From: Filimonas sp.
GTDB lineage: Bacteria > Bacteroidota > Bacteroidia > Chitinophagales > Chitinophagaceae
Assembly (NCBI GenBank): GCA_017306865.1
Contig: JAFKHH010000015.1
Span: 310,001-374,000 of the forward strand
Length of the DNA stretch: 64,000 bases
Direction of reading: 5' to 3'
In this document: one piece after another, positions 1 through 64,000 of the stretch
How the letters are laid out: every line of letters begins with the position of its first letter
Position numbering within the stretch: the first letter of the stretch is position 1
The notes under the pieces: generated by a model
Databases searched by the model: none
The model's input: the letters and a program-made list of their open reading frames with translations, nothing else
Told to the model about the DNA's origin: nothing
Made by a program: the position numbers and the translations under genes

Positions 1-1154
1 ACTTCCGACGGGGCCTTAACGGGTTCATTCAAATGAACGAACGTTCCTACATGCTGCTGTAAAGTGTCGTACGATTGCTTGAGGAACTGTTTTTGCTCGT
101 CCGTAAACAGCGTTTTGTATTCGGGTTTGGTAATGAAGTCGAGCATTCGTTGATTGTTGAGCGGCGTGCTCAGGTAATCTACACCGGGTGTGGAAATGGG
201 GTTCGTTTTCAAATAAGGTATAATGCCGTTGAATGCGTAATCGCCGCCACCACCATTGCCACGAATGTCGATAATAAGATTAGGTGTTTTGGCCAGTATG
301 TCCTTGTTGGCGGTAAGAACACTGTCGATCGCTTTTTTCTGGCTCAGCTCAAAAGAAGGAATCCTGAAATAGAGCGTACTATCGCCGAGCTGCTTCATAT
401 AAGGGCTGCGAGCATTTTGCATTTTCAAAAAATCCTGGACGTCTTCTTCTGTAGTAAGCGCCGGTACCAGCCGCTTTAGCCAAAGACTGGCTACCTGTGC
501 ATAATTTTGCCCGATAGCCTGTACATCATCGTTTTCCACTTTGGTATGATCGCGCAGGTAAAGAATGCCTTTCCATTTTCCACCATCAGTCTTTATTTCC
601 AATTTTACCTGGCCTGCTTCCCAATAGGGCGGCACATTGTTTAGTAAAATACCTTTATACCCATCTGAGGTCTTTTTAATCGCTATTTTATAGGGCAAAG
701 ACTCCCAGATGCCTTCAAAATCAGGGGTGCTTTTGCTACCCAGGTATTGTTCAAATTCGGGAAGAGCGAGCTGTAGCCTGGGCCAGTCTTTAAACCGGCT
801 TTTAATAGCAAGTGTATCCAATGGCTTGACGGGCGAGGCCGCGCCGGTTGCGGCTTTAGGCTCGAGTGACTGAATGTAAACATGCCCTTTGCGGAAAAAG
901 CCGAGCCATTCCTGTAAAACGGGCAAACATGCTTCTTTGGTTTTTACGACATTGATTTTTTCCGCGATCGTTTTGTTATGGTAATCATACGCGGCCTGTC
1001 CTTTGATGGACAAGATGTAGGTAAAGCCCGCATCGTTTTCTTCGAACGTTTTTTTTAGCCACTGGAAGGTTGCATTGCAATTGCAGTCCTGGCCATAGCT
1101 AAAGCTGGTAACGAAAAAAAGCAGGCAAATATGCAGTGAAAGTTTTGTACGCAT
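1..1154 (-). CDS. S41 family peptidase, secreted (3' end cut by window edge)
   Basis: The reading frame starts at the ATG at 1154 and stays open to the left edge, so only about the first 384 residues are present. The N-terminus (MRTKLSLHICLLFFVTSFSYG) is a clear signal peptide followed by QDCNCN, so the enzyme is exported. The segment near 240-300 contains PNLIIDIRGNGGGGDYA, the conserved strand and glycine-rich loop of C-terminal-processing (tail-specific, S41) peptidases. The catalytic Ser/Lys part would lie beyond position 1. By family it should cleave periplasmic or outer-membrane-associated proteins; the substrate is unknown. It is separated from the operon on its right by about 500 bases and a terminator, so it is probably transcribed alone. 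Confidence 0.85.
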   Translation of the reverse strand, partial: MRTKLSLHICLLFFVTSFSYGQDCNCNATFQWLKKTFEENDAGFTYILSIKGQAAYDYHNKTIAEKINVVKTKEACLPVLQEWLGFFRKGHVYIQSLEPKAATGAASPVKPLDTLAIKSRFKDWPRLQLALPEFEQYLGSKSTPDFEGIWESLPYKIAIKKTSDGYKGILLNNVPPYWEAGQVKLEIKTDGGKWKGILYLRDHTKVENDDVQAIGQNYAQVASLWLKRLVPALTTEEDVQDFLKMQNARSPYMKQLGDSTLYFRIPSFELSQKKAIDSVLTANKDILAKTPNLIIDIRGNGGGGDYAFNGIIPYLKTNPISTPGVDYLSTPLNNQRMLDFITKPEYKTLFTDEQKQFLKQSYDTLQQHVGTFVHLNEPVKAPSE

Positions 1155-1664
1155 AGTTGGGTTGTAGTTGAAGATTATCGTAGACTGATATTTATATGGC
1201 GGTACAACGAAAAACCGGTATTTATGTTACAGGGCGAATGGGGAAATTTTGAGATTTCGATTGTAGCAAAGGTTTTCGTTACGTTTTTATCAACCAATGC
1301 GGCAGGGCAGGGGCGGCCTGATGGGTTATACTATGCTTGTCCGTTTAACGGCTTAACCGATAATGGTATGCGGAGGGAAATTAAAAAAGGATAGGGGCGG
1401 CGAAGCAGTCTCTATCCTTTTTCTTGTATGGGTGTGGGTGGGTGTTTGTGAGATGGATAAGCTTTTTGGGAGTTCATTAATTTGTAATACCAGCTATAGC
1501 ATTTCATGGCATCACCTGTTGCGTCGCAATCCTTTCATCGGCATATTTTCATGGCAACAATGGACTGCGGTAACAATTTTTTCTAATTAACTCAAACAGG
1601 TTGTTATAAGCTTGAGAGGTTTTGATGGATATGTGCGATGTCATAGTATGGTTTGAAAAAGCTT
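1155..1664. other. Gene-free stretch between S41 peptidase and defence-like operon
   Basis: No credible gene is seen. It carries the promoter side of the S41 gene and a terminator hairpin at 1384-1422. A weak partial match to the dispersed gcgacgcaa element lies near 1517-1540 (gttgcgtcgcaatcc). Confidence 0.6.
1384..1422 (-). terminator. Intrinsic terminator of the methyltransferase/DUF262/RelA operon
   Basis: Arms AAAAAGGATAG (1384-1394) and CTATCCTTTTT (1412-1422) pair perfectly around a 17-nt loop. On the minus strand the hairpin is followed by a run of T. It lies 240 bases downstream of the RelA/SpoT-domain gene and is symmetric enough to act in both directions. Confidence 0.7.
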
Positions 1665-2729
1665 TTATTTCGCTGGAAATTGAAATTGTTTTATATCAAT
1701 TTTAGGAGACACTAAAGGTGCTGAGAGATAAATTGATTTTTTAATCTCTTGAGTTCTCTTTGGCGAATTTGCGAATATCAAGTTTTTTGAAGAAGTATTT
1801 GAGGGTATATCTATCTCCATTTCAGGCGTTATAAATAATTTAGTTTTGGACGGCTTACCTCCAAGAAATGCTAAAAATTTATCCTTTTTATTATTGAATA
1901 TAGCCTTTACAACTATCTCATAGGGAGATAGATTTTTTGCATTTGTTCCATATCCATTTTCGGTATCAATAGCTATAGCCTGGCGAATATCATCAAGCTC
2001 TAATTTTGTAGCACTCATCACACCTTGTATTGATTTACTAAGACGTACTATGTCTGAAGGCAATACTTCCTCCGACCAATTTTCTTTTATCCAAGTAAGA
2101 ATATCTTTTAGAACTGATGTCTTTGTATCTGTAATGGCCAATGCGGATGATACAGATACTACATCAACTTGGTCAATAGAAACTTCTGCATGCTCGAGCA
2201 TTGCCTTTATTTGAAATGCCACCCTCTCTTTTCCCCAACTAATTGAATCTCCTTTATATATTAAGTCGTGGGTTGCTATTGACCATGCATGCTGCAGAAA
2301 AGTTTTGATCTGAATTTCAAAAAGTATATCATCGAGCTCAGTAGGAGGCCCCGTTTCTGATGGTTTTAATTTGACATACAATCGAAGATCATCAAACGAA
2401 AAAAGATCAGGTGTTTTATGCGTTTCTCCGTCGATTTGCGGTCTTCTATGCTGTATAGTGCAAAAACGCTCCACTAAATTTACGGCTTCAACAATAGCAT
2501 GTCGATTTTCAACAACTATAGTGCATGCAAAAAAGTCCTCTAGCGCATTTGGAACAAATCTGCCGGTTTCAAGTTTCTGAGCAAAACTTTCAAGTTGTTT
2601 AACCCTGCCTTTATAGAACCAGTTATCTTTTTTGTTCTCTCCCAATAGCTGCTTTACCCTTTCGGCTAACACTTTATTAATGGTCTCCTGTGAGCTAAAA
2701 ATATCTCTCACGGATTTTGAAATTTTCAT
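1665..2729 (-). CDS. RelA/SpoT-domain protein in restriction-like operon
   Basis: This 354-residue protein carries a RelA/SpoT-type nucleotidyltransferase domain at about residues 35-165. G41-R42-V-K44...S48...K52 matches the spacing of the ATP-binding R-x-K-x3-S-x3-K signature of (p)ppGpp synthetases as I recall it. D65 in the DFFACTIVV strand fits the metal-binding aspartate, and E138-IQIKT...HAW...HDLxYK matches the ExQIRT...HAW...HDLxYK block of stand-alone RelA/SpoT proteins. The usual GYRSxH loop that stacks the acceptor guanine is not recognisable; DDLRLYVKL stands there. No HD hydrolase or TGS/ACT domain is present. Residues 170-354 are unassigned. It starts 3 bases after the DUF262 gene, so the two are translationally linked. 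Function is inferred: an alarmone-like or tRNA/nucleotide-modifying effector. Confidence 0.75.
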   Translation of the reverse strand: MKISKSVRDIFSSQETINKVLAERVKQLLGENKKDNWFYKGRVKQLESFAQKLETGRFVPNALEDFFACTIVVENRHAIVEAVNLVERFCTIQHRRPQIDGETHKTPDLFSFDDLRLYVKLKPSETGPPTELDDILFEIQIKTFLQHAWSIATHDLIYKGDSISWGKERVAFQIKAMLEHAEVSIDQVDVVSVSSALAITDTKTSVLKDILTWIKENWSEEVLPSDIVRLSKSIQGVMSATKLELDDIRQAIAIDTENGYGTNAKNLSPYEIVVKAIFNNKKDKFLAFLGGKPSKTKLFITPEMEIDIPSNTSSKNLIFANSPKRTQEIKKSIYLSAPLVSPKIDIKQFQFPAK

Positions 2730-2732
2730 TCT

Positions 2733-3791
2733 TTAGCTCGCTAAGTATTCAAATAAAATGTCGTTTCGCTTTCTTCTTTGAGGCTCTTCAGTATTAGCTC
2801 CTCTCGAATTTTCAAAATATTGAAAAGGCTTTTCATAAATGTCTTTATTGCCATCATTTAGAAAATTCTGTGGAGTCTCTGACTGTGAGATTTCATTAAC
2901 ACGCCCCATAAATTCAGCGTATTTCTCGGCGGTTGCAGTTTGGCGGGATAAGTTATTGTTGCAAAGCACGCCCCAAAGTGTAAAGAAATGAGTTGACGAC
3001 TTCGCGTATGTAGTTATAACATTATTTGAGTTTTCAAATTCCAATACTTTACTTTTCACTTCTTCAAACTTTTGAACAAATTCATCTTCGGAAAAGTTTG
3101 CATCAAATTCAAGTGGTATTTCATAATTGGCATAATATTCCTCAATTTTATCTTGATCAAATCCAATTACTTCTCCGTCTAACATAACGGCAATCATCAA
3201 TTCAGATATAAATTGAATATCTTTCATTCTACGTGCCCTAGCTGTAGTAGAAACCCCAAGCCTAGCCCATTCAGCTTTCCTTGCTTCTTCTTCTGCGAAT
3301 GTTGCAAACCAACCATCGTACTTAGCATGTCTTAATTCCTGAGCTTCTAGGTTTTTAGCTGTTCTATTATACCTTCCAAAAATTTCTTTGACAGTAGCAG
3401 AATCTACAACGTCTAATAGTTCAACTGCGAATTGATAATTCCAGAATATTTTCTTTTGTTCAACGTCAAGCTGCCTGAATTTTTTTCCAGCTAAATTGGG
3501 ATCATCAAAATCAGCAGGGATTGTAAGCTTATTATTTGCAAAGCTTATAATAGTTTCCAGGCGCTGCTTTCCATCCACAACGTGAAATGTGGTTACACCT
3601 TTATCAGAAATTGATTTATACAGAAACAAAGGAGGGCAAGGATAACCATGAAAAACTGTATCTAAAAAATATTTTCGTTCTTTAGGAGACCAAACGCTTC
3701 GTCTTTGATAGGGGGGAGAAAGATCTAATTTACCTCTTTCGTCTAAATCGAGGAACCATGTTACATCTTGAGGAGCAATATTTCTTGCCAT
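2733..3791 (-). CDS. DUF262 domain protein (GmrSD/ParB-like nucleotide-dependent family)
   Basis: The 352-residue protein has the two hallmarks of DUF262: PPYQRRSVWS at residues 26-35 and VVDGKQRLETI at 71-81 (the DGQQR-type motif), separated by a predicted strand-helix with PCPPLFLY. DUF262 proteins include the GmrS part of type IV restriction enzymes and BrxU-type proteins, where this fold binds and hydrolyses nucleotides and helps DNA cleavage. The C-terminal DUF1524 HNH nuclease half seen in GmrSD fusions is absent. It is flanked by a methyltransferase (31-base gap) and a RelA/SpoT protein (3-base gap), suggesting it acts as the sensing or NTPase component. The base composition appears AT-richer than neighbouring housekeeping genes. 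Confidence 0.85.
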   Translation of the reverse strand: MARNIAPQDVTWFLDLDERGKLDLSPPYQRRSVWSPKERKYFLDTVFHGYPCPPLFLYKSISDKGVTTFHVVDGKQRLETIISFANNKLTIPADFDDPNLAGKKFRQLDVEQKKIFWNYQFAVELLDVVDSATVKEIFGRYNRTAKNLEAQELRHAKYDGWFATFAEEEARKAEWARLGVSTTARARRMKDIQFISELMIAVMLDGEVIGFDQDKIEEYYANYEIPLEFDANFSEDEFVQKFEEVKSKVLEFENSNNVITTYAKSSTHFFTLWGVLCNNNLSRQTATAEKYAEFMGRVNEISQSETPQNFLNDGNKDIYEKPFQYFENSRGANTEEPQRRKRNDILFEYLAS

Positions 3792-3821
3792 GTGATATGT
3801 TGATTTAAGGTTATAATAAAT

Positions 3822-5078
3822 TTAAAGATCAAAGAATGGAATTTCAGCAACAACTTTGACCGTTAAATGTCTACATCGAATTTGATCGTCTATCCACTTA
3901 TCTGTAGATTGACTTTTTAAAGATTTTAATAACTTTTTGCAGGCTTTAATTCCTCCTTTCAATGGTTTCAGTACTATTAGGTGATTATCGACATAAACGG
4001 GTTCTGGCATAACTACCAAAGTGGCAATTGCCCTGTGGTTATCACCATGTCTTGATGTGCGTTTAACAACCACGAAAGGGGACTTTATCATCTTGCCTTT
4101 GTGCTTTCGTTTAAGGTCTGTGTGTCGCAACTCTGTCCATCCTTTTAATCCTCTACTTATCAAGTATGGTCTTTTGATACCTTCGTGAGGATCGCGATTA
4201 TCTACAACAGTGCCAACGCTAACGTCGAAGAAATCAGAAACTTTAGAAGGATTTACAACTGAAGTATTCCAATCATGATTTGATTCTTCAGTTGCCAAAT
4301 TCTTTTTTTTCAGCATTACAGAAAAAACATCAACATCTGTAAAACTGTCAAACTGACCCAGTAATTTAATGTTGTCTATTTCACAATATTTACTTACGTG
4401 TGCACGCCATTTCTGATACCGACTACCACTCCTCAATACGTCAGGCAAAATAGCAATTATTTCCGTCCCTGGATTAGTGTTGTTGATGATAGCATCTATA
4501 AATAAAGCTGCTGCTGAAACTTTGCCTGTAGCCCATTTTATACTGCGTGATGCTTCTATTTGATTAAATGGAGGATTAGTAAAGATGTGGGTTGCGCTCT
4601 CATAAAAAAGATTTGGCTGCAGGCCATTTGTTACTATAAATTGTTCGGAATAATCTTTGGCAGGATTTTGATGTAATAAATCAAAAATCGAAAGCCTGAG
4701 TTTTGATGCATCAATAAATTCCGAATGAATGTCTGTGCCAGAAACCTCTAACCTCACACGCTTCTGAGACAACTGTTTTTCATAGTGGCTTTTTGCGGAA
4801 ATCAGCAAATTTCCTGCACCGCAAGCAGGATCATAAAACACGACTCTGTTACCAAATGTCAGTTTATATGAATTGAGTATTTCTGAGCCAAGTAAGGTGT
4901 CTGTAAAAAAAGCTCCACTTGAACGTCTTTCCTCAAGCGGCACACGGCTTCTTAACTCGTGACTAGCAAGACCATTAATAGAACTAATAGCTTTCTCTTT
5001 CCATTGAAGATCATTCCTCCCCTGAAATCCTGCTACTAGCGCCTGTAGGTCTTTGACAAATGGCTTATATTCCTTCAT
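3822..5078 (-). CDS. N6-adenine DNA methyltransferase
   Basis: The 418-residue protein has a classic gamma-class amino-methyltransferase layout: RRSSGAFFTD near residues 51-60 (the start of the N6_Mtase core), motif I DPACGAGN at 83-90 binding S-adenosylmethionine, and motif IV NPPF at 168-171. The C-terminal third (about 290-418), with TSRHGDNHR and VYVDNHLIVL, resembles the TaqI/Eco57I-type specificity region, so recognition and methylation may be in one chain. There is no nuclease motif and no HsdS or HsdR gene nearby. It is the first gene of a three-gene minus-strand operon with DUF262 and RelA/SpoT proteins, suggesting that it marks self DNA for that module. Confidence 0.9.
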   Translation of the reverse strand: MKEYKPFVKDLQALVAGFQGRNDLQWKEKAISSINGLASHELRSRVPLEERRSSGAFFTDTLLGSEILNSYKLTFGNRVVFYDPACGAGNLLISAKSHYEKQLSQKRVRLEVSGTDIHSEFIDASKLRLSIFDLLHQNPAKDYSEQFIVTNGLQPNLFYESATHIFTNPPFNQIEASRSIKWATGKVSAAALFIDAIINNTNPGTEIIAILPDVLRSGSRYQKWRAHVSKYCEIDNIKLLGQFDSFTDVDVFSVMLKKKNLATEESNHDWNTSVVNPSKVSDFFDVSVGTVVDNRDPHEGIKRPYLISRGLKGWTELRHTDLKRKHKGKMIKSPFVVVKRTSRHGDNHRAIATLVVMPEPVYVDNHLIVLKPLKGGIKACKKLLKSLKSQSTDKWIDDQIRCRHLTVKVVAEIPFFDL

Positions 5079-5180
5079 TTAGAATTGCAATATATATTTT
5101 CTTCCTATGATCATTGGCCTTATGTTGGCAAAGATACATTCTCTATTTTATGTCATCCAACTCCACAGCGAACAAACCGC

Positions 5181-5220
5181 TGAAGTGTGCGACGCAACGG
5201 ATGCTTCATTGTAATTCTAT
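5181..5220 (+). repeat. Dispersed gtgcgacgcaa element, copy A
   Basis: The segment reads tgaagtgtgcgacgcaacgg followed by atgcttcattgtaattctat. It shares the gaagtgtgcgacgcaacrga...gaattacta pattern with copies at 11131-11172, 12958-12985, 30906-30960, 31008-31027, 41437-41475, 46872-46920 and 57275-57330. All copies are intergenic. Confidence 0.55.
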
Positions 5221-5240
5221 TGCCGGGTTCATCATTGTTC

Positions 5241-5663
5241 TTATTTCCTCTCCATCAACTTCTCCAACCTCGCCATCATTTCATCTTTTTCCTTCAACAT
5301 ACGCTCATACAACGCGATCTTATCTTCATGAAGCTGAACTAATTTGTCGATTGGGTGAAAAGTAGGATTATTATTTATAACAGCGGCTTGATCGTTAAAC
5401 GTATTTGCAATCACATTCACCGCCTGTTCCTCATCAAAATTCTGAATGGCTTCCACAGGTATTTTCAGCACGGCGGAGATTTGCGCCAGTAGGGTAGCGT
5501 CGATGGTTTCTTTTTGTTCGAGTTGAGATATTTTTTGCTGGTTCCAGTCGTCGCCCAAGTCGTAGGCCAGTGCATCTTGCTTAATGCCCAGCATTTCGCG
5601 GAAGCGTTTTACGTTGCGGCCTTCGTGTACTGCTTTGTGGTTAGGTGTTGTTGCATGTGTCAT
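5241..5663 (-). CDS. XRE-family helix-turn-helix regulator with C-terminal coiled coil
   Basis: The 140-residue protein has an XRE/Cro-type HTH at about residues 17-68 (NVKRFREMLGIKQDALAYDL...QQKISQLEQKE, then LLAQISAVLKIPVEAI). A Lys/Glu-rich helix at 110-140 (DKIALYERMLKEKDEMMARL) probably dimerises it. It lies upstream of the methyltransferase operon on the same strand (162-base gap) and is divergent from the SymE-like gene, so it could regulate either. Proteins of this architecture are common as stand-alone regulators in Bacteroidota, so a link to the defence operon is only inferred. Start chosen at 5663, just after a TACATTTG sequence on the minus strand. Confidence 0.85.
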   Translation of the reverse strand: MTHATTPNHKAVHEGRNVKRFREMLGIKQDALAYDLGDDWNQQKISQLEQKETIDATLLAQISAVLKIPVEAIQNFDEEQAVNVIANTFNDQAAVINNNPTFHPIDKLVQLHEDKIALYERMLKEKDEMMARLEKLMERK

Positions 5664-5730
5664 AGGGCAAATGTAAAATTTTTAAACTCACGTAAATTAC
5701 AATTTTCCCGCGTAAAAAACGGGTGGTTTA
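5664..5730 (-). promoter_or_regulatory. Candidate promoter/operator between XRE gene and SymE gene
   Basis: On the minus strand TACATTTG lies directly before the XRE start codon and fits the Bacteroidota -7 box TAnnTTTG, which would give a leaderless or nearly leaderless transcript. The adjoining sequence has repeated cgtaaa words (cacgtaaattac, cccgcgtaaaa) and a CCCG...CGGG inverted repeat at about 5708-5724, a plausible autoregulatory operator. No consensus for this regulator is known to me. Confidence 0.35.
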
Positions 5731-5816
5731 AAAGAGTTGGCATTGTAACAAACCTGTTTACCATGTTGGATACGGCGGGCAGAAGGTCGTGCTTTGGTTG
5801 CAAAATAAAGCAACTT

Positions 5817-6047
5817 ATGACCACAAACGAACAAACCCCAACCATGCCCGCCACGCGCCACATGACCATCTGCAACAAAGCCTTTTCGCGCAACAGCGGC
5901 CGTTATGTACTCTTTCCTATGATCAGCCTCAGCGGCAAATGGCTACAGGAAGCGGGTTTTAAAAGCGGCCAGGTGATAGACATTACCTGCGAAGATCGTA
6001 AACTGACCATCACGCTATCGAGCTATCAGCGGTTTTCGCACGTGTAA
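5817..6047 (+). CDS. symE: SymE-like toxin domain protein
   Basis: The 76-residue protein starts at the ATG at 5817; the longer open frame upstream overlaps the XRE gene and does not look coding. Its C-terminal half (ISLSGKWLQEAGFKSGQVIDI...RKLTITL) matches the SymE family core (L-GKWL-E-GF-G--v-v----g-L-I), an AbrB-like swapped-hairpin fold. In E. coli SymE is an SOS-induced RNA-cleaving toxin controlled by antisense RNA SymR. Whether this homologue is toxic is unknown. It is divergent from the XRE regulator, which might control it in place of an antisense RNA. Small ORFs of unknown nature follow. Confidence 0.75.
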   Translation: MTTNEQTPTMPATRHMTICNKAFSRNSGRYVLFPMISLSGKWLQEAGFKSGQVIDITCEDRKLTITLSSYQRFSHV

Positions 6048-6091
6048 CGCGTCTGCCGTGGTGACGTAACATTTTGTTACTTCCGGCGTGT

Positions 6092-6277
6092 ATGCAACAG
6101 CAGGAAAACACGATTACAACACCGGAATACCAGGCAGCCAAAGCCCAACTGATGCAACATTTGCAAACGTTGGGCTGTGTTGTATCCGGGCAAAAAAGCG
6201 AAAATTCGGCAGGAGAGCACCGCACCGTAATTTCAGCCAATGGCGATGAACAATACGATCCATATCCGGCTGCTTGA
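6092..6277 (+). CDS. Small hypothetical protein downstream of symE
   Basis: An open frame of 61 residues (MQQQENTITTPEYQAAKAQL...) begins 45 bases after symE on the same strand. It has a predicted helix and a single conserved-looking GCVVSG segment but no family I recognise. The coding status is uncertain. Its end overlaps another small frame at 6240-6362 in a different phase, which could mean translational coupling or decay of one older gene by frameshift. Confidence 0.35.
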   Translation: MQQQENTITTPEYQAAKAQLMQHLQTLGCVVSGQKSENSAGEHRTVISANGDEQYDPYPAA

Positions 6278-6362
6278 TCTTGACAAAGCCCGCAGCATAA
6301 AACTACCGCAGTCGGATTTCGATTATCAGCCCGATACGCGTGTGACATCGAGTCGTGTGTAA
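6240..6362 (+). CDS. Tiny hypothetical ORF overlapping the preceding one
   Basis: ATG at 6240 opens a 40-residue frame (MAMNNTIHIRLLDLDKARSI...) ending with TAA at 6360-6362. It overlaps the preceding small ORF by 38 bases in another frame. The alternating hydrophobic pattern of IHIRLLDL looks protein-like, but nothing else supports it. Listed because symE-linked small genes are often missed. Confidence 0.25.
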   Translation: MAMNNTIHIRLLDLDKARSIKLPQSDFDYQPDTRVTSSRV

Positions 6363-6368
6363 GCATCT

Positions 6369-6587
6369 CTAAAACTCTTTAGGTTGAATTAATAAAATCT
6401 CATTAATGCACGAAATGAGCTTTCTGCATTTCTTCAAACGTGCATTGACTAACCGCGGTTTCATTTTGAAGACGTCTGCATAGTTTTCCAGAAAGGACTT
6501 TTTTTTAAGAATTGCTCCATGAAACTTTCTAAGATTTCTATGGAGTGAGGCTAGCTCTGCAGCAGAGTAAGTTTGTGCGCGATTCAT
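6369..6587 (-). CDS. Small basic hypothetical protein
   Basis: This 72-residue frame starts at 6587 after a very AT-rich leader. It encodes a Lys/Arg-rich, probably helical protein (LHRNLRKFHGAILKKKSF, then MKPRLVNARLKKCRKLI). Adjacent genes differ in strand. No family is recognised; AT-rich composition and position next to symE suggest accessory DNA. It is convergent with the tiny ORF on its left, only 6 bases apart. Confidence 0.45.
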   Translation of the reverse strand: MNRAQTYSAAELASLHRNLRKFHGAILKKKSFLENYADVFKMKPRLVNARLKKCRKLISCINEILLIQPKEF

Positions 6588-6940
6588 ATATTATAAATTT
6601 TAAATATTAAGAGGTAAATGAGGAATTATTTACGAATTCGTATTTCAAAGAACCAAGACAATTCATTTGCAGATTATTATAAAGGTAATATTATTTTCCT
6701 ATAATTAATATTATGTTAAGTTGTTAATTCGAAAACACTCTTCTTCTAATTCTCCTACATTCGTTTACTAATCAATTGCTTTTATGAGCTCGCAAGTCCT
6801 GATCGTTTTAGTCCTCACCTTTTTGATCAACCTCATTACCACTCCCTTTAAAACAAAAGAGCCGCTTCAAATGAAGCGGCTCTTTTTAAGTCGGAAAATC
6901 AATGATGTCTATTTGACCAATGACCTACTAACTTATTGTA
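6588..6940. other. AT-rich gene-free stretch
   Basis: The left part (6588-6780) is strongly AT-rich and probably holds the promoter of the small gene at 6369-6587. The right part holds the terminator at 6857-6886. A plus-strand frame from 6784 begins with a hydrophobic stretch but runs through the terminator and into the TPR gene, so I do not call it. Confidence 0.5.
6857..6886 (-). terminator. Terminator of the gyrA-TPR operon
   Basis: Arms AAAGAGCCGCTTCA and its complement pair around a short AT loop. On the minus strand the stem is followed by TTTTGTTTT. It lies 55 bases downstream of the TPR gene stop. Confidence 0.85.
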
Positions 6941-8251
6941 TTAATATTTTCCGTGTTCTGCGTCGAACTGTTTGTACAGCGCATCGTATTTATCTACGTC
7001 TTGTGGTTTTACGCCACGCGCTTTATCACGTTTCCATGAGTACAGGTTTGCCAGCCAGTCTACAGCCCTGCTTAAGCAGTTGTTCTCATTTTTAGTTCTT
7101 GTAGCTTTTGCTTTCAGCGCATCATATGCACTAGTCAGGTATTTGATTGCATCATCAGCCTGTACATATTGTTGTTTTACCACTTCATCACGCTGTGCTT
7201 TCAACTGTGCGCTTTGACCACGCAGATCAGAATAACGCTGGTCTAGTATGTTGAATTCGTTGTAGAACATAACGCCTGCATTGAACGCAATGATTGGGTT
7301 TGACTGATCTTTGTCGTATGCTTTTTTGAACGCGTCAGCCGCATATTTTCTGATCTCCGCCTGTTTTGTGCTGTCCAGTTTAGCTACTTCATCTTTGTTC
7401 GGATTAGCAAAGTACTCACCATAGTTAGAGTATTGCCCACCTGTTAAGGCTCCACCTGCATCTTCAGATTTATAGCTTGCTATCATCTGGTCCAGGCTGG
7501 AGTTGCTGTTTTTAAACTCCATACCATACTGCTCCCACATAGAAGCTTTGTCAGGATAAAGTGCCTTTGCCAGCGCCAGGTATTTCTGGAAGTTGGCATC
7601 GTCCTTTTTATCAGAATAATAGTTCAGCAGATAGCGGTACACGTCCATGTAGTCCTGTCCACCAATTTTTTCTGCTGCTATCTTTTTGTAATAGAAAACG
7701 GCATCGTCTGCTTTCTGCGCATTTTGTGCTGCATAACCTGCAAACAATACACTGAAAGTATCGATGTTCTGTTTATTGTTGGTCAGTCCTTTTTTAGACA
7801 GCATTTCGCCGATGTCTTCAGATACTTTGAATTTATCCAAAGCCTCGTTCCATTTGCTTTCTTTGAACAAGCCGTGACCAGCATTGAAGTAAGAAGAATA
7901 AATGATCGTAACTGCACGTAGTGCATCGTTGTCGCGGTCTTTACCTGTCAGTGCTTTTAGTGCTGTATCAGACTGGCGATATTTTGAGTACGCAGTGTAA
8001 GCGTCTTTCATCGCGTCAGGATATTTTTTAGAAGCTGCTGAGTCTAGTGCCAATTCAGAGTTAATCTTTAACCTCAGTAATAGTACTTCGTCAGTTTCTT
8101 TAGCTTTTGGGTCAGCCATCACTTTGTCCAGTTCTTTCTTTGCATCTTCATATTTATGAAAGACCAAATATTTAGTAACGCCATCCAGTTTCTGAGCCAT
8201 TACTTTTGTGCCACCTATTACTAAAAGGGAAGCAATCAATAGCTTTTTCAT
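6941..8251 (-). CDS. Periplasmic TPR-repeat protein downstream of gyrA
   Basis: Start at 8251 (MKKLLIASLLVIGGTKVMAQK) gives a 436-residue protein with a good signal peptide. The longer frame overlaps gyrA and is not needed. The mature part is almost wholly helical with tetratricopeptide-like pairs (DAMKDAYTAYSKYRQSD, EALDKFKVSEDIG, DAVFYYKKIA, DAFKKAYDKDQSNPIIAFNAGVMFYNE). It probably serves as a protein-protein scaffold in the periplasm. It begins 10 bases after gyrA and is presumably co-transcribed; this pairing is, to my knowledge, common in Bacteroidota. No enzymatic motif is visible. Confidence 0.85.
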   Translation of the reverse strand: MKKLLIASLLVIGGTKVMAQKLDGVTKYLVFHKYEDAKKELDKVMADPKAKETDEVLLLRLKINSELALDSAASKKYPDAMKDAYTAYSKYRQSDTALKALTGKDRDNDALRAVTIIYSSYFNAGHGLFKESKWNEALDKFKVSEDIGEMLSKKGLTNNKQNIDTFSVLFAGYAAQNAQKADDAVFYYKKIAAEKIGGQDYMDVYRYLLNYYSDKKDDANFQKYLALAKALYPDKASMWEQYGMEFKNSNSSLDQMIASYKSEDAGGALTGGQYSNYGEYFANPNKDEVAKLDSTKQAEIRKYAADAFKKAYDKDQSNPIIAFNAGVMFYNEFNILDQRYSDLRGQSAQLKAQRDEVVKQQYVQADDAIKYLTSAYDALKAKATRTKNENNCLSRAVDWLANLYSWKRDKARGVKPQDVDKYDALYKQFDAEHGKY

Positions 8252-8261
8252 ACGATGATTT

Positions 8262-10877
8262 TTAGTTATTGTTATCGGTTGTTTCCTGGTCTGCAGAAGG
8301 CTCGTCGTTTCCGTTTTCACCTTCCTGGGTTGGTTCATTTCCTTCAGCATTAATTGAAGTATCACCCTCAACTTCTGCATTTTCAACTACTTCTTCCTCT
8401 TCTTCAGCCTGTATTTTTGAGATAGCTGCTATTGCATCGCTATCGTCAAGGCGAATCAGTTTTACCCCTTGTGTTGCCCTGCCCGCCTCTTTAATGCTAG
8501 CTACGCTGGTGCGCAAGGTAATACCAGATTTACAAGTAATCAACAAGTCGTTCGTTTCATTTACGTCAACAATACCAACCAGTTGCCCTGTTTTCTCTGT
8601 TACGTTGATGGTTTTTACACCTTTACCGCCCCTGTTTGTAATGCGATAATCTTCTACCGGGGTACGTTTTCCGTAACCTTTCTCGCTGACAACCAATACA
8701 GTCTGTGCTGAGTCGTCTTTATTGACACATATCATGCCAATCACTTCGTCATTCTTTTCGTCTACTTCTATGCCGCCAACACCTATTGCACCGCGGCCGG
8801 TAGAACGTACTTTATCCTCGGGGAAGCGGATTGCACGGCCACTCTTCACTGCCATCATTATCTCGCTGTTACCATCGGTCATTCTTGCTTCCAGCAGTTC
8901 ATCGCCTTCTACAATGCTGATGGCGTTTACACCATTTGCACGCGGACGGCTAAACTCTTCCAGCAATGTTTTCTTAATGATGCCTTTCTTCGTACACAGT
9001 ATAATGTAGTGGCTGTTGATGAATTCTTCATCGTCCAGCTTCTTCACTTCTATAATAGCGCGTACCTTATCGTCTGGTGGTATCTGTATCAGGTTCTGAA
9101 TAGCACGGCCTTTACCCTGCTTCTCACCTTCCGGTATCTCATACACTTTCAGCCAATAGCATCTTCCTTTTTCTGTAAAGAACATCATGGTGTCATGGGT
9201 AGATGCAACGAACAGGTGTTCTACATAATCCTCCTCACGTGTTTTGCTACCTATAGCTCCACGGCCACCTCTGCGCTGCTGGCGATACTCGCTGGATGAG
9301 GTTCTTTTGATGTAACCTAAATGTGAAATAGTAATTACAACATCTTCTTTTTCAATGAAATCCTCAATGCTCATTTCATCAGCCAGATATTGGATCTCAG
9401 ATCTGCGCTCGTCCGCAAATTTGTCTTTTACCTCCGTCAGTTCACCTTTAATGATGTCATAACGCATACCCTCGTTGTTCAATATTTCCTTCAGGTGAGC
9501 GATTGTTTTCATTAATTCAGCATGTTCATCGCGGATCTTGTCGCGTTCCATACCGGTTAAACGTTGCAAACGCAGTTCAAGCACCGCTCTCGCTTGTATT
9601 TCGGTCATGCCAAATTTCGTAATCAAGCCTTCGCGCGCCAGGTCTGGTGTTGCAGAACTCCTGATCAGGGAAATAACCTCGTCCAGATGATCCAGTGCAA
9701 TCAGGTAACCTTCGAGTATATGGGCACGTTTCTCTGCTTCTTTCAGTTCGAATTTTGTTCGGCGAACCACCACTTCGTGGCGGAACTCGATAAACTCGCT
9801 GATCAGGTCTTTTACGTTCAGTATTCTCGGTCTGCCCTTTACAAGCGCAACGTTGTTTACGCCGAAAGAAGTCTGAAGCTCAGTGAATTTATAAAGCTGG
9901 TTGATAATAATATTTGCAACTGCATCACGTTTCAGGTCCAGTACTATACGTGTACCTTCCTTGTTGTTAGATTCGTTGTTTACGTGTGCAATGCCTTCTA
10001 TCGTTTTGTCGGTTACCAACTGGCCTATGCGGTCAGTCAGCGCATCACGGCTTACCTGGTAAGGCACTTCTGTAATGATGATCTGTTCACGTCCGCTGGC
10101 TTTTGTTTCCACGTTCACTTTACCACGTACCACAACCCTGCCGCGTCCTGTATGCAAAGCCTGTTTTACACCTTCCATACCGAAGATGATACCACCTGTC
10201 GGGAAGTCAGGCGCTTTTACATACTTGCAGATGTCCTCTATTGTAATTTCTCTGTTGTCAATATAAGCGATACAGCCATCAATTACTTCGCCCAGGTTGT
10301 GCGGCAACATATTGGTGGCCATACCTACGGCAATACCTGACGAACCGTTTACCAGCAATTGCGGAATGCGTGTAGGCAATACAGTTGGCTCTTGTAAAGA
10401 GTCATCAAAGTTTAACTGGAAATCCACAGTGTCTTTGTCTATATCCTGGAGAATGCTTTCCGCCAGTTTTTGCAAACGCACCTCCGTATAACGCATAGCA
10501 GCCGGCTCTTCACCATCCTGGCTACCGAAGTTACCCTGACCATCTACCAGCGTGTAACGCATGTTCCACTCCTGCGCCATACGCACAATAGCAGCATACA
10601 CCGAGCTGTCACCGTGTGGGTGATACTTACCCAGCACCTCACCTACCACACGCGCACTTTTCTTTGTAGGCTTGCTAAAGGACATGCCCAGTTCATTCAT
10701 GGCGAAAAGTATGCGCCTGTGCACGGGCTTAAATCCATCTCTCACATCAGGTAAGGCACGACCAACTATAACCGACATTGAATAGTCGATATAAGCCGTC
10801 TTCATCTGTTCCTCAATATTTACCTGAATAATACGATCATTGTCGCTTGTCTCCTGGGGCAAAAGATTTTCTTCCAT
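8262..10877 (-). CDS. gyrA: DNA gyrase subunit A
   Basis: The 871-residue protein is the DNA-cleaving subunit of gyrase, which introduces negative supercoils with GyrB. The breakage-reunion domain begins near residue 30 ([29 protein letters not shown]), with the catalytic tyrosine at Y130 in AAMRYTE. The C-terminal beta-pinwheel carries a GyrA box ([12 protein letters not shown]), which separates gyrase from topoisomerase IV. The tail beyond about 810 is very acidic ([15 protein letters not shown]...), as is usual in this phylum. In the quinolone region [11 protein letters not shown], the serine equivalent to E. coli S83 is present, but the residue equivalent to D87 is Ala95. Confidence 0.97.
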
Positions 10878-11130
10878 TGATATTATTCTCTGATCAAAAA
10901 ATAAAGGTGCAAAAGCACTGTAGATAGTGAAATTGCAGCCCGGATTGTAATAAAATCTGACTTTTTTACAAGATGGCGAAGATAACTTTTTTAGCCATTA
11001 TAATGCTTATAAACACTTGTTTTTTACACTGTTTTATCCACAAAAAAGTCTCAAAAGTTTACAAGTTTTAAAGCAGTTTCAATATGTTCTTTTCTACGGG
11101 TAAATCAGCGCTAAGCGCCCTGGTTGAACT

Positions 11131-11172
11131 TTACTTGCGACGCTCCGTTCTACAGTAGTAATTCTACTCAAC
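11131..11172 (-). repeat. Dispersed gtgcgacgcaa element, copy B
   Basis: Read on the minus strand, the sequence gives gagtagaattactactgtag then aacggagcgtcgcaagtaaa. The words match copies A, D, F and H listed in other entries. Confidence 0.5.
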
Positions 11173-11181
11173 AACTTGCGA

Positions 11182-11213
11182 AAACCTGACAGGCCTTTAA
11201 GACCTGTCAGGTT
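11182..11213. repeat. Palindromic cctgacagg hairpin
   Basis: AAACCTGACAGG and CCTGTCAGGTTT form a near-perfect palindrome around cctttaaga. Related palindromes with the core cctgacaggtcttaaagac occur at 57225-57257, 61480-61512 and 62285-62317. Confidence 0.7.
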
Positions 11214-11429
11214 TAATACCCGCATTGAAACCATGAAACCCGAAAACTTTTGAAACCCCTTACGAAATGTGCATTACTTGAGCTGATTGCAATAAGTTTT
11301 CCCCATTTTGCTATTTAAGGTTTCGTTGCCGTTTGTGGCATGAATTTGAGATAAGTAAGGCAGGGAATAATAACAAAGCGTTTACAATAAACGCTTCGGT
11401 TTTGCATTAGTAATTTTTAAAGCCCTGAT

Positions 11430-12893
11430 ATGAAAGTTTACCGTTTACTCCGCAACAACCAGGAAACGGGCCCTTTTACAGCAGAGGAGCTACTGCAAAA
11501 GGGATTGAAGCCATACGACCTTATCTGGGTTGATGGTAAAAGCGCTGCATGGCGCTACCCTTCCGAAGTGGATGTTTTCAAGCCTTACATTGCACCCGTG
11601 GATGAGCAACCGTATGACAGGTTTTATAAAAAAAATGACAATGTGCCGGAAGAAAAACCAGCACAGAAACCACTTGTAAAACCTAAATTCAGGATACGTG
11701 CAGAGAGTCACAAAATAGAGTTGGTAGAACCTGAAAAGACGAATATTGCACAACCAGGAAAAGAACAACCTGCATCTCCCATTACTAAACCTGCGGAAAC
11801 AACAATAACAGTTTCGGCACCTGTGCAAGAGGCTGCGCCTGCATGGCAGGATGCACTAAATGACTGGCAAACACAACAGCCTGAACAGAAGGAATCCACA
11901 CCAGAAAAACAACCATCTACTATACAGTTTCCGCCAAATTCTCCCGACGAATTGGATGAAAATTATTCAGAACGTCTTTTCAGGGCTAAGCAAAATGGCA
12001 ACAGAAGCCGCCAGGTGCTTAGCTACGCAGTGCTGGCAGTGTTGGCCCCTTTGCTGATAGCTGGTATGTGGTTTGGGTTTAAGCATAATGATGCCCAGGA
12101 TGAACCGGCTACGACAGCGACCGTTACTGAAACGAAGGATGCTGAAAGTAAAGTATCTACTTCTGAATCAATGGTTAAACCTATGGTTGTTGAAGAAAAA
12201 AAAGAAGAACAGCATGCTGTAGTTAAAGCAACACCACCCGCAACCGGTGCACCTGTGACTAAGGTTGCTGTTGCGCCTGAGAAACACAATTCAGCAAGCG
12301 AGACATTGGTAAAGAAACCGGAGAATAAGCCAGTAAGCACCACACTACCTAAAGAAACGAATAAAGCTATAGCAGCCACTAACCTATCAGATCCGCATGT
12401 TGCTAAACCACCCGTTGTTACGCCTGGTAAGAAGGCAACAACAGCTCCGCAACAGGTAAATGCTGTGGCGCCGGCAGTAGTAAATGTGCCGGTTGCAAAC
12501 AAACCTAAAGCGGATGCGGCTATTGCAAAAGCAAACACACCTGTAGCTACATCTGCTGCGGCTTATAATCCACCGCCCGTTGTATCTGGCAAAAAGATCA
12601 GCAGCTATGTAGATGTACAACAGGAGAGCTTACCTGCTGCGCCGGGTGAAAAAAGCGTACGCTTTCATGTAAAAAACCTGGGCGATGCACAAGTAGACCT
12701 GGTTGTATTAGACCTGCAATATTTTGACGGCAGGGGTAATTTGCGCAAAGGATCTACTATGTATTTCAAAAAGATACCCGCACAAAACGATATAGCAGTA
12801 GACGCTCCCATTGTAAAAGACGCAGACCGCGTAAGCTATAAGGTTTCGCTACTCAGCATTGAGCAAAAAGGTGTGTACATAGTAGCAGAGTAA
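11430..12893 (+). CDS. GYF_2/DUF4339-domain membrane protein
   Basis: The 487-residue protein starts with a GYF_2-type module at residues 1-55 (RNNQETGPFTAEELLQKGLKPYDLIWVDG...AWRYPSEV), a small domain thought to bind proline-rich peptides. A low-complexity Pro/Glu/Lys linker leads to a single transmembrane helix at about 196-217 (LSYAVLAVLAPLLIAGMWFGF). A long Ala/Thr/Pro/Lys-rich stretch follows, then a C-terminal beta domain (about 390-487, VRFHVKNLGDAQVDLVVLDLQYFDGRG...). The GYF part is predicted cytoplasmic and the C-terminal domain extracytoplasmic. The role is unknown. It is transcribed alone, away from gyrA. Confidence 0.8.
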   Translation: MKVYRLLRNNQETGPFTAEELLQKGLKPYDLIWVDGKSAAWRYPSEVDVFKPYIAPVDEQPYDRFYKKNDNVPEEKPAQKPLVKPKFRIRAESHKIELVEPEKTNIAQPGKEQPASPITKPAETTITVSAPVQEAAPAWQDALNDWQTQQPEQKESTPEKQPSTIQFPPNSPDELDENYSERLFRAKQNGNRSRQVLSYAVLAVLAPLLIAGMWFGFKHNDAQDEPATTATVTETKDAESKVSTSESMVKPMVVEEKKEEQHAVVKATPPATGAPVTKVAVAPEKHNSASETLVKKPENKPVSTTLPKETNKAIAATNLSDPHVAKPPVVTPGKKATTAPQQVNAVAPAVVNVPVANKPKADAAIAKANTPVATSAAAYNPPPVVSGKKISSYVDVQQESLPAAPGEKSVRFHVKNLGDAQVDLVVLDLQYFDGRGNLRKGSTMYFKKIPAQNDIAVDAPIVKDADRVSYKVSLLSIEQKGVYIVAE

Positions 12894-13140
12894 TGGTTTT
12901 ATTGTCACATTGTTTTATTGTTGCATTGTCAGGCATTTTGTTGAGTAATGTTACGCAGTACAAGTGTGCGACGCAAGTAAAGCCCATGGGTATTATTTAG
13001 CTGGGTACATAAAAACATGCTAATAAGTCATGGTGCTTATGGGTATAAGGCAATTCAACGATATGGCTATCCGGTAATAAAACAATTTAGCCATGTAACC
13101 ATTTAACAATGTATCCATTAAACAATTCAAATACTCTATC
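12894..13140. repeat. Echo inverted repeat of attgtt/aacaat words with element copy C
   Basis: The left arm (12897-12945) is built of ttttattgtcacattg, ttttattgttgcattg. The right arm (13060-13140) is built of complementary words (aaaacaatttagccatgtaa, ccatttaacaatgtatcc, attaaacaattc). The loop includes gtacaagtgtgcgacgcaag (12958-12985), a copy of the dispersed element. Confidence 0.55.
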
Positions 13141-13148
13141 TTAGCCTA

Positions 13149-14540
13149 ATGAAGCATATCCTACTTTTTGGGGCTGGCAAATCAGCTTCTGTTCTCATCG
13201 ATTATCTCATACAGCTTGTTATTGATAAAAACTGGCACCTGACTATTGCGGATGCAAATGAAGCTGTGGTAAAAAGCAAGTCGGATGGCTATAATAATGT
13301 GACAGGCGTGGCTTTGCAGATACAGGATGATGCGAAAAGAAAGGGGCTTGTAGCAGATGCGGATATAGTGATCTCTCTTATGCCGCCTGCATTACACTTC
13401 ATAGTAGCAAAGGATTGTGTGGCTGCAGGTAAAAACCTGTTAACGGCGTCTTATGTAGATGACAACATACGATCGCTGGAGAAAGAAATAAAAGAAAAAT
13501 CATTATTGTTCCTGTGTGAGATGGGCCTGGATCCGGGTATAGACCACATGAGCGCTATGCAGGTGATACACCGCATTAAGCTACAGGGTGGAAAAATTAC
13601 TTCCTTTAAGTCGCATTGTGGCGGGTTGGTTGCACCGGAAAGTGATGATAACCCGTGGCATTATAAGATCAGTTGGAACCCGCGTAATGTAGTGGTGGCC
13701 GGTAAGGCTGGCGCTATTTACAAAGAAAATAACGAGGTGGTAGAAAAAGGTTACAGGGACCTGTTTAACCCTGCGGTTGGTAATATACTGGATGTGCCAG
13801 GTAATGATATTTACGCGTTCTATCCGAATCGTGATAGCCTGGGCTATATACCTGTGTATGGATTAGAGGATACGCACACATTTATACGCACTACTTTGAG
13901 GCACCCCGCCTTTATTACCGGTTGGGACAAGATTATAGAATTGCGACTGACAGATGAAGAGAAAGTGTATGACACGACTAACTTATCATTTGCGGCATTC
14001 TTTTTACAACACCTGGAAAGATTCAGGTTTGCTAACTGGTTTGAAAAAGCGACTGCCAAACAGCGCGGTGCAGCATTTATGTCCGTAGATTCTGCCGGTA
14101 ACCTAAGCATGGCTGAGGCGGACGAAACGGGTACAGAACAGGCCATTGTAGAGCAGTTGTATTTTCTTGGCTTTGATGATGGTGAACTGATCAATAAAGG
14201 TGTATGTAGTGCTGCTGATGTACTGCAACTGGCCCTGGAAAAGAAACTGATCCTGCGCCCTGAAGATAAAGACCTGGTGATTATGATGCATGAGTTTGAA
14301 TATACACTGAATGGTAAGCAGCATGCCTTGTCAAGTACGCTTAGTGTAACGGGTGAAGATAGTGTACATACTGCTATGGCGAAAACAGTGGGCTTGCCAC
14401 TGGGTATCGCTGCAAAGCTGATACTGGAAGAGGAGATTGCTGAAACGGGATTACACATTCCCATCTCCCCTGCCATATATGAACCGGTATTACAGGAGCT
14501 GCAACAACACGGGATAATATTTAAAGACGAAGAAAAATAA
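13149..14540 (+). CDS. Saccharopine dehydrogenase family protein
   Basis: This 463-residue enzyme begins with a Rossmann nucleotide-binding motif (LLFGAGKSASVLIDYL, residues 4-19) and continues with the family's conserved segments: LVADADIVISLMPPALH, CEMGLDPGIDHMSAM at about 124-138, and GGLVAPESDDNPWHYKISWNPRNVV. These are typical of the saccharopine reductase/dehydrogenase family, which handles NAD(P)H-dependent lysine-alpha-aminoadipate steps. The Bacteroidota members are often annotated as lysine or saccharopine dehydrogenases without biochemical proof. It is a single-gene unit closed by a strong terminator at 14547-14576. Confidence 0.88.
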   Translation: MKHILLFGAGKSASVLIDYLIQLVIDKNWHLTIADANEAVVKSKSDGYNNVTGVALQIQDDAKRKGLVADADIVISLMPPALHFIVAKDCVAAGKNLLTASYVDDNIRSLEKEIKEKSLLFLCEMGLDPGIDHMSAMQVIHRIKLQGGKITSFKSHCGGLVAPESDDNPWHYKISWNPRNVVVAGKAGAIYKENNEVVEKGYRDLFNPAVGNILDVPGNDIYAFYPNRDSLGYIPVYGLEDTHTFIRTTLRHPAFITGWDKIIELRLTDEEKVYDTTNLSFAAFFLQHLERFRFANWFEKATAKQRGAAFMSVDSAGNLSMAEADETGTEQAIVEQLYFLGFDDGELINKGVCSAADVLQLALEKKLILRPEDKDLVIMMHEFEYTLNGKQHALSSTLSVTGEDSVHTAMAKTVGLPLGIAAKLILEEEIAETGLHIPISPAIYEPVLQELQQHGIIFKDEEK

Positions 14541-14546
14541 AAATAG

Positions 14547-14576
14547 AAAGAGGTGAGTCAAGTGACTCACCTCTTT
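14547..14576 (+). terminator. Terminator of the saccharopine dehydrogenase gene
   Basis: A perfect 14-bp stem (AAAGAGGTGAGTCA with its complement) has a nominal 2-nt loop and is followed by TTTT-rich sequence, 6 bases after the stop codon. Confidence 0.9.
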
Positions 14577-14577
14577 T

Positions 14578-14919
14578 GTTAAGTGGATAATTTTTCGGAT
14601 ACATCTTTTCGTTCACATGCTAGTCTTTCCGGGAAACGTGCGGCCTCAGAAAAGCTGCGTTAAGAAAATTGGCATGAACGCCGGAAAAATCCATTGCTGT
14701 TTGAGCCAGGCGTAACTTATTGTACTTAATCTGTAAGCGGCGAGTTCAATGGATTTCGGCGGGCAGGACAATTTTTAGCCTGCTTTTCTGGAGCCTTGAT
14801 TTTTTTGGTTACTTTTTGTATCAAGACAAAAAGTAACACCGTCGGTAGACAAATGAAAGCCTGCAATTGAATGCCTCACTAATTTACTCGGCAGCAATGA
14901 ATTTTTATAGACCTCGCCA
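14578..14919. repeat. Intergenic stretch with inverted repeats and gttactttttgt hairpin
   Basis: No gene is seen. AAAATCCATTG-type sequence (near 14686-14697) is repeated inverted as CAATGGATTTCGG (14746-14758). A perfect 12-bp hairpin GTTACTTTTTGT/ACAAAAAGTAAC spans 14808-14837. I recall very similar tracts as interspersed repeats in other Sphingobacteria-like genomes, so this is probably a copy of a mobile or palindromic intergenic repeat. Confidence 0.55.
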
Positions 14920-15501
14920 TTACCTATACCTTCTCTTCCACACCTTATACCACGTTTTATTCTTAGGATAGCTACGTGCAGCCGTCATGTTGTTAAAGAT
15001 GAGCGCTGTGAGTAGTAGTATGGTGACGCCACTGGCTACGGGGCTTAGCACGTACCAATAGCCAAGCTGCTGTATTTTGGCAGAGCCAATATTTGCAATG
15101 AGCCCTGTAGCGCCGCCAGGCGGATGTAGTGTTTTGGTGATCTGCATACATACGATGGATAAGGAAACGGTAAGCGCAGACGAAAGCCATAGCTCGTTTG
15201 GAATAAGCTTGTGAATAGTAACACCTATAATGGCTGAAATAATATGCCCGCCCAGCAGGTTGCGCGGCTGAGAAAATGGACTATTGATAACGCCATAAAT
15301 GAGTACGGCAGAGGCACCAAAAGAACCGATCATAAAGAGATTGTCGTAGGCTGTTATGTATTGGCTGTTTAAAAAACCGATGAGGCCAATGCCGACAAAG
15401 GATCCGATAAATGTCCAGATGTGTTCCTTCGCATCTACCAGTGTTTCTTTATACATAATGTAGCGCGCCATGCGGTAATGCTTCCTGATCTTTTGTTTCA
15501 T
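14920..15501 (-). CDS. HPP family integral membrane protein
   Basis: The 193-residue protein has four to five predicted membrane helices and the signature motif LHPPGGATGLIANIG (HPPGGA) at about residues 126-140 that names the HPP family. Members are implicated in nitrite transport in chloroplasts and cyanobacteria; the bacterial role is not firmly established. Helices lie near 28-47, 52-70, 80-97, 105-122 and 148-168. It is transcribed alone, and a terminator that belongs to the next minus-strand gene lies upstream of it. Confidence 0.88.
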   Translation of the reverse strand: MKQKIRKHYRMARYIMYKETLVDAKEHIWTFIGSFVGIGLIGFLNSQYITAYDNLFMIGSFGASAVLIYGVINSPFSQPRNLLGGHIISAIIGVTIHKLIPNELWLSSALTVSLSIVCMQITKTLHPPGGATGLIANIGSAKIQQLGYWYVLSPVASGVTILLLTALIFNNMTAARSYPKNKTWYKVWKRRYR

Positions 15502-15906
15502 ACGCTTTTGCAGCCTGCAGGTGAGGTTTTAAAAAAGATGACGGCAAAGATAAACCGAACCAACCAGGCAGACTATGAAAAAAGATAATGGAATAGAAAA
15601 ATAAAAAGGCCATTTCATGTTGATGAAATGGCCTGTAGTGTTGTTGATAGGTCTACATGGGAAATAATAATAAACGTACCCGCCAATAGCAGGGTACAGT
15701 ATAATAGGCAGCTTTTCTGCTCTTGCCGATAGTACTATCGACAGATGGATAAGCTGTTGTACGAACAGTCTATAAAGGGCCAGTATATTTATTGGGATAG
15801 GTAAATAATGCGAATAGCATTATCTATAAGTGGATGCGGTACAAAGGTGCGGCATCTTTACTTACCAGTTTTTTGCAATTGGTCAAACCAATGCCCTTAT
15901 CGGACA
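15502..15906. other. Gene-free stretch upstream of HPP gene
   Basis: Apart from the terminator at 15608-15633, I see only short AT-rich sequence and no credible reading frame on either strand. Confidence 0.5.
15608..15633 (-). terminator. Terminator for minus-strand transcription from 16617
   Basis: GGCCATTTCAT and ATGAAATGGCC pair around GTTG. On the minus strand the stem is followed by TTTTTATTTTT. It lies about 270 bases after the stop of the carboxypeptidase-like gene. Confidence 0.8.
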
Positions 15907-16617
15907 TTATTGTATTTTGTATTTGGCTTTGTACTTTTTGAAAGAATCCTGTACATACAGCATCATATCTTCCGCATTTGCTTTGCGGGCAAACGCATAG
16001 GTTGGCCTGTATTCGCGCATGAAGGTGATTAATTTCTCGCCTTGAAGGCCTGTTGCCATAGCTACGTAAGATGGATTGAAACGATAGTCAATATAATTGT
16101 CTTTTTCCTGTTCTTCCAGTCGTTTTCTTAGTTCACGTTTTTGCTTCTCTCCTTTTGAAAAATAAGAGATGGGGCTAACGCGAATACCAAACCCTTCGGG
16201 TGTAGTATTGCCGGCCAGCTTTACTTTGTTTTGATACAACTCCTGGTATTGGCTAAAGCGGCCTAAAGAGTCATGCCTGTACCCGCTGGTTACGGTTACC
16301 GTATCCAGGCTATTGTGGCTTACCTCCATAAATATGTTGTAAGACTTATTATACATGGACGCGCCTACTTTTACTACCTTGGACTTATACCCTATATAGC
16401 TGAAGCTGACGCTATCGCCGGGATTTGCGTCTATTTTGTAAAAACCGCCCAGGTCGGTTGAGGCATATTTATCAGTAGTGGCATTATATACGGTAACAGC
16501 AGTAAGTACTGTTGAGGAGTCAAAACGGACTACTTTTCCACGCAATTGATTTTGCGCCTGTAAGCGGTTTCCTACTGCAAGTGTTAGCAACAAAAAGAGA
16601 ATATATCGGGTCTTCAT
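15907..16617 (-). CDS. Secreted carboxypeptidase-like regulatory domain protein
   Basis: The 236-residue protein has a signal peptide (MKTRYILFLLLTLAVGNRLQAQ). A CarboxypepD_reg-like beta sandwich follows at about residues 25-105 (LRGKVVRFDSSTVLTAVTVYN...STDLGGFYKIDANPGDSVSFSYIGYKSK), the domain found at the start of TonB-dependent receptors. Here there is no plug or barrel. The rest (110-236) is a Lys/Tyr-rich helical region with RHDSLGRFSQYQELYQNKV and a tail rich in basic residues. It is probably a periplasmic or outer-surface protein of unknown partner. Confidence 0.82.
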   Translation of the reverse strand: MKTRYILFLLLTLAVGNRLQAQNQLRGKVVRFDSSTVLTAVTVYNATTDKYASTDLGGFYKIDANPGDSVSFSYIGYKSKVVKVGASMYNKSYNIFMEVSHNSLDTVTVTSGYRHDSLGRFSQYQELYQNKVKLAGNTTPEGFGIRVSPISYFSKGEKQKRELRKRLEEQEKDNYIDYRFNPSYVAMATGLQGEKLITFMREYRPTYAFARKANAEDMMLYVQDSFKKYKAKYKIQ

Positions 16618-16758
16618 ATCACTAAATTATTGTATTACTGCTAAATAACCATCTGAAACATTTTTCCATTTTTTAAAAAATTAGTTCAAGCCTGTTGACA
16701 TAGGGCTGTCACTAGCCGGTAGTTTCTTTGTATTCACAAACAAAAAAAACATACAACT

Positions 16759-17256
16759 ATGTCTACAATCCCATCTTTAGTAAAAGAAATGAAAAACGAA
16801 GCAGTTACTACGCGAAAAATGCTGGCTGCGATTCCGAACGACAAATTTGACTGGCAACCTCATCCGAAAAGTATGACGATCCGCAGGCTGGCTACGCATA
16901 TTGGCGAACTACCAAGCTGGGTTACAATGGTACTTAATACAAGCGAACTGGACTTTGAGCAAAACCCGTATGCTGTTCCTGTAATCAATAACACCACAGA
17001 CTTGCTGGCCTATTTTGAATCTAACCTGGCTACCGGCCTTGCAGACCTGGAGAAGGCAACCGATGCTGACCTGGAACCAGACTGGACTTTGCGCAGCGGA
17101 GACCAGGTATATAGTGTAGATAGCAAAGCTGAAGTACTGAGAATGTCTTATTGCCAGATTGTACACCACCGCGCGCAATTAGGTGTGTACCTGCGCCTGC
17201 TGGATGTGCCAATTCCCGGCAGCTACGGCCCTAGTGCTGATGAACAGGGATTGTAG
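16759..17256 (+). CDS. DinB family protein
   Basis: The 165-residue protein is a four-helix-bundle DinB/DfsB-like protein: MKNEAVTTRKMLAAIPNDKFDWQP at the N-terminus, MTIRRLATHIGEL with the first metal-ligand histidine (about H47), and VHHRAQLGVYLRLLDVPIPGSYGPSADE near the C-terminus carrying the HxxxH-like ligand cluster and the typical PG-YGPS ending. The family binds divalent metal and some members are thiol-dependent transferases; the substrate is unknown. It is a single gene followed by a short hairpin with a long T run (about 17268-17300). Confidence 0.9.
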   Translation: MSTIPSLVKEMKNEAVTTRKMLAAIPNDKFDWQPHPKSMTIRRLATHIGELPSWVTMVLNTSELDFEQNPYAVPVINNTTDLLAYFESNLATGLADLEKATDADLEPDWTLRSGDQVYSVDSKAEVLRMSYCQIVHHRAQLGVYLRLLDVPIPGSYGPSADEQGL

Positions 17257-17265
17257 TCTATCAGC

Positions 17266-17300
17266 CAAAGCCATTGCAGACGTGTAGTGGCTTTTTTTTT
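17266..17300 (+). terminator. Likely terminator of the DinB gene
   Basis: AGCCATT pairs with AGTGGCT around a 10-nt loop (one wobble), followed by nine T residues. Confidence 0.65.
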
Positions 17301-17400
17301 GATTTGAAATTTGAGATTTGAAATGATGTGCTAGTCATTGTGCAACCTTTATACAATCTTTTGTATCCATTTCAAATATCAAATCTCAAATTTCAAATCA
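17301..17400. repeat. Echo inverted repeat of gatttgaaat words between convergent genes
   Basis: The left arm gatttgaaatttgagatttg (17300-17324) is answered by caaatatcaaatctcaaatt (17373 onward) between the convergent DinB and GNAT genes. Each arm is itself made of repeats of one 8-9-base word. Two other pairs of the same family occur at 25741-25815 and 32920-32983. Confidence 0.65.
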
Positions 17401-17836
17401 TCTTCTGCATTTTCAATATCGGGTATGGTTTGCCTGCATCATCCAGTTCTGTTCTGCCGATAATAGTAAAGCCGGCTTTTGTATAGAAAGCAGTGGCTTG
17501 TGTGTTGCCTTCATTTACATCTACCCATTGTACCTGCAATTGTTCTATCGCAAACGTGATGAGTTGTTTTCCAATTCCCTTGCCTATATAAGCAGGTTGT
17601 AAGAAAAGCATTTCCAGCTTCTTTTCTGCTACGCCCAGGAAACCCGCTACTTCCCCACTGTCAGATACGTAGCAATACACTTCCAGGTCGTTGAAATTGA
17701 TACTTTGCACAATCGTTTTATAAAACGCAATATCTGCTGCTGCCAAAAAATGATGGGTAGCCCGAACAGATGCTTCCCATGTTTGTATCACTTGCTCACG
17801 GTATGCGTCGGCATATTTGATTATTTGGAATGACAT
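17393..17836 (-). CDS. GNAT family N-acetyltransferase
   Basis: The 147-residue protein has the GNAT fold. MSFQIIKYADAYREQVIQTWEASVRATHHFL is the N-terminal strand-helix, EVAGFLGVAEKKLEMLFLQPAYIGKGIGKQLITFAIEQL (about 85-122) carries the acetyl-CoA pyrophosphate loop (Q/R-x-x-G-x-G/A type, here IGKGIGKQL), and NTQATAFYTKAGFTIIGRTELD is the C-terminal A-F-Y-x-K-x-GF segment. It resembles YjaB-type acetyltransferases. The acceptor substrate is unknown. Its 3' end overlaps the right arm of the intergenic repeat. Confidence 0.9.
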   Translation of the reverse strand: MSFQIIKYADAYREQVIQTWEASVRATHHFLAAADIAFYKTIVQSINFNDLEVYCYVSDSGEVAGFLGVAEKKLEMLFLQPAYIGKGIGKQLITFAIEQLQVQWVDVNEGNTQATAFYTKAGFTIIGRTELDDAGKPYPILKMQKMI

Positions 17837-17960
17837 GCAGGGTATTTTTTTGAACGGGTAAAGGTAAGGTACATATCAACACTTCGTTTAATTGGAATAG
17901 TGTTCATCATTAGCATTACAAATTCTCTTACCATTAGTCGAAGGATTGATGTAAACAAAA

Positions 17961-17985
17961 AAGCGCAGGCTCATCACCTACGCTT
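17961..17985 (-). terminator. Terminator of the DUF1501 gene
   Basis: On the minus strand AAGCG-t-AGG pairs with CCT-g-CGCTT around a 7-nt loop and is followed by TTTTTTGTTT, 26 bases after the stop codon. Confidence 0.75.
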
Positions 17986-18010
17986 GTGTAACAAAACAAT
18001 ATTTTTTGTT

Positions 18011-19294
18011 TCAGACCATTTGCAATGGCTGAAATTGTCCGTTCAATACATTGCTTACATCTTTCTGATCCAATGTAAACCATTCCTGTAAGATACCCGC
18101 ATATAGTGCGCGGAAGTCGTGCTGCATCTGTACATTGTCATTCACACTCGCACTTGCCGGCAATACCGGGTTCGTACCATGTACTTTGGCTTTTACGCCA
18201 TTGCCAAAGTAAAAAACAGGCGCAGCAGCGCCATGATCTGTACCTCCGCTTGCATTGGATTTTATTCTTCTGCCAAATTCTGAAAAAGTCATCCCCATTA
18301 CACGGTCTGCACATTGCAGGTATTGCAGATCATCCATAAATACACCGATGGCTTCAGATACACGTTTCAGTAAGTTTGCATGCACACCTACCGTATTGTC
18401 TGCTGTGTCCGTTTGTTTGGAGTGTGTATCAAAGCTGCCGGTGCTTACCATATACACTTTTGTTTTTAAGCCGCCTGCTACCAGGCGTGCTACGATCTTC
18501 AACTGGTCTGCCAGCGGGTTTTTCCCAGGAGCAGGATATTTCGGTGACTGTTGTTTTACTTTCAAAGCCGCCTGTTTGATCACGTTTGCATACTGGTCCG
18601 TTTTTGTAGCAACTACTTCCAGGTAGTCGAGTTGTGCGCCCCAGCGTGTATTGGAATCTACATTTACTTTTCCTTCCAGCAAATTATAAAAACTGGATGG
18701 GTTACTGATAGCTAACCCCATAGTAAACGCAGGGCCCTGGAAAGTAGTAGAAACAACAGAACCTATTTGCACAGCCAATGGATCAGGCATTTTTGAATTG
18801 GGATATTCCGCAGGGAAGTTAGGAAACACGTCATCCAGGTATCTGCCAGCCCAGCCTGTGCTAATGATCTTGTCTGCATCAGAACCTGTCATCCAGATAT
18901 CTGTAGCTCTGAAATGCGAGAAGTTGGGTTTGGGATAACTTACTGCCTGCACAATGCCCAGCTTACCATCATTAAAAAGCTGTTGCATCTCTGTCATAGC
19001 AGGATGCAGCCCCACTCCTTCAATGCCGTTTAGCTTAAGTGCTTTGTCTTCCGGTATGGCTATGTTGCTACGCGCCGCCGTATAGGCACTATATTGATCC
19101 AGTGGAATAACCGTATTTAGTCCGTCATTACCACCGCTTAATTGTATTAACACCAACACTTTGTCTTCTCCCATATACTTACTTGCCGCACGCATAAAAG
19201 GATTAGCACTCATGCCCTTCACTGCATATCCATTCAGAAAGTAAGGAATCGCAACACCTGCGACCGTATTTCGTAAAAAATCTCTTCTCTTCAT
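18011..19294 (-). CDS. DUF1501 domain protein, Tat-exported
   Basis: The 427-residue protein has a twin-arginine-like leader (MKRRDFLRNTVAGVAIPYFL). The DUF1501 (sulfatase-like fold) core includes LVLIQLSGGNDGLNTVIPLD at about 46-65, GVGLHPAMTEMQQLFNDGKLGIVQAVSYPKPNFSHFRATDIW, STGSFDTHSKQ and MTFSEFGRRIKSNASGGTDHGAAAPVF. DUF1501 proteins are nearly always paired with a DUF1800 protein, as here (the next gene upstream). The biochemical function is not established; export and the alkaline-phosphatase-like fold suggest a hydrolytic or structural surface role. The 134-base gap to DUF1800 contains an echo repeat. Confidence 0.93.
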   Translation of the reverse strand: MKRRDFLRNTVAGVAIPYFLNGYAVKGMSANPFMRAASKYMGEDKVLVLIQLSGGNDGLNTVIPLDQYSAYTAARSNIAIPEDKALKLNGIEGVGLHPAMTEMQQLFNDGKLGIVQAVSYPKPNFSHFRATDIWMTGSDADKIISTGWAGRYLDDVFPNFPAEYPNSKMPDPLAVQIGSVVSTTFQGPAFTMGLAISNPSSFYNLLEGKVNVDSNTRWGAQLDYLEVVATKTDQYANVIKQAALKVKQQSPKYPAPGKNPLADQLKIVARLVAGGLKTKVYMVSTGSFDTHSKQTDTADNTVGVHANLLKRVSEAIGVFMDDLQYLQCADRVMGMTFSEFGRRIKSNASGGTDHGAAAPVFYFGNGVKAKVHGTNPVLPASASVNDNVQMQHDFRALYAGILQEWFTLDQKDVSNVLNGQFQPLQMV

Positions 19295-19324
19295 GGTTAT
19301 TATTTTATAAAGACAAACTGAGTA

Positions 19325-19419
19325 TGTACGATGTTAGATGTACGGTAATTGGGAATAGCTGAAATCTTAGTTGACTTTTTTGACCAAATGTTCTATTCTT
19401 TTACATCTAACATCGTACA
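19325..19419. repeat. Inverted repeat TGTACGATGTTAGATGT between DUF1800 and DUF1501 genes
   Basis: A perfect 17-bp inverted repeat has arms at 19325-19341 and 19403-19419, with further reiterations of the word (caaacatcttacatc) after the right arm. It belongs to the tacgatgt family also found at 21280-21305, 49809-49958 and 60725-60860. It lies inside a probable operon, so it may form a stem-loop in the mRNA. Confidence 0.7.
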
Positions 19420-19428
19420 TCAAACATC

Positions 19429-21066
19429 TTACATCAACTGGTATTGCGGTAAGTTCATCAAATATTTATACAGGTTCTTCAACTTGTTCGTTACGTTGTT
19501 ACGGTTTGCTACATCATCGGGTTTATCCGCCAGGTTTTGCCAGGCCTGCGTCCAATAGTGGTCAGACATTTTGCCTTGCAATCCTGATAACAGTACACCT
19601 GATTTCAAATATTCTTTATCCTTATCAGACAAGTCCATCATGTAGAGGGATTGCACTGCGTCATTGATCAACGTATCCGGGTTGCCCGGATCAGAAAACT
19701 GTTTTGCATGGCCAACCGGATCTATTTGCACCTTTACCTGTTGCGGACGCACAATGCCGCTAAAGATCATGCGGTCAGAAAACTGGTTGCGCTTAGGCAA
19801 AGTGTCTGAATTGATCCACATCTTATCAAAGTCAGGTACTTGATAATAGGCAGGCCAGCCCGCTACGTTAGGCGGATCGCCAATGTTTTGCTGCATGTTC
19901 GCAGCAGTGCCTTGTACCTGCAACCAACAATTATACTGGTCTACGTAATTACTGTCTGGCGGGAAACCTAAATCATACTCGCGGCACAACCCAACAGCAA
20001 AATCAATTGGGCTTTTAATAATGCTACCTCTGAATGCGACATCAAAAAAGTGCTTGCTGCCTAGTAATTCTTCGAGTACAGGTTTTATTTCGTAATTATT
20101 CTTTCTGAACGTTTTGGCAAGCGGTGTAATAATATTTTTCTCTGTCGTATCATCTATCACATGATATACAAATTGCCGGTATAGTTTTCTGCAAATAAAT
20201 TTTGAAACTTCTTCCTGTTCAAAGATCATGTTTAACAGGTCATCCAATTCCTTTTCTCCATCCGGCCCTTTACGCCCTGTGATCACGGTGTTCTTATAGA
20301 AAGAAGAAAACTTTTTATCTCCTTCATCGTGCCTGCCCGGCCCAAACTGGCTGTTGAATGTTTTATAGTCAATATAAAATCCCGTCAGTACATGCGCCGC
20401 GGCCTTTACATCATCTTCTGTATAATGTGAGCCCGGTCCTTTGCCTACAGTAAATAACTCCTGTAATTCACGGCCATAATTTTCATCGGGCGCTTTTTTT
20501 GTATTAGCTGTACCATTCAGGTAACGCAACATACATGGGTCTTTCGTAATGGCTTTTACCATTTCTTTGAAGTTACCCAATGCAAATACACGTAACAGTA
20601 CATTGTGCTTGTATAACATCAATGCATTGTCAACTGTGCGGGTTTCTGTAGCGAAATGGTTATGCCAGAACAACACCATTTTTTCACGTAACGTTGGCTG
20701 CTGATTGATCATCAACCCGATCCACCAGCCTTTAAGTGAATTTTTGCGCCTGCCATTATTCATACCATTGTACTTCAGCGTGTTGATCCATGTTTGTCCC
20801 ATTGGAATCTCTTCGTCTGTGTACTTATCGTCATTGTAATAATTGATAGGTGGGGCTGGCATTGGCTCTTCCGTGTTAACTAGGTAAGCAACAGCCTTGG
20901 AGGGAGACATTTTCAGGAAGAGATTAATGTCCTGCTGCTTTGCACCAAATGTGGTTCGCTTTAGTAAATGACGCACTTCTGTTGCAGACCATTGTCCTCT
21001 GTATTTTTTTAACCCACTGGTTACTGGTGGTAGCGTGTTTTCCTTTTGATTTGGATTTAAGCTCAT
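19429..21066 (-). CDS. DUF1800 domain protein
   Basis: The 545-residue protein shows the DUF1800 signatures: EVRHLLKRTTFGAKQQDINLF near residues 30-50 (HLLRRxxFG), MVLFWHNHFATE at about 131-142, NPCMLRYLNGTANTKKAPDENYGRELQELFTVG at 185-215 (ENYARELLELFTLG), AAHVLTGFYID, and NPPNVAGWP-like PPNVAGWPAYY near 405. The family is secreted or envelope-associated in most genomes, although no obvious signal peptide is present here. It forms a pair with the downstream DUF1501 gene. Function is unknown beyond this association. Confidence 0.93.
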   Translation of the reverse strand: MSLNPNQKENTLPPVTSGLKKYRGQWSATEVRHLLKRTTFGAKQQDINLFLKMSPSKAVAYLVNTEEPMPAPPINYYNDDKYTDEEIPMGQTWINTLKYNGMNNGRRKNSLKGWWIGLMINQQPTLREKMVLFWHNHFATETRTVDNALMLYKHNVLLRVFALGNFKEMVKAITKDPCMLRYLNGTANTKKAPDENYGRELQELFTVGKGPGSHYTEDDVKAAAHVLTGFYIDYKTFNSQFGPGRHDEGDKKFSSFYKNTVITGRKGPDGEKELDDLLNMIFEQEEVSKFICRKLYRQFVYHVIDDTTEKNIITPLAKTFRKNNYEIKPVLEELLGSKHFFDVAFRGSIIKSPIDFAVGLCREYDLGFPPDSNYVDQYNCWLQVQGTAANMQQNIGDPPNVAGWPAYYQVPDFDKMWINSDTLPKRNQFSDRMIFSGIVRPQQVKVQIDPVGHAKQFSDPGNPDTLINDAVQSLYMMDLSDKDKEYLKSGVLLSGLQGKMSDHYWTQAWQNLADKPDDVANRNNVTNKLKNLYKYLMNLPQYQLM

Positions 21067-21637
21067 ACACTTTAGTAAATGAGTAAAGAATGAATATTAG
21101 CACATACGTTTGTTTCAACGCATCACTGCTTCAAGCTGACACTTGCACACTTTTGAAACATTTGGAACGCTGTTGTTCGACCATGCAAAACGTTTGAAGT
21201 TTAATGTATATGTTAAATTCTTAACATTAATTTGGACAAGAAGTGAGCCGGAAAATATGTACCGGGGTAAGTACGAATATGTACGATGTTAGATGTACGA
21301 TGTAAAAGATTGGTGATTTCTTTGTGGCGTTGTGTCTTGGAGGCAAAGTCTCGCAAACTGTATGCATAAATTCTCTCGCGGAAAACACAGAATACGCGGA
21401 ATTTCTGTTCTGCATTTTTCACGCTTTCCGCGAGCCCGGTATTTGCGACCTCTCCGTTCTCTCCGACTCTGCGGTAAAAAAATAGTCGCCATTGCAATCG
21501 ATTACATATTGACGGCCGGATTTGAGTTTCTAAACGCCTTAAAAGACTTCAAACGTTTGAAGTGCTTTTTTTGGATAAAATATGTTTATTTGGCACTTGT
21601 TTATTGCATTGTCATACTTAAAAGTCAAGATTGCTGA
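21067..21637. other. Divergent intergenic region with repeated operator-like palindrome
   Basis: No gene is seen. It lies between DUF1800 (minus) and the AraC regulator (plus). It holds a perfect 18-bp palindrome at 21546-21563, a 13-base match to it at 21188-21200, one arm of the tacgatgt repeat family (21277-21305), and a cgcggaaaacacagaa/ttctgttc...ctttccgcg inverted repeat at about 21378-21440. Confidence 0.55.
21546..21563. promoter_or_regulatory. 18-bp perfect palindrome upstream of the AraC gene
   Basis: ACTTCAAACGTTTGAAGT is its own complement and lies 75 bases before the AraC start. The substring AAACGTTTGAAGT recurs at 21188-21200, about 120 bases upstream of the DUF1800 start. This layout fits an operator for a dimeric regulator controlling both directions; the following T run means a terminator reading is also possible. 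Confidence 0.45.
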
Positions 21638-22504
21638 ATGAGACCACAACTGCTAAAAGTGTCTAAAGGGCCTACACAGTCATTTAGTGTCAGGCAAGAC
21701 CTCGTCCCCCATGTCAACAACAGATGGCACTACCACCCCGAAGTAGAGCTGATCCATTTCAAAAAAGGAGAAGGAACCCAATTTATCGGGGACAGTATTA
21801 AACGGTTCAAGCCGGGCGATATTGTTATTGTTGGCGCGCATCTCCCCCACTATTGGCGTTTCGATGATTTCTATTTCGATGAAAACAAAAAAGCGACTGC
21901 AGACATTCGCGTAGCGCATTTCTGCGAAAACTTCTGGGGTGATCAGTTCCTTCAATTGCCGGAAAACAATGGCCTGAAAGTGGTGCTGGAAAAAGCACGC
22001 AGAGGCTTACAGATCATTGGTAAAACAAAATCGAAAGTGGCAGAGCTACTGGAAAAAATGCTGTACACGGATGGTGCAGAGCGCATCATATACCTGATAG
22101 AAGCATTGCTTACCGTATCTGAATGCAAACACCTGGAACCATTATCCTCTATTGGTTTCAAACACGATTTTGTAGAGGCAGAGAATGATCGTATCAATGA
22201 CATTTACGAGTATTCCCTGGCCAATTTTAAACGGAAGATACAGTTGGAAGAAATTGCAGGTATCGCCAACATTAGCCCGAATTCTTTCTGCCGTTACTTC
22301 AAATCGCGCACCCGTAAAACGTATTCTCAATTCCTGATCGAAATACGTGTAGGGCATGCGTGCAAACTGCTGATTGAAAACAAGCTTAGCATTAAACAGC
22401 TTTGCTATGAAAGCGGGTTTAATAATTTCGCCTGCTTCCATAAGTATTTTAAACAGATCACCGGGAAAAGCCCGCTGAAGTATCAAAAGGAATTTGTGGC
22501 TTAA
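21638..22504 (+). CDS. AraC family transcriptional regulator
   Basis: The 288-residue protein has an N-terminal cupin ligand-binding domain (residues 20-110: NNRWHYHPEVELIHFKKGEGTQFIGDSIKRFKPGDIVIVGAHLPHYWR, with the metal or sugar pocket residues H27/H29). The C-terminal pair of helix-turn-helices at about 188-285 contains IQLEEIAGIANISPNSFCRYFKSRTRKTYSQFL and SIKQLCYESGFNNFACFHKYFKQITGKSPLKYQKE, matching the AraC/XylS consensus. The next gene downstream is an alpha-galactosidase, so a role in sugar-responsive control is plausible but inferred. The start at 21638 follows an AT-rich leader. Confidence 0.93.
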   Translation: MRPQLLKVSKGPTQSFSVRQDLVPHVNNRWHYHPEVELIHFKKGEGTQFIGDSIKRFKPGDIVIVGAHLPHYWRFDDFYFDENKKATADIRVAHFCENFWGDQFLQLPENNGLKVVLEKARRGLQIIGKTKSKVAELLEKMLYTDGAERIIYLIEALLTVSECKHLEPLSSIGFKHDFVEAENDRINDIYEYSLANFKRKIQLEEIAGIANISPNSFCRYFKSRTRKTYSQFLIEIRVGHACKLLIENKLSIKQLCYESGFNNFACFHKYFKQITGKSPLKYQKEFVA

Positions 22505-22600
22505 ATTGTTGCATTGCTCCATTGTTTGATTGTTGTTTGAATAACAATTAAGCCATATAGCCATTTAACAATTTATCCATTTCACTAAGACTAATAACAC
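22503..22600. repeat. Echo inverted repeat of attgttg words
   Basis: Between the AraC and alpha-galactosidase genes, ttgttgcattgctccattgt is answered by aacaattaagccatatagcc and atttaacaatttatccattt. The members of each arm are near-identical hexamer words, as in the 12894-13140, 24781-24870 and 53165-53260 spacers. Confidence 0.5.
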
Positions 22601-22625
22601 ACACAACTTCTCAACGTCGCCAAAC

Positions 22626-24779
22626 ATGAAAAAAATTGTAGTGCTGTTACTGCTGTGCAGTTATATATCCTCGTATGCACAACGGAACAAGCAAATTATT
22701 ATCCAGACACAAAGTACAAGCCTTGTTTTAACGGTCGCTAAGAACGGAAGACTCCTACAGTCTTACTTTGGTAAACGCCTGCAAAGCGCGCAGGATAGCC
22801 TATTTACCGGTGGCCAGGAAATGTTCATTACTGCAGGTATGGAAACAGCTTTAGAACCTGCCTTCCGTACAGTGCATACAGACGGCAACCCTTCCCTGGT
22901 GCTGGAATATGTATCGCACGAAACCAAACTAACTGACAATAACGTAACAGAAACTATTATCAATTTAAAAGATCCCGTGTATCCTGTAACAGTGGCATTA
23001 CACATTGCTGCTTACTCCCGGGAGAATGTGCTCAAAACCTGGTCTGATATAAAGCATACAGAAAAGAGTGCAATACAATTAACGGACTACGCTTCCGGTA
23101 TGCTTCATTTTAAATCAGAACATTACTGGCTCACACAATTTCACGGTGACTGGGCCAAGGAAATGGGCATGGAAGAAAGTGAACTGACGCATGGTATAAA
23201 AGTGCTGGATAGCAAACTGGGTGCAAGAGCAAACATGTACCAGTCTCCTGTCTTCTTTCTTTCGCTAGATAAGCCATCCACAGAAACGGCGGGAGATGTA
23301 ATGGCAGGTACACTTGCCTGGACAGGGAATTTCAAATTTGCTTTTGAAATAGACCAGCGTGATTGGCTGCATATAAGTGCCGGCATGAACTCGTATGCGT
23401 CTAATTACTCACTGGCACCAAACGAGACATTTATCACACCGGCATTCATTTATACACTGTCTTCAAATGGTAAAGGCGAAGCCAGCCGTAACCTGCACCG
23501 CTGGGCAAGAAACTATGGCGTACTGGATGGTACAAAGCCTCGCTTAACGTTGTTGAACAATTGGGAAGCAACGCGTATGGACTTTGATGAAAAACAACTG
23601 GTAACATTGTTTGATGGTGCAGTAAAAATTGGCGTAGACTTGTTCCTCCTCGATGATGGCTGGTTTGGCAACAACTTTCCACGAAATGATGATAAAACGG
23701 GCTTAGGCGATTGGCAGGAAAATGCAAAGAAGTTGCCGCACGGATTAGAGTATCTTGTACAGCAGGCAAAAGAAAAAGGTACACAGTTTGGTATATGGGT
23801 AGAACCTGAGATGGTGAACCCTAAGAGCGATCTGTATAAGCAACATCCTGACTGGATACTTAAATTGCCTAACCGCGAAGAAAACTACCAGCGTAACCAG
23901 TTGATCTTAGACTTAACCAATCCACAGGTACAGGATTTTGTGTATAATACGGTTGTGGGTATGCTGGACAAAAATCCGGGCATTGCTTATATTAAATGGG
24001 ATTGCAACAGGACTATGAGCAACACGTATTCTCCATTCCTGAAAGACAAGCAATCGCACTTGTTTATTGAATATACACGTAGCTTATATAAAGTATTGGA
24101 TAAGATCCGTGCGAAATATCCGCACTTGCCGGTCATGCTTTGCTCTGGCGGTGGTGGTCGTACGGATTATGGTGCATTAAAATATTTTACAGAATTCTGG
24201 CCGAGCGATAATACAGACGGGCTGGAACGCATTTTTATACAATGGGGTTACTCTTACTTCTTCCCTGCCAATACGATTGCCGCGCACGTAACTAACTGGA
24301 GTAAAGTACAATCGCTGAAATTCCGCACGGATGTGGCAATGATGGGTAAGTTGGGCTACGATATTAAAGTAGATGGATTTACAGAAAAAGAAGTACAGTT
24401 TACCAAACAGGCTGTAGCCACATATAAGCGCCTGAGCAACGTAATATGGCAGGGCGATCTGTACCGTATTATTTCTCCGTATGAAGAAAACCGTGCAGTG
24501 CTGATGTATGTAGATGATGCAAAAAAGAAAGCTGTACTCTTCAACTATAATCTTAATCCGCGTTACAAGCAAATACTGAGCAATGTAAAATTGCAGGGAC
24601 TCAACCCAACTAAAAAATACCGCATAAAAGAAGTAAACCTTTTCCCTGATACAAAATCTGTAAACCCAGATGACAACAAGGTATTAAGTGGAGAATATTT
24701 AATGACCATCGGCCTGAATCTTGCAGCAGGAAAGTTGCAGCCGCTAACAAGTAATGTGTATGAGATAACGGAAGAATAA
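22626..24779 (+). CDS. Alpha-galactosidase, GH36 family, secreted
   Basis: The 717-residue enzyme has a signal peptide (MKKIVVLLLLCSYISSYAQ) and the full GH36 layout: N-terminal beta-supersandwich to about residue 300, then a TIM barrel. Key segments are LLNNWEATRMDF, FLLDDGWFGNNFPRND (about 340-355), GIWVEPEMVNPKSDLY, IKWDCNR with the predicted nucleophile aspartate (about D456), CSGGGGRTDYGALKYF, and WPSDNTDGLER with the predicted acid/base aspartate (about D519). It should release terminal alpha-linked galactose from oligosaccharides in the periplasm. The upstream AraC regulator and the secreted beta-propeller downstream are on the same strand and may form one regulatory unit. Confidence 0.95.
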   Translation: MKKIVVLLLLCSYISSYAQRNKQIIIQTQSTSLVLTVAKNGRLLQSYFGKRLQSAQDSLFTGGQEMFITAGMETALEPAFRTVHTDGNPSLVLEYVSHETKLTDNNVTETIINLKDPVYPVTVALHIAAYSRENVLKTWSDIKHTEKSAIQLTDYASGMLHFKSEHYWLTQFHGDWAKEMGMEESELTHGIKVLDSKLGARANMYQSPVFFLSLDKPSTETAGDVMAGTLAWTGNFKFAFEIDQRDWLHISAGMNSYASNYSLAPNETFITPAFIYTLSSNGKGEASRNLHRWARNYGVLDGTKPRLTLLNNWEATRMDFDEKQLVTLFDGAVKIGVDLFLLDDGWFGNNFPRNDDKTGLGDWQENAKKLPHGLEYLVQQAKEKGTQFGIWVEPEMVNPKSDLYKQHPDWILKLPNREENYQRNQLILDLTNPQVQDFVYNTVVGMLDKNPGIAYIKWDCNRTMSNTYSPFLKDKQSHLFIEYTRSLYKVLDKIRAKYPHLPVMLCSGGGGRTDYGALKYFTEFWPSDNTDGLERIFIQWGYSYFFPANTIAAHVTNWSKVQSLKFRTDVAMMGKLGYDIKVDGFTEKEVQFTKQAVATYKRLSNVIWQGDLYRIISPYEENRAVLMYVDDAKKKAVLFNYNLNPRYKQILSNVKLQGLNPTKKYRIKEVNLFPDTKSVNPDDNKVLSGEYLMTIGLNLAAGKLQPLTSNVYEITEE

Positions 24780-24780
24780 T

Positions 24781-24918
24781 TGGTACATTGTTTAATTGTG
24801 TAATGGTTATATTGTTGATTTCAAAAAACAATATAACAATGTAGCCATTTAACAATTAAGCACATAACAGTTCAACAATATCATTTTCAAATTATCACAC
24901 TTTCAAATTTTCAAATTC
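24781..24918. repeat. Echo inverted repeat plus caaattttcaaatt words
   Basis: The left arm ttggtacattgtttaattgt...ggttatattgttg is mirrored by caatataacaatgtagcca, tttaacaattaag. It is followed by caaattatcacac, tttcaaattttcaaattc immediately before the next start codon. Confidence 0.55.
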
Positions 24919-25737
24919 ATGAAAAAAATCATTTTCTCACTCGCAATCGCTCTTCCATTCTGCACACAAGCACAGCATAAGCTGGAGCAAATATGGCAAA
25001 CAGATACGATTGTAGCTATTCCTGAATCTATATTGCCTGACTTCAAAAAAGGCATCTTGTATGTATCGCTGATAGATGGTGGCGGCTGGGTAGTAGATGG
25101 CAAAGGTGGCGTAGGTAAACTATCTGTAGATGGCAAAAAATATGATAGCACCTGGATCACCGGGCTAAACGCGCCTAAAGGCTTAGGCCGTGTAGGTGAT
25201 AAGTTATATGTAGCTGATGTAACAGAAGTGGTGGTGATAGATATGAACAAGGGAAAAGTAGAAAAGAAAATCGCGATAGCTGATGCAAAAAATCTGAATG
25301 ATATTACGACCGATGATAAAGGTGTAGTATATATATCAGACTCTAAGACGGGAAAAATTCACACACTGACCAATGATGTACCGGCTGTATATATGGAAGG
25401 TATGAATGGTGTGAATGGCCTGAAAGCTGTAGGAACTGATCTGTACATACTGGCGAAAAAAGCAGTTTTAAAAGCAGACGCGCAGAAAAATGTTACGCAA
25501 CTGACTACGCTGGAACATGGTGGTGATGGTATAGAGCCCGTAGGCAATGGCGACTTCATCGTAACAGAATGGGCTGGCTATATCTATTACGTATATGCTG
25601 ACGGCAGAAAAGACTTAATGCTGGACACGCACGAGCAAAAGATCAATTCTGCAGACATCGGTTATGACCAGGCTAAGAAAATATTGTACGTACCAACGTT
25701 TAACGGAAAGAAGGTAGTAGCGTATAAAGTGAAATAA
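24919..25737 (+). CDS. Secreted SMP-30/NHL-like beta-propeller protein
   Basis: The 272-residue protein has a signal peptide (MKKIIFSLAIALPFCTQAQ) and five or six repeated blades, for example PKGLGRVGDKLYVADVTEVVVIDM, LNDITTDDKGVVYISDSKTGKIHTL, VNGLKAVGTDLYILAKKAVLKA and INSADIGYDQAKKILYVPTFNGKKVVAYKV. This is the pattern of SMP-30/gluconolactonase-like or NHL propellers. Acidic metal ligands typical of gluconolactonases are only partly recognisable, so enzymatic activity is uncertain. It lies 140 bases after the alpha-galactosidase on the same strand. Confidence 0.8.
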   Translation: MKKIIFSLAIALPFCTQAQHKLEQIWQTDTIVAIPESILPDFKKGILYVSLIDGGGWVVDGKGGVGKLSVDGKKYDSTWITGLNAPKGLGRVGDKLYVADVTEVVVIDMNKGKVEKKIAIADAKNLNDITTDDKGVVYISDSKTGKIHTLTNDVPAVYMEGMNGVNGLKAVGTDLYILAKKAVLKADAQKNVTQLTTLEHGGDGIEPVGNGDFIVTEWAGYIYYVYADGRKDLMLDTHEQKINSADIGYDQAKKILYVPTFNGKKVVAYKVK

Positions 25738-25740
25738 AAT

Positions 25741-25815
25741 GAATTTGAGATTTGATATTTAAGATTTGAAATCGCTTCCAATGGTAATCTTAAATGTCAA
25801 ATCTCAATTCCAATT
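25741..25815. repeat. Echo inverted repeat of gatttgaaat words between convergent genes
   Basis: tttgagatttgatatttaag (from 25744) is complementary to cttaaatgtcaaatctcaa (from about 25790). This is the same family as 17301-17400 and 32920-32983, and it again lies between two convergent stop codons. Confidence 0.65.
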
Positions 25816-25818
25816 AAT

Positions 25819-27477
25819 CTAGTTATTATTAATCGCAAGCACATTTGCATGCAATGCCATACGTGTAGCCAATATATGTTCACAAGGGCCTTGCGTTAAC
25901 TGATTGGCATTGTAAAATGAGCACTCACACGAGGCTTTTATTAAACGTTGATCTTTATCTATTACAGCCAGCGTATTGTACGTTTCCTTCTTCCCTTTTA
26001 CCTTTCCGGTTATATGTAATGTTTCATTCTCTACATGCGTATTAATCTTAACAGCGGCTTGCGCTATCAGTTCACTTGCCATTCGCTCCTGCTCACTGCT
26101 AAAACGTAACGCATTAAAGTCAAGAGGGTCTTGTGTAAGCTCTCTTACTCTATATACACCATTTTTTAGATCATAAATCACCCTGCCGGCCTGCGTGTAC
26201 GCGGTAAGCGCGGCTATTACAGTTGCTGAGGACAGCGATAATTTAGCCGTCAAATCCTCTACGCTTGCTTTCCAGTTTTCCCTTAACGCATTGAAAACCG
26301 TTTGTTTTGTTAACAGGTCCACATGACCACGTGGCGCCATTAGGTCGAAATTACCTGCACGGCTCCAATCATTGCTCGTCCATCCAGATAATCCCAATGT
26401 AAAAGTCATATCATCCATATCAGCCATAAAGAACGATGGCAGGCCAGAACCCAACAATGCTACGCGAATTTTTTTGGCAACAGGTATCAAACGTTCTAAT
26501 GTCAGTAAACGCCTGCGTCCCCAGATCCTGATGGTTCTGTTATCATTTCCTGTATAAACAGACCGGTGAAAAGTGAGTGTTTCATACCAGGGCTCTATTA
26601 CCAATTGTATTGGTTTGCCCGGCTCCAGCACAAAGCGCAATGCACGTGGTCCCTCCTGCTCTTTAAAACGACGCAGGTATTGGCAAAGACTATAAATATC
26701 CATCGGGTGCAGCTCAAAGGTAGTGGCAGGCAATGTCATAGCAGAGCTTACCTGCAAAAAGCCACGTACCCACGAGTCTGGCAAGTCTATTTTTACTTCT
26801 TTATACGTTGCTTCATTCGTAGTCTGTGTTTCAAAACCAGATGGGTCTATTACAAAACTCGTATCCTTATAGTTACGTATTTTTTGAAACTCGCCGTATA
26901 GTGCTGCGGAATAATCAATATTGGTAGTACCGCATGCAAACTCACTGATCCCCGTAAATACATTATAGTTACAACTCAACTTGCCATACGACGATTCATC
27001 CTGGCTGAAGCATTCAAAAAATACTTCATCAGGATGTACAGTAATCACCGGGTCTAATACAAACCATGCATCTTTATCTTTACTATATAAATAATCGAAA
27101 TAGCTTCTTTTTGCTTTATTGAATGGCCCGGAAATCCGTTCTTTTTCTGCACGAATATGTTGTAATTCAGCTCTTACCTCCGCTAGTCGTGTGCGTACTT
27201 CTTCCACCTGCGATTGAGACATATACTCACTTAGCCATAACTTCTCCTGTTCTGCAGCCCATTCTTTATACGCTGTTTTATCTTTTGGTTTAAAACGCAG
27301 GTCAGATACTACTACATCATGCAACGCGGATATTGCTTCACGGAACGCAACCTTTTTATTCAGCTTTCCCACAAATGCTACAGGATCACGTAGTGTGTCC
27401 GGCGCAAAACTCATGGCTGTGCCATGCGTATCGCTACTTACAGTACTATTGCCAGCATATTTATAATCGAATAGCAT
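25819..27477 (-). CDS. Retron accessory protein with winged helix and SWIM zinc finger
   Basis: The 552-residue protein ends in a SWIM zinc finger with ligands C517, C519, C532 and H534 (CECSFYN...GPCEH). A winged-helix-like segment precedes it at about 375-425 (LTKQTVFNALRENWKASVEDLTAKLSLSSATVIAALTAYTQAGRVIYDL). The N-terminal half has a helical stretch with charged coiled coil (EVRTRLAEVRAELQHIRAEKERI). The gene starts 5 bases after the WGR/ARM gene and is the last gene of the retron operon. RT + ARM/WGR + WH-SWIM is the gene set I recall as retron type XIII, a predicted anti-phage system. SWIM fingers bind nucleic acid or protein, so it could bind the multicopy single-stranded DNA. Confidence 0.85.
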   Translation of the reverse strand: MLFDYKYAGNSTVSSDTHGTAMSFAPDTLRDPVAFVGKLNKKVAFREAISALHDVVVSDLRFKPKDKTAYKEWAAEQEKLWLSEYMSQSQVEEVRTRLAEVRAELQHIRAEKERISGPFNKAKRSYFDYLYSKDKDAWFVLDPVITVHPDEVFFECFSQDESSYGKLSCNYNVFTGISEFACGTTNIDYSAALYGEFQKIRNYKDTSFVIDPSGFETQTTNEATYKEVKIDLPDSWVRGFLQVSSAMTLPATTFELHPMDIYSLCQYLRRFKEQEGPRALRFVLEPGKPIQLVIEPWYETLTFHRSVYTGNDNRTIRIWGRRRLLTLERLIPVAKKIRVALLGSGLPSFFMADMDDMTFTLGLSGWTSNDWSRAGNFDLMAPRGHVDLLTKQTVFNALRENWKASVEDLTAKLSLSSATVIAALTAYTQAGRVIYDLKNGVYRVRELTQDPLDFNALRFSSEQERMASELIAQAAVKINTHVENETLHITGKVKGKKETYNTLAVIDKDQRLIKASCECSFYNANQLTQGPCEHILATRMALHANVLAINNN

Positions 27478-27482
27478 ACTGC

Positions 27483-30400
27483 TTAATTTTTAATGGTTAG
27501 GTGCATCGCCGTTTGCGGATAACGATGTTTGATGGCAGTTAAAATATCTATGCAGGTAGCTTTGTCCTGCACTGTTGTTTGTGCGGCTACATCATCCAGT
27601 AGAGCGGTAGCCCACTTAGCAGTAGCCTCATTCTTTAATGCTTCCGTTTGTACAAAAGCAAACACACGGTCTTTCGCTACCCTGCCTTTATTTACACGCA
27701 TCAATACAGAGCGGAAATAAAATTCCAGGCTTTGCAATACAGGAAGATTATCAGCGGCATATACAGATAAATAACCGGTTACCAATGCCTGTACATTCAG
27801 GCTTGGATGTTGACTTAGCTTCTCAAGATATTCCAATGCATGTTCTGGCTTAAAATAACGGGTGATCAGTTCCTTGCCAAATGCTTCCACGTCCGGACGT
27901 ATAGAATCTGTAATGCCTATCAGTGTATCTGTATCCCAGTCTGTTTCTTCAAAACTTGTTTTAAAGAAATGAAAAGCAAATGCGCGTGTATCATCCCATG
28001 TAGCATCAAGAATGCCCAACGCCTTGTTTTTTTCTGCACGGATGCGCTCCACATGTTGCTGAAAATAACTCCTGCTCCATTGGCGCAGTGCCAATAACTC
28101 GTGGTTGCCAAATGATATGATCTGTGGCAACGTAAATGCGTCAGGCCGGTCATAACCCTCCAATATTTCCAGCCCCAATAGTTGGCTTGGCCTGTATTGG
28201 GCGTGTACTAGTTTAGTAATATCCTTTGGTTGCAAGCCTGTATTCCAATAAGGCTTCAGATCATTGGATCCGAACTGTAACAATACGGCATGCGCTCCTT
28301 CATATTTTTCTTTACGTATCAGCGCATATACAATATTGCGCACTATCGTATTGCGTGTATCGGCAGTAGTAACAAGCAACAGGCGCAGGCGATTGACTAC
28401 CGCATGCAAAACATCTTCATATTCACTGTCTGCCATATCCAGCAGGGATTGCAGATGTTCCGGTGTTTGTAAAAATTCCGTCGGATAATTATTCAGCAGA
28501 CTGATGCCATTTTTCCGGATGTCAGCAACAGGGTTGCCTGCAAATAAATAGACAATAGAAAAAGGCACATCAGTTGCAGCGTCTTTTGTTTTAAATAACA
28601 AAATGTCTCCTGCCAGTAACTTGTTTGCATTCAGGTCAGAAGACATTAACTGGCCTACAATGCTCCAGCTTATTTGTTGTAATGGTGCTTGCGCTACCAG
28701 TTTCAATTTGTCTATTACAGCTAACGCTAATACGTTATTTTCTTCCGTATTTGGCAGGTGGAGTAGGTCTGTGATAACTTTACCCGTTATTGCCTGCAGA
28801 CGTTCCTGTGCAAAGACGGTCTGCCGCAGCAAATCATTAATGAACGTTTTACAGTCTGCGTGTCTGTTAAACAAAAGCGTTAGGACAAATGACAGATCAT
28901 TCATAAATGTTGTTGCATTCATAGTGATTACATCTTTTGCCCAGAACCTTGCGTCAGCGTAATTTGCGTTTAATACCTGCGCAACAAACAATATGCTGTT
29001 TTGCAATACATCTGCCTTCCTGGTCAGCAATTCATAGCCAAACTCTTGCGGCAACAGGAAATGTGTATTGAGTAGTTGGAGAATGGTTTGCTCATCAAAT
29101 TTCGCGCAGATGGCTTCAAAATCCTTATGAGCTTTCAGATTGTTATAGGCAAAATTATGTATTGTTTTAAGCTGTGCCTGCATTAATAGTTGTACATACG
29201 CTTCCGGTATGCTATCCCAGTATGCCGCGTATAATTCTGTTCGCGGCGGCATTGTTTTTTTTATCTCCGGTTGTACAATAGCAGGTTGCACTGGTATTGG
29301 CGCCTGCTGGGGTGCTGAAGCAGGTGCTTTTTTGCCAAAGATGTTTTTGAAGAAACTGACTGCCGTATCTATCACAGAGCCACTATCTCCGTTATCACCT
29401 TGCGCAGTTTCGTTGCTACCATGTTGTAATGTAGCTGGCGTAGCAACAGGTACAGACGTTTCAGGTGAGTAGTAATAACGCGTGCTTTCTACATTACGCT
29501 TACCTGTAGCAAATTTTAAGGAAGGGAGTAATTCTCTTTTCGTATCATTACCAAATAAGATAACGGATAATAGCAATGCACTTGCGCATTCCGGATAGCT
29601 TATTAAAGTGTACGTATATTTTTTTGTTTTATAATCATATACCCCATACGGCGTCCTTGGCTGTTCTGTTGCTGCTTCAAAGTCTGTTTCCTTATATTGC
29701 AATAAAGTGGCCACAGCAAGGCGCACATAGGCTTTGGCATCGCTGAAATTATTTTCAGCACAGAGATAAGCCAAACTATTTTTCTGAAAATATTCTTTCG
29801 TGTATTGTGAAAAAGCGAGTTTGCTCTCTTTCGTTTTCAACTCTTTTCTTTCACGTCCACGCTTGCCGTCAGATGAGGATACTTTAAAGAACGCTTTTTC
29901 TTTTTCCAATCTATAAGAAAGAATCGCTACTGTAAACGCATCCTGTCGTAACTGTGCTAATTTATAAATGGCGCGTATATATTTGAAAAACGGTGGCGCA
30001 AAACGTACTGTTTTCAACACGCTATGCAATGCGGGCAGCAATGTTGTTTTCACTTTACACAGCAGGTAAAGGTCGGTAAGAAAATGTACTTCTTTTTGCT
30101 GCACTAATTGATTCAACACGGTTTCATACGTCACAATATCTTCCTGCTGGATAGTTGGTTGTAATTCCTCCGGCAACAAAGCAATTAGTTTGTTGCACAA
30201 CTCCGTTGCGTTTTCAGTAGTAGTCAATGAAAGTAAACCTTCATACGCAATGTTGCGTACAAATAAATTTTTACCCGTGCTGAATGCAAACGACTGAAAC
30301 AATTGCTGCGCCTGCAGTTCACGCATTTTTATCAGCATGTAAATGGCTGCATAAGTTTGCAGTTCATCACCCTTAGTTGCCAGTTTTAATATAAATGGAA

Positions 30401-30809
30401 TGGCTTCCTGCATTTGCAAAGCGCCTGCTTTCCAGATTACACGACTTGTTTTCCAGCCGGTTTTAAAACTGTTCTTGCCATCTACTGCATCCTGCAAACG
30501 CCTGAGTATAGCGCCCTTTACTGTTTGAGTATTCACGCCTTCCAGCGAAGGCAATTCAATAAATGTCTCTGCTTCAGTTTGGTAGCCTTTAGCTCTTTTC
30601 TCGGCTTCCAATGCACTAAAAAGTTGCATTGCTTTATCGCGCGACACAGCTTCGGCTGTTTTCGTGCCTTCCTTCAAAGCCGCACCACGCCTGCCATAGC
30701 GGAAGTTGACCAAAAATTTGTCGCTGCCCATCTCACACAGGTCTATCTCATACACCTTGTCGGAGTTGCCTTCCCTGAAAAATAATTTTACCTGTTGAAT
30801 CAGTTTCAT
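27483..30809 (-). CDS. Retron accessory protein: WGR domain and ARM/HEAT-like repeats
   Basis: The 1108-residue protein begins with a WGR-type domain (about residues 5-75: QVKLFFREGNSDKVYEIDLCEMGSDKFLVNFRYGRRGAALKEGTKT), a nucleic-acid-binding module known from PARPs, here with YGR instead of WGR. The rest is almost entirely helical repeats resembling HEAT/ARM (for example AIPFILKLATKGDELQTYAAIYMLIKM; LLNNYPTEFLQTPEHLQSLLDMADSEYEDVLHAVVNRLRLLL). A Pro/Gln/Ala-rich linker lies near 490-525. It resembles the MolR/YehI type of large WGR proteins. It is translationally close to the SWIM gene and about 300 bases downstream of the RT gene. Presumed effector or scaffold of the retron. Confidence 0.85.
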   Translation of the reverse strand: MKLIQQVKLFFREGNSDKVYEIDLCEMGSDKFLVNFRYGRRGAALKEGTKTAEAVSRDKAMQLFSALEAEKRAKGYQTEAETFIELPSLEGVNTQTVKGAILRRLQDAVDGKNSFKTGWKTSRVIWKAGALQMQEAIPFILKLATKGDELQTYAAIYMLIKMRELQAQQLFQSFAFSTGKNLFVRNIAYEGLLSLTTTENATELCNKLIALLPEELQPTIQQEDIVTYETVLNQLVQQKEVHFLTDLYLLCKVKTTLLPALHSVLKTVRFAPPFFKYIRAIYKLAQLRQDAFTVAILSYRLEKEKAFFKVSSSDGKRGRERKELKTKESKLAFSQYTKEYFQKNSLAYLCAENNFSDAKAYVRLAVATLLQYKETDFEAATEQPRTPYGVYDYKTKKYTYTLISYPECASALLLSVILFGNDTKRELLPSLKFATGKRNVESTRYYYSPETSVPVATPATLQHGSNETAQGDNGDSGSVIDTAVSFFKNIFGKKAPASAPQQAPIPVQPAIVQPEIKKTMPPRTELYAAYWDSIPEAYVQLLMQAQLKTIHNFAYNNLKAHKDFEAICAKFDEQTILQLLNTHFLLPQEFGYELLTRKADVLQNSILFVAQVLNANYADARFWAKDVITMNATTFMNDLSFVLTLLFNRHADCKTFINDLLRQTVFAQERLQAITGKVITDLLHLPNTEENNVLALAVIDKLKLVAQAPLQQISWSIVGQLMSSDLNANKLLAGDILLFKTKDAATDVPFSIVYLFAGNPVADIRKNGISLLNNYPTEFLQTPEHLQSLLDMADSEYEDVLHAVVNRLRLLLVTTADTRNTIVRNIVYALIRKEKYEGAHAVLLQFGSNDLKPYWNTGLQPKDITKLVHAQYRPSQLLGLEILEGYDRPDAFTLPQIISFGNHELLALRQWSRSYFQQHVERIRAEKNKALGILDATWDDTRAFAFHFFKTSFEETDWDTDTLIGITDSIRPDVEAFGKELITRYFKPEHALEYLEKLSQHPSLNVQALVTGYLSVYAADNLPVLQSLEFYFRSVLMRVNKGRVAKDRVFAFVQTEALKNEATAKWATALLDDVAAQTTVQDKATCIDILTAIKHRYPQTAMHLTIKN

Positions 30810-31108
30810 AGTTGCCGTTTCGCAGGTTATGAATATTGTTTAAAAATCTACCTCATCCCAATCCTTCTCCCAAGGAGAAGGGCTATTGTTAAATCGTATT
30901 ACTACAGTACAAGTGAGTGACACAACAGACGATGAATAGAATTACTACAGCTCGTTTCCAAAGTTTTCTATTTATTGTCCCGGCAGCATTGCTACTATCA
31001 TCGACTGTTGCGTCGCACACTTCATCGTTCCTTTCTTTATTCAGCATTGTGCAACATCACCTTTCCTCATCCCAACCCTTCTCCTTGGGAGAAGGGTTGG
31101 GATGAGAT
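30810..31108. repeat. Retron operon spacer holding REP-like and dispersed-element repeats
   Basis: The gap between RT and WGR genes holds two copies of a cctcatcccaa-ccttctcc palindrome: a partial one at 30851-30884 and a perfect 19-bp stem at 31066-31106. Between them are two oppositely oriented copies of the dispersed element: acaagtgagtgacacaacag then acgatgaatagaattactac (30908-30950), and tcgactgttgcgtcgcacac ttcatcg (31000-31027). No open frame of note. Confidence 0.7.
31066..31106. repeat. Perfect 19-bp REP-like hairpin after the RT gene
   Basis: CTCATCCCAACCCTTCTCC (31066-31084) and its exact complement (31088-31106) flank a 3-nt loop, ending 2 bases before the RT stop codon. It could limit transcription into the two large accessory genes or protect the upstream RNA. 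Confidence 0.8.
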
Positions 31109-32632
31109 TTAAAACACACTCCACCAATCCGTCTTATCTGCGCTTTTCTCTTTTGCTACAGTTGGTATTAATGTTTCCTTTACTTCCGCTACAACTGTTG
31201 TAACGGTTGGCTTAGGCATTGTATTATCTACCAACGGATAGCCATGTGTAGCCACTATTTTTTCCAGTTGCGTTTTATACAATTTCGCTTTCACCGGGTT
31301 CACCATATTCACGAAATTGATATACCCCTCTACAGCATTAACAAGGTGTTTGGCATTACCCCATTGCTGGTCTTTCCAGCCATTCATTTGTAAGTTGTGC
31401 AGTAATGCCCTGAACTTTCGTAACTGGCTTCTTTCCACATTCAATTGCTTATTCACTACAATGCCTGTCACCTTCTGTTGTCCACCTTTGCGCATAATAT
31501 GTGTTTTGCCTGGGTGTACTTCAAAACCTTCTGCGGTCACGATCTTTTTAATAAGATAAAGCAACTTTGTTATCTGCTTTGCATTATCATTTGTAGTAGA
31601 GAATGTGAGATCATCTGCATAGCGCGTGTAAGCGAAGTTCAGCTTTGCCGCAAGGCCTTGTATCTTTTTATCCAGTTTATATGCAATGATATTACTGATA
31701 GCCGGGCTTGCCGGTGAGCCTTGCGGTAAACATCGTTTACCATTCTGTACATAATATTTTACCCCGTCCATTTCCACTTCTTCTGTCTCCGCCTGCGTAC
31801 AAATAAGCGCAAAAATGATGGCCTGCTGCTCGGAATAGCCAAGCTTTTTAAACACACCTTTTACGCGTGCGTAAGTAATGGTTGGAAAAAAGTCTTTCAG
31901 GTCTACATTCACAATAATGTCTTTGCCCACATGCGGTGCTGCATTGGTAACAATGGAACGTTGCCTGATAAAGCCATGTGCTACCGTTTCATTTGGCAAA
32001 TGACACAGCACATTATTCAATACCCAAAGTTGCAATTTTTTTAATTGTTTTTTAGGGGCGGATATACGCCGTTTGCCCCCGGATTTTTTGGGCACTTCAA
32101 ATACATGATAATGATTGGTGCGCGATACCTTACGCTGGTACAGCAGGTAGCGCAACGTTGCCAGGTCTACCTGCATAGCATTTGCCAGCGATGGAATGTT
32201 AGGAAAAACAGGTAAGCCAAATTGTTGCAAAATCGTACTATCAGATACCGTATTATTAAGTCCTGCAGATACACCGGGGCCAAGGTAAATGATATTTTCA
32301 AGCTGTGTTTGTTGCCAGCTTGTTGCCTTATCCAGCTTCTTCTGTTTATTCTTTTGCTTAGTCTGTTCACGCTTTTCCTTTGCCAGTTTCATGCGCGCTT
32401 TACGCATCTCCTTCAACATAGCTTCCTGGTTGCTGAATTTCCTGTCCTTTGCTACCAGTGTGTTTAATTCTTGTGAGAGTGAGGCCTCTTTTTTAATCAA
32501 GGTTTCGGAGTAAGTAGGTACAACTGATGACTCCCAAAAACCGAGCCTCTGCATTTCCTCCAGAATGTATTGGTCCTTAGAGGTGGCCCTAATACGGTCA
32601 TAGATCTGCTGTCTAGTCAAATTTGTTGACAT
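31109..32632 (-). CDS. Retron reverse transcriptase
   Basis: With the start at 32632 (MSTNLTRQQIYD), the protein has 507 residues. RT motifs are DLKDFFPTI (244-252), LPQGSPASPAISN (302-314) and the catalytic YADDLTFS (338-345). The retron-specific NAxxH motif appears as N230-AAP-H234 and VTG at 388-390 (VTGIVVN). The first 115 residues form an extension with a Lys/Gln/Glu-rich coiled segment (about 73-105). The enzyme should reverse-transcribe part of the upstream RNA into RNA-linked single-stranded DNA. A frame open to 32734 overlaps the predicted msd region; the 32632 start, preceded by taaagag, is preferred. Confidence 0.93.
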   Translation of the reverse strand: MSTNLTRQQIYDRIRATSKDQYILEEMQRLGFWESSVVPTYSETLIKKEASLSQELNTLVAKDRKFSNQEAMLKEMRKARMKLAKEKREQTKQKNKQKKLDKATSWQQTQLENIIYLGPGVSAGLNNTVSDSTILQQFGLPVFPNIPSLANAMQVDLATLRYLLYQRKVSRTNHYHVFEVPKKSGGKRRISAPKKQLKKLQLWVLNNVLCHLPNETVAHGFIRQRSIVTNAAPHVGKDIIVNVDLKDFFPTITYARVKGVFKKLGYSEQQAIIFALICTQAETEEVEMDGVKYYVQNGKRCLPQGSPASPAISNIIAYKLDKKIQGLAAKLNFAYTRYADDLTFSTTNDNAKQITKLLYLIKKIVTAEGFEVHPGKTHIMRKGGQQKVTGIVVNKQLNVERSQLRKFRALLHNLQMNGWKDQQWGNAKHLVNAVEGYINFVNMVNPVKAKLYKTQLEKIVATHGYPLVDNTMPKPTVTTVVAEVKETLIPTVAKEKSADKTDWWSVF

Positions 32633-32654
32633 CTCTTTAGGTTTAAGGTAAAAA

Positions 32655-32677
32655 GGCCTTGCTGTGACAGCAAGGCC
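32655..32677 (-). terminator. Terminator-like hairpin between retron RNA and RT start
   Basis: GGCCTTGCTG and CAGCAAGGCC pair perfectly around TCA on the minus strand and are followed by TTTTT. It lies about 20 bases before the RT start codon, so it looks like an attenuator that would leave more free retron RNA than RT mRNA. Confidence 0.65.
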
Positions 32678-32678
32678 T

Positions 32679-32896
32679 GGATCGGAACCTTCGTATTTTC
32701 CGCGGACTATATCAATCAACTCCGAGAACTGCACTAGTATGTGCGGTTGAACTCTTGGAGCGGGTACCGAAACCGCACATACTAGTGCGTGTTCTCCCCA
32801 TAAGATTGCAGGTAGTGCCGAATGTCTTATAATGAATCAGTGATGACGATACATCATCATTTTCTTATTCAGAAAAGCAAGGTACTTTCCAAATCC
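32679..32896 (-). ncRNA. Predicted retron msr-msd RNA
   Basis: Read on the minus strand, 5' to 3': a putative a1 strand (32896-32879, GGATTTGGAAAGTACCTT); a stem-loop with nested arms TGAAT/ATTCA and TGATGA/TCATCA (about 32871-32833); a second stem ATAAGA/TCTTAT; then a long msd-like hairpin. That hairpin has arms GAGAAC + GCACTAGTATGTGCGGTT (32796-32771 side and 32748-32724 side), 18 bp perfect plus 6 bp across a small bulge, with a 22-nt loop at 32749-32770. A putative a2 strand AAGGTTCCGATCC (32691-32679) can pair with a1 in three 4-bp blocks. This order matches known retron RNAs. Exact ends and the branching G are not determined. Confidence 0.7.
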
Positions 32897-32919
32897 GTGA
32901 CGAATATATGCAAAAAACT

Positions 32920-32983
32920 GATTTGAGATTTGAAATTGTTTTACAGCTATAATCTCAAATTTTAAATATCAAATCTCAAATTA
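32920..32983. repeat. Echo inverted repeat of gatttgaaat words after prfH
   Basis: gatttgagatttgaaattg and aatctcaaattttaaatatc, aaatctcaaatt form an imperfect stem-loop directly downstream of the prfH stop codon and upstream of the retron RNA. It may separate the two transcripts. Confidence 0.55.
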
Positions 32984-33598
32984 TCAACTAAGCGAAGCTT
33001 CTACTGTTCGTACCGCTTCTCCCCTTTTTATCAGGTTGTGTTGCATCCATTTTTGTTGCATTACATTCAATGCCTGCTCCATTTGCCAGCTTGTTATTTT
33101 AGCTTTCAAACGTTCCAATGCTTCTTTTTTATTTTGCAATTGAGAACGCCTGTCAGATGCTGTAACGGAAATGCCAGAAGGTATATGCGTAGCACGCACA
33201 GCCGTTTCTGTTTTATTTACATGCTGCCCGCCCGGCCCGGATGCACGGCATGTTTTATATACCACATCCTTTTCATCTAGTTGTATCACTTCGCTTTGAT
33301 CATGTGCCTGTATGCTTACAAACCAGTTTTTCCGCTTATGAAACTTTCGATAAGGACTTTGTGCAATCCACTGTACTGTACCTTGCCAACTGTTTACAAA
33401 AGCATGCAGTTGTTTCCCCTTTAGCAATACATTCGCAGATAATAGCGTACCATTTATATTGCCTTCCGTTTTCTCTATGACAGTAGCCTCTATTTTTTGA
33501 TCACGCGCTTCCTGTAGCAAAAGCTCCAACACCTTCGCCACCACACGTGTACATTCTTCCGGGCCCTTACCCGCCGATATTTGTAATAAAATGTCCAT
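32984..33598 (-). CDS. prfH: Peptide chain release factor homologue PrfH
   Basis: The 204-residue protein is a truncated class-I release factor: the catalytic GGQ lies at 123-125 in SGPGGQHVNKTETAVRATHIPSGISV, and the stop-codon-recognition domain of RF1/RF2 is replaced by a short N-terminal region (LLQISAGKGPEECTRVVAKVLELLL). PrfH is known to act on ribosomes whose decoding centre has been cut, releasing the nascent chain, and works with the RNA ligase RtcB encoded next to it. Here rtcB is directly upstream on the same strand with 154 bases of repeat-rich spacer. The gene is followed by the retron RNA. A role in recovery from ribosome-targeting toxins is therefore well supported by context. 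Confidence 0.93.
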   Translation of the reverse strand: MDILLQISAGKGPEECTRVVAKVLELLLQEARDQKIEATVIEKTEGNINGTLLSANVLLKGKQLHAFVNSWQGTVQWIAQSPYRKFHKRKNWFVSIQAHDQSEVIQLDEKDVVYKTCRASGPGGQHVNKTETAVRATHIPSGISVTASDRRSQLQNKKEALERLKAKITSWQMEQALNVMQQKWMQHNLIKRGEAVRTVEASLS

Positions 33599-33599
33599 A

Positions 33600-33752
33600 T
33601 AAGTTCAATTTGAAAATTAATTGATTTGAAAATTTGAAAATGATGGGAGGAAATTGTTACATGGCTTAATTGTTACATTGTTAAAACAACAATTAAACAA
33701 TATGACAATGCAACAATTGTCAAATTCCCACATCTTCAAATTTTCAAATTCT
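33600..33752. repeat. Echo inverted repeats between rtcB and prfH
   Basis: Two nested word families are present: gatttgaaaatttgaaaatg (33620-33640) against cttcaaattttcaaattc (33732-33750), and inside these aattgttacatggcttaatt, gttacattgttaa against aacaattaaacaatatgac, aatgcaacaattg. Together they can fold into one long hairpin between two co-directional genes. Confidence 0.6.
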
Positions 33753-35150
33753 TTACTCTTTATTCATCCTTACCACTTTGGGCATAAACCTGCCTTCAAT
33801 GGTTACCAACTGTGATTGTGCGCTGATCACTTGCTCTATATCCTTGTACGCATTAGGCGCTTCTTCTACAGAGCCGCCAATCAGTGTCACCTCAGCCTTA
33901 GCCAACTCCTTCTTCAAAGAAGAAACGGTAAAGCTTTCTTTTGCCCGCTTGCGCGACATCATGCGCCCTGCACCATGAGATGCAGAGTTGATGGAAGCAG
34001 CCACACCAGCCCCTTTTACCAGGTATGCAGCAGTTGTCATACTACCAGGTATAATTCCCATCTCGCCTTCATGCGCAGGCGTCGCGCCTTTACGATGAAC
34101 GATCACTTCCTTGCCATTTAGCATTTCTTTCCACGCAAAATTGTGATGGTTCTCTATCGTTGCTAGTTGGCGCAACCCAAGTGTTTTACAGAGGTTAATA
34201 TGAATACGCTCATGGCATGCTTTGGCATAATCACCGGCTAACGTCATACTCAGCCAATACTCCTGCCCCGCTTCACTATTCATGTCCAGCCACGCCAGAT
34301 TTTTGGCTTCGCGCGGTAGCCTGCATACATCCATTGCTATCTGCGTGTAATGCATAGCCACTGCTGCGCCCAACCCACGTGAGCCGGAGTGTGATAAGAT
34401 AGCTGTGTAGTTACCCGCAGGTAAGCCGGCGCTATTGTTATTAAACAATTCTATTGTGCCAAACTCTACAAAATGGTTACCACTACCGGATGATCCCAAT
34501 TGCCTGTATGCCTTCCCTTTTAGATTGCGTAGCAGCTCTGTCGTGCTAAACATAACATCGTCCATTACTGCATGTTCCTGTTTTTGTTCCAGGCCACCTT
34601 CCATACCAAAGTGCGTATGTGCGCGTAACGCTTCTGTTATAGCATGCTTATTCCGTTTAATAAACGTATCAGCCGCATCCGTTATCGTCAATGCCATTCT
34701 GCAACCAATGTCTACACCTACTGCATACGGGATCACCGCATTGTTTGTTGCCAACACACCACCTACAGGCAATCCATAACCTGCGTGCGCATCTGGCATT
34801 AGCGCGCCTTGTACGGATACCGGCAATTGCATCGCCATTTGCATTTGTTGCTTTGCTGTTGTATCTATATGCTTGCCTCCATACACGGACAAAGGAGCAG
34901 CGTCTGCATTTAATTCATACGCATCAAATACAGATTCAATTGTTTTTTCTGTGAAACAGGAAGCTACCTTCCCCCAGTATTCATGTGACAACCATTCATC
35001 AGGCTGTTCTTTTACCTGAACCAACTGTGCCAGTATTTGTTCTTCTGTTTCATGTTTGCAATGCTTGTTTATGATATTGATAGCAGTACTTCGTGCTATG
35101 TCTGTTGTATATCCAAGCTTGCTAAGCGTTTTTAATTTTATATTGCCCAT
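33753..35150 (-). CDS. rtcB: RNA-splicing ligase RtcB (RtcB2-type, PrfH-linked)
   Basis: The 465-residue protein shows the RtcB signatures: MPDAHAGYGLPVGGVL, AVGVDIGCRMAL (metal-binding Asp/Cys), GSSGSGNHFVEFG, LSHSGSRGLGAAVA, TIENHHNFAWKEM, HRKGATPAHEGEMGIIPGSM (the histidine here is the one that becomes guanylylated), and SASHGAGRMMSRKRA. RtcB joins 2',3'-cyclic phosphate ends to 5'-OH ends using GTP and manganese. The linkage to prfH marks the subgroup that repairs 16S rRNA cut by toxins such as colicin E3. The 131-base leader upstream has three stable hairpins (35167-35267). Confidence 0.97.
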   Translation of the reverse strand: MGNIKLKTLSKLGYTTDIARSTAINIINKHCKHETEEQILAQLVQVKEQPDEWLSHEYWGKVASCFTEKTIESVFDAYELNADAAPLSVYGGKHIDTTAKQQMQMAMQLPVSVQGALMPDAHAGYGLPVGGVLATNNAVIPYAVGVDIGCRMALTITDAADTFIKRNKHAITEALRAHTHFGMEGGLEQKQEHAVMDDVMFSTTELLRNLKGKAYRQLGSSGSGNHFVEFGTIELFNNNSAGLPAGNYTAILSHSGSRGLGAAVAMHYTQIAMDVCRLPREAKNLAWLDMNSEAGQEYWLSMTLAGDYAKACHERIHINLCKTLGLRQLATIENHHNFAWKEMLNGKEVIVHRKGATPAHEGEMGIIPGSMTTAAYLVKGAGVAASINSASHGAGRMMSRKRAKESFTVSSLKKELAKAEVTLIGGSVEEAPNAYKDIEQVISAQSQLVTIEGRFMPKVVRMNKE

Positions 35151-35166
35151 GTTGTTTTGTTTTTAT

Positions 35167-35267
35167 CATCCCAGTCTCCCGACTGGAATGTGTTGGTCAA
35201 TCGACTCCGTCGATCATTATTTCGACAGAGTCGAAAGCCCATGACATACTAGTCGGAGACTAGTATG
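35167..35267 (-). promoter_or_regulatory. Three consecutive hairpins in the rtcB leader
   Basis: Hairpin 1, 35167-35190: CATCCCAGTC/GACTGGAATG around TCCC. Hairpin 2, 35201-35234: TCGACTC-c-GTCGA/TCGAC-a-GAGTCGA around an AT loop. Hairpin 3, 35245-35267: CATACTAGTC/GACTAGTATG around a 3-nt loop. Hairpins 1 and 3 share the word agtctccgact in one or other orientation. They fill the gap between the upstream gene and the rtcB start, and could be REP-like elements or a structured regulatory leader. Confidence 0.6.
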
Positions 35268-35281
35268 ATCTGTTTTGCTTT

Positions 35282-36034
35282 TCATTCATTCTGTAACCAA
35301 TGCTCATCCAGGATTACAGTCAATGGTTTGTTTCTAAATTCCTCCATGTCCATTCGTCTTTCATGATCCCTTTGCGTATATGCTTTCCATTTGCACTTCC
35401 GGCCCCTGGTCAATCGTTCCATTCTATGCCTCAAACAATTCCGCTCTATATAATTTTTGATCAGTTGTATTTCCGATTCTAATTCCGTGTCTACAATCTT
35501 TTTCTCAGTGATCATGTGTGGACGAATTTTCGCTACAAACCGCCATGGTTCAGAAAACACGTATTTCTGTTGCCATCTTTTTCGCCAGTTGAGAAATAGA
35601 ACCGGGTAGAAAAATTGTTGTTCCGCTTTGGTTAGTTCCAACTTTACAAAATCCGTATAAATTGGTTCCCGCAGTCGTTGTACTCTTTCTACATACACCT
35701 TCCGGCCACGCTTACGTTTCTTCATCTTAAAGTCCTTGCGGCTACTATAATCCTTCGTGTTGATCTTTTTTAAAATACCTTCAAAAAAGTCCGCATGTTT
35801 GCTACGTTTTACATCATCACGCAATTCAAAAGTTCTTATCCAACCACGTTGCACAGGTGGTATTAGTGGTTCAAAACCAAGGTTGCGTTCCTTGTTCCAT
35901 AATTCACGCCGGTATTTTTCCAATTGTATTAATTGCTTATCACGATGTTCCTTTACCAGTCGTTTCTTTTGTCTTGCTGTGCGCAACCGGTAAGACATAG
36001 CAGTAGCATCCGGACACAGGTACGCCTGTCCCAT
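35282..36034 (-). CDS. Uncharacterised basic protein upstream of rtcB-prfH
   Basis: With the start at 36034 (MGQAYLCPDATAMSYRL) the protein has 250 residues. Starts at 36130 or 35998 are also open, but the first adds an unlikely hydrophobic leader. The product is extremely rich in Lys, Arg, Trp and Tyr (RTARQKKRLVKEHRDKQLIQLEKYRREL; MKKRKRGRKVYVERV; LTRGRKCKWKAYTQRDHERR), with a helical N-terminal third, suggesting RNA or ribosome binding. I recognise no family. It sits 131 bases upstream of rtcB on the same strand. Context suggests a role in RNA repair or ribosome rescue; this is inference only. Confidence 0.7.
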   Translation of the reverse strand: MGQAYLCPDATAMSYRLRTARQKKRLVKEHRDKQLIQLEKYRRELWNKERNLGFEPLIPPVQRGWIRTFELRDDVKRSKHADFFEGILKKINTKDYSSRKDFKMKKRKRGRKVYVERVQRLREPIYTDFVKLELTKAEQQFFYPVLFLNWRKRWQQKYVFSEPWRFVAKIRPHMITEKKIVDTELESEIQLIKNYIERNCLRHRMERLTRGRKCKWKAYTQRDHERRMDMEEFRNKPLTVILDEHWLQNE

Positions 36035-36580
36035 AAAACTTGTATTTGTATTGCTATGCAATACGTGTAAAATAATTTGTGACGACCGGACGCGAAGAAG
36101 AGTAACAACTAAGATCACAACGCTTGACACTTAGTCCTCAAAGACTTTCTTAGTGTCCCACATAAATCCATTGTGTACTTTGTGATTAAGTATATAACAT
36201 GCTCATTGTTGAAAACCAACAATTCCTATTAGTACTAAAACCTTGTTATAAAAATGGAAATAAGTGACTAGCCGCAAACTAAAGGTGTAGTGCGCCCGGA
36301 GAGATGATATGTAGTTATTGTTCAAGCATATTTGAAAATCCTCCAATTGTTGTTGAGTGAACAGGTGGAAGCGTAATGCGCGGCAAAAGTAGGAAAATTA
36401 TTTAATTGACAAATTGTTTTATGGTTTAATTGTTTAATGGATAAATTGTTGAATTGCCACGAAGGCGCGATGACACAAAGAAGCACCAAGGTTTAAATCG
36501 CTATTTCGTACTTATTTTTACATCGTACATATTCGTATTTAGTACTTCGTAATTCGTACTTCAAATCCTACATTTGCTTT
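36035..36580. other. Intergenic region upstream of the RNA-repair block
   Basis: No gene is seen. It contains a hairpin ATTGTTG/CAACAAT at 36205-36223, a related gttgttgag tract near 36342, attgtt echo words (36405-36450), a ccacgaaggcgcgatgacac then aaagaagcaccaagg word (36457-36491) that recurs inverted near 46990-47045, and a tacatcgtacatattcgtat word before the DciA gene. Divergent promoters for the flanking genes should lie here. Confidence 0.5.
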
Positions 36581-36862
36581 ATGGGAGAATACAGCATGGG
36601 CGATGCCCTTCGAAATTTCTTGAACAAAAGCCGTCTGAAGAGTGGTATCCGTGCTGTGCAGATAGAAGAAGTATGGGAACAACTCATGGGCAAAACCATA
36701 GCGCGCTATACAGATAAAATACAGATCATAAACCAGACGCTATTCATCCGCACAAACGTAGGCCCGCTGAAACAGGAATTGCAGTATCAGAAAAGTAGTA
36801 TTATACAAAGAGTAAACGAAGCGCTTGGAGAGAACTTAATCAAAGAAGTGGTTATTCAATAG
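36581..36862 (+). CDS. DUF721/DciA-like protein
   Basis: The 93-residue protein matches DUF721: SMGDALRNFLNKSRLKSGIRAVQIEEVWEQLMGKTIARYTDKIQIINQTLFIRTNVGPLKQELQYQKSSIIQRVNEALGENLIKEVVI, with the W-x-x-hmG-x-x-i-a-x-h-T core and L-x-h-x-h-x-S/N-p-x-x-x-E-L pattern. In bacteria lacking DnaC or DnaI, DciA-type proteins help load the replicative helicase DnaB; short Bacteroidota forms like this one contain only the KH-like part. It is a single-gene unit followed by a terminator. Confidence 0.88.
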   Translation: MGEYSMGDALRNFLNKSRLKSGIRAVQIEEVWEQLMGKTIARYTDKIQIINQTLFIRTNVGPLKQELQYQKSSIIQRVNEALGENLIKEVVIQ

Positions 36863-36908
36863 TTGCATTGTTCAATTGTTTTATTGTTGAATTGCTTTAT
36901 AAACTAAA

Positions 36909-36940
36909 AAGCGATCTTGAAGTTCATCAAGATCGCTTTC
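36909..36940 (+). terminator. Terminator of the DUF721/DciA gene
   Basis: AAAGCGATCTTGA and TCAAGATCGCTTT pair with a short loop (agttca region) and are followed by ctta ttt. The stem is 13 bp and perfect. Confidence 0.85.
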
Positions 36941-37119
36941 TTATTTAATTTATTCCTTATCCGTTCGATAAATCGAACGGCAATGAAAGGAGTGATTCAT
37001 TATTTTATGCAACTCGAAAGAACAGTGATCCTTCAAATTCTTCATTCGAAATTCCTTGCTCCTTGTTCGATATTCTTTCTTCTCCGCTCATTCACGATTC
37101 CCGGCTCACGTCTCACGAT

Positions 37120-37587
37120 CTAATACACTATCGATCCTTTCTCATACCCTTCCCCTACCCATTTATTACAGATCGTTTCTTCTGCCATAGCTGCCAGGTC
37201 ATGATCATTTACGGCCTCACGTAAGAGGTCATTGATCGTTAAGACACCTTTAAATTTAAATTCATCAAATACCGGTAGGTAACGCGTTCTGTAGAGGTTC
37301 ATCAGCATCAGGCAATGATCTACTGCATCATCGCTGCTCACATAAGGTAAGTCGCGCGTCATGATCTCTTTTACCAAAGTGGTATGGCTATGTTTATCTA
37401 CCAATATTACCTTTCTTACATAGTCACGCTCCGATAATACGCCCAGGTAGTGATTGTTTTGCATTACGATCACATAGCTAAGGTTATCACATTGCATTTT
37501 ATTCAGCGCTTCCAGCACTGTTGCATTTGCATCAACGAAATTGTTTTGTGCCCCTTTTTTGGCCAGCAATACTGATACTGTCCGCAT
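37120..37587 (-). CDS. CBS domain protein
   Basis: The 155-residue protein is a tandem CBS pair: first CBS about 10-70 (NATVLEALNKMQCDNLSYVIVMQNNHYLGVLSERDYVRKVIL), second about 75-130 (VKEIMTRDLPYVSSDDAVDHCLMLMNLYRTRYLPVFDEFKFKGVLTINDLLREAV). CBS pairs bind adenosine nucleotides and sense energy state. There is no attached enzyme domain. It is monocistronic; the gap to the ABC permease on the right (37588-37756) shows no clear element beyond AT-rich sequence. Confidence 0.93.
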   Translation of the reverse strand: MRTVSVLLAKKGAQNNFVDANATVLEALNKMQCDNLSYVIVMQNNHYLGVLSERDYVRKVILVDKHSHTTLVKEIMTRDLPYVSSDDAVDHCLMLMNLYRTRYLPVFDEFKFKGVLTINDLLREAVNDHDLAAMAEETICNKWVGEGYEKGSIVY

Positions 37588-37756
37588 AACATACTTGTTT
37601 GAAGGTTAGAAATTAGCAGGCAACCAATCATTGGCAGTTAAAAGGGAAGAAAAGAATGTTTCAATCGTTTACGAGTTTCAGCGTTTCATTCGTGTAAAAC
37701 AATATCAAGTGTAAGAAAATGAAAACAGTAAACTTTGAAACAATGTGAAACTTATT

Positions 37757-38815
37757 TTATCGAACACTCACACGCGGATCAATGACACTATATAACAGAT
37801 CCGCAAGTAAATTTACAATAATAAAGCATGTCGCGGTAATTAAAACACTGCCCATAACAACAGGAAAATCTAATTTTTCCAGGGCGTCCACCGTCAGCCT
37901 GCCAATGCCGTTCCAGCCGAAAATATACTCCACAAAGAATGCGCCAGCGAGCAGTTCTGCAAACCAGCCTGTTATAGCTGTTACCACAGGGTTCAGTGCA
38001 TTGCGCAGTGCATGCCTGAACACTACCTGTACTTTGCTTAATCCCTTGGCGTAAGCCGTGCGTATATAATCCTGGTCCAGCACATCCAGCATGGCGCTGC
38101 GTGTAAGCTGCGTGATCACAGCTAATGGCCTGATTCCTAATGTGACTGCAGGAAGTATGAGGTTTTGTAATTGTAATTGTCGCCCGTTGATCGGGTCTAT
38201 GCTAAACAAACTGCCCGTCATGTGCAAGCCCGTATAGTCGCTTAAAACAAATCCAAACAAATAGGCGAAGATGATCCCGACAAAAAAAGAAGGCGCAGAA
38301 ATGCCCAATACACTTGCGAAAATAGCAGACGTATCCATCCATGTATTTTGTTTTACTGCAGATAAAACGCCCAATAAAATACCCAACACAGTTGCTATGA
38401 TCATTGCAGCAAGCGCGAGTACAAACGTCTGTGGCAAAGCCTCCATCAGCACCTCAGATACATTCTTTTTCGTCTGGTAAGAACGGCGCAGGTAAGGCAC
38501 TTTAATGCCCACCTTCGTTTCTCTACCGACGAAAAAGCCTTTTAGTTGTTTAGATTTGATTTCGTCTTTTGTATGAATACCGATGGGTGATACATCGTTC
38601 AGGTAAAACAGGAACTGTTTCCATTTGGGCTGGTCCAGCGCCAGCTCTTTGCGGATGTTCTGGATAGTCGCCTTATCCCCTGTTTGCCCCAGCACCAGGC
38701 GCGCCGGGTCTCCAAAACCCTGGAAAAGAAAAAACACCAGCACTACAACGCCAACCAAGACCAATAAACCGTACAATAATTTTCGCGTAATAAAGTTGAG
38801 CATTGCAGTAGCCAA
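37757..38815 (-). CDS. ABC transporter permease, DppB/OppB type
   Basis: The 352-residue protein has six predicted transmembrane helices and the binding-protein-dependent permease signature with the EAA loop (DYIRTAYAKGLSKVQVVFRHALRNALNPVV, about residues 245-275). It ends with IIVNLLADLLYSVIDPRVSV, typical of DppB/OppB/NikB. Peptide or metal uptake is the family role. The partner permease, ATPase and binding-protein genes are not adjacent in this window, which is common for Bacteroidota members of this family. An insert after the first helix (about 55-100, GIHTKDEIKSKQLKGFFVGRETKVG) is longer than in E. coli DppB. Confidence 0.93.
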   Translation of the reverse strand: MATAMLNFITRKLLYGLLVLVGVVVLVFFLFQGFGDPARLVLGQTGDKATIQNIRKELALDQPKWKQFLFYLNDVSPIGIHTKDEIKSKQLKGFFVGRETKVGIKVPYLRRSYQTKKNVSEVLMEALPQTFVLALAAMIIATVLGILLGVLSAVKQNTWMDTSAIFASVLGISAPSFFVGIIFAYLFGFVLSDYTGLHMTGSLFSIDPINGRQLQLQNLILPAVTLGIRPLAVITQLTRSAMLDVLDQDYIRTAYAKGLSKVQVVFRHALRNALNPVVTAITGWFAELLAGAFFVEYIFGWNGIGRLTVDALEKLDFPVVMGSVLITATCFIIVNLLADLLYSVIDPRVSVR

Positions 38816-38978
38816 TTAAAGGAAGGAAGGTAAGGAAAAATGGGGAAATGAAAGTCGGAGTGTGCGGTTTTCTTGCGTGGTTGTGCTGTGTTATAAGGAC
38901 ATCCATTTTAGACATCTCATTTGTCTCAATGAAATTAATTAAATTTCAATTTTTTAAAATGATCCCAAAACGCTAATC

Positions 38979-39749
38979 ATGAAAGAAGGTCAACGTTTAT
39001 GGAATAGAGAGGAATTGATTCTTGCAATAAATCTTTACTGCAAACTTCCTTTTGGAAAACTCCACAAAGGAAACCCTGAAGTAATTAAGCTTTCCTCTCT
39101 TATAAATCGTACTCCTAGTTCTGTAGCATATAAATTGGTAAATTTTGCTAGTCTTGATCCAAGCCTAAAAGCAAGAGGCATTGTAGGTGCTCCTAATGTT
39201 AGCAAGTTAGATATAGAAATATGGAATGAGTTTTATGATAACTGGGACGAGCTTCCTTTCGAAAGTGAAAAATTACTTGCGAATATTGAACATACAACTG
39301 TAGAAAAACTTAATCATATTCCAGAGGATGAATTACCGAGTGATAAAACATTTAGAGAGCAACTAATAAAAATTCGGGTTAACCAATCATTCTTCAGAAG
39401 TGCGGTATTAGCTGCCTACAATTATACTTGTTGTGTTACAGGAATCAATCAATCGGATTTATTAATCGCCGGTCACATTCGTCCGTGGGGGCTTGATGAG
39501 AAAAATAGATTAAACCCTCGAAATGGTCTTACATTAAATGCGCTACATGATAAAATGTTTGAAAATGGATACTTAACAATAACGCCAGACTACATAATTA
39601 AAATATCTCCAATACTGATGAGCGAGAAGAAAAAAACGCCATTTGATTATTTTGAAAAATATCACAATCAGCTAATCATTCAGCCAACACGATTTTTGCC
39701 AGATGCAGAGTTTTTGAAATATCATAACCAAGAAAGATTTAAAGCCTGA
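38979..39749 (+). CDS. HNH endonuclease with N-terminal helical domain
   Basis: The 256-residue protein carries an HNH_2-type nuclease domain at about 148-200: YNYTCCVTGI (C151/C152), LLIAGHIRPWG (H166), LNPRNGLTLNALHDKMFENG (N182, H190). The first 70 residues (RLWNREELILAINLYCKLPFGKLHKGNPEVIKLSSLINRTPSSVAYKLVNFASLDPSL) look like a DNA-binding helical module with an HTH-like pattern. Similar proteins are annotated as putative restriction endonucleases, but no methyltransferase is next to it. AT-rich composition relative to its neighbours suggests acquisition. It shares a bidirectional terminator with the arginine decarboxylase gene. Confidence 0.88.
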   Translation: MKEGQRLWNREELILAINLYCKLPFGKLHKGNPEVIKLSSLINRTPSSVAYKLVNFASLDPSLKARGIVGAPNVSKLDIEIWNEFYDNWDELPFESEKLLANIEHTTVEKLNHIPEDELPSDKTFREQLIKIRVNQSFFRSAVLAAYNYTCCVTGINQSDLLIAGHIRPWGLDEKNRLNPRNGLTLNALHDKMFENGYLTITPDYIIKISPILMSEKKKTPFDYFEKYHNQLIIQPTRFLPDAEFLKYHNQERFKA

Positions 39750-39786
39750 GTCATTTAAACATTATAAACAACAACACCTTTAACAA

Positions 39787-39822
39787 AAAAAGCCGGCAGA
39801 CTCCAAGTCCACCGGCTTTTAT
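39787..39822. terminator. Bidirectional terminator between HNH and arginine decarboxylase genes
   Basis: AAAAGCCGG and CCGGCTTTT pair around a 14-nt loop, with A and T runs outside, between convergent genes. Confidence 0.85.
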
Positions 39823-39842
39823 ATTTTGTAATTCGTCTTCCC

Positions 39843-41270
39843 CTACATATATCCCAGTATCTTCAACATGCTCTGAGCTGTTTGCTCCTTTGCATATACC
39901 CAATCCACCAGTTTGCCGCTCTTGTCGTGGCCCACGATGATGTGTTTAGGTGATGGGATCATACAGTGCTTAATGCCACCGTAGCCGCTGATCTGGTCCT
40001 GATAAGCGCCTGTGTGGAAGAAGCCTACATACAGCGGTTCCTTGTTCGGGGAATCGCCCTTATTGTTCAGGTGCTCCAGCTTTGGCAGGAACACCTCATT
40101 GATGTGTTCCTCCGAGTCATAATAGTCATGGCTATCACACGTGATACCGCCTAAGACGACTCGCTGGTAATCGTTATCCCACTTATTGATCGGTAGCATC
40201 AAGAACTTCTCCCCTATACCCCACGTATCAGGCAGTGTAGTAATGAAAGAAGAATCGATCATATACCAGATCTCACGGTCATTCTGTTCCTTCTGGCCAA
40301 TAACGCTATAAATGTGCGCCATGCTCTCACCTACTGTGTAAGAACCAAACTCTGTATAGATGTTTGGCATTGGCACTTTCGCTTTTTTACAAGCCTTTTT
40401 AATGTTACCAATGATCTCGTTGATCATAAACTGGTAATCGTATTCAAAGCCCAAAGAGTGCTTGATCGGGAAACCGCCACCTATGTTGATAGAATCCAGC
40501 TCAGGGCAGATCTTCTTCAACTGGCAGTACAGGTTAATCACCTTATTCAGCTCACTCCAATAATAGATATCGTCTTTAATTCCCTTGTTCAGGAAAATGT
40601 GCAACATCTTCAACTGGAACTTATGTTCGTAGCCTTCTATATTGTCTACATAAAACTCCAGGATGTCGCGTGCGCGAATGCCCAGTCTCGATGTATAGAA
40701 CGGGAAGTTAGGTTCCTCTTCTGCCGCTACACGTATCCCCAATTTAAATGGTTGTCTTACGCTTCTTTTGTACGCGTCCAGCTCATCCTTATTATCCAGT
40801 ACCGGTATTACATTTTTAAAGCCGGAATTGATCAGCTTTGCAATGCGGGATGTATATGTTTTCTGCTTGTAGCCGTTACAGATAATAAACGTTTCTTTCG
40901 TTATCTTCCTGCGGGCATACAACTTGTTAATGATCTCTATGTCGTATGCAAAAGAAGTCTCCAGGTGAATCTCGTGCTTCAGCGCCTCTTCTACTACAAA
41001 AGAGAAATGCGAACTCTTGGTACAATAACAATAAAAGTATTTGCCTTCGTATTTATGCTTCTTAAAAGCATCGGCAAACATCTTTTTTGCTTTATTGATC
41101 TGCATACCAATTTTGGGAAGATAGGTCAGCTTCATTGGCGTTCCATGCTTCTCAATCAACGCTTTCAAGTCTAGTCCGTTAAATTGCAGGTAACCATCGT
41201 CATCTACATTAAAACCTTCTTGTGGAAAGTGAAAGGTTTGTTTCACCAGGTCGGTGTAGGTATTGTTCAT
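39843..41270 (-). CDS. speA: Arginine decarboxylase (PLP-dependent, fold III)
   Basis: Start at 41270 (MNNTYTDLVKQTFHFPQEGF) gives 475 residues, the length usual in Bacteroidota; the frame open to 41366 adds an unlikely leader. Residues include YFYCYCTKSSH with the PLP lysine (about K96), SINIGGGFPIKHSLGFEYDY (phosphate-binding glycines), and ITCDSHDYYDSEEHI with the CDSxD substrate motif. It converts arginine to agmatine for polyamine biosynthesis. No agmatine-processing gene is adjacent; the arginase-family gene at 49958 belongs with the hut genes. The gene reads alone between two terminators. Confidence 0.92.
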   Translation of the reverse strand: MNNTYTDLVKQTFHFPQEGFNVDDDGYLQFNGLDLKALIEKHGTPMKLTYLPKIGMQINKAKKMFADAFKKHKYEGKYFYCYCTKSSHFSFVVEEALKHEIHLETSFAYDIEIINKLYARRKITKETFIICNGYKQKTYTSRIAKLINSGFKNVIPVLDNKDELDAYKRSVRQPFKLGIRVAAEEEPNFPFYTSRLGIRARDILEFYVDNIEGYEHKFQLKMLHIFLNKGIKDDIYYWSELNKVINLYCQLKKICPELDSINIGGGFPIKHSLGFEYDYQFMINEIIGNIKKACKKAKVPMPNIYTEFGSYTVGESMAHIYSVIGQKEQNDREIWYMIDSSFITTLPDTWGIGEKFLMLPINKWDNDYQRVVLGGITCDSHDYYDSEEHINEVFLPKLEHLNNKGDSPNKEPLYVGFFHTGAYQDQISGYGGIKHCMIPSPKHIIVGHDKSGKLVDWVYAKEQTAQSMLKILGYM

Positions 41271-41636
41271 CCTCTTGACTCTGTTATTGCTTGGGTGAGT
41301 AATAAATTTGCGTACAAAAATAGCTGTTTGACAATTACATACAGGAAAAAAATTAATGCTCCGCAAACACAGGGAGTACAGGGAGGTTTTGTAGGGAATT
41401 ACCAGGTAACCGACAGTAGATTCCCTGGTCCGGCTTTGCTTGCGACGCTCCGTTTATCTGTAGAATATCTATTGAGCAAGCGGAGGAAATATCGAACAAG
41501 GAACAAGGAATGCTGAATGAGGAATAATGTTCAATGCTCAACGTACAATGTTCAATTTTCATTGATCGTTGAAAATTGAACATTGAAAATTTTCTTTACT
41601 TCTTCATCCGAAATTCCTTGTTCCTTGTCCGACATT
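41271..41636. repeat. Intergenic stretch with dispersed element copy F and gttcaat echo repeats
   Basis: No gene is seen. cttgcgacgctccgtttatc, tgtagaat (41440-41466) is a copy of the dispersed element. tgttcaatgctcaacgtaca, atgttcaattttcattgatc and gttgaaaattgaacattgaa (41528-41590) form an echo hairpin. gaacaaggaacaaggaatgc (41483-41512) is mirrored by gaaattccttgttccttgtc (41610-41631). Confidence 0.6.
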
Positions 41637-41664
41637 AAAAAAGGCCGCCCATTCGGACAGCCTT
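41637..41664 (-). terminator. Terminator of the thrS-infC-rpmI-rplT operon
   Basis: On the minus strand AAGGCTGTCC pairs with GGGCGGCCTT (two G-T wobbles) around GAAT and is followed by TTTTTT, about 25 bases after the rplT stop. Confidence 0.85.
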
Positions 41665-41688
41665 CTATTCATTTATTGCTAAGTGCAA

Positions 41689-42033
41689 TTATTTTACTGA
41701 GTTAACCAGTGCTTTGAAGCTAGCTGGCTCGTTCATCGCTAAATCAGCCAATACTTTGCGGTTCAGATCAATACCTTTAACGCTAAGTTTGTTGATAAAC
41801 TGGCTGTAAGTAAGACCTTCTTCTCTTACAGCAGCGTTGATACGCGCAATCCACAATTGACGGTATTCACGTTTTTTCAGTTTACGGCCTACATAGCTGT
41901 AGGTCATACCTTTTTCAACGATATTTTTTGCTACTGTATAAACGTTTTTACGTTTACCGTAGAAGCCTTTGGCTTGTTTAAGGATTCTCTTCCTCCTGGC
42001 TCTTGATGCTACTGCATTTACAGAACGTGGCAT
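41689..42033 (-). CDS. rplT: 50S ribosomal protein L20
   Basis: The 114-residue protein is a full-length L20: [93 protein letters not shown]. It binds 23S rRNA early in 50S assembly and in many bacteria represses its own operon. It lies 85 bases after rpmI and ends the translation operon at the terminator 41637-41664. Confidence 0.98.
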
Positions 42034-42118
42034 AATTAAAAAGTTTGAAGTCCTGGGTAGTTACACCTGACGACTAAGTTTTAAATTTTTTGATAATCAC
42101 TTTCCCGGTGGGAAATCT

Positions 42119-42316
42119 CTATTTCAAACGCAACAAACGCTGAACGAAATCTTTGTTAGCAGGTCCTACAAGGCCTTTCTTAGCTAGATCTCTTTTACGT
42201 TTCTTTGATTTTTTAGTCAGAATGTGACGTTTGAAAGATTTTTGGTAGGTGATTTCGCCTGTTCCTGTCACCTTGAAGCGTTTTTTCGCGCTGGAGTTTG
42301 TTTTTACCTTTGGCAT
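42119..42316 (-). CDS. rpmI: 50S ribosomal protein L35
   Basis: The 65-residue protein matches L35 throughout ([50 protein letters not shown]). It is a small basic component of the 50S subunit. It follows infC after a 345-base gap that may contain a regulatory leader. Confidence 0.98.
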
Positions 42317-42661
42317 GTAAATAATCTATTACGATTACACCCTGCTGGCGTTCCGCACTGGCGGACTCTTGTTGAGCCTTACGGGTAATGTCCCTTTTGG
42401 GGTTGCAAAGGTAGGCGCTTTTTATTAGAATTCAAGCAATTAGGAGAAAAAAGTTTTGAGAAGGCTAAATTGTTTAATTGCCTGATTGTTAAATTGTTAT
42501 GAAAGAAGCCCCTGTATTATTTACAGAGGCTTCATATCTTAAGAATATTTATCGCAAAGGACACAAAGAATACGCAGAGGCCGCAAAGCCTCATTACTCA
42601 CACTTCACCACTTACTTAATAAAAAGCTATTCACGATTATCGATTGACGATTCACGTCAAT
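42317..42661 (-). promoter_or_regulatory. infC-rpmI spacer with possible ribosomal-protein leader
   Basis: No gene is seen. On the minus strand the segment just before rpmI (about 42330-42415) holds GC-rich structure, including a TCCGC/GCGGA hairpin with loop CAGT, unlike the AT-rich surroundings. L20-type autoregulatory leaders occur at this place in other phyla. A second hairpin GAAGCCTCTGT/ACAGGGGCTTC (42505-42533) and attgtt echo words (42463-42500) lie further upstream. Confidence 0.35.
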
Positions 42662-43237
42662 CTATTTCGCTGCTTTTTTCTGCGATGCTTTCGGCGCAAA
42701 CATAGCCAGCATACGCTTTCCTTCCATTTTCGGCATGCCTTCCAGCGCACCTACTTCTGTCAAACGTTCTGCAAACTTCAGCAATAATAATTCGCCGCGG
42801 TCTTTAAACATGATCGCACGGCCTTTGAACTGTACATATGCTTTTACCTTGTTGCCTTCTTTCAGGAATTTCTCGGCATGTTTTGCCTTGAAATCGAAGT
42901 CATGATCGTCAGTGCCTGGCGTAAAGCGGATTTCTTTCACCTCGCTTTGTTTGGCATTGGCTTTCATTTCTTTTTCCTTACGTTTTTTCTCGTAAAGGAA
43001 TTTTTTATAGTCGATCACCTTACAAACCGGTGGGTCTGCGTTTGGTGAAATTTCAACCAGGTCCATTTCCTGTTGCTGTGCAATCTTCCTCGCCTCTTCT
43101 ATCGGATAAACGCCTACTGTTACGTTGTCACCCACAAGACGTACTTGCGGAACCCTGATTCTTTCGTTAATACGATGTTCAGGCTCAGGTTGCCTGACCA
43201 TCCTTGGATTAAACCTTCCCCTATTTGGTAAAGCCAT
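42662..43237 (-). CDS. infC: Translation initiation factor IF-3
   Basis: The 191-residue protein has both IF-3 domains: RINERIRVPQVRLVGDNVTVGVYPIEEARKIAQQQEMDLVEISPNADPPVCKVIDYKKFLYEKKRKEKEMK (about 21-93), and EIRFTPGTDDHDFDFKAKHAEKFLKEGNKVKAYVQFKGRAIMFKDRGELLLLKFAERL (about 103-160). It keeps 30S subunits free and proofreads initiator tRNA. It lies between thrS and rpmI in the usual order. The start codon is ATG, and a 20-residue N-terminal extension (MALPNRGRFNPRMVRQPEPE) precedes the first domain. Confidence 0.98.
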   Translation of the reverse strand: MALPNRGRFNPRMVRQPEPEHRINERIRVPQVRLVGDNVTVGVYPIEEARKIAQQQEMDLVEISPNADPPVCKVIDYKKFLYEKKRKEKEMKANAKQSEVKEIRFTPGTDDHDFDFKAKHAEKFLKEGNKVKAYVQFKGRAIMFKDRGELLLLKFAERLTEVGALEGMPKMEGKRMLAMFAPKASQKKAAK

Positions 43238-43367
43238 TAAGTGTTGTTTATTGAAAAATTGATTTTACTGATAAAGATAAATATTCAAACGCAAACAGTA
43301 CCTTTTTTCGATACTTTTTGTAGACAAGTACTAAGTACGAGGTACAAAGTACAGGTTACCTGGCCGG

Positions 43368-45311
43368 TTATTCACCGCTTTTACGCTCTTCTATTTCTTC
43401 TTTTATAGAGCTGATAAACTCTTCTACCGCCAGTACGCCCAGGTCGCCTTTGCCTTGTCTGCGTACAGACAGTTTACCTTCTGTCATTTCCTTCTCACCT
43501 ATTACCAGCATGTACGGCACACGGCTCAGTTCCGCTTCGCGGATCTTCTTGCCTATTTTTTCACTGCGGTCATCTATTTCTACACGTACGCCGGCTTTTT
43601 TCAGTTTCTTTTTCACGTCGCTTGCGTAGTCCATGAATTTATCGCTGATCGGTAAGATTTTTACCTGTAATGGCGCTAACCATACCGGGAACTTACCTGC
43701 GTAGTGCTCCAGCAGGAAGCCAATGAAACGTTCGTGTGTGCCCAGTGGCGCACGGTGAATGATCAATGGTATTTCAGGCTCATTATTATTGTTGGTAAAA
43801 GACAGATTGAAACTGCGCGGCTGTGCAAAATCCACCTGGTTGGTTGCCAGTGTAAATTCACGCCCGATCGCACTCCAGATCTGTACATCTATTTTAGGGC
43901 CGTAAAATGCGCCTTCGCCTTTTACTTCCACAAAAGGAATATTACTTTCTACCAATACGGTCCTCACCATATCTTCTGTCTCTTTCCACAACTCAGGTTG
44001 ATTCACGTATTTCTGTCCCAGTTTTTCCGGGTCATGCAAGCTTAAACGCATTACATATTTATCTATACCAAATATTTTGAAATACTTTTGGTACATATCA
44101 TTCACCGCACGGAACTCAGCCGCAAACTGCTCTTTAGTACAGTAAATGTGTGCGTCATTCATGTGCAGGCAACGTACACGCATCAGGCCAAACAACTCAC
44201 CACTCTGCTCGTAACGGTAGCAAGTACCGTACTCTGCTATGCGGTAAGGCATATCGCGGTAGCTCTTCGGTTCTGCATCAAATATTTTATGGTGATGCGG
44301 GCAGTTCATTGCTTTCAGATAGTATTTCTCCCCATCCATTTCCATTGCCGGGAACATGCTGTCTGCATAGTATGGCAAGTGACCGCTGGTGAGGTACAGA
44401 TTTTCTTTAGCAATGTGCGGCGTTACCACACGTTTGTACCCTGCATCTTCCTCTGTTTCTTTCGCCAGCTTTTCCAACTCTTCTATGATCACTGTGCCGT
44501 TTGGCATCCATAATATCAGGCCAGGGCCAATATCATCGTTCATGGTATAGATCCCCAGTTCCTTACCTAATTTGCGGTGGTCGCGTTTTTTTGCTTCCTC
44601 CAGCATAGCGAGGTGTTCGTCTAACTCTTTCTGATTAGGGAAAGTCACACCATATACGCGTGTCAACTGCTTGTTTTTTTCGTCACCTTTCCAGTAAGCG
44701 CCGGCAACATTAGTCAGCTTAATCGCTTTGATAAAGCCGGTGTTTGGAATATGTGGCCCACGGCACAGATCGGTAAAATCGCCCTGTGTATAGAACGTGA
44801 TCTTGCCGTCTTCCAGGTTAGACAACAGGTCTAGTTTATATTCGTCGCCTTTGCTTGTGAAATACTGTACAGCTTCAGCTTTCGGCATTTCTTTACGAAC
44901 GTAGCTGTTGCTTTTTTTCGCCAGCTCATTCATCTTCTTTTCCAGCGTAGCCAGGTCATCTTCTGTTAGTTTCTTATCACCCAGGTCCATGTCATAATAG
45001 AAGCCTTTCGGGCTTTCCAATGCCGGTCCTACCCAGAATTTTACACCAGGGAACATAGATTCGATCGCCTCTGCCAGCAAATGCGCTGAAGAATGCCAGA
45101 AGGTTAATTTGCCGTCCGTATCATCCCACGTCAGTAGTTTAAGCGTTGCATCCTGCGTAATAGGTCGCGTGGCATCCCACACCTCACCGTTAACGTTTGC
45201 GGCTAAAACTTTGCGGGCCAAACCTTCACTGATAGATTTGGCAACATCCAGGGCAGTAACTCCCGACTCATATTGGCGAACTGCTCCATCTGGTAGTGTA
45301 ATGTTAATCAT
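43368..45311 (-). CDS. thrS: Threonyl-tRNA synthetase
   Basis: The 647-residue protein has all ThrRS parts: TGS domain (1-60, MINITLPDGAVRQYESGVTALDVAKSI), editing domain with WHSSAHLLAEAIESMFP at about 72-88 and the downstream DLCRGPHIPNTG, class II core with MFPAMEMDGEKYYLKAMNCPHH, RYEQSGELFGLMRVRCLHMNDAHIYC and PLIIHRAPLGTHERFIGFLLEHY, and the anticodon-binding domain from about 545. It charges tRNA-Thr and deacylates mischarged Ser-tRNA-Thr. First gene of the translation operon; no T-box is expected or seen in this phylum. Confidence 0.98.
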   Translation of the reverse strand: MINITLPDGAVRQYESGVTALDVAKSISEGLARKVLAANVNGEVWDATRPITQDATLKLLTWDDTDGKLTFWHSSAHLLAEAIESMFPGVKFWVGPALESPKGFYYDMDLGDKKLTEDDLATLEKKMNELAKKSNSYVRKEMPKAEAVQYFTSKGDEYKLDLLSNLEDGKITFYTQGDFTDLCRGPHIPNTGFIKAIKLTNVAGAYWKGDEKNKQLTRVYGVTFPNQKELDEHLAMLEEAKKRDHRKLGKELGIYTMNDDIGPGLILWMPNGTVIIEELEKLAKETEEDAGYKRVVTPHIAKENLYLTSGHLPYYADSMFPAMEMDGEKYYLKAMNCPHHHKIFDAEPKSYRDMPYRIAEYGTCYRYEQSGELFGLMRVRCLHMNDAHIYCTKEQFAAEFRAVNDMYQKYFKIFGIDKYVMRLSLHDPEKLGQKYVNQPELWKETEDMVRTVLVESNIPFVEVKGEGAFYGPKIDVQIWSAIGREFTLATNQVDFAQPRSFNLSFTNNNNEPEIPLIIHRAPLGTHERFIGFLLEHYAGKFPVWLAPLQVKILPISDKFMDYASDVKKKLKKAGVRVEIDDRSEKIGKKIREAELSRVPYMLVIGEKEMTEGKLSVRRQGKGDLGVLAVEEFISSIKEEIEERKSGE

Positions 45312-45364
45312 ACGAACAAATCCGTGTCTGGTAATGAATTAGTGTATTAAAAATGTCTGCAAAG

Positions 45365-45480
45365 GTACAGAATATCGAACAAGGAACAAGGAATTTCGAA
45401 CACTGAATAATGTTCAATGCTCAACGTTCAATGACCATTTTTCAATTGAGCGTTGAATATTGAGCATTGATTATTGAAAA
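45365..45480. repeat. gttcaat echo repeat and aacaaggaacaagg word upstream of thrS
   Basis: tatcgaacaaggaacaagga (45372 onward) duplicates the tract at 41483. tgttcaatgctcaacgttca and ttcaattgagcgttgaatat, tgagcattgattattgaaaa form an imperfect hairpin at 45410-45480. Confidence 0.55.
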
Positions 45481-45574
45481 TTTCTTCCTTTGGCGTTCGC
45501 GATTTCTTGTTGGCTATTCTTTAACGGTTCTTTACAAACCAAGTCTTATATTGCATGTTAGTTTTGTACCATCT

Positions 45575-46768
45575 ATGCGGACGAGGATTCTATCATTACT
45601 TCTATTGCTATGCCCGGCACTGTTACCGGCCCAAAGCCTGACTGGTATCTGGCGTGGCACTTTTGTACAAGGTGTGGGCGCATTAAAAGATCAGTATAAA
45701 TATGAAGTGCAGATCAACCAGGCGCCAAATAAGGCACTCAATGGTGTTACTTACTCTTATTTAAATACAGCGTTTTTCGGGAAAGCTGTTTTGCAAGGCA
45801 TTTTCATGGATAAAACCGGGGATGTGATTGTAAAAGAGAGCAAACTGGTGGAGCTGAAAACAGCTACCGGCAGCCAGGGATGCCTGATGACCTGCTATCT
45901 TACCTATCATAAAGATGGTAATGAAGAATATATGGAAGGCTCCTACTCCAGCGTAAATGTAAAGGATAGTGGCTATTGTGGTGGCGGACGTGTGTATCTG
46001 AAGCGCGTGCCTGAATCAGAATTTGGCAAAGAAGAGTTCCTGTTGCCGAAGGATAAGAATGGACAGTACCAGGTAAAGGGAATAAAGCCGGGCGCGGCAG
46101 ATGCCCTGGTATCAAACAAACGCCCGCAAACAACATATAGCAATACGCCGAAAACGAATGCAACACCTAAAACTTCGACAAGTAAAACGCCTACTAAACC
46201 TCCGGTGAAGCAAAGCCAACCGCTGGCTGGCAATAAACCGAAACCGAATACACAGTCGTCTGCACTGGGCAAGTCTAAAACAGATGCGGCACGGGTACCG
46301 GCAACTACAATACCGGTAAACCCGGATTCGCCGGGCATTGTAAAAACAGAACCTCCCGCCGTAATTGCGCCGGTGTTGCCACAAGTGCAAAAGCCGCAAC
46401 TGCCTGTACCTTCCATTCTGAAGGAAAGAGAAAATAAACTGGTAAGAACGATTGTTACGCATTCTAATACGATTAAGATACAGTTGTATGACAATGGCGA
46501 GATTGATGACGATACGATTACTGTATATCACAATAATGCAATAGTTGCGTTTAAGCAACGATTGTCACATACACCAATTACCATCAACATTACAGCGGAT
46601 GAAAATGACCCGTTGCACGAGTTGGTAATGGTTGCGGACAATATGGGTACCATACCTCCAAACACGGCGCTAATGGTGATATTGGCGGATAATAAACGTT
46701 ATGAACTGACGCTGACATCTACAGAGCAAAAAAATGCGAAGGTGTTGATTAGGTTTGAGAAGGGATGA
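45575..46768 (+). CDS. Secreted hypothetical protein with Pro/Thr/Lys-rich middle
   Basis: Start at 45575 (MRTRILSLLLLLCPALLPAQ) gives a 397-residue protein with a signal peptide; the longer frame adds 36 unlikely residues. Residues 20-150 form a beta-rich domain (LTGIWRGTFVQGVGALKDQYKYEVQINQ...). A low-complexity linker (about 175-290, rich in TPKTSTSKTPTKPPVK-type sequence) follows. The C-terminal domain (about 295-397) begins VRTIVTHSNTIKIQLYDNGEIDDDTITVYHNN, resembling secreted calcium-binding-like beta domains common in this phylum. No enzyme motif is seen. It ends at a strong terminator. Confidence 0.8.
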   Translation: MRTRILSLLLLLCPALLPAQSLTGIWRGTFVQGVGALKDQYKYEVQINQAPNKALNGVTYSYLNTAFFGKAVLQGIFMDKTGDVIVKESKLVELKTATGSQGCLMTCYLTYHKDGNEEYMEGSYSSVNVKDSGYCGGGRVYLKRVPESEFGKEEFLLPKDKNGQYQVKGIKPGAADALVSNKRPQTTYSNTPKTNATPKTSTSKTPTKPPVKQSQPLAGNKPKPNTQSSALGKSKTDAARVPATTIPVNPDSPGIVKTEPPAVIAPVLPQVQKPQLPVPSILKERENKLVRTIVTHSNTIKIQLYDNGEIDDDTITVYHNNAIVAFKQRLSHTPITINITADENDPLHELVMVADNMGTIPPNTALMVILADNKRYELTLTSTEQKNAKVLIRFEKG

Positions 46769-46804
46769 GGATAAATTGCTGAATGGCTAAATGGTTACAT
46801 TGCT

Positions 46805-46842
46805 AAGCCTGCCCGGTCTTAAAGACCGGGCAGGCTTTTTTA
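46805..46842 (+). terminator. Terminator with agcctgcccggtctt stem
   Basis: AAGCCTGCCCGGTCTT pairs with AAGACCGGGCAGGCTT and is followed by TTTTTT. The stem resembles the cctgacaggtctt palindromes elsewhere in the window, with gcccgg replacing gacagg. Confidence 0.9.
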
Positions 46843-46871
46843 GCCAGAAAATAGCTGAATAAAGAACGGAA

Positions 46872-46920
46872 CGATGAAGTGAGTGACACAAGGGACGGTG
46901 AGAAATATTTCTACAGATAA
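46872..46920 (+). repeat. Dispersed gtgagtgacacaag element, copy G
   Basis: gaacggaacgatgaagtgag, tgacacaagggacggtgaga and aatatttctacag parallel copies D and H, between two terminators. Confidence 0.55.
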
Positions 46921-46930
46921 TACCACAAAA

Positions 46931-46972
46931 AAAAGAACCGGCTGGTAAATCAATTACCAGCCGGTTCTTTTT
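46931..46972 (-). terminator. Bidirectional terminator before the DUF3347 gene end
   Basis: AAAAGAACCGGCTGGTAA and its complement form an 18-bp perfect stem with a 5-nt loop, bordered by A and T runs, 77 bases beyond the stop codon of the DUF3347 gene. Confidence 0.9.
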
Positions 46973-47048
46973 TTAAAAGCGTTATATCGTAGAGAACAAA
47001 AAAACCTTGGTGTTCCCTTTCTGTCTTTGTGTGCCTTCGTGGCTACGG

Positions 47049-47678
47049 CTACTTATGGCGGAAATCAATAGAGTCTTTCACTTCCCCACAGTTGATCATG
47101 CCGGATTTATATTTCGGATGTTTTTTACCCAGGTATGGATTCACAACATCCTTAGTATTGCTGATCCAGAACGCTTCCTGCTCGTCGTTGAATGCCATAG
47201 GGCAGTTTACATGATAGATCACCGCCTGGTCATAACGAACAGTCCTTACAAGGTTGTAAAAGTCTTCTGATAGTGTATAAAATGAATGGCGCTGCTCTGT
47301 AATCTCAGGAGTGCCTTGTATGGCTTTACTTTCTGAAACGATGCCATCTGCAAAGTTTTTCGCTGTGCTGATAATCGTTGTATCACTTTTCAGGCTGCCA
47401 AAAGGAATCTGGCTTACAGATGCCGCCAGGTCGCCTGCGGCTTTGCCTGCTTTGGTGGAATCCCACTCTACAAAAGCATCTTTCAATACATAGTATTTCT
47501 CCAGGGATGCTGCAAATGCTTTATTAAATGTTTCGTCATTTTTACTTACCAGCAATGCCTGTTGTTTAGGCTGCTCAGGGTTTTCATTGGCATTACGCTT
47601 AGACAACACGAAATAGGCGCCCACTGCGATCACAACAAGAATTAGAATAAGTACGACCGGTTTTTTCATGTTTTTCAT
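47049..47678 (-). CDS. DUF3347 domain protein, membrane-anchored
   Basis: The 209-residue protein has one N-terminal transmembrane helix (KPVVLILILVVIAVGAYFVL, about 6-25) and a periplasmic helical domain (about 50-150, ETFNKAFAASLEKYYVLKDAFVEWDSTKAGKAAGDLAASV). The C-terminal segment has YHVNCPMAFNDEQEAFWISNTKDVVNPYLGKKHPKYKSGMINCGEV, the DUF3347 hallmark that includes the CPM...NPYxG...M..CG metal-ligand-like residues. The family often accompanies copper or silver efflux systems; no such system is next door here, so a metal-chaperone role is only suggested. It is monocistronic, closed by the terminator at 46931-46972. Confidence 0.85.
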   Translation of the reverse strand: MKNMKKPVVLILILVVIAVGAYFVLSKRNANENPEQPKQQALLVSKNDETFNKAFAASLEKYYVLKDAFVEWDSTKAGKAAGDLAASVSQIPFGSLKSDTTIISTAKNFADGIVSESKAIQGTPEITEQRHSFYTLSEDFYNLVRTVRYDQAVIYHVNCPMAFNDEQEAFWISNTKDVVNPYLGKKHPKYKSGMINCGEVKDSIDFRHK

Positions 47679-47689
47679 GTTTTATGGAA

Positions 47690-47820
47690 CAAAGATAAAT
47701 TGTTGTATGGTTAAATTGTTTAATTGTTAGATGATTGTATTGCTGTCCTTAACAGCCTTGAAATATGGCTTTATAACGGTATAACTATGTAACAATTAAC
47801 CAATTTAACCATTTAACTGC
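47690..47820. repeat. Echo inverted repeat between divergent genes
   Basis: aattgttgtatggttaaatt, gtttaattgttag (47697-47730) is answered by ggtataactatgtaacaatt, aaccaatttaaccatttaac (47778-47817). It occupies the promoter region shared by the DUF3347 and ABC-F genes. Confidence 0.5.
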
Positions 47821-47845
47821 TATTTTCGCGCCGTAATTTGACTTT

Positions 47846-49804
47846 ATGCTATTAGGTTTAAATAATGTGACATTTGAATTTGGCGCCCGTGTAATTGTAG
47901 AAGAGGCCACCTGGCATATTCATCCGGGAGAGCGTATCGGGCTGATCGGCTATAACGGTACCGGTAAATCTACTTTGCTGAAACTGATGGTGGGCCAGTA
48001 CCAGCCATCTGTAGGCACAGTGGAAAAGAGCCGCGGCACTACGATCGGGTATTTGCACCAGGACTTATTGAGTTTTGATACCAATGATTCTATCCTGGAA
48101 GTGGCCATGGGTGCATTTGAGCGTGTGAAGCAGTTGGAAAAAGAGATAGAGGACTTGAGCAAGAAGCTGGAAGAAACCAGTGACGAGGCGTTGCTGAATG
48201 AATATATGGAGAAGCTGCATGAGCTGGAAGTGCTGGGCGGCTACGAAATTCACCACCGTACGGAGGAGGTTTTGCAAGGCCTTGGTTTTGCTAATGCTGA
48301 CCTGGGACGGCCTTACCGTGAGTTTAGCGGTGGCTGGCGTATGCGTGTGCTGCTGGCAAAAATGATCTTGCAACAGCCGGACCTGTTGTTGCTGGATGAG
48401 CCTACGAACCACTTGGACTTACCTTCTATTGAATGGCTGGAAAAATACTTGCAGCATTACCAGGGCAGTGTGGTAATTGTGAGCCACGATAAATATTTTA
48501 TGAACCGTATGGTGAATAAGATAGTGGAACTATACCAGCAACAATTGCACATATACTCTGGCAACTACGAATACTACGAGAAGGAAAAAGAGATACGTGT
48601 AGAGATGGCGCAGCGTGCGTTTGAAAACCAGCAGGACTATATACGCCAGCAGGAAAGGTTTATAGAACGCTTTAAGGCGAAGGCATCGAAAGCGGCGGCG
48701 GCACAGAGTGCTATGAAGCGACTGGATAAGCTGGACAGGGTGGAACAGGTAGAAATACAAAGACCAAACCTGCGCATCAACTTCCAAGTGGACAAGCAGC
48801 CGGGTAAGGTGCTGGTGGAACTGAAGCATGTAACAAAACAATTCAAAGACCTGACGATTGTAGAAAATGCAACGGCAGAGATAGAACGCGGCGATAAGAT
48901 AGCCCTGATAGGCGCGAATGGTAAGGGTAAGTCTACCCTACTCCGCATTATTGCCGGTGTGGAGTCTTTTGAGGGACAACGTACCTGGGGACACAATGTG
49001 GATGAGAGCTTTTATGCACAGCACCAATTGGAGGCGCTGGACCTGAACAATACTATACTGGAAGAAATGGTTAGCTGCCGTAGCGGTAAAACGGAACTGG
49101 AACTACGCTCTTTATTGGGTTGCTTCCTGTTTGGTGGCGATGATGTAGATAAGAAGATTAAAATACTAAGCGGTGGTGAGAAAGCGCGTGTGGCATTGGC
49201 TAAGGTAATTGTAAGTAAGGCAAACTTCCTGATGCTGGATGAACCTACGAACCACCTGGATATGCATAGTGTGGAGCTGTTGGTGGAGGCGCTGAACAAA
49301 TACCAGGGCAGTATTATATTGGTAAGTCACGACCGTTATTTCATTTCTAAAGCGGCTAATAAGATATGGGAGATCGTGGACCACGAGATCAAAGAATTTA
49401 AGGGCACTTACCAGGAGTGGATAGAATGGAAGGAACGTATGGCGAAGCAACAACGCCAGGCGGAACAACAGAAAAACAAGGAGGAACAGGCGACTAAAAA
49501 GATAGAAGAGGTAAAACCGAAAGAGGTTGCCCCCGCTCCTGTTGTAAACAATAACCTGGACAGGGACCAGAAGAAGGAACTGCAACGCCTACAAAAACAA
49601 TTTAGCAAACTGGAAGCGGATATTGCTAAAATGCAGGAGGATAAAACAAAGATAGAATTAGCACTGGCTGACCCGAATAGTTATTCCGATAAAAACAATT
49701 TTGCTAAAGTAGAGCAGGATTATAAAACAATACAGGATAAGATTAAGGCTGCGAATAAGGAATATGAGCAGTTGTTTGAGAAGATTATGGAATTGGAAAG
49801 TTAA
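47846..49804 (+). CDS. ABC-F family ATPase
   Basis: The 652-residue protein has two ABC domains: Walker A GYNGTGKST (about 35-43) and GANGKGKST (about 352-360), signatures FSGGWRMRV and LSGGEKARV, Walker B LLLLDEPTNHLD and FLMLDEPTNHLD. They are joined by the ABC-F linker (about 245-300, FENQQDYIRQQERFIERFKAKASKAAAAQSAMKRLDKL), with a Uup-like C-terminal coiled coil from about 535 (LQRLQKQFSKLEADIAKMQEDKTKI). There are no membrane helices. ABC-F proteins act on ribosomes; this one resembles the Uup/EttA-like housekeeping types more than antibiotic-resistance types. Confidence 0.95.
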   Translation: MLLGLNNVTFEFGARVIVEEATWHIHPGERIGLIGYNGTGKSTLLKLMVGQYQPSVGTVEKSRGTTIGYLHQDLLSFDTNDSILEVAMGAFERVKQLEKEIEDLSKKLEETSDEALLNEYMEKLHELEVLGGYEIHHRTEEVLQGLGFANADLGRPYREFSGGWRMRVLLAKMILQQPDLLLLDEPTNHLDLPSIEWLEKYLQHYQGSVVIVSHDKYFMNRMVNKIVELYQQQLHIYSGNYEYYEKEKEIRVEMAQRAFENQQDYIRQQERFIERFKAKASKAAAAQSAMKRLDKLDRVEQVEIQRPNLRINFQVDKQPGKVLVELKHVTKQFKDLTIVENATAEIERGDKIALIGANGKGKSTLLRIIAGVESFEGQRTWGHNVDESFYAQHQLEALDLNNTILEEMVSCRSGKTELELRSLLGCFLFGGDDVDKKIKILSGGEKARVALAKVIVSKANFLMLDEPTNHLDMHSVELLVEALNKYQGSIILVSHDRYFISKAANKIWEIVDHEIKEFKGTYQEWIEWKERMAKQQRQAEQQKNKEEQATKKIEEVKPKEVAPAPVVNNNLDRDQKKELQRLQKQFSKLEADIAKMQEDKTKIELALADPNSYSDKNNFAKVEQDYKTIQDKIKAANKEYEQLFEKIMELES

Positions 49805-49808
49805 TACT

Positions 49809-49958
49809 ATGTACGATGTTAGATGTACGATGTACAGCGTAATGGCATAATTGATAAATGGCTATATGGTTAAATTGTTTTTCTTATTAACCATATAGCC
49901 ATTTATCAATTAAACAAGAGACAGAAAGTTTTTACATCGTACATCTAACATCGTACAT
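49809..49958. repeat. Nested double perfect hairpin between convergent genes
   Basis: The outer arms 49809-49834 and 49933-49958 are a 26-bp perfect inverted repeat made of the tacgatgt word. The inner arms 49849-49873 and 49887-49911 are a 25-bp perfect inverted repeat made of attgataaatggctatatgg-like words. The central loop is 13 nt. The structure starts 4 bases after the ABC-F stop and touches the hutG stop codon. Confidence 0.85.
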
Positions 49959-51010
49959 TATTCTACCACTTTCACGAAATCGCTTACCAGGTAACTGATC
50001 AATTTTCCTGTTGATTCGTTTCTTCTGCCATCTTCTAATTGCGTGGCGCCTTCACAAATATGTAAATAGGCTACTTTAGAATCTGCTGCGGTGAAGTGTA
50101 TGTATTGCCTTGCATGTAACGGCTGAATGCCAACCGGTGATGTAGCGCTGCTGAGTATGTTTTCAATACAGTCCAGATCCAGTTCTATACCGCAATAAGT
50201 ATCTTCTGTAAAACCTGTAGCATGTGCAATGGCCTGTATGAAGTTTCTTTTTTCATGGAGGAAAATATCTTCGTAGGTAATGATGTCAATAAATGGATCA
50301 TTCACTATATCTATCCAGGTATTTTGGGTAAGGTAATTTTCATGTATGCCGATCACGCAGTATTTTTCTAAATAGCCATCTTCGTCTGCGTAGCGGAAAC
50401 CATTGCCACTATGCCTGCCTTCTACCGGGCGGAAATCTGCGTGGGCGTCCAGGTTGATCGCATTGATCTGTGCTATAGGTATAACACCGGCCTTGTGCAA
50501 ACCTTTTGCGGCGCCTTTAATACATGGGTATGCGTTGTTGTGCCCCCCACCTATTACAATCGGAATTTTACCGGCCTGCGTAATAGTCCTGACTACATTT
50601 TCCACTGCGTCATCTATAATGTTGACCGCGTGCCGGTACGCTTCTATCCTTTCTTCGTATGATAAAGTATTATTTTCAATGGCTTCGGATAAAGTGGAAA
50701 AATCCATTTGCCCGAGCATGAGTATATTATCACCTACCAAAAAATCATTGCTCTGTATATTCAGGAAAGATTGCAAGAATGGGGCCCATGCAGTGGCTGC
50801 TCCTCCTACACCTGCATTGGCTTTTACACCTATATCTTCAGGAATGCCAAACACTACAAACCTGGCCCTGGAATCTAAGATAGAGGGCTCTACTGCATGG
50901 GGATCTTTTAGCACGTGTACACATTCCCCCAGCTTGGTTTCAAATTTTCGTAAGCGTGTCAACGAAAGAATATCCTGCTTGGAGAATACTTTCAAATATT
51001 GCATAGGCAA
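49958..51010 (-). CDS. hutG: Formimidoylglutamase (arginase/ureohydrolase family)
   Basis: The 350-residue protein has the ureohydrolase manganese motifs: GGGHNNAYPCIKGAAKGL (about 153-170), INLDAHADFRPVEGRHSGNGF (about 185-206; DAHAD), and IELDLDCIENILSSA (DxDx). The arginase family includes arginase, agmatinase and formimidoylglutamase. The surrounding hutI, hutU and hutH genes favour formimidoylglutamase, which releases glutamate and formamide, the last step of histidine degradation. A peptide gap and SGNGFRY in place of the arginase SGNP motif are consistent with this. The start codon at 51010 follows a short AT-rich leader. Confidence 0.88.
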   Translation of the reverse strand: MPMQYLKVFSKQDILSLTRLRKFETKLGECVHVLKDPHAVEPSILDSRARFVVFGIPEDIGVKANAGVGGAATAWAPFLQSFLNIQSNDFLVGDNILMLGQMDFSTLSEAIENNTLSYEERIEAYRHAVNIIDDAVENVVRTITQAGKIPIVIGGGHNNAYPCIKGAAKGLHKAGVIPIAQINAINLDAHADFRPVEGRHSGNGFRYADEDGYLEKYCVIGIHENYLTQNTWIDIVNDPFIDIITYEDIFLHEKRNFIQAIAHATGFTEDTYCGIELDLDCIENILSSATSPVGIQPLHARQYIHFTAADSKVAYLHICEGATQLEDGRRNESTGKLISYLVSDFVKVVE

Positions 51011-51133
51011 GTTTTAAATTGTTTCAGCGGTTTGCCGTTTCATCGTTTCCATTTATGTTGAGCATTTTGTTATGCGCACAGTGAAATCTTTTTGAAACAT
51101 AGCAGCTTATTGGAGCGTTACCTAAGATACACC

Positions 51134-53146
51134 TTATTCGTGTAGTTTTCTCCGCGGACGAATAAAATCCAACGGATATTTTTTTAAGTAGCGCCAGAGG
51201 ATCTTTAAAAATTCCGGGTAGTCTTTTAATTTGATCCCACGGGATTTTACGGCAACGATAAAGGCAAGTGAGAAACTTACAAGGAAGTTGAAAAAGCCTA
51301 TGCCGAGCACACCAAGTATAACTGTAAGCAGATATTGCCATTGCAGGTTTTGAAACCCGATGCCATATGTAGCAATGCCTACATTGGCTGCAGAAATGGT
51401 AATATGCCTGATGTCGAATGGTATGCCGAATACTTTTACAAGGATGCTGGACATGCCAAGGAAAAAGCCGAGCGATACGTTACCTGCTATAGAGCCTAGA
51501 TGGTTCTGTATGTAATATGCAATGCGTTTTAATCTTGCGGGTGAAGTAGTGATGCTTAATACCGGGTGCTGCATCAGGCGATCCGCAATGCGGCTGTATT
51601 GCAATTTGTTCTGTATAAAACCTGCTATCAAACCGCTTAGAAAGAGGAATACGCCGGTATTGCATGCGTACAGCAGTGAGAAGCTATGCCACGGATGCTG
51701 ATCTTCCAGCATCTTCATTGCATCTGCCCCTCCGGCTATTTTATGATGAAACAAGGCATCATATCCCCATGCAAGCATATAGGTGAGCGGGAATACAGCT
51801 ACCAGGTTGCCAAAGAAGGATGCAAACTGGCTGCGCACTACACGTGCTACCGTAATGGCGAGGTTATATAAGTTGGGCTGTTCGTTCTTACGCGTATCCA
51901 GCGATTCTGCTACCGCACTTGCCGTAAAAGCAGGTTGCTTTGTGGCAAGTGTGGAGTGCGTTTCTTCTATTAGCAGGAACCCAAAACTATAATTAATACT
52001 ATACGCTACTCCCTGCCAGAATGGGGGTAAATGCAGCCAACCTAGCAGGCTTTTGAATACAGCTATAAATGAGATTATAAAACCGCCCCATATAGCAGTG
52101 AGCATCATTTTATAATATTCCGCAGGAGATGACGTAATATACTTGCCTCCTTTTGCGCCTTTGTGTTCAGCTATCTGGTAAGCAACGTAGCCAAAGCTTT
52201 GCGAGAACAATTCGCGCAAGCTGTTCTTTCGTTTTTCAAACCGTACTACTAATCTAAAGAGGTCGATAAGTTTGTTGCTGTCAAAATGCTGATCGCCTTC
52301 CAATGCATCTGTCAGTAGCTTCATGCGTTCCAGGGAAGAATACATAACGAGTATGCTATACGTCAGCGAAAGGCTTGCGCCTGATTCGGCTTGTATTTCC
52401 CTTATTTCATCCAGGCAGTGCAGGCACTCATCTACTAATGTATTTAGTTCTTTAAAGCCAGGTAATAACGCATCGCTGTTTTGCCCTTCCAGCTTCTGCG
52501 CCTGTAAAATATTGGCTTTATGATTTTGCTTTATAAAGGGGTTGTCATAGACAGAGAAGGTCATATAATGACCCACAACAGGCTCCAACCCTAGCTGCGC
52601 TACCTTGTAAGACAGGGCTATTAAAGCCTGGTACAACTGGCTTTGCAAGGCCTGGTTGTCAAGCTTGGGCGACAGCCCGAAGTAGGAGAACAATTGGTGC
52701 CAGCTTTCGCGGGTAATTGTTTCTACCCAGGCATAGTCATCTTCTTTATAGAAAATATGATTAATGAAGTATAAAAAATCATCCTGCTGTTGCAATGCAG
52801 GGATGAACTTGTGGTTTAAACGTGTTATAAACTCCTGCACAAAACCGCGTGAGATCAAGAGGCCGCTTTCAGTGAGTGCGGGTAGTAGTTTGGTATTGTA
52901 TAAAGTGCCTACTACTGCAATATGCAGGTTGTGACGCAGCCGTGCAGATTTTTCAAGATCAGCTATAACCAACTGCATATTGGTCTCGGCAGTTTCTTTC
53001 CGTTTCCATGCTTTAGGCCTGATGCGATTTATAAAATCAACTAAAAAAATAAGACATGCATCTTTATCGGACAACGACAAGGCGAGGGCTTCATCTATAG
53101 ATGCCTTATAGGAATCGGGACGTTTATGTTTCTTTTTAAAAAGCAT
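51134..53146 (-). CDS. Gcr-type 'site-specific recombinase' family membrane protein
   Basis: The 670-residue protein resembles the SpecificRecomb (Gcr) family first named in Neisseria. It has a helical soluble N-terminal half (KDACLIFLVDFINRIRPKAWKRKETAETNMQLVIADLEKSARLRHNLHIAVVGTLY) and at least six membrane helices in the C-terminal half (for example MMLTAIWGGFIISFIAVFKSLLGWL; VAVFPLTYMLAWGYDALF; YLLTVILGVLGIGFFNFLVSFSLAFIVAV). No recombinase catalytic motif (Tyr or Ser type) is visible, so the family name is probably misleading and the real role is an envelope function. It sits inside the hut cluster between hutG and hutI on the same strand. Confidence 0.8.
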   Translation of the reverse strand: MLFKKKHKRPDSYKASIDEALALSLSDKDACLIFLVDFINRIRPKAWKRKETAETNMQLVIADLEKSARLRHNLHIAVVGTLYNTKLLPALTESGLLISRGFVQEFITRLNHKFIPALQQQDDFLYFINHIFYKEDDYAWVETITRESWHQLFSYFGLSPKLDNQALQSQLYQALIALSYKVAQLGLEPVVGHYMTFSVYDNPFIKQNHKANILQAQKLEGQNSDALLPGFKELNTLVDECLHCLDEIREIQAESGASLSLTYSILVMYSSLERMKLLTDALEGDQHFDSNKLIDLFRLVVRFEKRKNSLRELFSQSFGYVAYQIAEHKGAKGGKYITSSPAEYYKMMLTAIWGGFIISFIAVFKSLLGWLHLPPFWQGVAYSINYSFGFLLIEETHSTLATKQPAFTASAVAESLDTRKNEQPNLYNLAITVARVVRSQFASFFGNLVAVFPLTYMLAWGYDALFHHKIAGGADAMKMLEDQHPWHSFSLLYACNTGVFLFLSGLIAGFIQNKLQYSRIADRLMQHPVLSITTSPARLKRIAYYIQNHLGSIAGNVSLGFFLGMSSILVKVFGIPFDIRHITISAANVGIATYGIGFQNLQWQYLLTVILGVLGIGFFNFLVSFSLAFIVAVKSRGIKLKDYPEFLKILWRYLKKYPLDFIRPRRKLHE

Positions 53147-53159
53147 GTTTTTTATAGGT

Positions 53160-53257
53160 GAGTTACATGTTTAATTGTTGTATGGTTGCATTGTTACATT
53201 GTTATGATTTTCTCATTGTTGCAGCGTTTAACAATTTATCAATGTAACAATTTTCTT
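53160..53257. repeat. Echo inverted repeat attgttacattg/caatgtaacaat
   Basis: Arms include ATTGTTACATTG and its exact complement CAATGTAACAAT, with flanking related words (gtttaattgttgtatggttg; tttaacaatttatc), between the hutI stop and the membrane-protein start. Confidence 0.6.
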
Positions 53258-54487
53258 TTATTTCCCGTTTACCAGCACGCGCGCTATCAAGTTTGTGCTA
53301 AAAGCATAGGGCAAATATGCAATGGATGGAACGGGGCGTGTAATAATAAGATTTGCATTTTTTCCTACACAGATACTTCCTGTTTCATTTTGTACTTCCA
53401 TTGCATAGGCTCCATTGAGTGTAGCAGCATTGATGGCCTCTTCAGGAAGCATTTTCATTTGTATGCAACTAAGCGCGACTACAAAGTTCATGTTTCCGCC
53501 TGGCGAAGAGCCTGGGTTAAAATCTGATGCCAATGCAACAGCGCATCCTTGATCGATCAATGTTCTTGCGGGCTGATAGGCCATGCGCAAAAAGAATGCA
53601 GCGGTTGGCAAGAGTGTACCTATGGTATTAGAATTTGCCAACGCATGTATGGCGCTTTCATTCATTGTTTCCAGGTGATCAACCGATACTGCATTTAGCT
53701 TAACGCCGGTTTCTACGCCACCGGATGCATGCAGTTGGTTGGCGTGAATTTTTGGCTTCAGGCCATGTTGTATGCCTGCTTTGCAAATGCGTTCCGTCTC
53801 GGCAGTAGAAAAGAAGCCTTCTTCACAAAAAACATCAATATAGTCTGCCAGTTTTTCTTTGGCAATGTTGGGCAACATTTCATTGATAACAAGATCTATG
53901 TAACCTTCCCTGTTATTTTTATACGCAAGGGGGATGGCATGTGCGCCAAGAAAAGTGGCTTTAACGGGTATGTTGGCAGCCTGTTTCAGCCTGTTTATAA
54001 CCCGTAGCATTTTCAATTCACTTTCTAGTGTCAGCCCATAACCACTTTTTATTTCTATTGCTGTAGTACCAAGCTGTATCAGCTCTTGCAGGCGTGCGTA
54101 TGATTGGTGGTACAATTCATCCTCAGGCATAGCGCCAAGTTTGGCTGCCGAGTTTAAAATGCCGCCACCTTTTGCTGCTATATCAGCATAGGTCAGGCCT
54201 TTTATTTTATCTACAAACTCATCTTCCCTGCTGGCAGCAAACACGATGTGCGTGTGGCTGTCGCACCAGCCGGGTAATACTGCACCGCCTTTGGCATCTA
54301 TAACAGCCGCGGACTCCGGTAAGACCAAATGCCGCATTTCGCCATAGGCGGCAATCTTCCCCTCTTCTATCTGCAGCCAGGCGTCTTTTATTACAGGTAG
54401 TTTTTGCAAAGCCTCACCTCTTAATAATTCATTCGTCTCGCGAACATTTACCAGTATTCCTACGTTTATAATAAAAGTTGTGTGCAT
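53258..54487 (-). CDS. hutI: Imidazolonepropionase
   Basis: The 409-residue amidohydrolase has the metal-binding GWCDSHTHIVFAASREDEF (about 73-91) after a beta-sandwich N-terminus, EIKSGYGLTLESELKMLRVI, TFLGAHAIP, DVFCEEGFFSTAETERI, KIHANQLHASGGVETGVKLNAVSVDHLE and ALASDFNPGSSPGGNM. These match HutI closely. It hydrolyses imidazolonepropionate to N-formiminoglutamate in histidine degradation. It is co-directional with hutU and hutH upstream but separated from them by the patatin gene on the other strand, so it is transcribed from its own promoter. Confidence 0.96.
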   Translation of the reverse strand: MHTTFIINVGILVNVRETNELLRGEALQKLPVIKDAWLQIEEGKIAAYGEMRHLVLPESAAVIDAKGGAVLPGWCDSHTHIVFAASREDEFVDKIKGLTYADIAAKGGGILNSAAKLGAMPEDELYHQSYARLQELIQLGTTAIEIKSGYGLTLESELKMLRVINRLKQAANIPVKATFLGAHAIPLAYKNNREGYIDLVINEMLPNIAKEKLADYIDVFCEEGFFSTAETERICKAGIQHGLKPKIHANQLHASGGVETGVKLNAVSVDHLETMNESAIHALANSNTIGTLLPTAAFFLRMAYQPARTLIDQGCAVALASDFNPGSSPGGNMNFVVALSCIQMKMLPEEAINAATLNGAYAMEVQNETGSICVGKNANLIITRPVPSIAYLPYAFSTNLIARVLVNGK

Positions 54488-54557
54488 GGGGCAATATTAC
54501 AAAAGCATTTGCTGTTATTCTGCAATTTAACTTATATATTTAGGTTGTTATTTTACT

Positions 54558-56795
54558 ATGAAAAAAGCTGCTGTCTCCTTACTCCTGCTACTATTGTTTT
54601 TTTGCATTTCTTACTATGCACAGGCACAGCCTAAGATCGGATTAGCACTAAGCGGCGGCGGCGCAAAGGGATTGGCACACATCGGCATTTTAAAAGCACT
54701 GGATTCGGCAGGATTAAAGATTGACTATGTTACTGGTACTAGTATGGGTAGCATTATGGGCGCACTATATGCAGCAGGATATAATGGTGATAGTATAGAG
54801 CGTATAGCCCGTGCCGTAAATTGGGATGTGCTGTTGTCAAACTCTGCCTCTCTCCGCTCTATGAGCATGTCTGAAAAAAATGAATATGATAAATATGCGA
54901 TAGAATTGCCGTGGGTAAATCATAGTTTCCGTTTGCCAAGCGGTGTACTGGAGTCGCAGGAACTGTGGCTTAAATTCAGTGAGCTTTTTTTCCCTGTCTA
55001 CGATATAAAAGACTTCTCCAAATTTCCCCGCCAATTTCGTTGTATTGCTACGGATGTATCTACCGGTGAGGCGGTGGTAATGAAAGAAGGTGAGATTGTC
55101 TCTGCCATCCGTTCCAGCATGGCTATTCCTTCCGTATTTACCGCAGTAGATTACCAGGGTAAGAAAATGGTGGATGGTGGTATTGTAAGAAATTTCCCGG
55201 TGCGCGATGCTAAAGAGATGGGTGCAGACTATGTGATTGGCAGTAGTGTTTCCGGTGGCCTGCTTACAAAGGATAAGATCAACAATGTGTTCCAGGTATT
55301 GCTACAGATCGCTTTTTTCAGAGAAGATGAGGACTCTAAAAAAGAGAAAAAGTTATGTGACCTGTATGTACACCAGCCATTGGAAAACTACTCTATGGGT
55401 AGCTTTGGTTCTGCCAGCGAGATTATAGATTCCGGTATAGTTACGGGACGCAAATATTATCCTTTGTTCAAACACCTGGCGGACTCATTATCTGCTATAT
55501 ATGGCAATAAGGTGCTGGCGACAAAGATAGATCCCCCGCATAAAGATTCTGTTTATATCACTCAGTATGAAGTGAGGGGCTTACAACAAACAGAAGAATC
55601 ATTCCTGATGCATCGTATGCAGTTTGAAATAAACCAATGGTACACTGGTAAAGAACTGGCAGACCATATACGTGCCGCATTTGGCACGCGGTATTACAGG
55701 AAAATTATATACAGCCTTGAGCCTTCTGCAAATGGTACCAAGATCATTTTTGATGTAGAAGAGAATCCGTTGACTTTTGCTAAATTAGGTATTCACTATA
55801 ATTCCTTTTCAGGTATAAGCCTCATAGGCAATCTTACATCCCGCAACTTTCTTACACCATACTCACGGGATATGGTAACGGTGAATGTGGGTGAGAATAT
55901 GCGCATTAAAGGGGAACACTTGCAGAACTTCGGTAAGTTTAAAAATTTCTCTTCATCCATATTTGCACAGGCAGAACAGCTTACATTCAATTCATACCAG
56001 GGTTATAATAAGGATGGGGCTTTTACTCAATCGTATATAGACCTGGATGTCAACTTCCGCGTCTCTCCTACGCGTAGTTTGCTAATGGGTGTAGGCAACA
56101 GGTTTGAACTGTTTCACTACAAACCGGACATAACAGCTAAACAAGTGCAGGTAAAGGGTTCTCACAGCTTTTTTAATGCGTACACGTTTATCAAATACAA
56201 TACGCTTTCTAATAACATTTATCCGCGCAAAGGGCGAAAGATAGATGTGGAAGGTGGTTATATCTACAACCAAACGCCTGACTTCAATGTATATGGCAAT
56301 GGTTACAGGACAAATAATTATGACTCGTTGGACCTGAAGTTTAATAATTTCTTCCGACTGATGTTTGATGGCATTAACTATACGCCGCTAAGCCGGCGTA
56401 CTACGTTCATTCAACACTTGCAAGCTGGCATGAACTTTAACAACCAGCAAGTAATGCTGAATGATTACCGTATAGGTGGTATGAGTTATGAATTTAGAAA
56501 CCAGGTATTGTTTGCAGGACTGAATGAGAATACGATAAACTCCGGCAGTGTTGCCACTTTGCAACTTGGTATGCGCTACCAGCTATATAGTAGCCTGTAT
56601 TTTACCGCACGCGCAAATGCAGGTTATTATGATTTTATCAGCAGTAACTGGAAGGGTGTAAAGCCTACTTTCATTTCAGGATATTCTGTATCTCTCGGAT
56701 ACAACTTTATACTAGGCCCGCTTGAGATCAGTGCGATGTACAGCGATCAGTCAAAATCGCTGGAACCGTATATAACGTTGGGAATGGCGTTTTAA
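54558..56795 (+). CDS. Patatin-like phospholipase fused to Omp85-type barrel
   Basis: The 745-residue protein has a signal peptide (MKKAAVSLLLLLLFFCISYYAQAQ), then a patatin domain: IGLALSGGGAKGLAHIGILKAL (oxyanion loop, about 27-48), GTSMGSIMGALYA with nucleophile Ser (about S62), and DGGIVRNFPV carrying the catalytic Asp (about D216). A POTRA-like module follows (about 320-410, VYITQYEVRGLQQTEESFLMHRMQFEINQW), then a C-terminal beta-barrel of the BamA/Omp85 type to the end (...YNFILGPLEISAMYSDQSKSLEPYITLGMAF). This is the PlpD-like type V-d autotransporter or RssA-like layout: an outer-membrane-anchored lipase. It is divergent from hutI. Confidence 0.93.
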   Translation: MKKAAVSLLLLLLFFCISYYAQAQPKIGLALSGGGAKGLAHIGILKALDSAGLKIDYVTGTSMGSIMGALYAAGYNGDSIERIARAVNWDVLLSNSASLRSMSMSEKNEYDKYAIELPWVNHSFRLPSGVLESQELWLKFSELFFPVYDIKDFSKFPRQFRCIATDVSTGEAVVMKEGEIVSAIRSSMAIPSVFTAVDYQGKKMVDGGIVRNFPVRDAKEMGADYVIGSSVSGGLLTKDKINNVFQVLLQIAFFREDEDSKKEKKLCDLYVHQPLENYSMGSFGSASEIIDSGIVTGRKYYPLFKHLADSLSAIYGNKVLATKIDPPHKDSVYITQYEVRGLQQTEESFLMHRMQFEINQWYTGKELADHIRAAFGTRYYRKIIYSLEPSANGTKIIFDVEENPLTFAKLGIHYNSFSGISLIGNLTSRNFLTPYSRDMVTVNVGENMRIKGEHLQNFGKFKNFSSSIFAQAEQLTFNSYQGYNKDGAFTQSYIDLDVNFRVSPTRSLLMGVGNRFELFHYKPDITAKQVQVKGSHSFFNAYTFIKYNTLSNNIYPRKGRKIDVEGGYIYNQTPDFNVYGNGYRTNNYDSLDLKFNNFFRLMFDGINYTPLSRRTTFIQHLQAGMNFNNQQVMLNDYRIGGMSYEFRNQVLFAGLNENTINSGSVATLQLGMRYQLYSSLYFTARANAGYYDFISSNWKGVKPTFISGYSVSLGYNFILGPLEISAMYSDQSKSLEPYITLGMAF

Positions 56796-56888
56796 GTACG
56801 AAGTACAAAGGACTAAGTACAAAGTAAGTAGTGGGTTATAAATTGTGTCATTATCACTACTTCGTACCTTGTACTTCTTACTTAGTAT
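56793..56888. repeat. Echo inverted repeat of agtacgaagtacaaag words
   Basis: aagtacgaagtacaaaggac, taagtacaaagtaagtagtg (from 56795) is mirrored by cactacttcgtaccttgtac, ttcttacttagtatc (to 56890), between the convergent patatin and YciI genes. Confidence 0.65.
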
Positions 56889-56892
56889 CTTG

Positions 56893-57180
56893 CTACACAT
56901 TCGCGATCCTGAACGGAATGACTTCATATTTTTCCCAGACTTTTCCTTTTACATACGGATCATCTGCCAGCCATGCGTTGGCTTCTTCTATAGTGGGAAA
57001 ATCGATGATGAGCATGGAGCCGAACATTTTATCTTCATCAGTGAGCTTGGCGCCGCCAACAATGAAGTGCCCGCTTTGCTTAAATGGGCGCACACGCGCC
57101 AGATGTTCTTCCCGGACAGCAAGGCGCCTGTTTAAAGCTTCTGCATCGGTATAGTCGGTTGCAAGGATGAGGAATTGCAT
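56893..57180 (-). CDS. YciI family protein
   Basis: The 95-residue protein matches the YciI-like dimeric ferredoxin fold: MQFLILATDYTDAEALNRRLAVREEHLARVRPFKQSGHFIVGGAKLTDEDKMFGSMLIIDFPTIEEANAWLADDPYVKGKVWEKYEVIPFRIAN, with the typical R-x-x-H-l and DP(Y/F)-x-x-g-v-w segments. Function is unproven; family members may be small-molecule lyases or dehydrochlorinase-like. It lies in the hut cluster between hutU and the patatin gene and is flanked by tacgaagtac repeats. Confidence 0.9.
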   Translation of the reverse strand: MQFLILATDYTDAEALNRRLAVREEHLARVRPFKQSGHFIVGGAKLTDEDKMFGSMLIIDFPTIEEANAWLADDPYVKGKVWEKYEVIPFRIANV

Positions 57181-57189
57181 AAAACAAAA

Positions 57190-57408
57190 TTTTTAAGTAC
57201 TAAGTACGAGGTACAAAGTACGAAAATCCTGACAGGTCTTAAAGACCTGTCAGGATTAGTTGAAGAGCGTACAAAATGATGAAGAGAGTGACACAAGGGA
57301 CGATGATGAGAATTACTATAGTCTGTTCCAAAGTATAGCGTATCTAATATTTCGGAGGGATAAAAAAGCTCATCATATACTTTGTACTTCGTACTTTCTA
57401 TTTAGTAC
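57190..57408. repeat. Repeat-rich spacer: agtacg words, cctgacagg palindrome, element copy H
   Basis: gtactaagtacgaggtacaa (57198) is mirrored by tactttgtacttcgtacttt (57376). Inside lie the perfect palindrome AATCCTGACAGGTCTT/AAGACCTGTCAGGATT (57225-57257) and element copy H, gatgaagagagtgacacaag, ggacgatgatgagaattact (57278-57318). Confidence 0.7.
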
Positions 57409-59058
57409 TTATTTTAGTCGGTCAGTAATATCCAGTCCATTTTCTTTCAACGTTTCTTTGGCTACATCGTAGCCGGCATCTGCGTGGCGGATAACGCCCA
57501 TACCCGGATCGTTGCGGAGTACGCGGCTCAGGCGTTTTGCGGCGTCTTCTGTACCATCGGCAACGATAACCATGCCTGCGTGTATGCTATACCCCATACC
57601 TACACCACCACCGTGGTGTAAACTTACCCAACTGGCGCCGCCTGCGGTATTTACCAGGGCATTTAGTAAAGGCCAGTCAGCAACAGCATCACTGCCATCC
57701 AGCATGGCTTCTGTTTCTCTATTTGGGCTTGCTACAGAGCCGGTGTCCAGGTGATCGCGGCCTATGACAATAGGCGCTTTTACTTTACCTGTTTTCACCA
57801 GTTCATTAAATGCCAATCCTGCTTTTTCTCTTTCACCTTGCCCCAGCCAGCAGATACGTGCAGGCAATCCCTGGAAGGCAATTTTTTCTTTTGCCAGTTT
57901 TAACCACCGGTGGAGGCTTTCGTTTTCCGGGAACAGGTTGGCAATTACTTCGTCTGTAACTGCTATATCATCCGGGTCTCCGCTTAAAGCTGCCCACCGG
58001 AACGGGCCTTTGCCTTCGCAAAAGAGCGGACGTATGTATGCAGGCACAAAGCCTGGAAAGTCAAAGGCATTTTGCAGGCCGTGCTCTTTTGCGCGTGCGC
58101 GTATGTTGTTACCATAGTCAAATGTAACCGCACCACGCTCCTGCAGTTCCAGCATTAGCTCTACGTGCAGCTTCATGCTATTGTAACTATGCTTGAGATA
58201 GATCTCTTTATTCTGCTGACGCAATTCATTTGCTTCCTGCACTGTCATGGTGTGCGGTATATAACCGATCAGTGGGTCATGTGCAGAAGTCTGGTCGGTA
58301 AGAATGTCTATGTGTATAGATTTTTCCAGCAGGCGTTGTAATAAGTGAACAGCATTACATAACACGCCAATACTGAGTGCCTCCCCTTTTTGTTTTGCTT
58401 CCAATGCACGGGCAATAGCCTCGTCTATGTTTGTATATTTTACATCCAGGTATTTTGTCTCTAAACGTTTATCTATACGCCACTCTTCTACTTCTGCTAC
58501 CAATGCCACACCTTCATTCATGGTTACAGCCAGAGGCTGCGCGCCACCCATACCGCCTAAACCTGCAGTTACACTCAGTGTTCCTTTTAGCGTACCATTG
58601 AAATGTTTGTTGGCAACAGCCGCAAAAGTTTCATAGGTGCCTTGTACAATGCCCTGGGAGCCTATATAGATCCAGCTACCTGCTGTCATCTGCCCATACA
58701 TCATCAACCCTTTTTTCTCCAGCTCATCAAAGTGCTCCCATGTAGCCCACTTCGGCACTAGCTGAGAGTTGGACAGCAATACACGGGGCGCATCTGTATG
58801 CGTTTTCAATATGCCAACAGGCTTGCCGCTTTGTATTAATAGGGTTTCGTCATTCTCCAATACTTTCAGCGCAGCTATTATATTTTGCAATGCTTCATGA
58901 TTGCGTGCCGCCTTGCCGCGCCCACCATATACGATCAGGTCTTCAGGTCGCTCTGCCACTTGCGGATCAAGGTTATTGAGCAGCATTCTCAAAGCTGCTT
59001 CCTGTATCCAGCCTTTACATGTTAACTGTGTACCGGTTGGTGTTTTTGGAATAATCAT
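57409..59058 (-). CDS. hutU: Urocanate hydratase
   Basis: The 549-residue protein is full-length Hut[43 protein letters not shown] (about 17-60), [68 protein letters not shown] (NAD+ binding, about 175-200), [17 protein letters not shown], and [62 protein letters not shown]. It converts urocanate to imidazolonepropionate with tightly bound NAD+. It is downstream of hutH on the same strand with a 160-base repeat-filled gap. Confidence 0.97.
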
Positions 59059-59059
59059 A

Positions 59060-59219
59060 TAGCTAAAGTTTAAATCGTTTAATAGTTATGTTGTTGTATG
59101 GATGCATTGTTTAATTGTTATATGGTTAAATGGTTTCAAAGTTTCAGCGTTTCAATGTTTCTTGAAAAGGCTACAATGAAACGGAACAACAATTAAACCA
59201 TATAACAATGCAACATTCT
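59060..59219. repeat. Echo inverted repeat between hutH and hutU
   Basis: atgcattgtttaattgttat, atggttaaatgg (59102-59134) is mirrored by acaacaattaaaccatataa, caatgcaacatt (59185-59217). The inner arms ggtttcaaagtttcagcgtt, tcaatg and acaatgaaac add a third word. Confidence 0.6.
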
Positions 59220-60713
59220 TTATACCTCATACGCTCTGATGAACGCTACTGCTTCCATCATATCATCATGCAACACACGGTCTTTTTCATTGAAGCTTAC
59301 GCGTTCCCTAAATGCTGTTACTAATTTTTCAATAACGGGAGAGCTTTTCAATGGCCTTCTGAAATCAATAGCCTGTGCCGCACTCAATAATTCTATTGCC
59401 AATATTTTTTCTACATTGTTAACTACGCGCAAACATTTTGTAGCAGCATTAGCGCCCATGCTTACATGATCTTCCTGGTTGTTGGAAGATGATATACTAT
59501 CTACACTTGCAGGGGTACATAATTGTTTATTCTCACTTACTATACCGGCTGCGGTGTACTGCGGTATCATAAAACCACTATTCAGCCCGGCGTCTTTTAC
59601 GAGGAAGAGCGGCAGGTTTCGCTGCCCGCTGATAAGCTGATACACGCGTCGTTCGCTTATGTTTGCCAGTTCACTCATGGCAATGCTTAAGAAATCTAAA
59701 TGCAGGGCTAATGGTTGTCCATGAAAATTACCTCCACTCACTATAAGGTCTTCTTCCGGGAAAACATTCGGGTTGTCTGTAACAGAGTTTATTTCCGTAA
59801 GGAAGACATTCAACACATTGCCAAACACATCTTTTGTTGCGCCATGTACCTGTGGCACACAACGGAAAGAATACGGGTCTTGCACCTGTTGTTTTTTCTG
59901 CGCACCTATTTCACTATTCTCCAAATATGCTTTGATAATACGGGCTGTACCCATCTGCCCTTTGTGTGGGCGTATGCGATGTATTTGTTCCTGTAGCGGC
60001 TCTGTAATACAATCGAAGGCATCGAAAGACAACGCACAGATGAGATCCGCCATCCTGATCAAATGTTCAGATTTTTTCAGGCAGTACATGCCATAGGCGC
60101 TCATAAACTGTGTGCCGTTTATTAATGCCAGCCCTTCTTTGCTTTTTAAGTGTATCGGCTCCCAGCCTAAGTTATTCAATACATCTTTAGCCGCTTTCTT
60201 TTCTCCATTGTGATACACTTCCCCTAAGCCGATCAATGGCAGGCTTAAATGACTTAATGGTGCAAGATCGCCCGATGCACCTAAAGAACCTTGTGTATAG
60301 ATTACCGGCAATACATCCTGATTGTACATTTCCATGAGGCGCTTTACGGTATCTATCTGTACGCCACTATGGCCGTAGCTCAATGATTTTATCTTGAGCA
60401 TGAGCATCAGCTTTACAATGTCGCGCGGCACTTCTTCTCCCATACCGCAGGCATGCGAGGTCAACAGGTTATATTGTAGTTGCTCTATCTGAGCATTATC
60501 GATCTTTACATTTTGCAAAAAACCAAAGCCGGTATTAATGCCGTAGAAAAGGGCATCTTTTTCTTCCATTTTCTTATCCAGGAACTCACGGCATGCGAGT
60601 ATGCGCTCATGCGCATCAAATGTGATGGATACCAACTGATCAAAGTCCAGCAAATGCTTCACTTGTTCAAAATGCAACCATTTGCGGTCTAATGGCAAGT
60701 AATTATAGCTCAT
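59220..60713 (-). CDS. hutH: Histidine ammonia-lyase
   Basis: The 497-residue protein carries the MIO prosthetic-group triad A-S-G in YTQGSLGASGDLAPLSHLSLPLIG (about 140-163). The family segments YGINTGFGFLQNVKI, NGTQFMSAYG, QDPYSFRCVPQVHGATKD, ENKQLCTPASVDSISSSNNQEDHVSMGANAA (the QEDHVSMG motif) and NPNVFPEEDLIVSGGNFHGQPLAL are present. It deaminates histidine to urocanate, the first step of the pathway. A MarR regulator lies directly upstream on the same strand. The start is at 60713, after a short leader with a tacgatgt echo repeat. Confidence 0.97.
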   Translation of the reverse strand: MSYNYLPLDRKWLHFEQVKHLLDFDQLVSITFDAHERILACREFLDKKMEEKDALFYGINTGFGFLQNVKIDNAQIEQLQYNLLTSHACGMGEEVPRDIVKLMLMLKIKSLSYGHSGVQIDTVKRLMEMYNQDVLPVIYTQGSLGASGDLAPLSHLSLPLIGLGEVYHNGEKKAAKDVLNNLGWEPIHLKSKEGLALINGTQFMSAYGMYCLKKSEHLIRMADLICALSFDAFDCITEPLQEQIHRIRPHKGQMGTARIIKAYLENSEIGAQKKQQVQDPYSFRCVPQVHGATKDVFGNVLNVFLTEINSVTDNPNVFPEEDLIVSGGNFHGQPLALHLDFLSIAMSELANISERRVYQLISGQRNLPLFLVKDAGLNSGFMIPQYTAAGIVSENKQLCTPASVDSISSSNNQEDHVSMGANAATKCLRVVNNVEKILAIELLSAAQAIDFRRPLKSSPVIEKLVTAFRERVSFNEKDRVLHDDMMEAVAFIRAYEV

Positions 60714-60719
60714 AGTTTT

Positions 60720-60856
60720 TTATGTTAGATGTACGATGTCAGATGTACGATATTGAATATGATTCAATCATACTTTATAAGCTATCATACATTCATTATA
60801 AATATTATATTCTCTTTCAGTACAAATGTTATATGCACCTTTTACATCGTACATAT
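60720..60856. repeat. tacgatgt echo repeat upstream of hutH
   Basis: tgttagatgtacgatgtcag, atgtacgatattg (60723-60755) is mirrored by ttttacatcgtacatatcta (60839-60859). The spacer includes an AT-rich tandem region. It lies in the hutH leader, so the mRNA could fold here. Confidence 0.55.
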
Positions 60857-61342
60857 CTAATTTTTTAGTTTTTCCTCGATTCTCTCATACAACGATTTTT
60901 CCTGTGCGTTGTTCTCTATTTCTTCCAGCGATTGTAAGATGTATTTGCTGTGTTTTCCTTCCGAAGCCATTGCTTCCATCGCTTGCTGCAATGCAGCCCA
61001 TACCGGCTCTATCTTCTGTTGTAGTTTTTCTCCTTTCGCTGTAAACGTGATGACTTTTTTACGTGCATCATCGGCAGATACTTCACTATGAATTAGTCCT
61101 TTCTCCTGTAAACTGCTTACCATTTGGCTTGCTGCGGAATGTGATGTATTTAGCTCGTCTGCTATCTCGCGGATAGTGACTTCTTTTTGCCTTGATAAGA
61201 TATAAAATATGGGAAACCAGGAGGCGTCAAATGGGATTTTGTGCGTTTTATAGACTTTATTGATGTCTGCTATAAAACTGTCTCCCAGCCTTTTGAGCCT
61301 GCTGCCAAATACTAAAAAACCAAGCTGTTGGTAAAAATTCAT
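60857..61342 (-). CDS. MarR family transcriptional regulator
   Basis: The 161-residue protein has a MarR winged helix-turn-helix: WFPIFYILSRQKEVTIREIADELNTSHSAASQMVSSLQEKGLIHSEVSADDARKKVITFTAKGEKL (about 42-107), with the DxR wing (DDARKK). The C-terminal helices (VWAALQQAMEAMASEGKHSKYILQSLEEIENNAQEKSLYERIEEKL) would dimerise it. It is upstream of hutH on the same strand (about 140 bases), so a role as hut regulator is plausible. MarR regulators also commonly act on unrelated targets. Confidence 0.9.
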   Translation of the reverse strand: MNFYQQLGFLVFGSRLKRLGDSFIADINKVYKTHKIPFDASWFPIFYILSRQKEVTIREIADELNTSHSAASQMVSSLQEKGLIHSEVSADDARKKVITFTAKGEKLQQKIEPVWAALQQAMEAMASEGKHSKYILQSLEEIENNAQEKSLYERIEEKLKN

Positions 61343-61459
61343 AATTATATAAGCGCTTATACAATTTCAAATGTAGGGATTTGTTGGAAATGGAGAAAAA
61401 AATTGTTTAATGGATGAATTGTTTAATTGTTATGGCCTATGGGGTTGACTACTGACTTT

Positions 61460-61566
61460 ACAAGATAGCATCAAACAAAAATCCTGTCAGGTCTTAAAGA
61501 CCTGACAGGATTAAGATGGTAAGAGCAAAACCTATAAGGTTTTAGAAACCTTATAGGTTTGAGCGC
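61460..61566. repeat. Two-hairpin composite element, copy 1
   Basis: The element has arms AATCCTGTCAGGTCTT/AAGACCTGACAGGATT (61480-61512), the linker aagatggtaagagc, and arms AAACCTATAAGG/CCTTATAGGTTT (61528-61560). It lies 14 bases downstream of the minus-strand gene 61580-62218. A near-identical copy occurs at 62265-62370 in the same orientation with compensatory base changes in both stems. Confidence 0.85.
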
Positions 61567-61579
61567 AATTATGGATAGC

Positions 61580-62203
61580 TTAATCCCGCTCCCATTTTCT
61601 TCTCACCGAGCCATCTTGTGTAACTATTGCCCAACCTTCTTCTTTTGCTTTTTTAAACAGGCGTTTACGCAGTTTCTTTGGGTAAAATATGGTCATGTAA
61701 GTAATGGTATAACCATGTGCCGGTAGAATATCCATTTGTCCGAGTATTTCATAGGAAGCAGCTCCGCAGCGCATACCAAATAATGCATAATCATACGGAG
61801 CCTGTTTAAGATACGCTGCTGCTATACTGTCAAATTGTTGTTTTTGAACTACGGATATAGGGATGTAAACAATGGCTTTCTTTACACTATCACCATTGCT
61901 TCCCAGTATGGAATAGAAATTTGTGGAATCATGCAAGGCATACCTGCTATGCTTATCTTTTTTGGCGAAAACGTGAAAAGTGCCTTGCGGTACAAAATTT
62001 AAAATTTTACTACTATCCAATTCAAGCCCTACATGTCCGCCTAGCATGCCTCCGAACCATTTTGGCTCAGTCGCCGAATATTTCTTTTGAGGTTTGGAGC
62101 CATAGAGGAAATGTACTTTGAGATAGTTGCTGTCTTGTGCAGATGCCGTCAACAAAAGTGTGGCGCAAAATAGCAGTAATGTTATACGGATTATGTAAGG
62201 CAT
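61580..62203 (-). CDS. Secreted hypothetical protein with His/Cys-peptidase-like motifs
   Basis: Starting at 62203 (MPYIIRITLLLFCATLLLTASAQ) the protein has 207 residues with a signal peptide; 62218 is an alternative start. A GGMLGGHVGLELDSSKILNF segment (about 50-69) and DYALFGMRCGAASYEILGQM (about 139-158) place a His and a Cys in the order seen in permuted NlpC/P60 or LRAT-like cysteine peptidases, and in some DUF4105-type secreted enzymes. The basic tail (KKLRKRLFKKAKEEGW...SVRRKWERD) is unusual. I cannot assign a family with certainty. It is bracketed by two copies of the composite hairpin element. Confidence 0.65.
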   Translation of the reverse strand: MPYIIRITLLLFCATLLLTASAQDSNYLKVHFLYGSKPQKKYSATEPKWFGGMLGGHVGLELDSSKILNFVPQGTFHVFAKKDKHSRYALHDSTNFYSILGSNGDSVKKAIVYIPISVVQKQQFDSIAAAYLKQAPYDYALFGMRCGAASYEILGQMDILPAHGYTITYMTIFYPKKLRKRLFKKAKEEGWAIVTQDGSVRRKWERD

Positions 62204-62264
62204 TTTTAAATATACCATTCTTACTGTGCAACTATTTCTTGTGCTGTTTTTTTAACATTTTTTA

Positions 62265-62370
62265 CAAGAACGACATCAAATAAAAATCCTGACAGATCTT
62301 AAAGACCTGTCAGGATTAAGATGGCAAGAGCAAAACCAATAAGGTTTCTAAAAACCTTATTGGTTTGAGC
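62265..62370. repeat. Two-hairpin composite element, copy 2
   Basis: The element has arms AATCCTGACAGATCTT/AAGACCTGTCAGGATT (62285-62317), the linker aagatggcaagagc, and arms AAACCAATAAGG/CCTTATTGGTTT (62333-62366). It lies 8 bases downstream of the rhomboid stop codon. Relative to copy 1, T/A pairs in both stems are exchanged while the pairing is kept. Confidence 0.85.
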
Positions 62371-62374
62371 GTAA

Positions 62375-63202
62375 CTAATTTTTTTCCGATAATTCTTTCA
62401 GCCGGTCTTTTTCTTTTTTACTCAGGCTATTTATTCCTTTCTTGCTGATCTTGTCCAGCAGCTTGTCTAGTTCTTTTTGATTGCTGGTCCTTCGTTCATT
62501 ATAGGCGTGATCAACGGAGTAATGATCTGTATGTTTTTTGAAATAAAAATTATCAATAAAGAGCAGATCCGGCCTTTTGATAATAATGAAGATAAATACC
62601 ATCATCGGGATCATGATGATCAGGATAACGGGAAGGTTGGCCAGGAACGCTGCTGGGTTTAAAAGTAATGCCAGTACCATACCGATCAATGCGCCTCCCA
62701 GGTGAGATTCGTGCCCTATATTGTCCCTGTTTGAACGTATGGCATAGATAGAGATACCTATGTATAGCGCGCCGAATAACCATGCAGGTATTGGCAGGAA
62801 CAACAAACCAACACGCATGCCGGGAAACAATGCAATGGAGGCGAAGATGACACCGGAGATGGCACCAGATGCGCCTACTGAGCTAAAATCACCATGATTG
62901 CGATGGATCAACAATGCGAGCAGATTACCTCCGATGAGACTTGCAAAATAAACGATACAGAAGCCTGCAATGCCAAGATACATTTCGAGGTTAAAGCTGA
63001 ATGCAAAAAGACTGAACATATTGAAAATAAGATGCATCCAATTTATATGCAGAAATCCTGACGTGAAGATGCGATAGTACTCTTTGTATATGAGAATTTT
63101 ATTGACCTCGAACTTGTATCGATCAAAAAAAGTGCTGTTATTAAAGCCTCTGTATGAGAAGAGGACGTTTGTTATAATGAGAATAAAACTAATTATGCCC
63201 AT
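62375..63202 (-). CDS. Rhomboid family intramembrane serine protease
   Basis: The 275-residue protein has six predicted transmembrane helices. The catalytic serine is S112 in VGASGAISGVIFA and the catalytic histidine is H167 in HESHLGGALIGMVLAL. The second helix has FLHINWMHLIFNMFSLFAF with the conserved HxxxN loop. This is the GxSx-H dyad of rhomboid proteases, which cut single-pass membrane proteins within the bilayer. The C-terminal 60 residues form a soluble basic tail (NERRTSNQKELDKLLDKISKKGINSLSKKEKDRLKELSEKN) seen in other Bacteroidota members. It is a single gene. Confidence 0.95.
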   Translation of the reverse strand: MGIISFILIITNVLFSYRGFNNSTFFDRYKFEVNKILIYKEYYRIFTSGFLHINWMHLIFNMFSLFAFSFNLEMYLGIAGFCIVYFASLIGGNLLALLIHRNHGDFSSVGASGAISGVIFASIALFPGMRVGLLFLPIPAWLFGALYIGISIYAIRSNRDNIGHESHLGGALIGMVLALLLNPAAFLANLPVILIIMIPMMVFIFIIIKRPDLLFIDNFYFKKHTDHYSVDHAYNERRTSNQKELDKLLDKISKKGINSLSKKEKDRLKELSEKN

Positions 63203-63339
63203 ATCTTAGGGTTGTTAATTATGACAATAAACTTAAGGCTTGCGCGGGAGTTTTCAAGGGGATGAGGAAAATTTTTTGTCCGTATAACCAGACTGAGGGT
63301 TATTTTTTAATTCTTCAACAGGTTATCCCGATGGAATAA

Positions 63340-63363
63340 AAAAAGCCCGGTAGTTTCCGGGCA
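63340..63363 (-). terminator. Terminator of the alpha-L-fucosidase gene
   Basis: GCCCGG and CCGGGC pair around a short loop, with TTTTTTT following on the minus strand, 28 bases after the stop codon. Confidence 0.85.
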
Positions 63364-63390
63364 ATATTATTTTGTTACAGGAATTAGTCA

Positions 63391-64000
63391 TTACAATTCC
63401 ACGGCAATTACATCTACCAGGGTTGTTCTTACGGATGCAGGTACAGTAACAGATAGCTGATTGCTACTGTAACTATACTGCAATGTTTTACCCTCCTGCC
63501 CCAACAGTTTTACTGATTTTGGTTTCGTATTTACCTGTAATGTTATAGTCGTATCTTTTGCGGGCAACATATCCGCATCATATTTTCCATCGCCTTTAAA
63601 TTCACGAACTGCAAACAAATAGCGATAATTACCATTCGCAGTTGCGGGCACAGAGGCTATCTCTCCTGCGGGCAATCGCGTTGCCTTTTCGATCGAACGC
63701 TTGTTTATCGTCATCCAGTCCTGTACCAGTTTCATATTGGTATATACCTGGTCAGGAAAAACACCATCTGCAGTAGGCCCGACACCCAGCAAATAATTTA
63801 CGCCCCAAGCTTTGCAGGCGGCCAATTGCGCTAATACAAAGCCTCCGGCGCGAAACGGAATGGTATTGCTGTTTGCCCAACTGGTGGTCCATGTGTTGCA
63901 AAACTCTGCCCATATATTACCCGGGTCCTGGGTTGGTGGATTTCGCTCAAACGTGATAAAATCGCCAGTGCCATGCATACGCGGATTCATGACTATGCCT
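63391..64000 (-). CDS. Alpha-L-fucosidase, GH29 (5' end cut by window edge)
   Basis: The frame is open through the right edge, so only the C-terminal ~203 residues are present. WGVNYLLGVGPTADGVFPDQVYTNMKLVQDWMTINKRSIEKA matches the end of the GH29 TIM barrel (NLLLNVGPxxDGxIPxxxxxxLxxxGxWLxxNGEAIY), and WTTSWANSNTIPFRAGGFVLAQLAACKAWG precedes it. A C-terminal beta domain follows. GH29 enzymes release alpha-linked fucose from glycans. The catalytic nucleophile lies outside the window. Confidence 0.85.
   Translation of the reverse strand, partial: GIVMNPRMHGTGDFITFERNPPTQDPGNIWAEFCNTWTTSWANSNTIPFRAGGFVLAQLAACKAWGVNYLLGVGPTADGVFPDQVYTNMKLVQDWMTINKRSIEKATRLPAGEIASVPATANGNYRYLFAVREFKGDGKYDADMLPAKDTTITLQVNTKPKSVKLLGQEGKTLQYSYSSNQLSVTVPASVRTTLVDVIAVEL

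Follow-up and report, generated by a model that had tools for sequence, protein, structure and literature searches.

A nested hairpin between convergent genes in Filimonas sp. and the dispersed short-period words that may shape gene ends

The gap between two convergent genes of a Filimonas sp. genome holds a nested hairpin, and both of its stems belong to repeat families dispersed throughout the genome, so it is not the local oddity that an earlier note on this DNA had described. The hairpin lies in a window of 64,000 nt (the whole stretch of DNA that was analysed). The gap is occupied by two short-period repeat words of a kind dispersed throughout the genome, and one word pair in a convergent gap would serve both genes. 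From the sequence comparisons below, we tentatively propose a dispersed system of several repeat families that makes hairpins anchored at stop codons, plays a terminator or cap role at 3' ends and spreads as discrete words; we give this reading somewhat less than an even chance.

The convergent gap and its two repeat families

The gap comprises 153 nt between the stop codon (49802-49804) of an ABC-F family ATPase gene on the plus strand (47846-49804; ribo_prot_ABC_F, 446 bits against a cut-off of 380) and that (49958-49960) of an arginase/formimidoylglutamase (hutG)-like gene on the minus strand (49958-51010), for which the best match, hutG, scored 67.6 bits, below the curated cut-off of 229. 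Two nested inverted repeats fill it. The outer arm W (plus strand, 49809-49834) starts 4 nt past the ABC-F stop codon and reads ATGTACG ATGTTAG ATGTACG ATGTA; the 'tacgatgt words' of the earlier note are present, and the repeat unit is one of period 7. Its partner W' (minus strand, 49933-49958) is the same word heading away from the hutG-like stop codon, and its last base is the final A of that codon. Enclosed by these arms are a left linker (49835-49847), which by eye is not common to other W pairs, the inner arm V (plus strand, 49848-49873), which belongs to a dispersed period-8 hairpin family of the AATTGTTA AATGGCTA TATGGTTA type, a 13-nt loop, ATTGTTTTTCTTA (plus strand, 49874-49886), the arm V' (minus strand, 49887-49912), which pairs with V, and a right linker (49913-49932) with a T run at its end, before W'. 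In the inverted-repeat search, the outer arms, 98 nt apart, and the inner arms, 13 nt apart, were each identical at 26 of 26 positions. The previously described outer stem of 26 bp and loop of 13 nt thus stand, and the inner stem is of 26 nt, not 25 bp.

The description of the whole gap as a single hairpin of nested perfect stems was confirmed, and its folding lay 14 to 16 standard deviations beyond shuffles. Folded as RNA, the plus strand gave -78.5 kcal/mol (z -13.9) and the minus strand -76.0 (z -13.7; 200 shuffles); folded as DNA, the gap gave -50 (z -15.6). Terminator prediction called no terminator-like site in the gap. T runs occur within the loop and to the left of W', and none directly 3' of either stem, in agreement with the earlier remark that the T tracts of ordinary terminators are lacking; the hairpin does not have the form of a rho-independent terminator, that is, a G+C-rich stem followed by a T tract. 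An Rfam search gave nothing above the gathering score and 15 sub-threshold matches, all to microRNA-precursor families and all on the inner stem, which we discarded as chance similarity to a long stem.

The period-7 word W, ATGTACGATGTTAGATGTACGATGTA, has 148 matches at up to 3 mismatches in the genome (83 + 65 on the two strands; 6.15 Mb in 42 contigs), 51 of them exact, and a reversed-W control has none at the same threshold. We analysed stretches around most of 100 among these 148 matches, some V places, the window and 20 comparison stretches of 20 kb each, hand-picked at round coordinates clear of the W stretches. All of our own stretches amount to about 1 Mb of the 6.15 Mb, and the window plus the 400 kb of comparison stretches (464 kb) is referred to as the unselected sample. 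Because the comparison stretches hold no W at up to 3 mismatches, the window's own being the sole such copies, this sample is if anything W-poor. Genes were called by custom ORF scripts, which place starts only approximately and may have led to wrong labels for some gaps.

In these stretches, 125 copies of W were found at up to 5 mismatches, only one of them inside a gene. The other 124 lie in 90 gaps, with two copies in 34 and one copy, lacking a recognisable W partner, in 56. All 34 two-copy gaps are ordered W..W' and none W'..W. Gene 3' ends are faced by 86 of the copies. The start of 68 of these lies at most 12 nt from the stop, most commonly 4 nt past it (19 copies) or at a base shared with the end of the stop codon (11 copies). 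W is a discrete unit of 26-27 nt, the next base being A in 104 of the 125 copies. For the 68 copies within 12 nt (window and L101-L194), the distance from stop to W is non-uniform modulo 3 (34 in phase 2, 24 in phase 1 and 10 in phase 0). The window has more W at 19324-19434, 21279-21304 and 60729-60754; that at 19324/19434 is an imperfect W..W' pair in a tandem gap. W also occurs at contig ends (G000:C33:27-52 and G000:C37:10193-10218), which suggests that assembly was interrupted by the repeat.

The inner arm has 38 matches in the genome at up to 3 mismatches, with none in the control, and 16 of these form 8 tight inward pairs. It belongs to a period-8 family, the close copies of which have in common a loop starting with ATTGTT. 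The V hairpin is therefore a compact dispersed hairpin located inside a W pair.

Words at gene ends and termination

Besides W, the word families include ATTTGAG, CGTGAGT and AAGTACG (period 7) and ATTGTTA/ATGGTTA (period 8). In the stretches read, W and the other families tend to adjoin stop codons directly and in one orientation, with the word at the far end pointing back into the gap; two words of one family can thereby form a stem that begins a few bases past the stop. Counted with word patterns that were written after the sequences had been seen, a word starts within 25 nt of the stop at 53 of the 233 3' ends of the unselected sample (50 sense, 3 antisense), compared with 9 of 223 start sides. 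With the same patterns, the left ends of convergent gaps have 46 sense and 1 antisense words and the right ends 50 inward and 4 outward in all of our own stretches (91 gaps); the corresponding ratios in the unselected sample (37 gaps) are 11:0 and 14:2. In tandem gaps, inward and outward words number 117:15 on the stop side and 73:2 on the start side in our own stretches (288 gaps), and 23:6 and 11:0 in the unselected sample (100 gaps).

The lag, complementarity and inverted-repeat tests do not depend on word patterns. In the 464 kb, self-match at lag 7 within 40 nt after stops was 34.2% against 27.3% expected (z 13), and that at lag 8 was 30.6% (z 6); before start codons the lag-7 value was 29.2% against 27.6% (z 3). 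Long inverted repeats (score of at least 16) were present in 18 of the 46 convergent gaps; among tandem gaps the count was 13 of 126 and among divergent ones 1 of 41, and shuffled gaps had none. Complementarity between the two ends of the same gap (score of at least 10) was found in 8 of 49 convergent gaps, compared with 3.0% when ends were swapped between gaps, and in 28 of 135 tandem gaps, compared with 2.5%. The same word family stands at both ends of 22 convergent gaps (11.8 expected) and 40 tandem gaps (16.0 expected) in our own stretches, a set that favours W and V. In the unselected sample the excess was again observed for tandem gaps (7 against 2.3 expected, p 0.001) and was not significant for convergent gaps (4 against 2.8, p 0.33). 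Pairing of gap ends is thus real but not universal.

Further arrangements of words were noted by position. Window gaps 46768-47048, 57180-57408 and 61342-61579 have short perfect palindromes ending in GGTCTT / AAGACC, the gap at 57180 has an AAGTACG-type inverted pair too, and gap 41270-41688 has nested ACAAGGA and CAATGTT word pairs. The gaps at L169:17884-18295, L161:12905-13428 and L165:1934-2091 are made up of several word families arranged in concentric shells, which gives the impression of one pair set inside another. As for the idea that words provide backup stops, 52 worded ends have 3.33 sense and 1.46 antisense stop codons per 40 nt, against 2.32 and 2.25 at 161 unworded ends. The frames closed at worded ends are barely more than in shuffles (2.13 against 1.93), so this enrichment may follow from composition.

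Beside recent formation and selection as a cruciform, the earlier note had offered selection as a strong bidirectional terminator as one explanation of the perfect arms, and the distribution of ordinary terminators gives this partial support. In tandem gaps, ordinary T-tract terminators occur in none of the 60 gaps with a stop-proximal long inverted repeat, compared with 37 of 279 others (p = 0.0009), and a second detector gave none of 60 against 46 of 279; in the unselected sample this absence was not significant (0 of 13 against 23 of 111, p 0.12). In convergent gaps, however, no clear exclusion was seen (6 of 33 with a long inverted repeat against 15 of 78, p 1.0), and worded gaps have terminators in 20 of 72 cases against 17 of 39 unworded ones (p 0.098). 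The sequence TAnnTTTG is a Bacteroidota-type promoter box. It precedes the next gene in 12 of the 60 tandem gaps with a long inverted repeat and in 49 of the 279 others; being as common there as elsewhere, it indicates that the former gaps do not simply lie within operons. An ordinary-looking terminator hairpin stands between the arms of several W pairs, in which case W' would be outside the same transcript. The stems may be 3'-end structures able to replace a terminator or cap the mRNA, a role that we hold with modest confidence.

Divergence of the arms and related genomes

Gene conversion between arms had been proposed for this hairpin, with independent divergence of the arms named as the observation that would speak against it. 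Comparison between copies in one genome gives a different answer for each stem: the outer arms diverge almost independently, against conversion, and the inner arms do not, in favour of joint change. In the 34 W pairs, the mean number of mismatches is 2.09 within a pair and 2.24 between pairs (permutation p = 0.086). The pairs contain 71 differing cells, with 7 shared variants against 3.0 expected, and both arms are exact in 8 of the 34 pairs against 4.5 expected. W arms thus differ within pairs about as much as between pairs, and since 51 of the 148 genome matches are already exact, no special local event has to be invoked for the perfect outer stem.

For the inner stem, 4 of 25 base pairs have changed on both sides in nine close copies, compared with 0.4 in shuffles (none of 500 reached 4) and 0 or 1 in slid controls, and one of the double changes occurs in the copy of this window. 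An alignment by MAFFT of 14 V-like hairpins misplaced diverged arms by one octad; the covariation count rests on the nine close copies, 5 of the 14 being left out. When partners were chosen solely by fit to the consensus, at four cut-offs, differences within V pairs fell below those of shuffled pairs each time: 21 against a mean of 29.8 for 12 pairs (2 of 5,000 shuffles as low), 63 against 87.4 for 20 pairs (0 of 5,000), 131 against 161.0 for 29 pairs (0 of 5,000) and 252 against 285.4 for 44 pairs (1 of 5,000). Picking partners partly by likeness (up to 8 differences), a choice that leans to the result, gave 192 against 261 for 41 pairs; the signal persists with consensus-fit partners, with a smaller gap. 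Drift directed by G-U pairing in tandem pairs gave no signal (9 wobble-keeping and 10 other transitions).

A rival explanation of the nested hairpin, in line with the conversion idea, is local palindrome making, in which template switching or hairpin-templated repair would produce one arm as a copy of its partner. The covariation of the inner stem agrees with it, as do V-like hairpins at L162:5255 and L192:5034, in which an unusual sequence is common to both of the hairpin's own arms with one mismatch. However, dozens of loci have one and the same 26-27-nt word as the outer arm, pairing does not extend beyond W save for one common A, and the outer arms differ within pairs much as they do between pairs, so we consider this origin quite improbable for the nested hairpin.

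W is sporadic among relatives, which by hutG are Chitinophagaceae. Of 147 genomes of this family, 14 have it, the present one among them; G055 has 219 copies, G057 has 42 and G064 has 21, and among 118 genomes drawn from the phylum it is present in this genome only. Placement is looser in the stretches of G055 and G057, many copies being in arrays or away from stops; the four pairs there with arms less than 50 nt apart (L217, L218, L219 and L222) are all W..W'. Contig C34 of G064, another Chitinophagaceae genome, has a long uninterrupted array of ATGTACG heptamers (270258-270374).

The ABC-F and hutG-like genes are adjacent and convergent, with a gap of less than 400 nt or an overlap, in 13 of 80 named loci. 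In 7 of these 13, at most 16 nt separate the stops or the genes overlap, and there is no hairpin, which indicates that it is dispensable at this locus. The gaps of L040 and L085 have no strong inverted repeat, and that of L033 has an ordinary-looking terminator. In L067 (Sediminibacterium soli), the same gap has a 27-bp perfect pair of the CGTGAGT word with 93 nt between its arms, and those of L079 and L087 have TTGAATGTT-like and CACAAAG-like inverted words, which are weaker and were recognised partly by eye. Among 79 of the 80 named loci (L070 came without sequence and was left out), 8 hutG-like 3' ends have a short-period array, seven of period 7 and one of period 6, with different words. 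A hairpin lies within 25 nt past the stop in 7 of the 79, three of which have an array too; shuffles gave 0 for both. Four of these seven hairpins are built of repeat words (L042, L059, L060 and L067), those of L033 and L037 look like ordinary G+C-rich ones, and that of L063 is a weak A+T-rich match. Relatives thus have at this gene end other words, an ordinary terminator or no hairpin, and the feature is patchy.

The lag-7 self-match after stops was 33.0% against 27.9% (z 10) in 78 of the 80 named loci, L054 and L087 being dropped for runs of N, and before starts it was 31.3% against 29.5% (z 4). In 20 arbitrarily chosen genomes of the family, the signal after stops (29.5% against 26.2%, z 5) is weak and not clearly above that of the start side (29.5% against 27.5%, z 3). 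Outside the family the self-match is near background (28.1% against 25.7%, z 3, after stops; z 3 before starts).

W..W' could be a non-autonomous mobile unit, an element of REPIN or MITE type bounded by inverted repeats, inserted in the short gap and moved by a transposase such as RAYT. Relatives with 7-16 nt between the same stops resemble empty sites, W copies are dispersed and near-identical, their pairs face inward only, and the genome has four matches to Y1_Tnp (PF01797). Against this, the spacers between W and W' look unrelated and vary in length between 13 and 422 nt, and several contain a terminator-like hairpin of their own; one arm only is found in 56 of the 90 gaps; target-site duplication is absent (mean 1.41 against 1.42 permuted, 34 pairs); and the flanks of two of the four Y1_Tnp genes are without W, L020 having a different, G+C-rich repeat and L019 other words. 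W pairs show neither the shared internal sequence nor the target-site duplication of MITEs, and W is unlike a MITE in being a discrete unit with no such duplication and no evident shared spacer. An insertion of this kind seems unlikely to us. Inverted GGCGCAGGCCTCCCGGCC-like repeats, probably a genuine REP system, stand on both sides of the gene for a RAYT-type Y1 transposase in L020 (G000 contig C29, near 726783), and a pair like these repeats occurs in L161:12905-13428.

Another possibility is that the words are selfish or neutral tracts, short-period repeats that spread by slippage and recombination and survive where they are harmless, past stops, with hairpins as by-products. Their dispensability in relatives, their patchiness across the family, the near-independent divergence of the outer arms and the common partnerless copies all fit. 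Neutral retention alone, however, leaves unexplained why the words have a polarity, why those on the start side of tandem gaps face inward (73:2), why pairing within the same gap is in excess and why changes of the inner stem are compensated, and we regard it as a minor possibility.

Known systems and possible role

The system resembles in spirit both REPINs and paired DNA-uptake sequences and matches neither. REPINs, or REP doublets with RAYT transposases, are similar in being inverted, extragenic and dispersed, in having a spacer of lower conservation and in their predicted hairpin fold (PMC3116915). W, by contrast, is not palindromic, mostly adjoins stops, has spacers of 13-422 nt and was absent from the flanks examined, those of two RAYT-type genes. 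W copies are dispersed extragenic inverted doublets (34 of 34 inverted, 1 of 125 genic), yet single in 56 of 90 gaps. By eye, W is self-complementary only at GTAC.

DNA uptake sequences (DUS) of Neisseria are reported often to form close inverted repeats that function as terminators (PMC2397512). A DNA-uptake-type signal that doubles as a terminator when paired would likewise be a short genome-wide word often found in inverted pairs at gene ends. The 6.15-Mb genome has 148 copies of W, whereas the uptake sequence reaches about 2,000 in each neisserial genome (PMC2397512), and only 1 of 125 W copies lies inside a gene. W has neither the high density nor the genic copies of an uptake sequence, and several unrelated words have the same placement in one genome; such a function is very improbable. 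Compared with the DUS and USS pairs of Neisseria and Pasteurellaceae (PMC2397512 and PMC2267715), which also are genome-wide words with close inverted pairs reported to serve as terminators, W has far fewer copies, is almost only intergenic, stands beside several unrelated words, and has long spacers and no T tract past the stem.

TAACTGA heptamers of Beggiatoaceae, cyanobacteria and five Bacteroidetes are similar in being intergenic 7-base words with polarity, stop codons in all frames and a patchy distribution; they are direct repeats mostly just before starts, whereas the words here follow stops in inverted pairs (PMC4679880). Rho-independent terminators and the general excess of inverted repeats past bacterial stops are also hairpins downstream of the stop, favoured in convergent gaps (PMC13155455). 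That survey places the peak at +50 to +80 with mainly 4-5-bp spacers; the outer stem here starts 4 nt past the stop, has 98 nt between its arms and has no T tract (PMC13155455). A literature search by word strings found nothing relevant. The cyanobacterial STRR heptamers are heptanucleotide intergenic repeats, and we know of no inverted, stop-anchored pairing among them. In the literature on the nearest relatives, as represented largely outside subscription journals and in part, stop-anchored, inward-facing words are not described. The recurrence of the words around this genome, mostly just past stop codons and pointing into the gap, suggests that the decoration of gene ends by words is a patchy and little-described phenomenon.

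Returning to the dispersed system of stop-anchored words that we favour, we infer that its architecture, namely nearness to the stop, inward polarity and self-complementarity, would be kept and not its sequence. The stem may act on the 3' ends of both mRNAs, either by terminating transcription in both directions in a non-canonical way or by capping the mRNAs against 3'-to-5' decay. The words would be copied from place to place as discrete units, probably by a process other than the RAYT/REP system of the genome. A wider proposal, which we put forward as doubtful, is that some Chitinophagaceae punctuate their gene ends with interchangeable 7- or 8-base words placed past stops and facing inward, the paired stems of which would replace terminators between tandem genes; the sequence of the word would be free and swapped between species, stop proximity, polarity and pairing would be maintained, and a machinery would copy the words. 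If the rule holds, a part of the gene ends of some Bacteroidota would have a structured element overlooked by terminator predictors, since the word hairpins have no T tract and a long spacer. If true, structure and polarity would be kept while the sequence is replaced, and the question posed is by what means a 27-base word is copied to a place just a few bases past stop codons.
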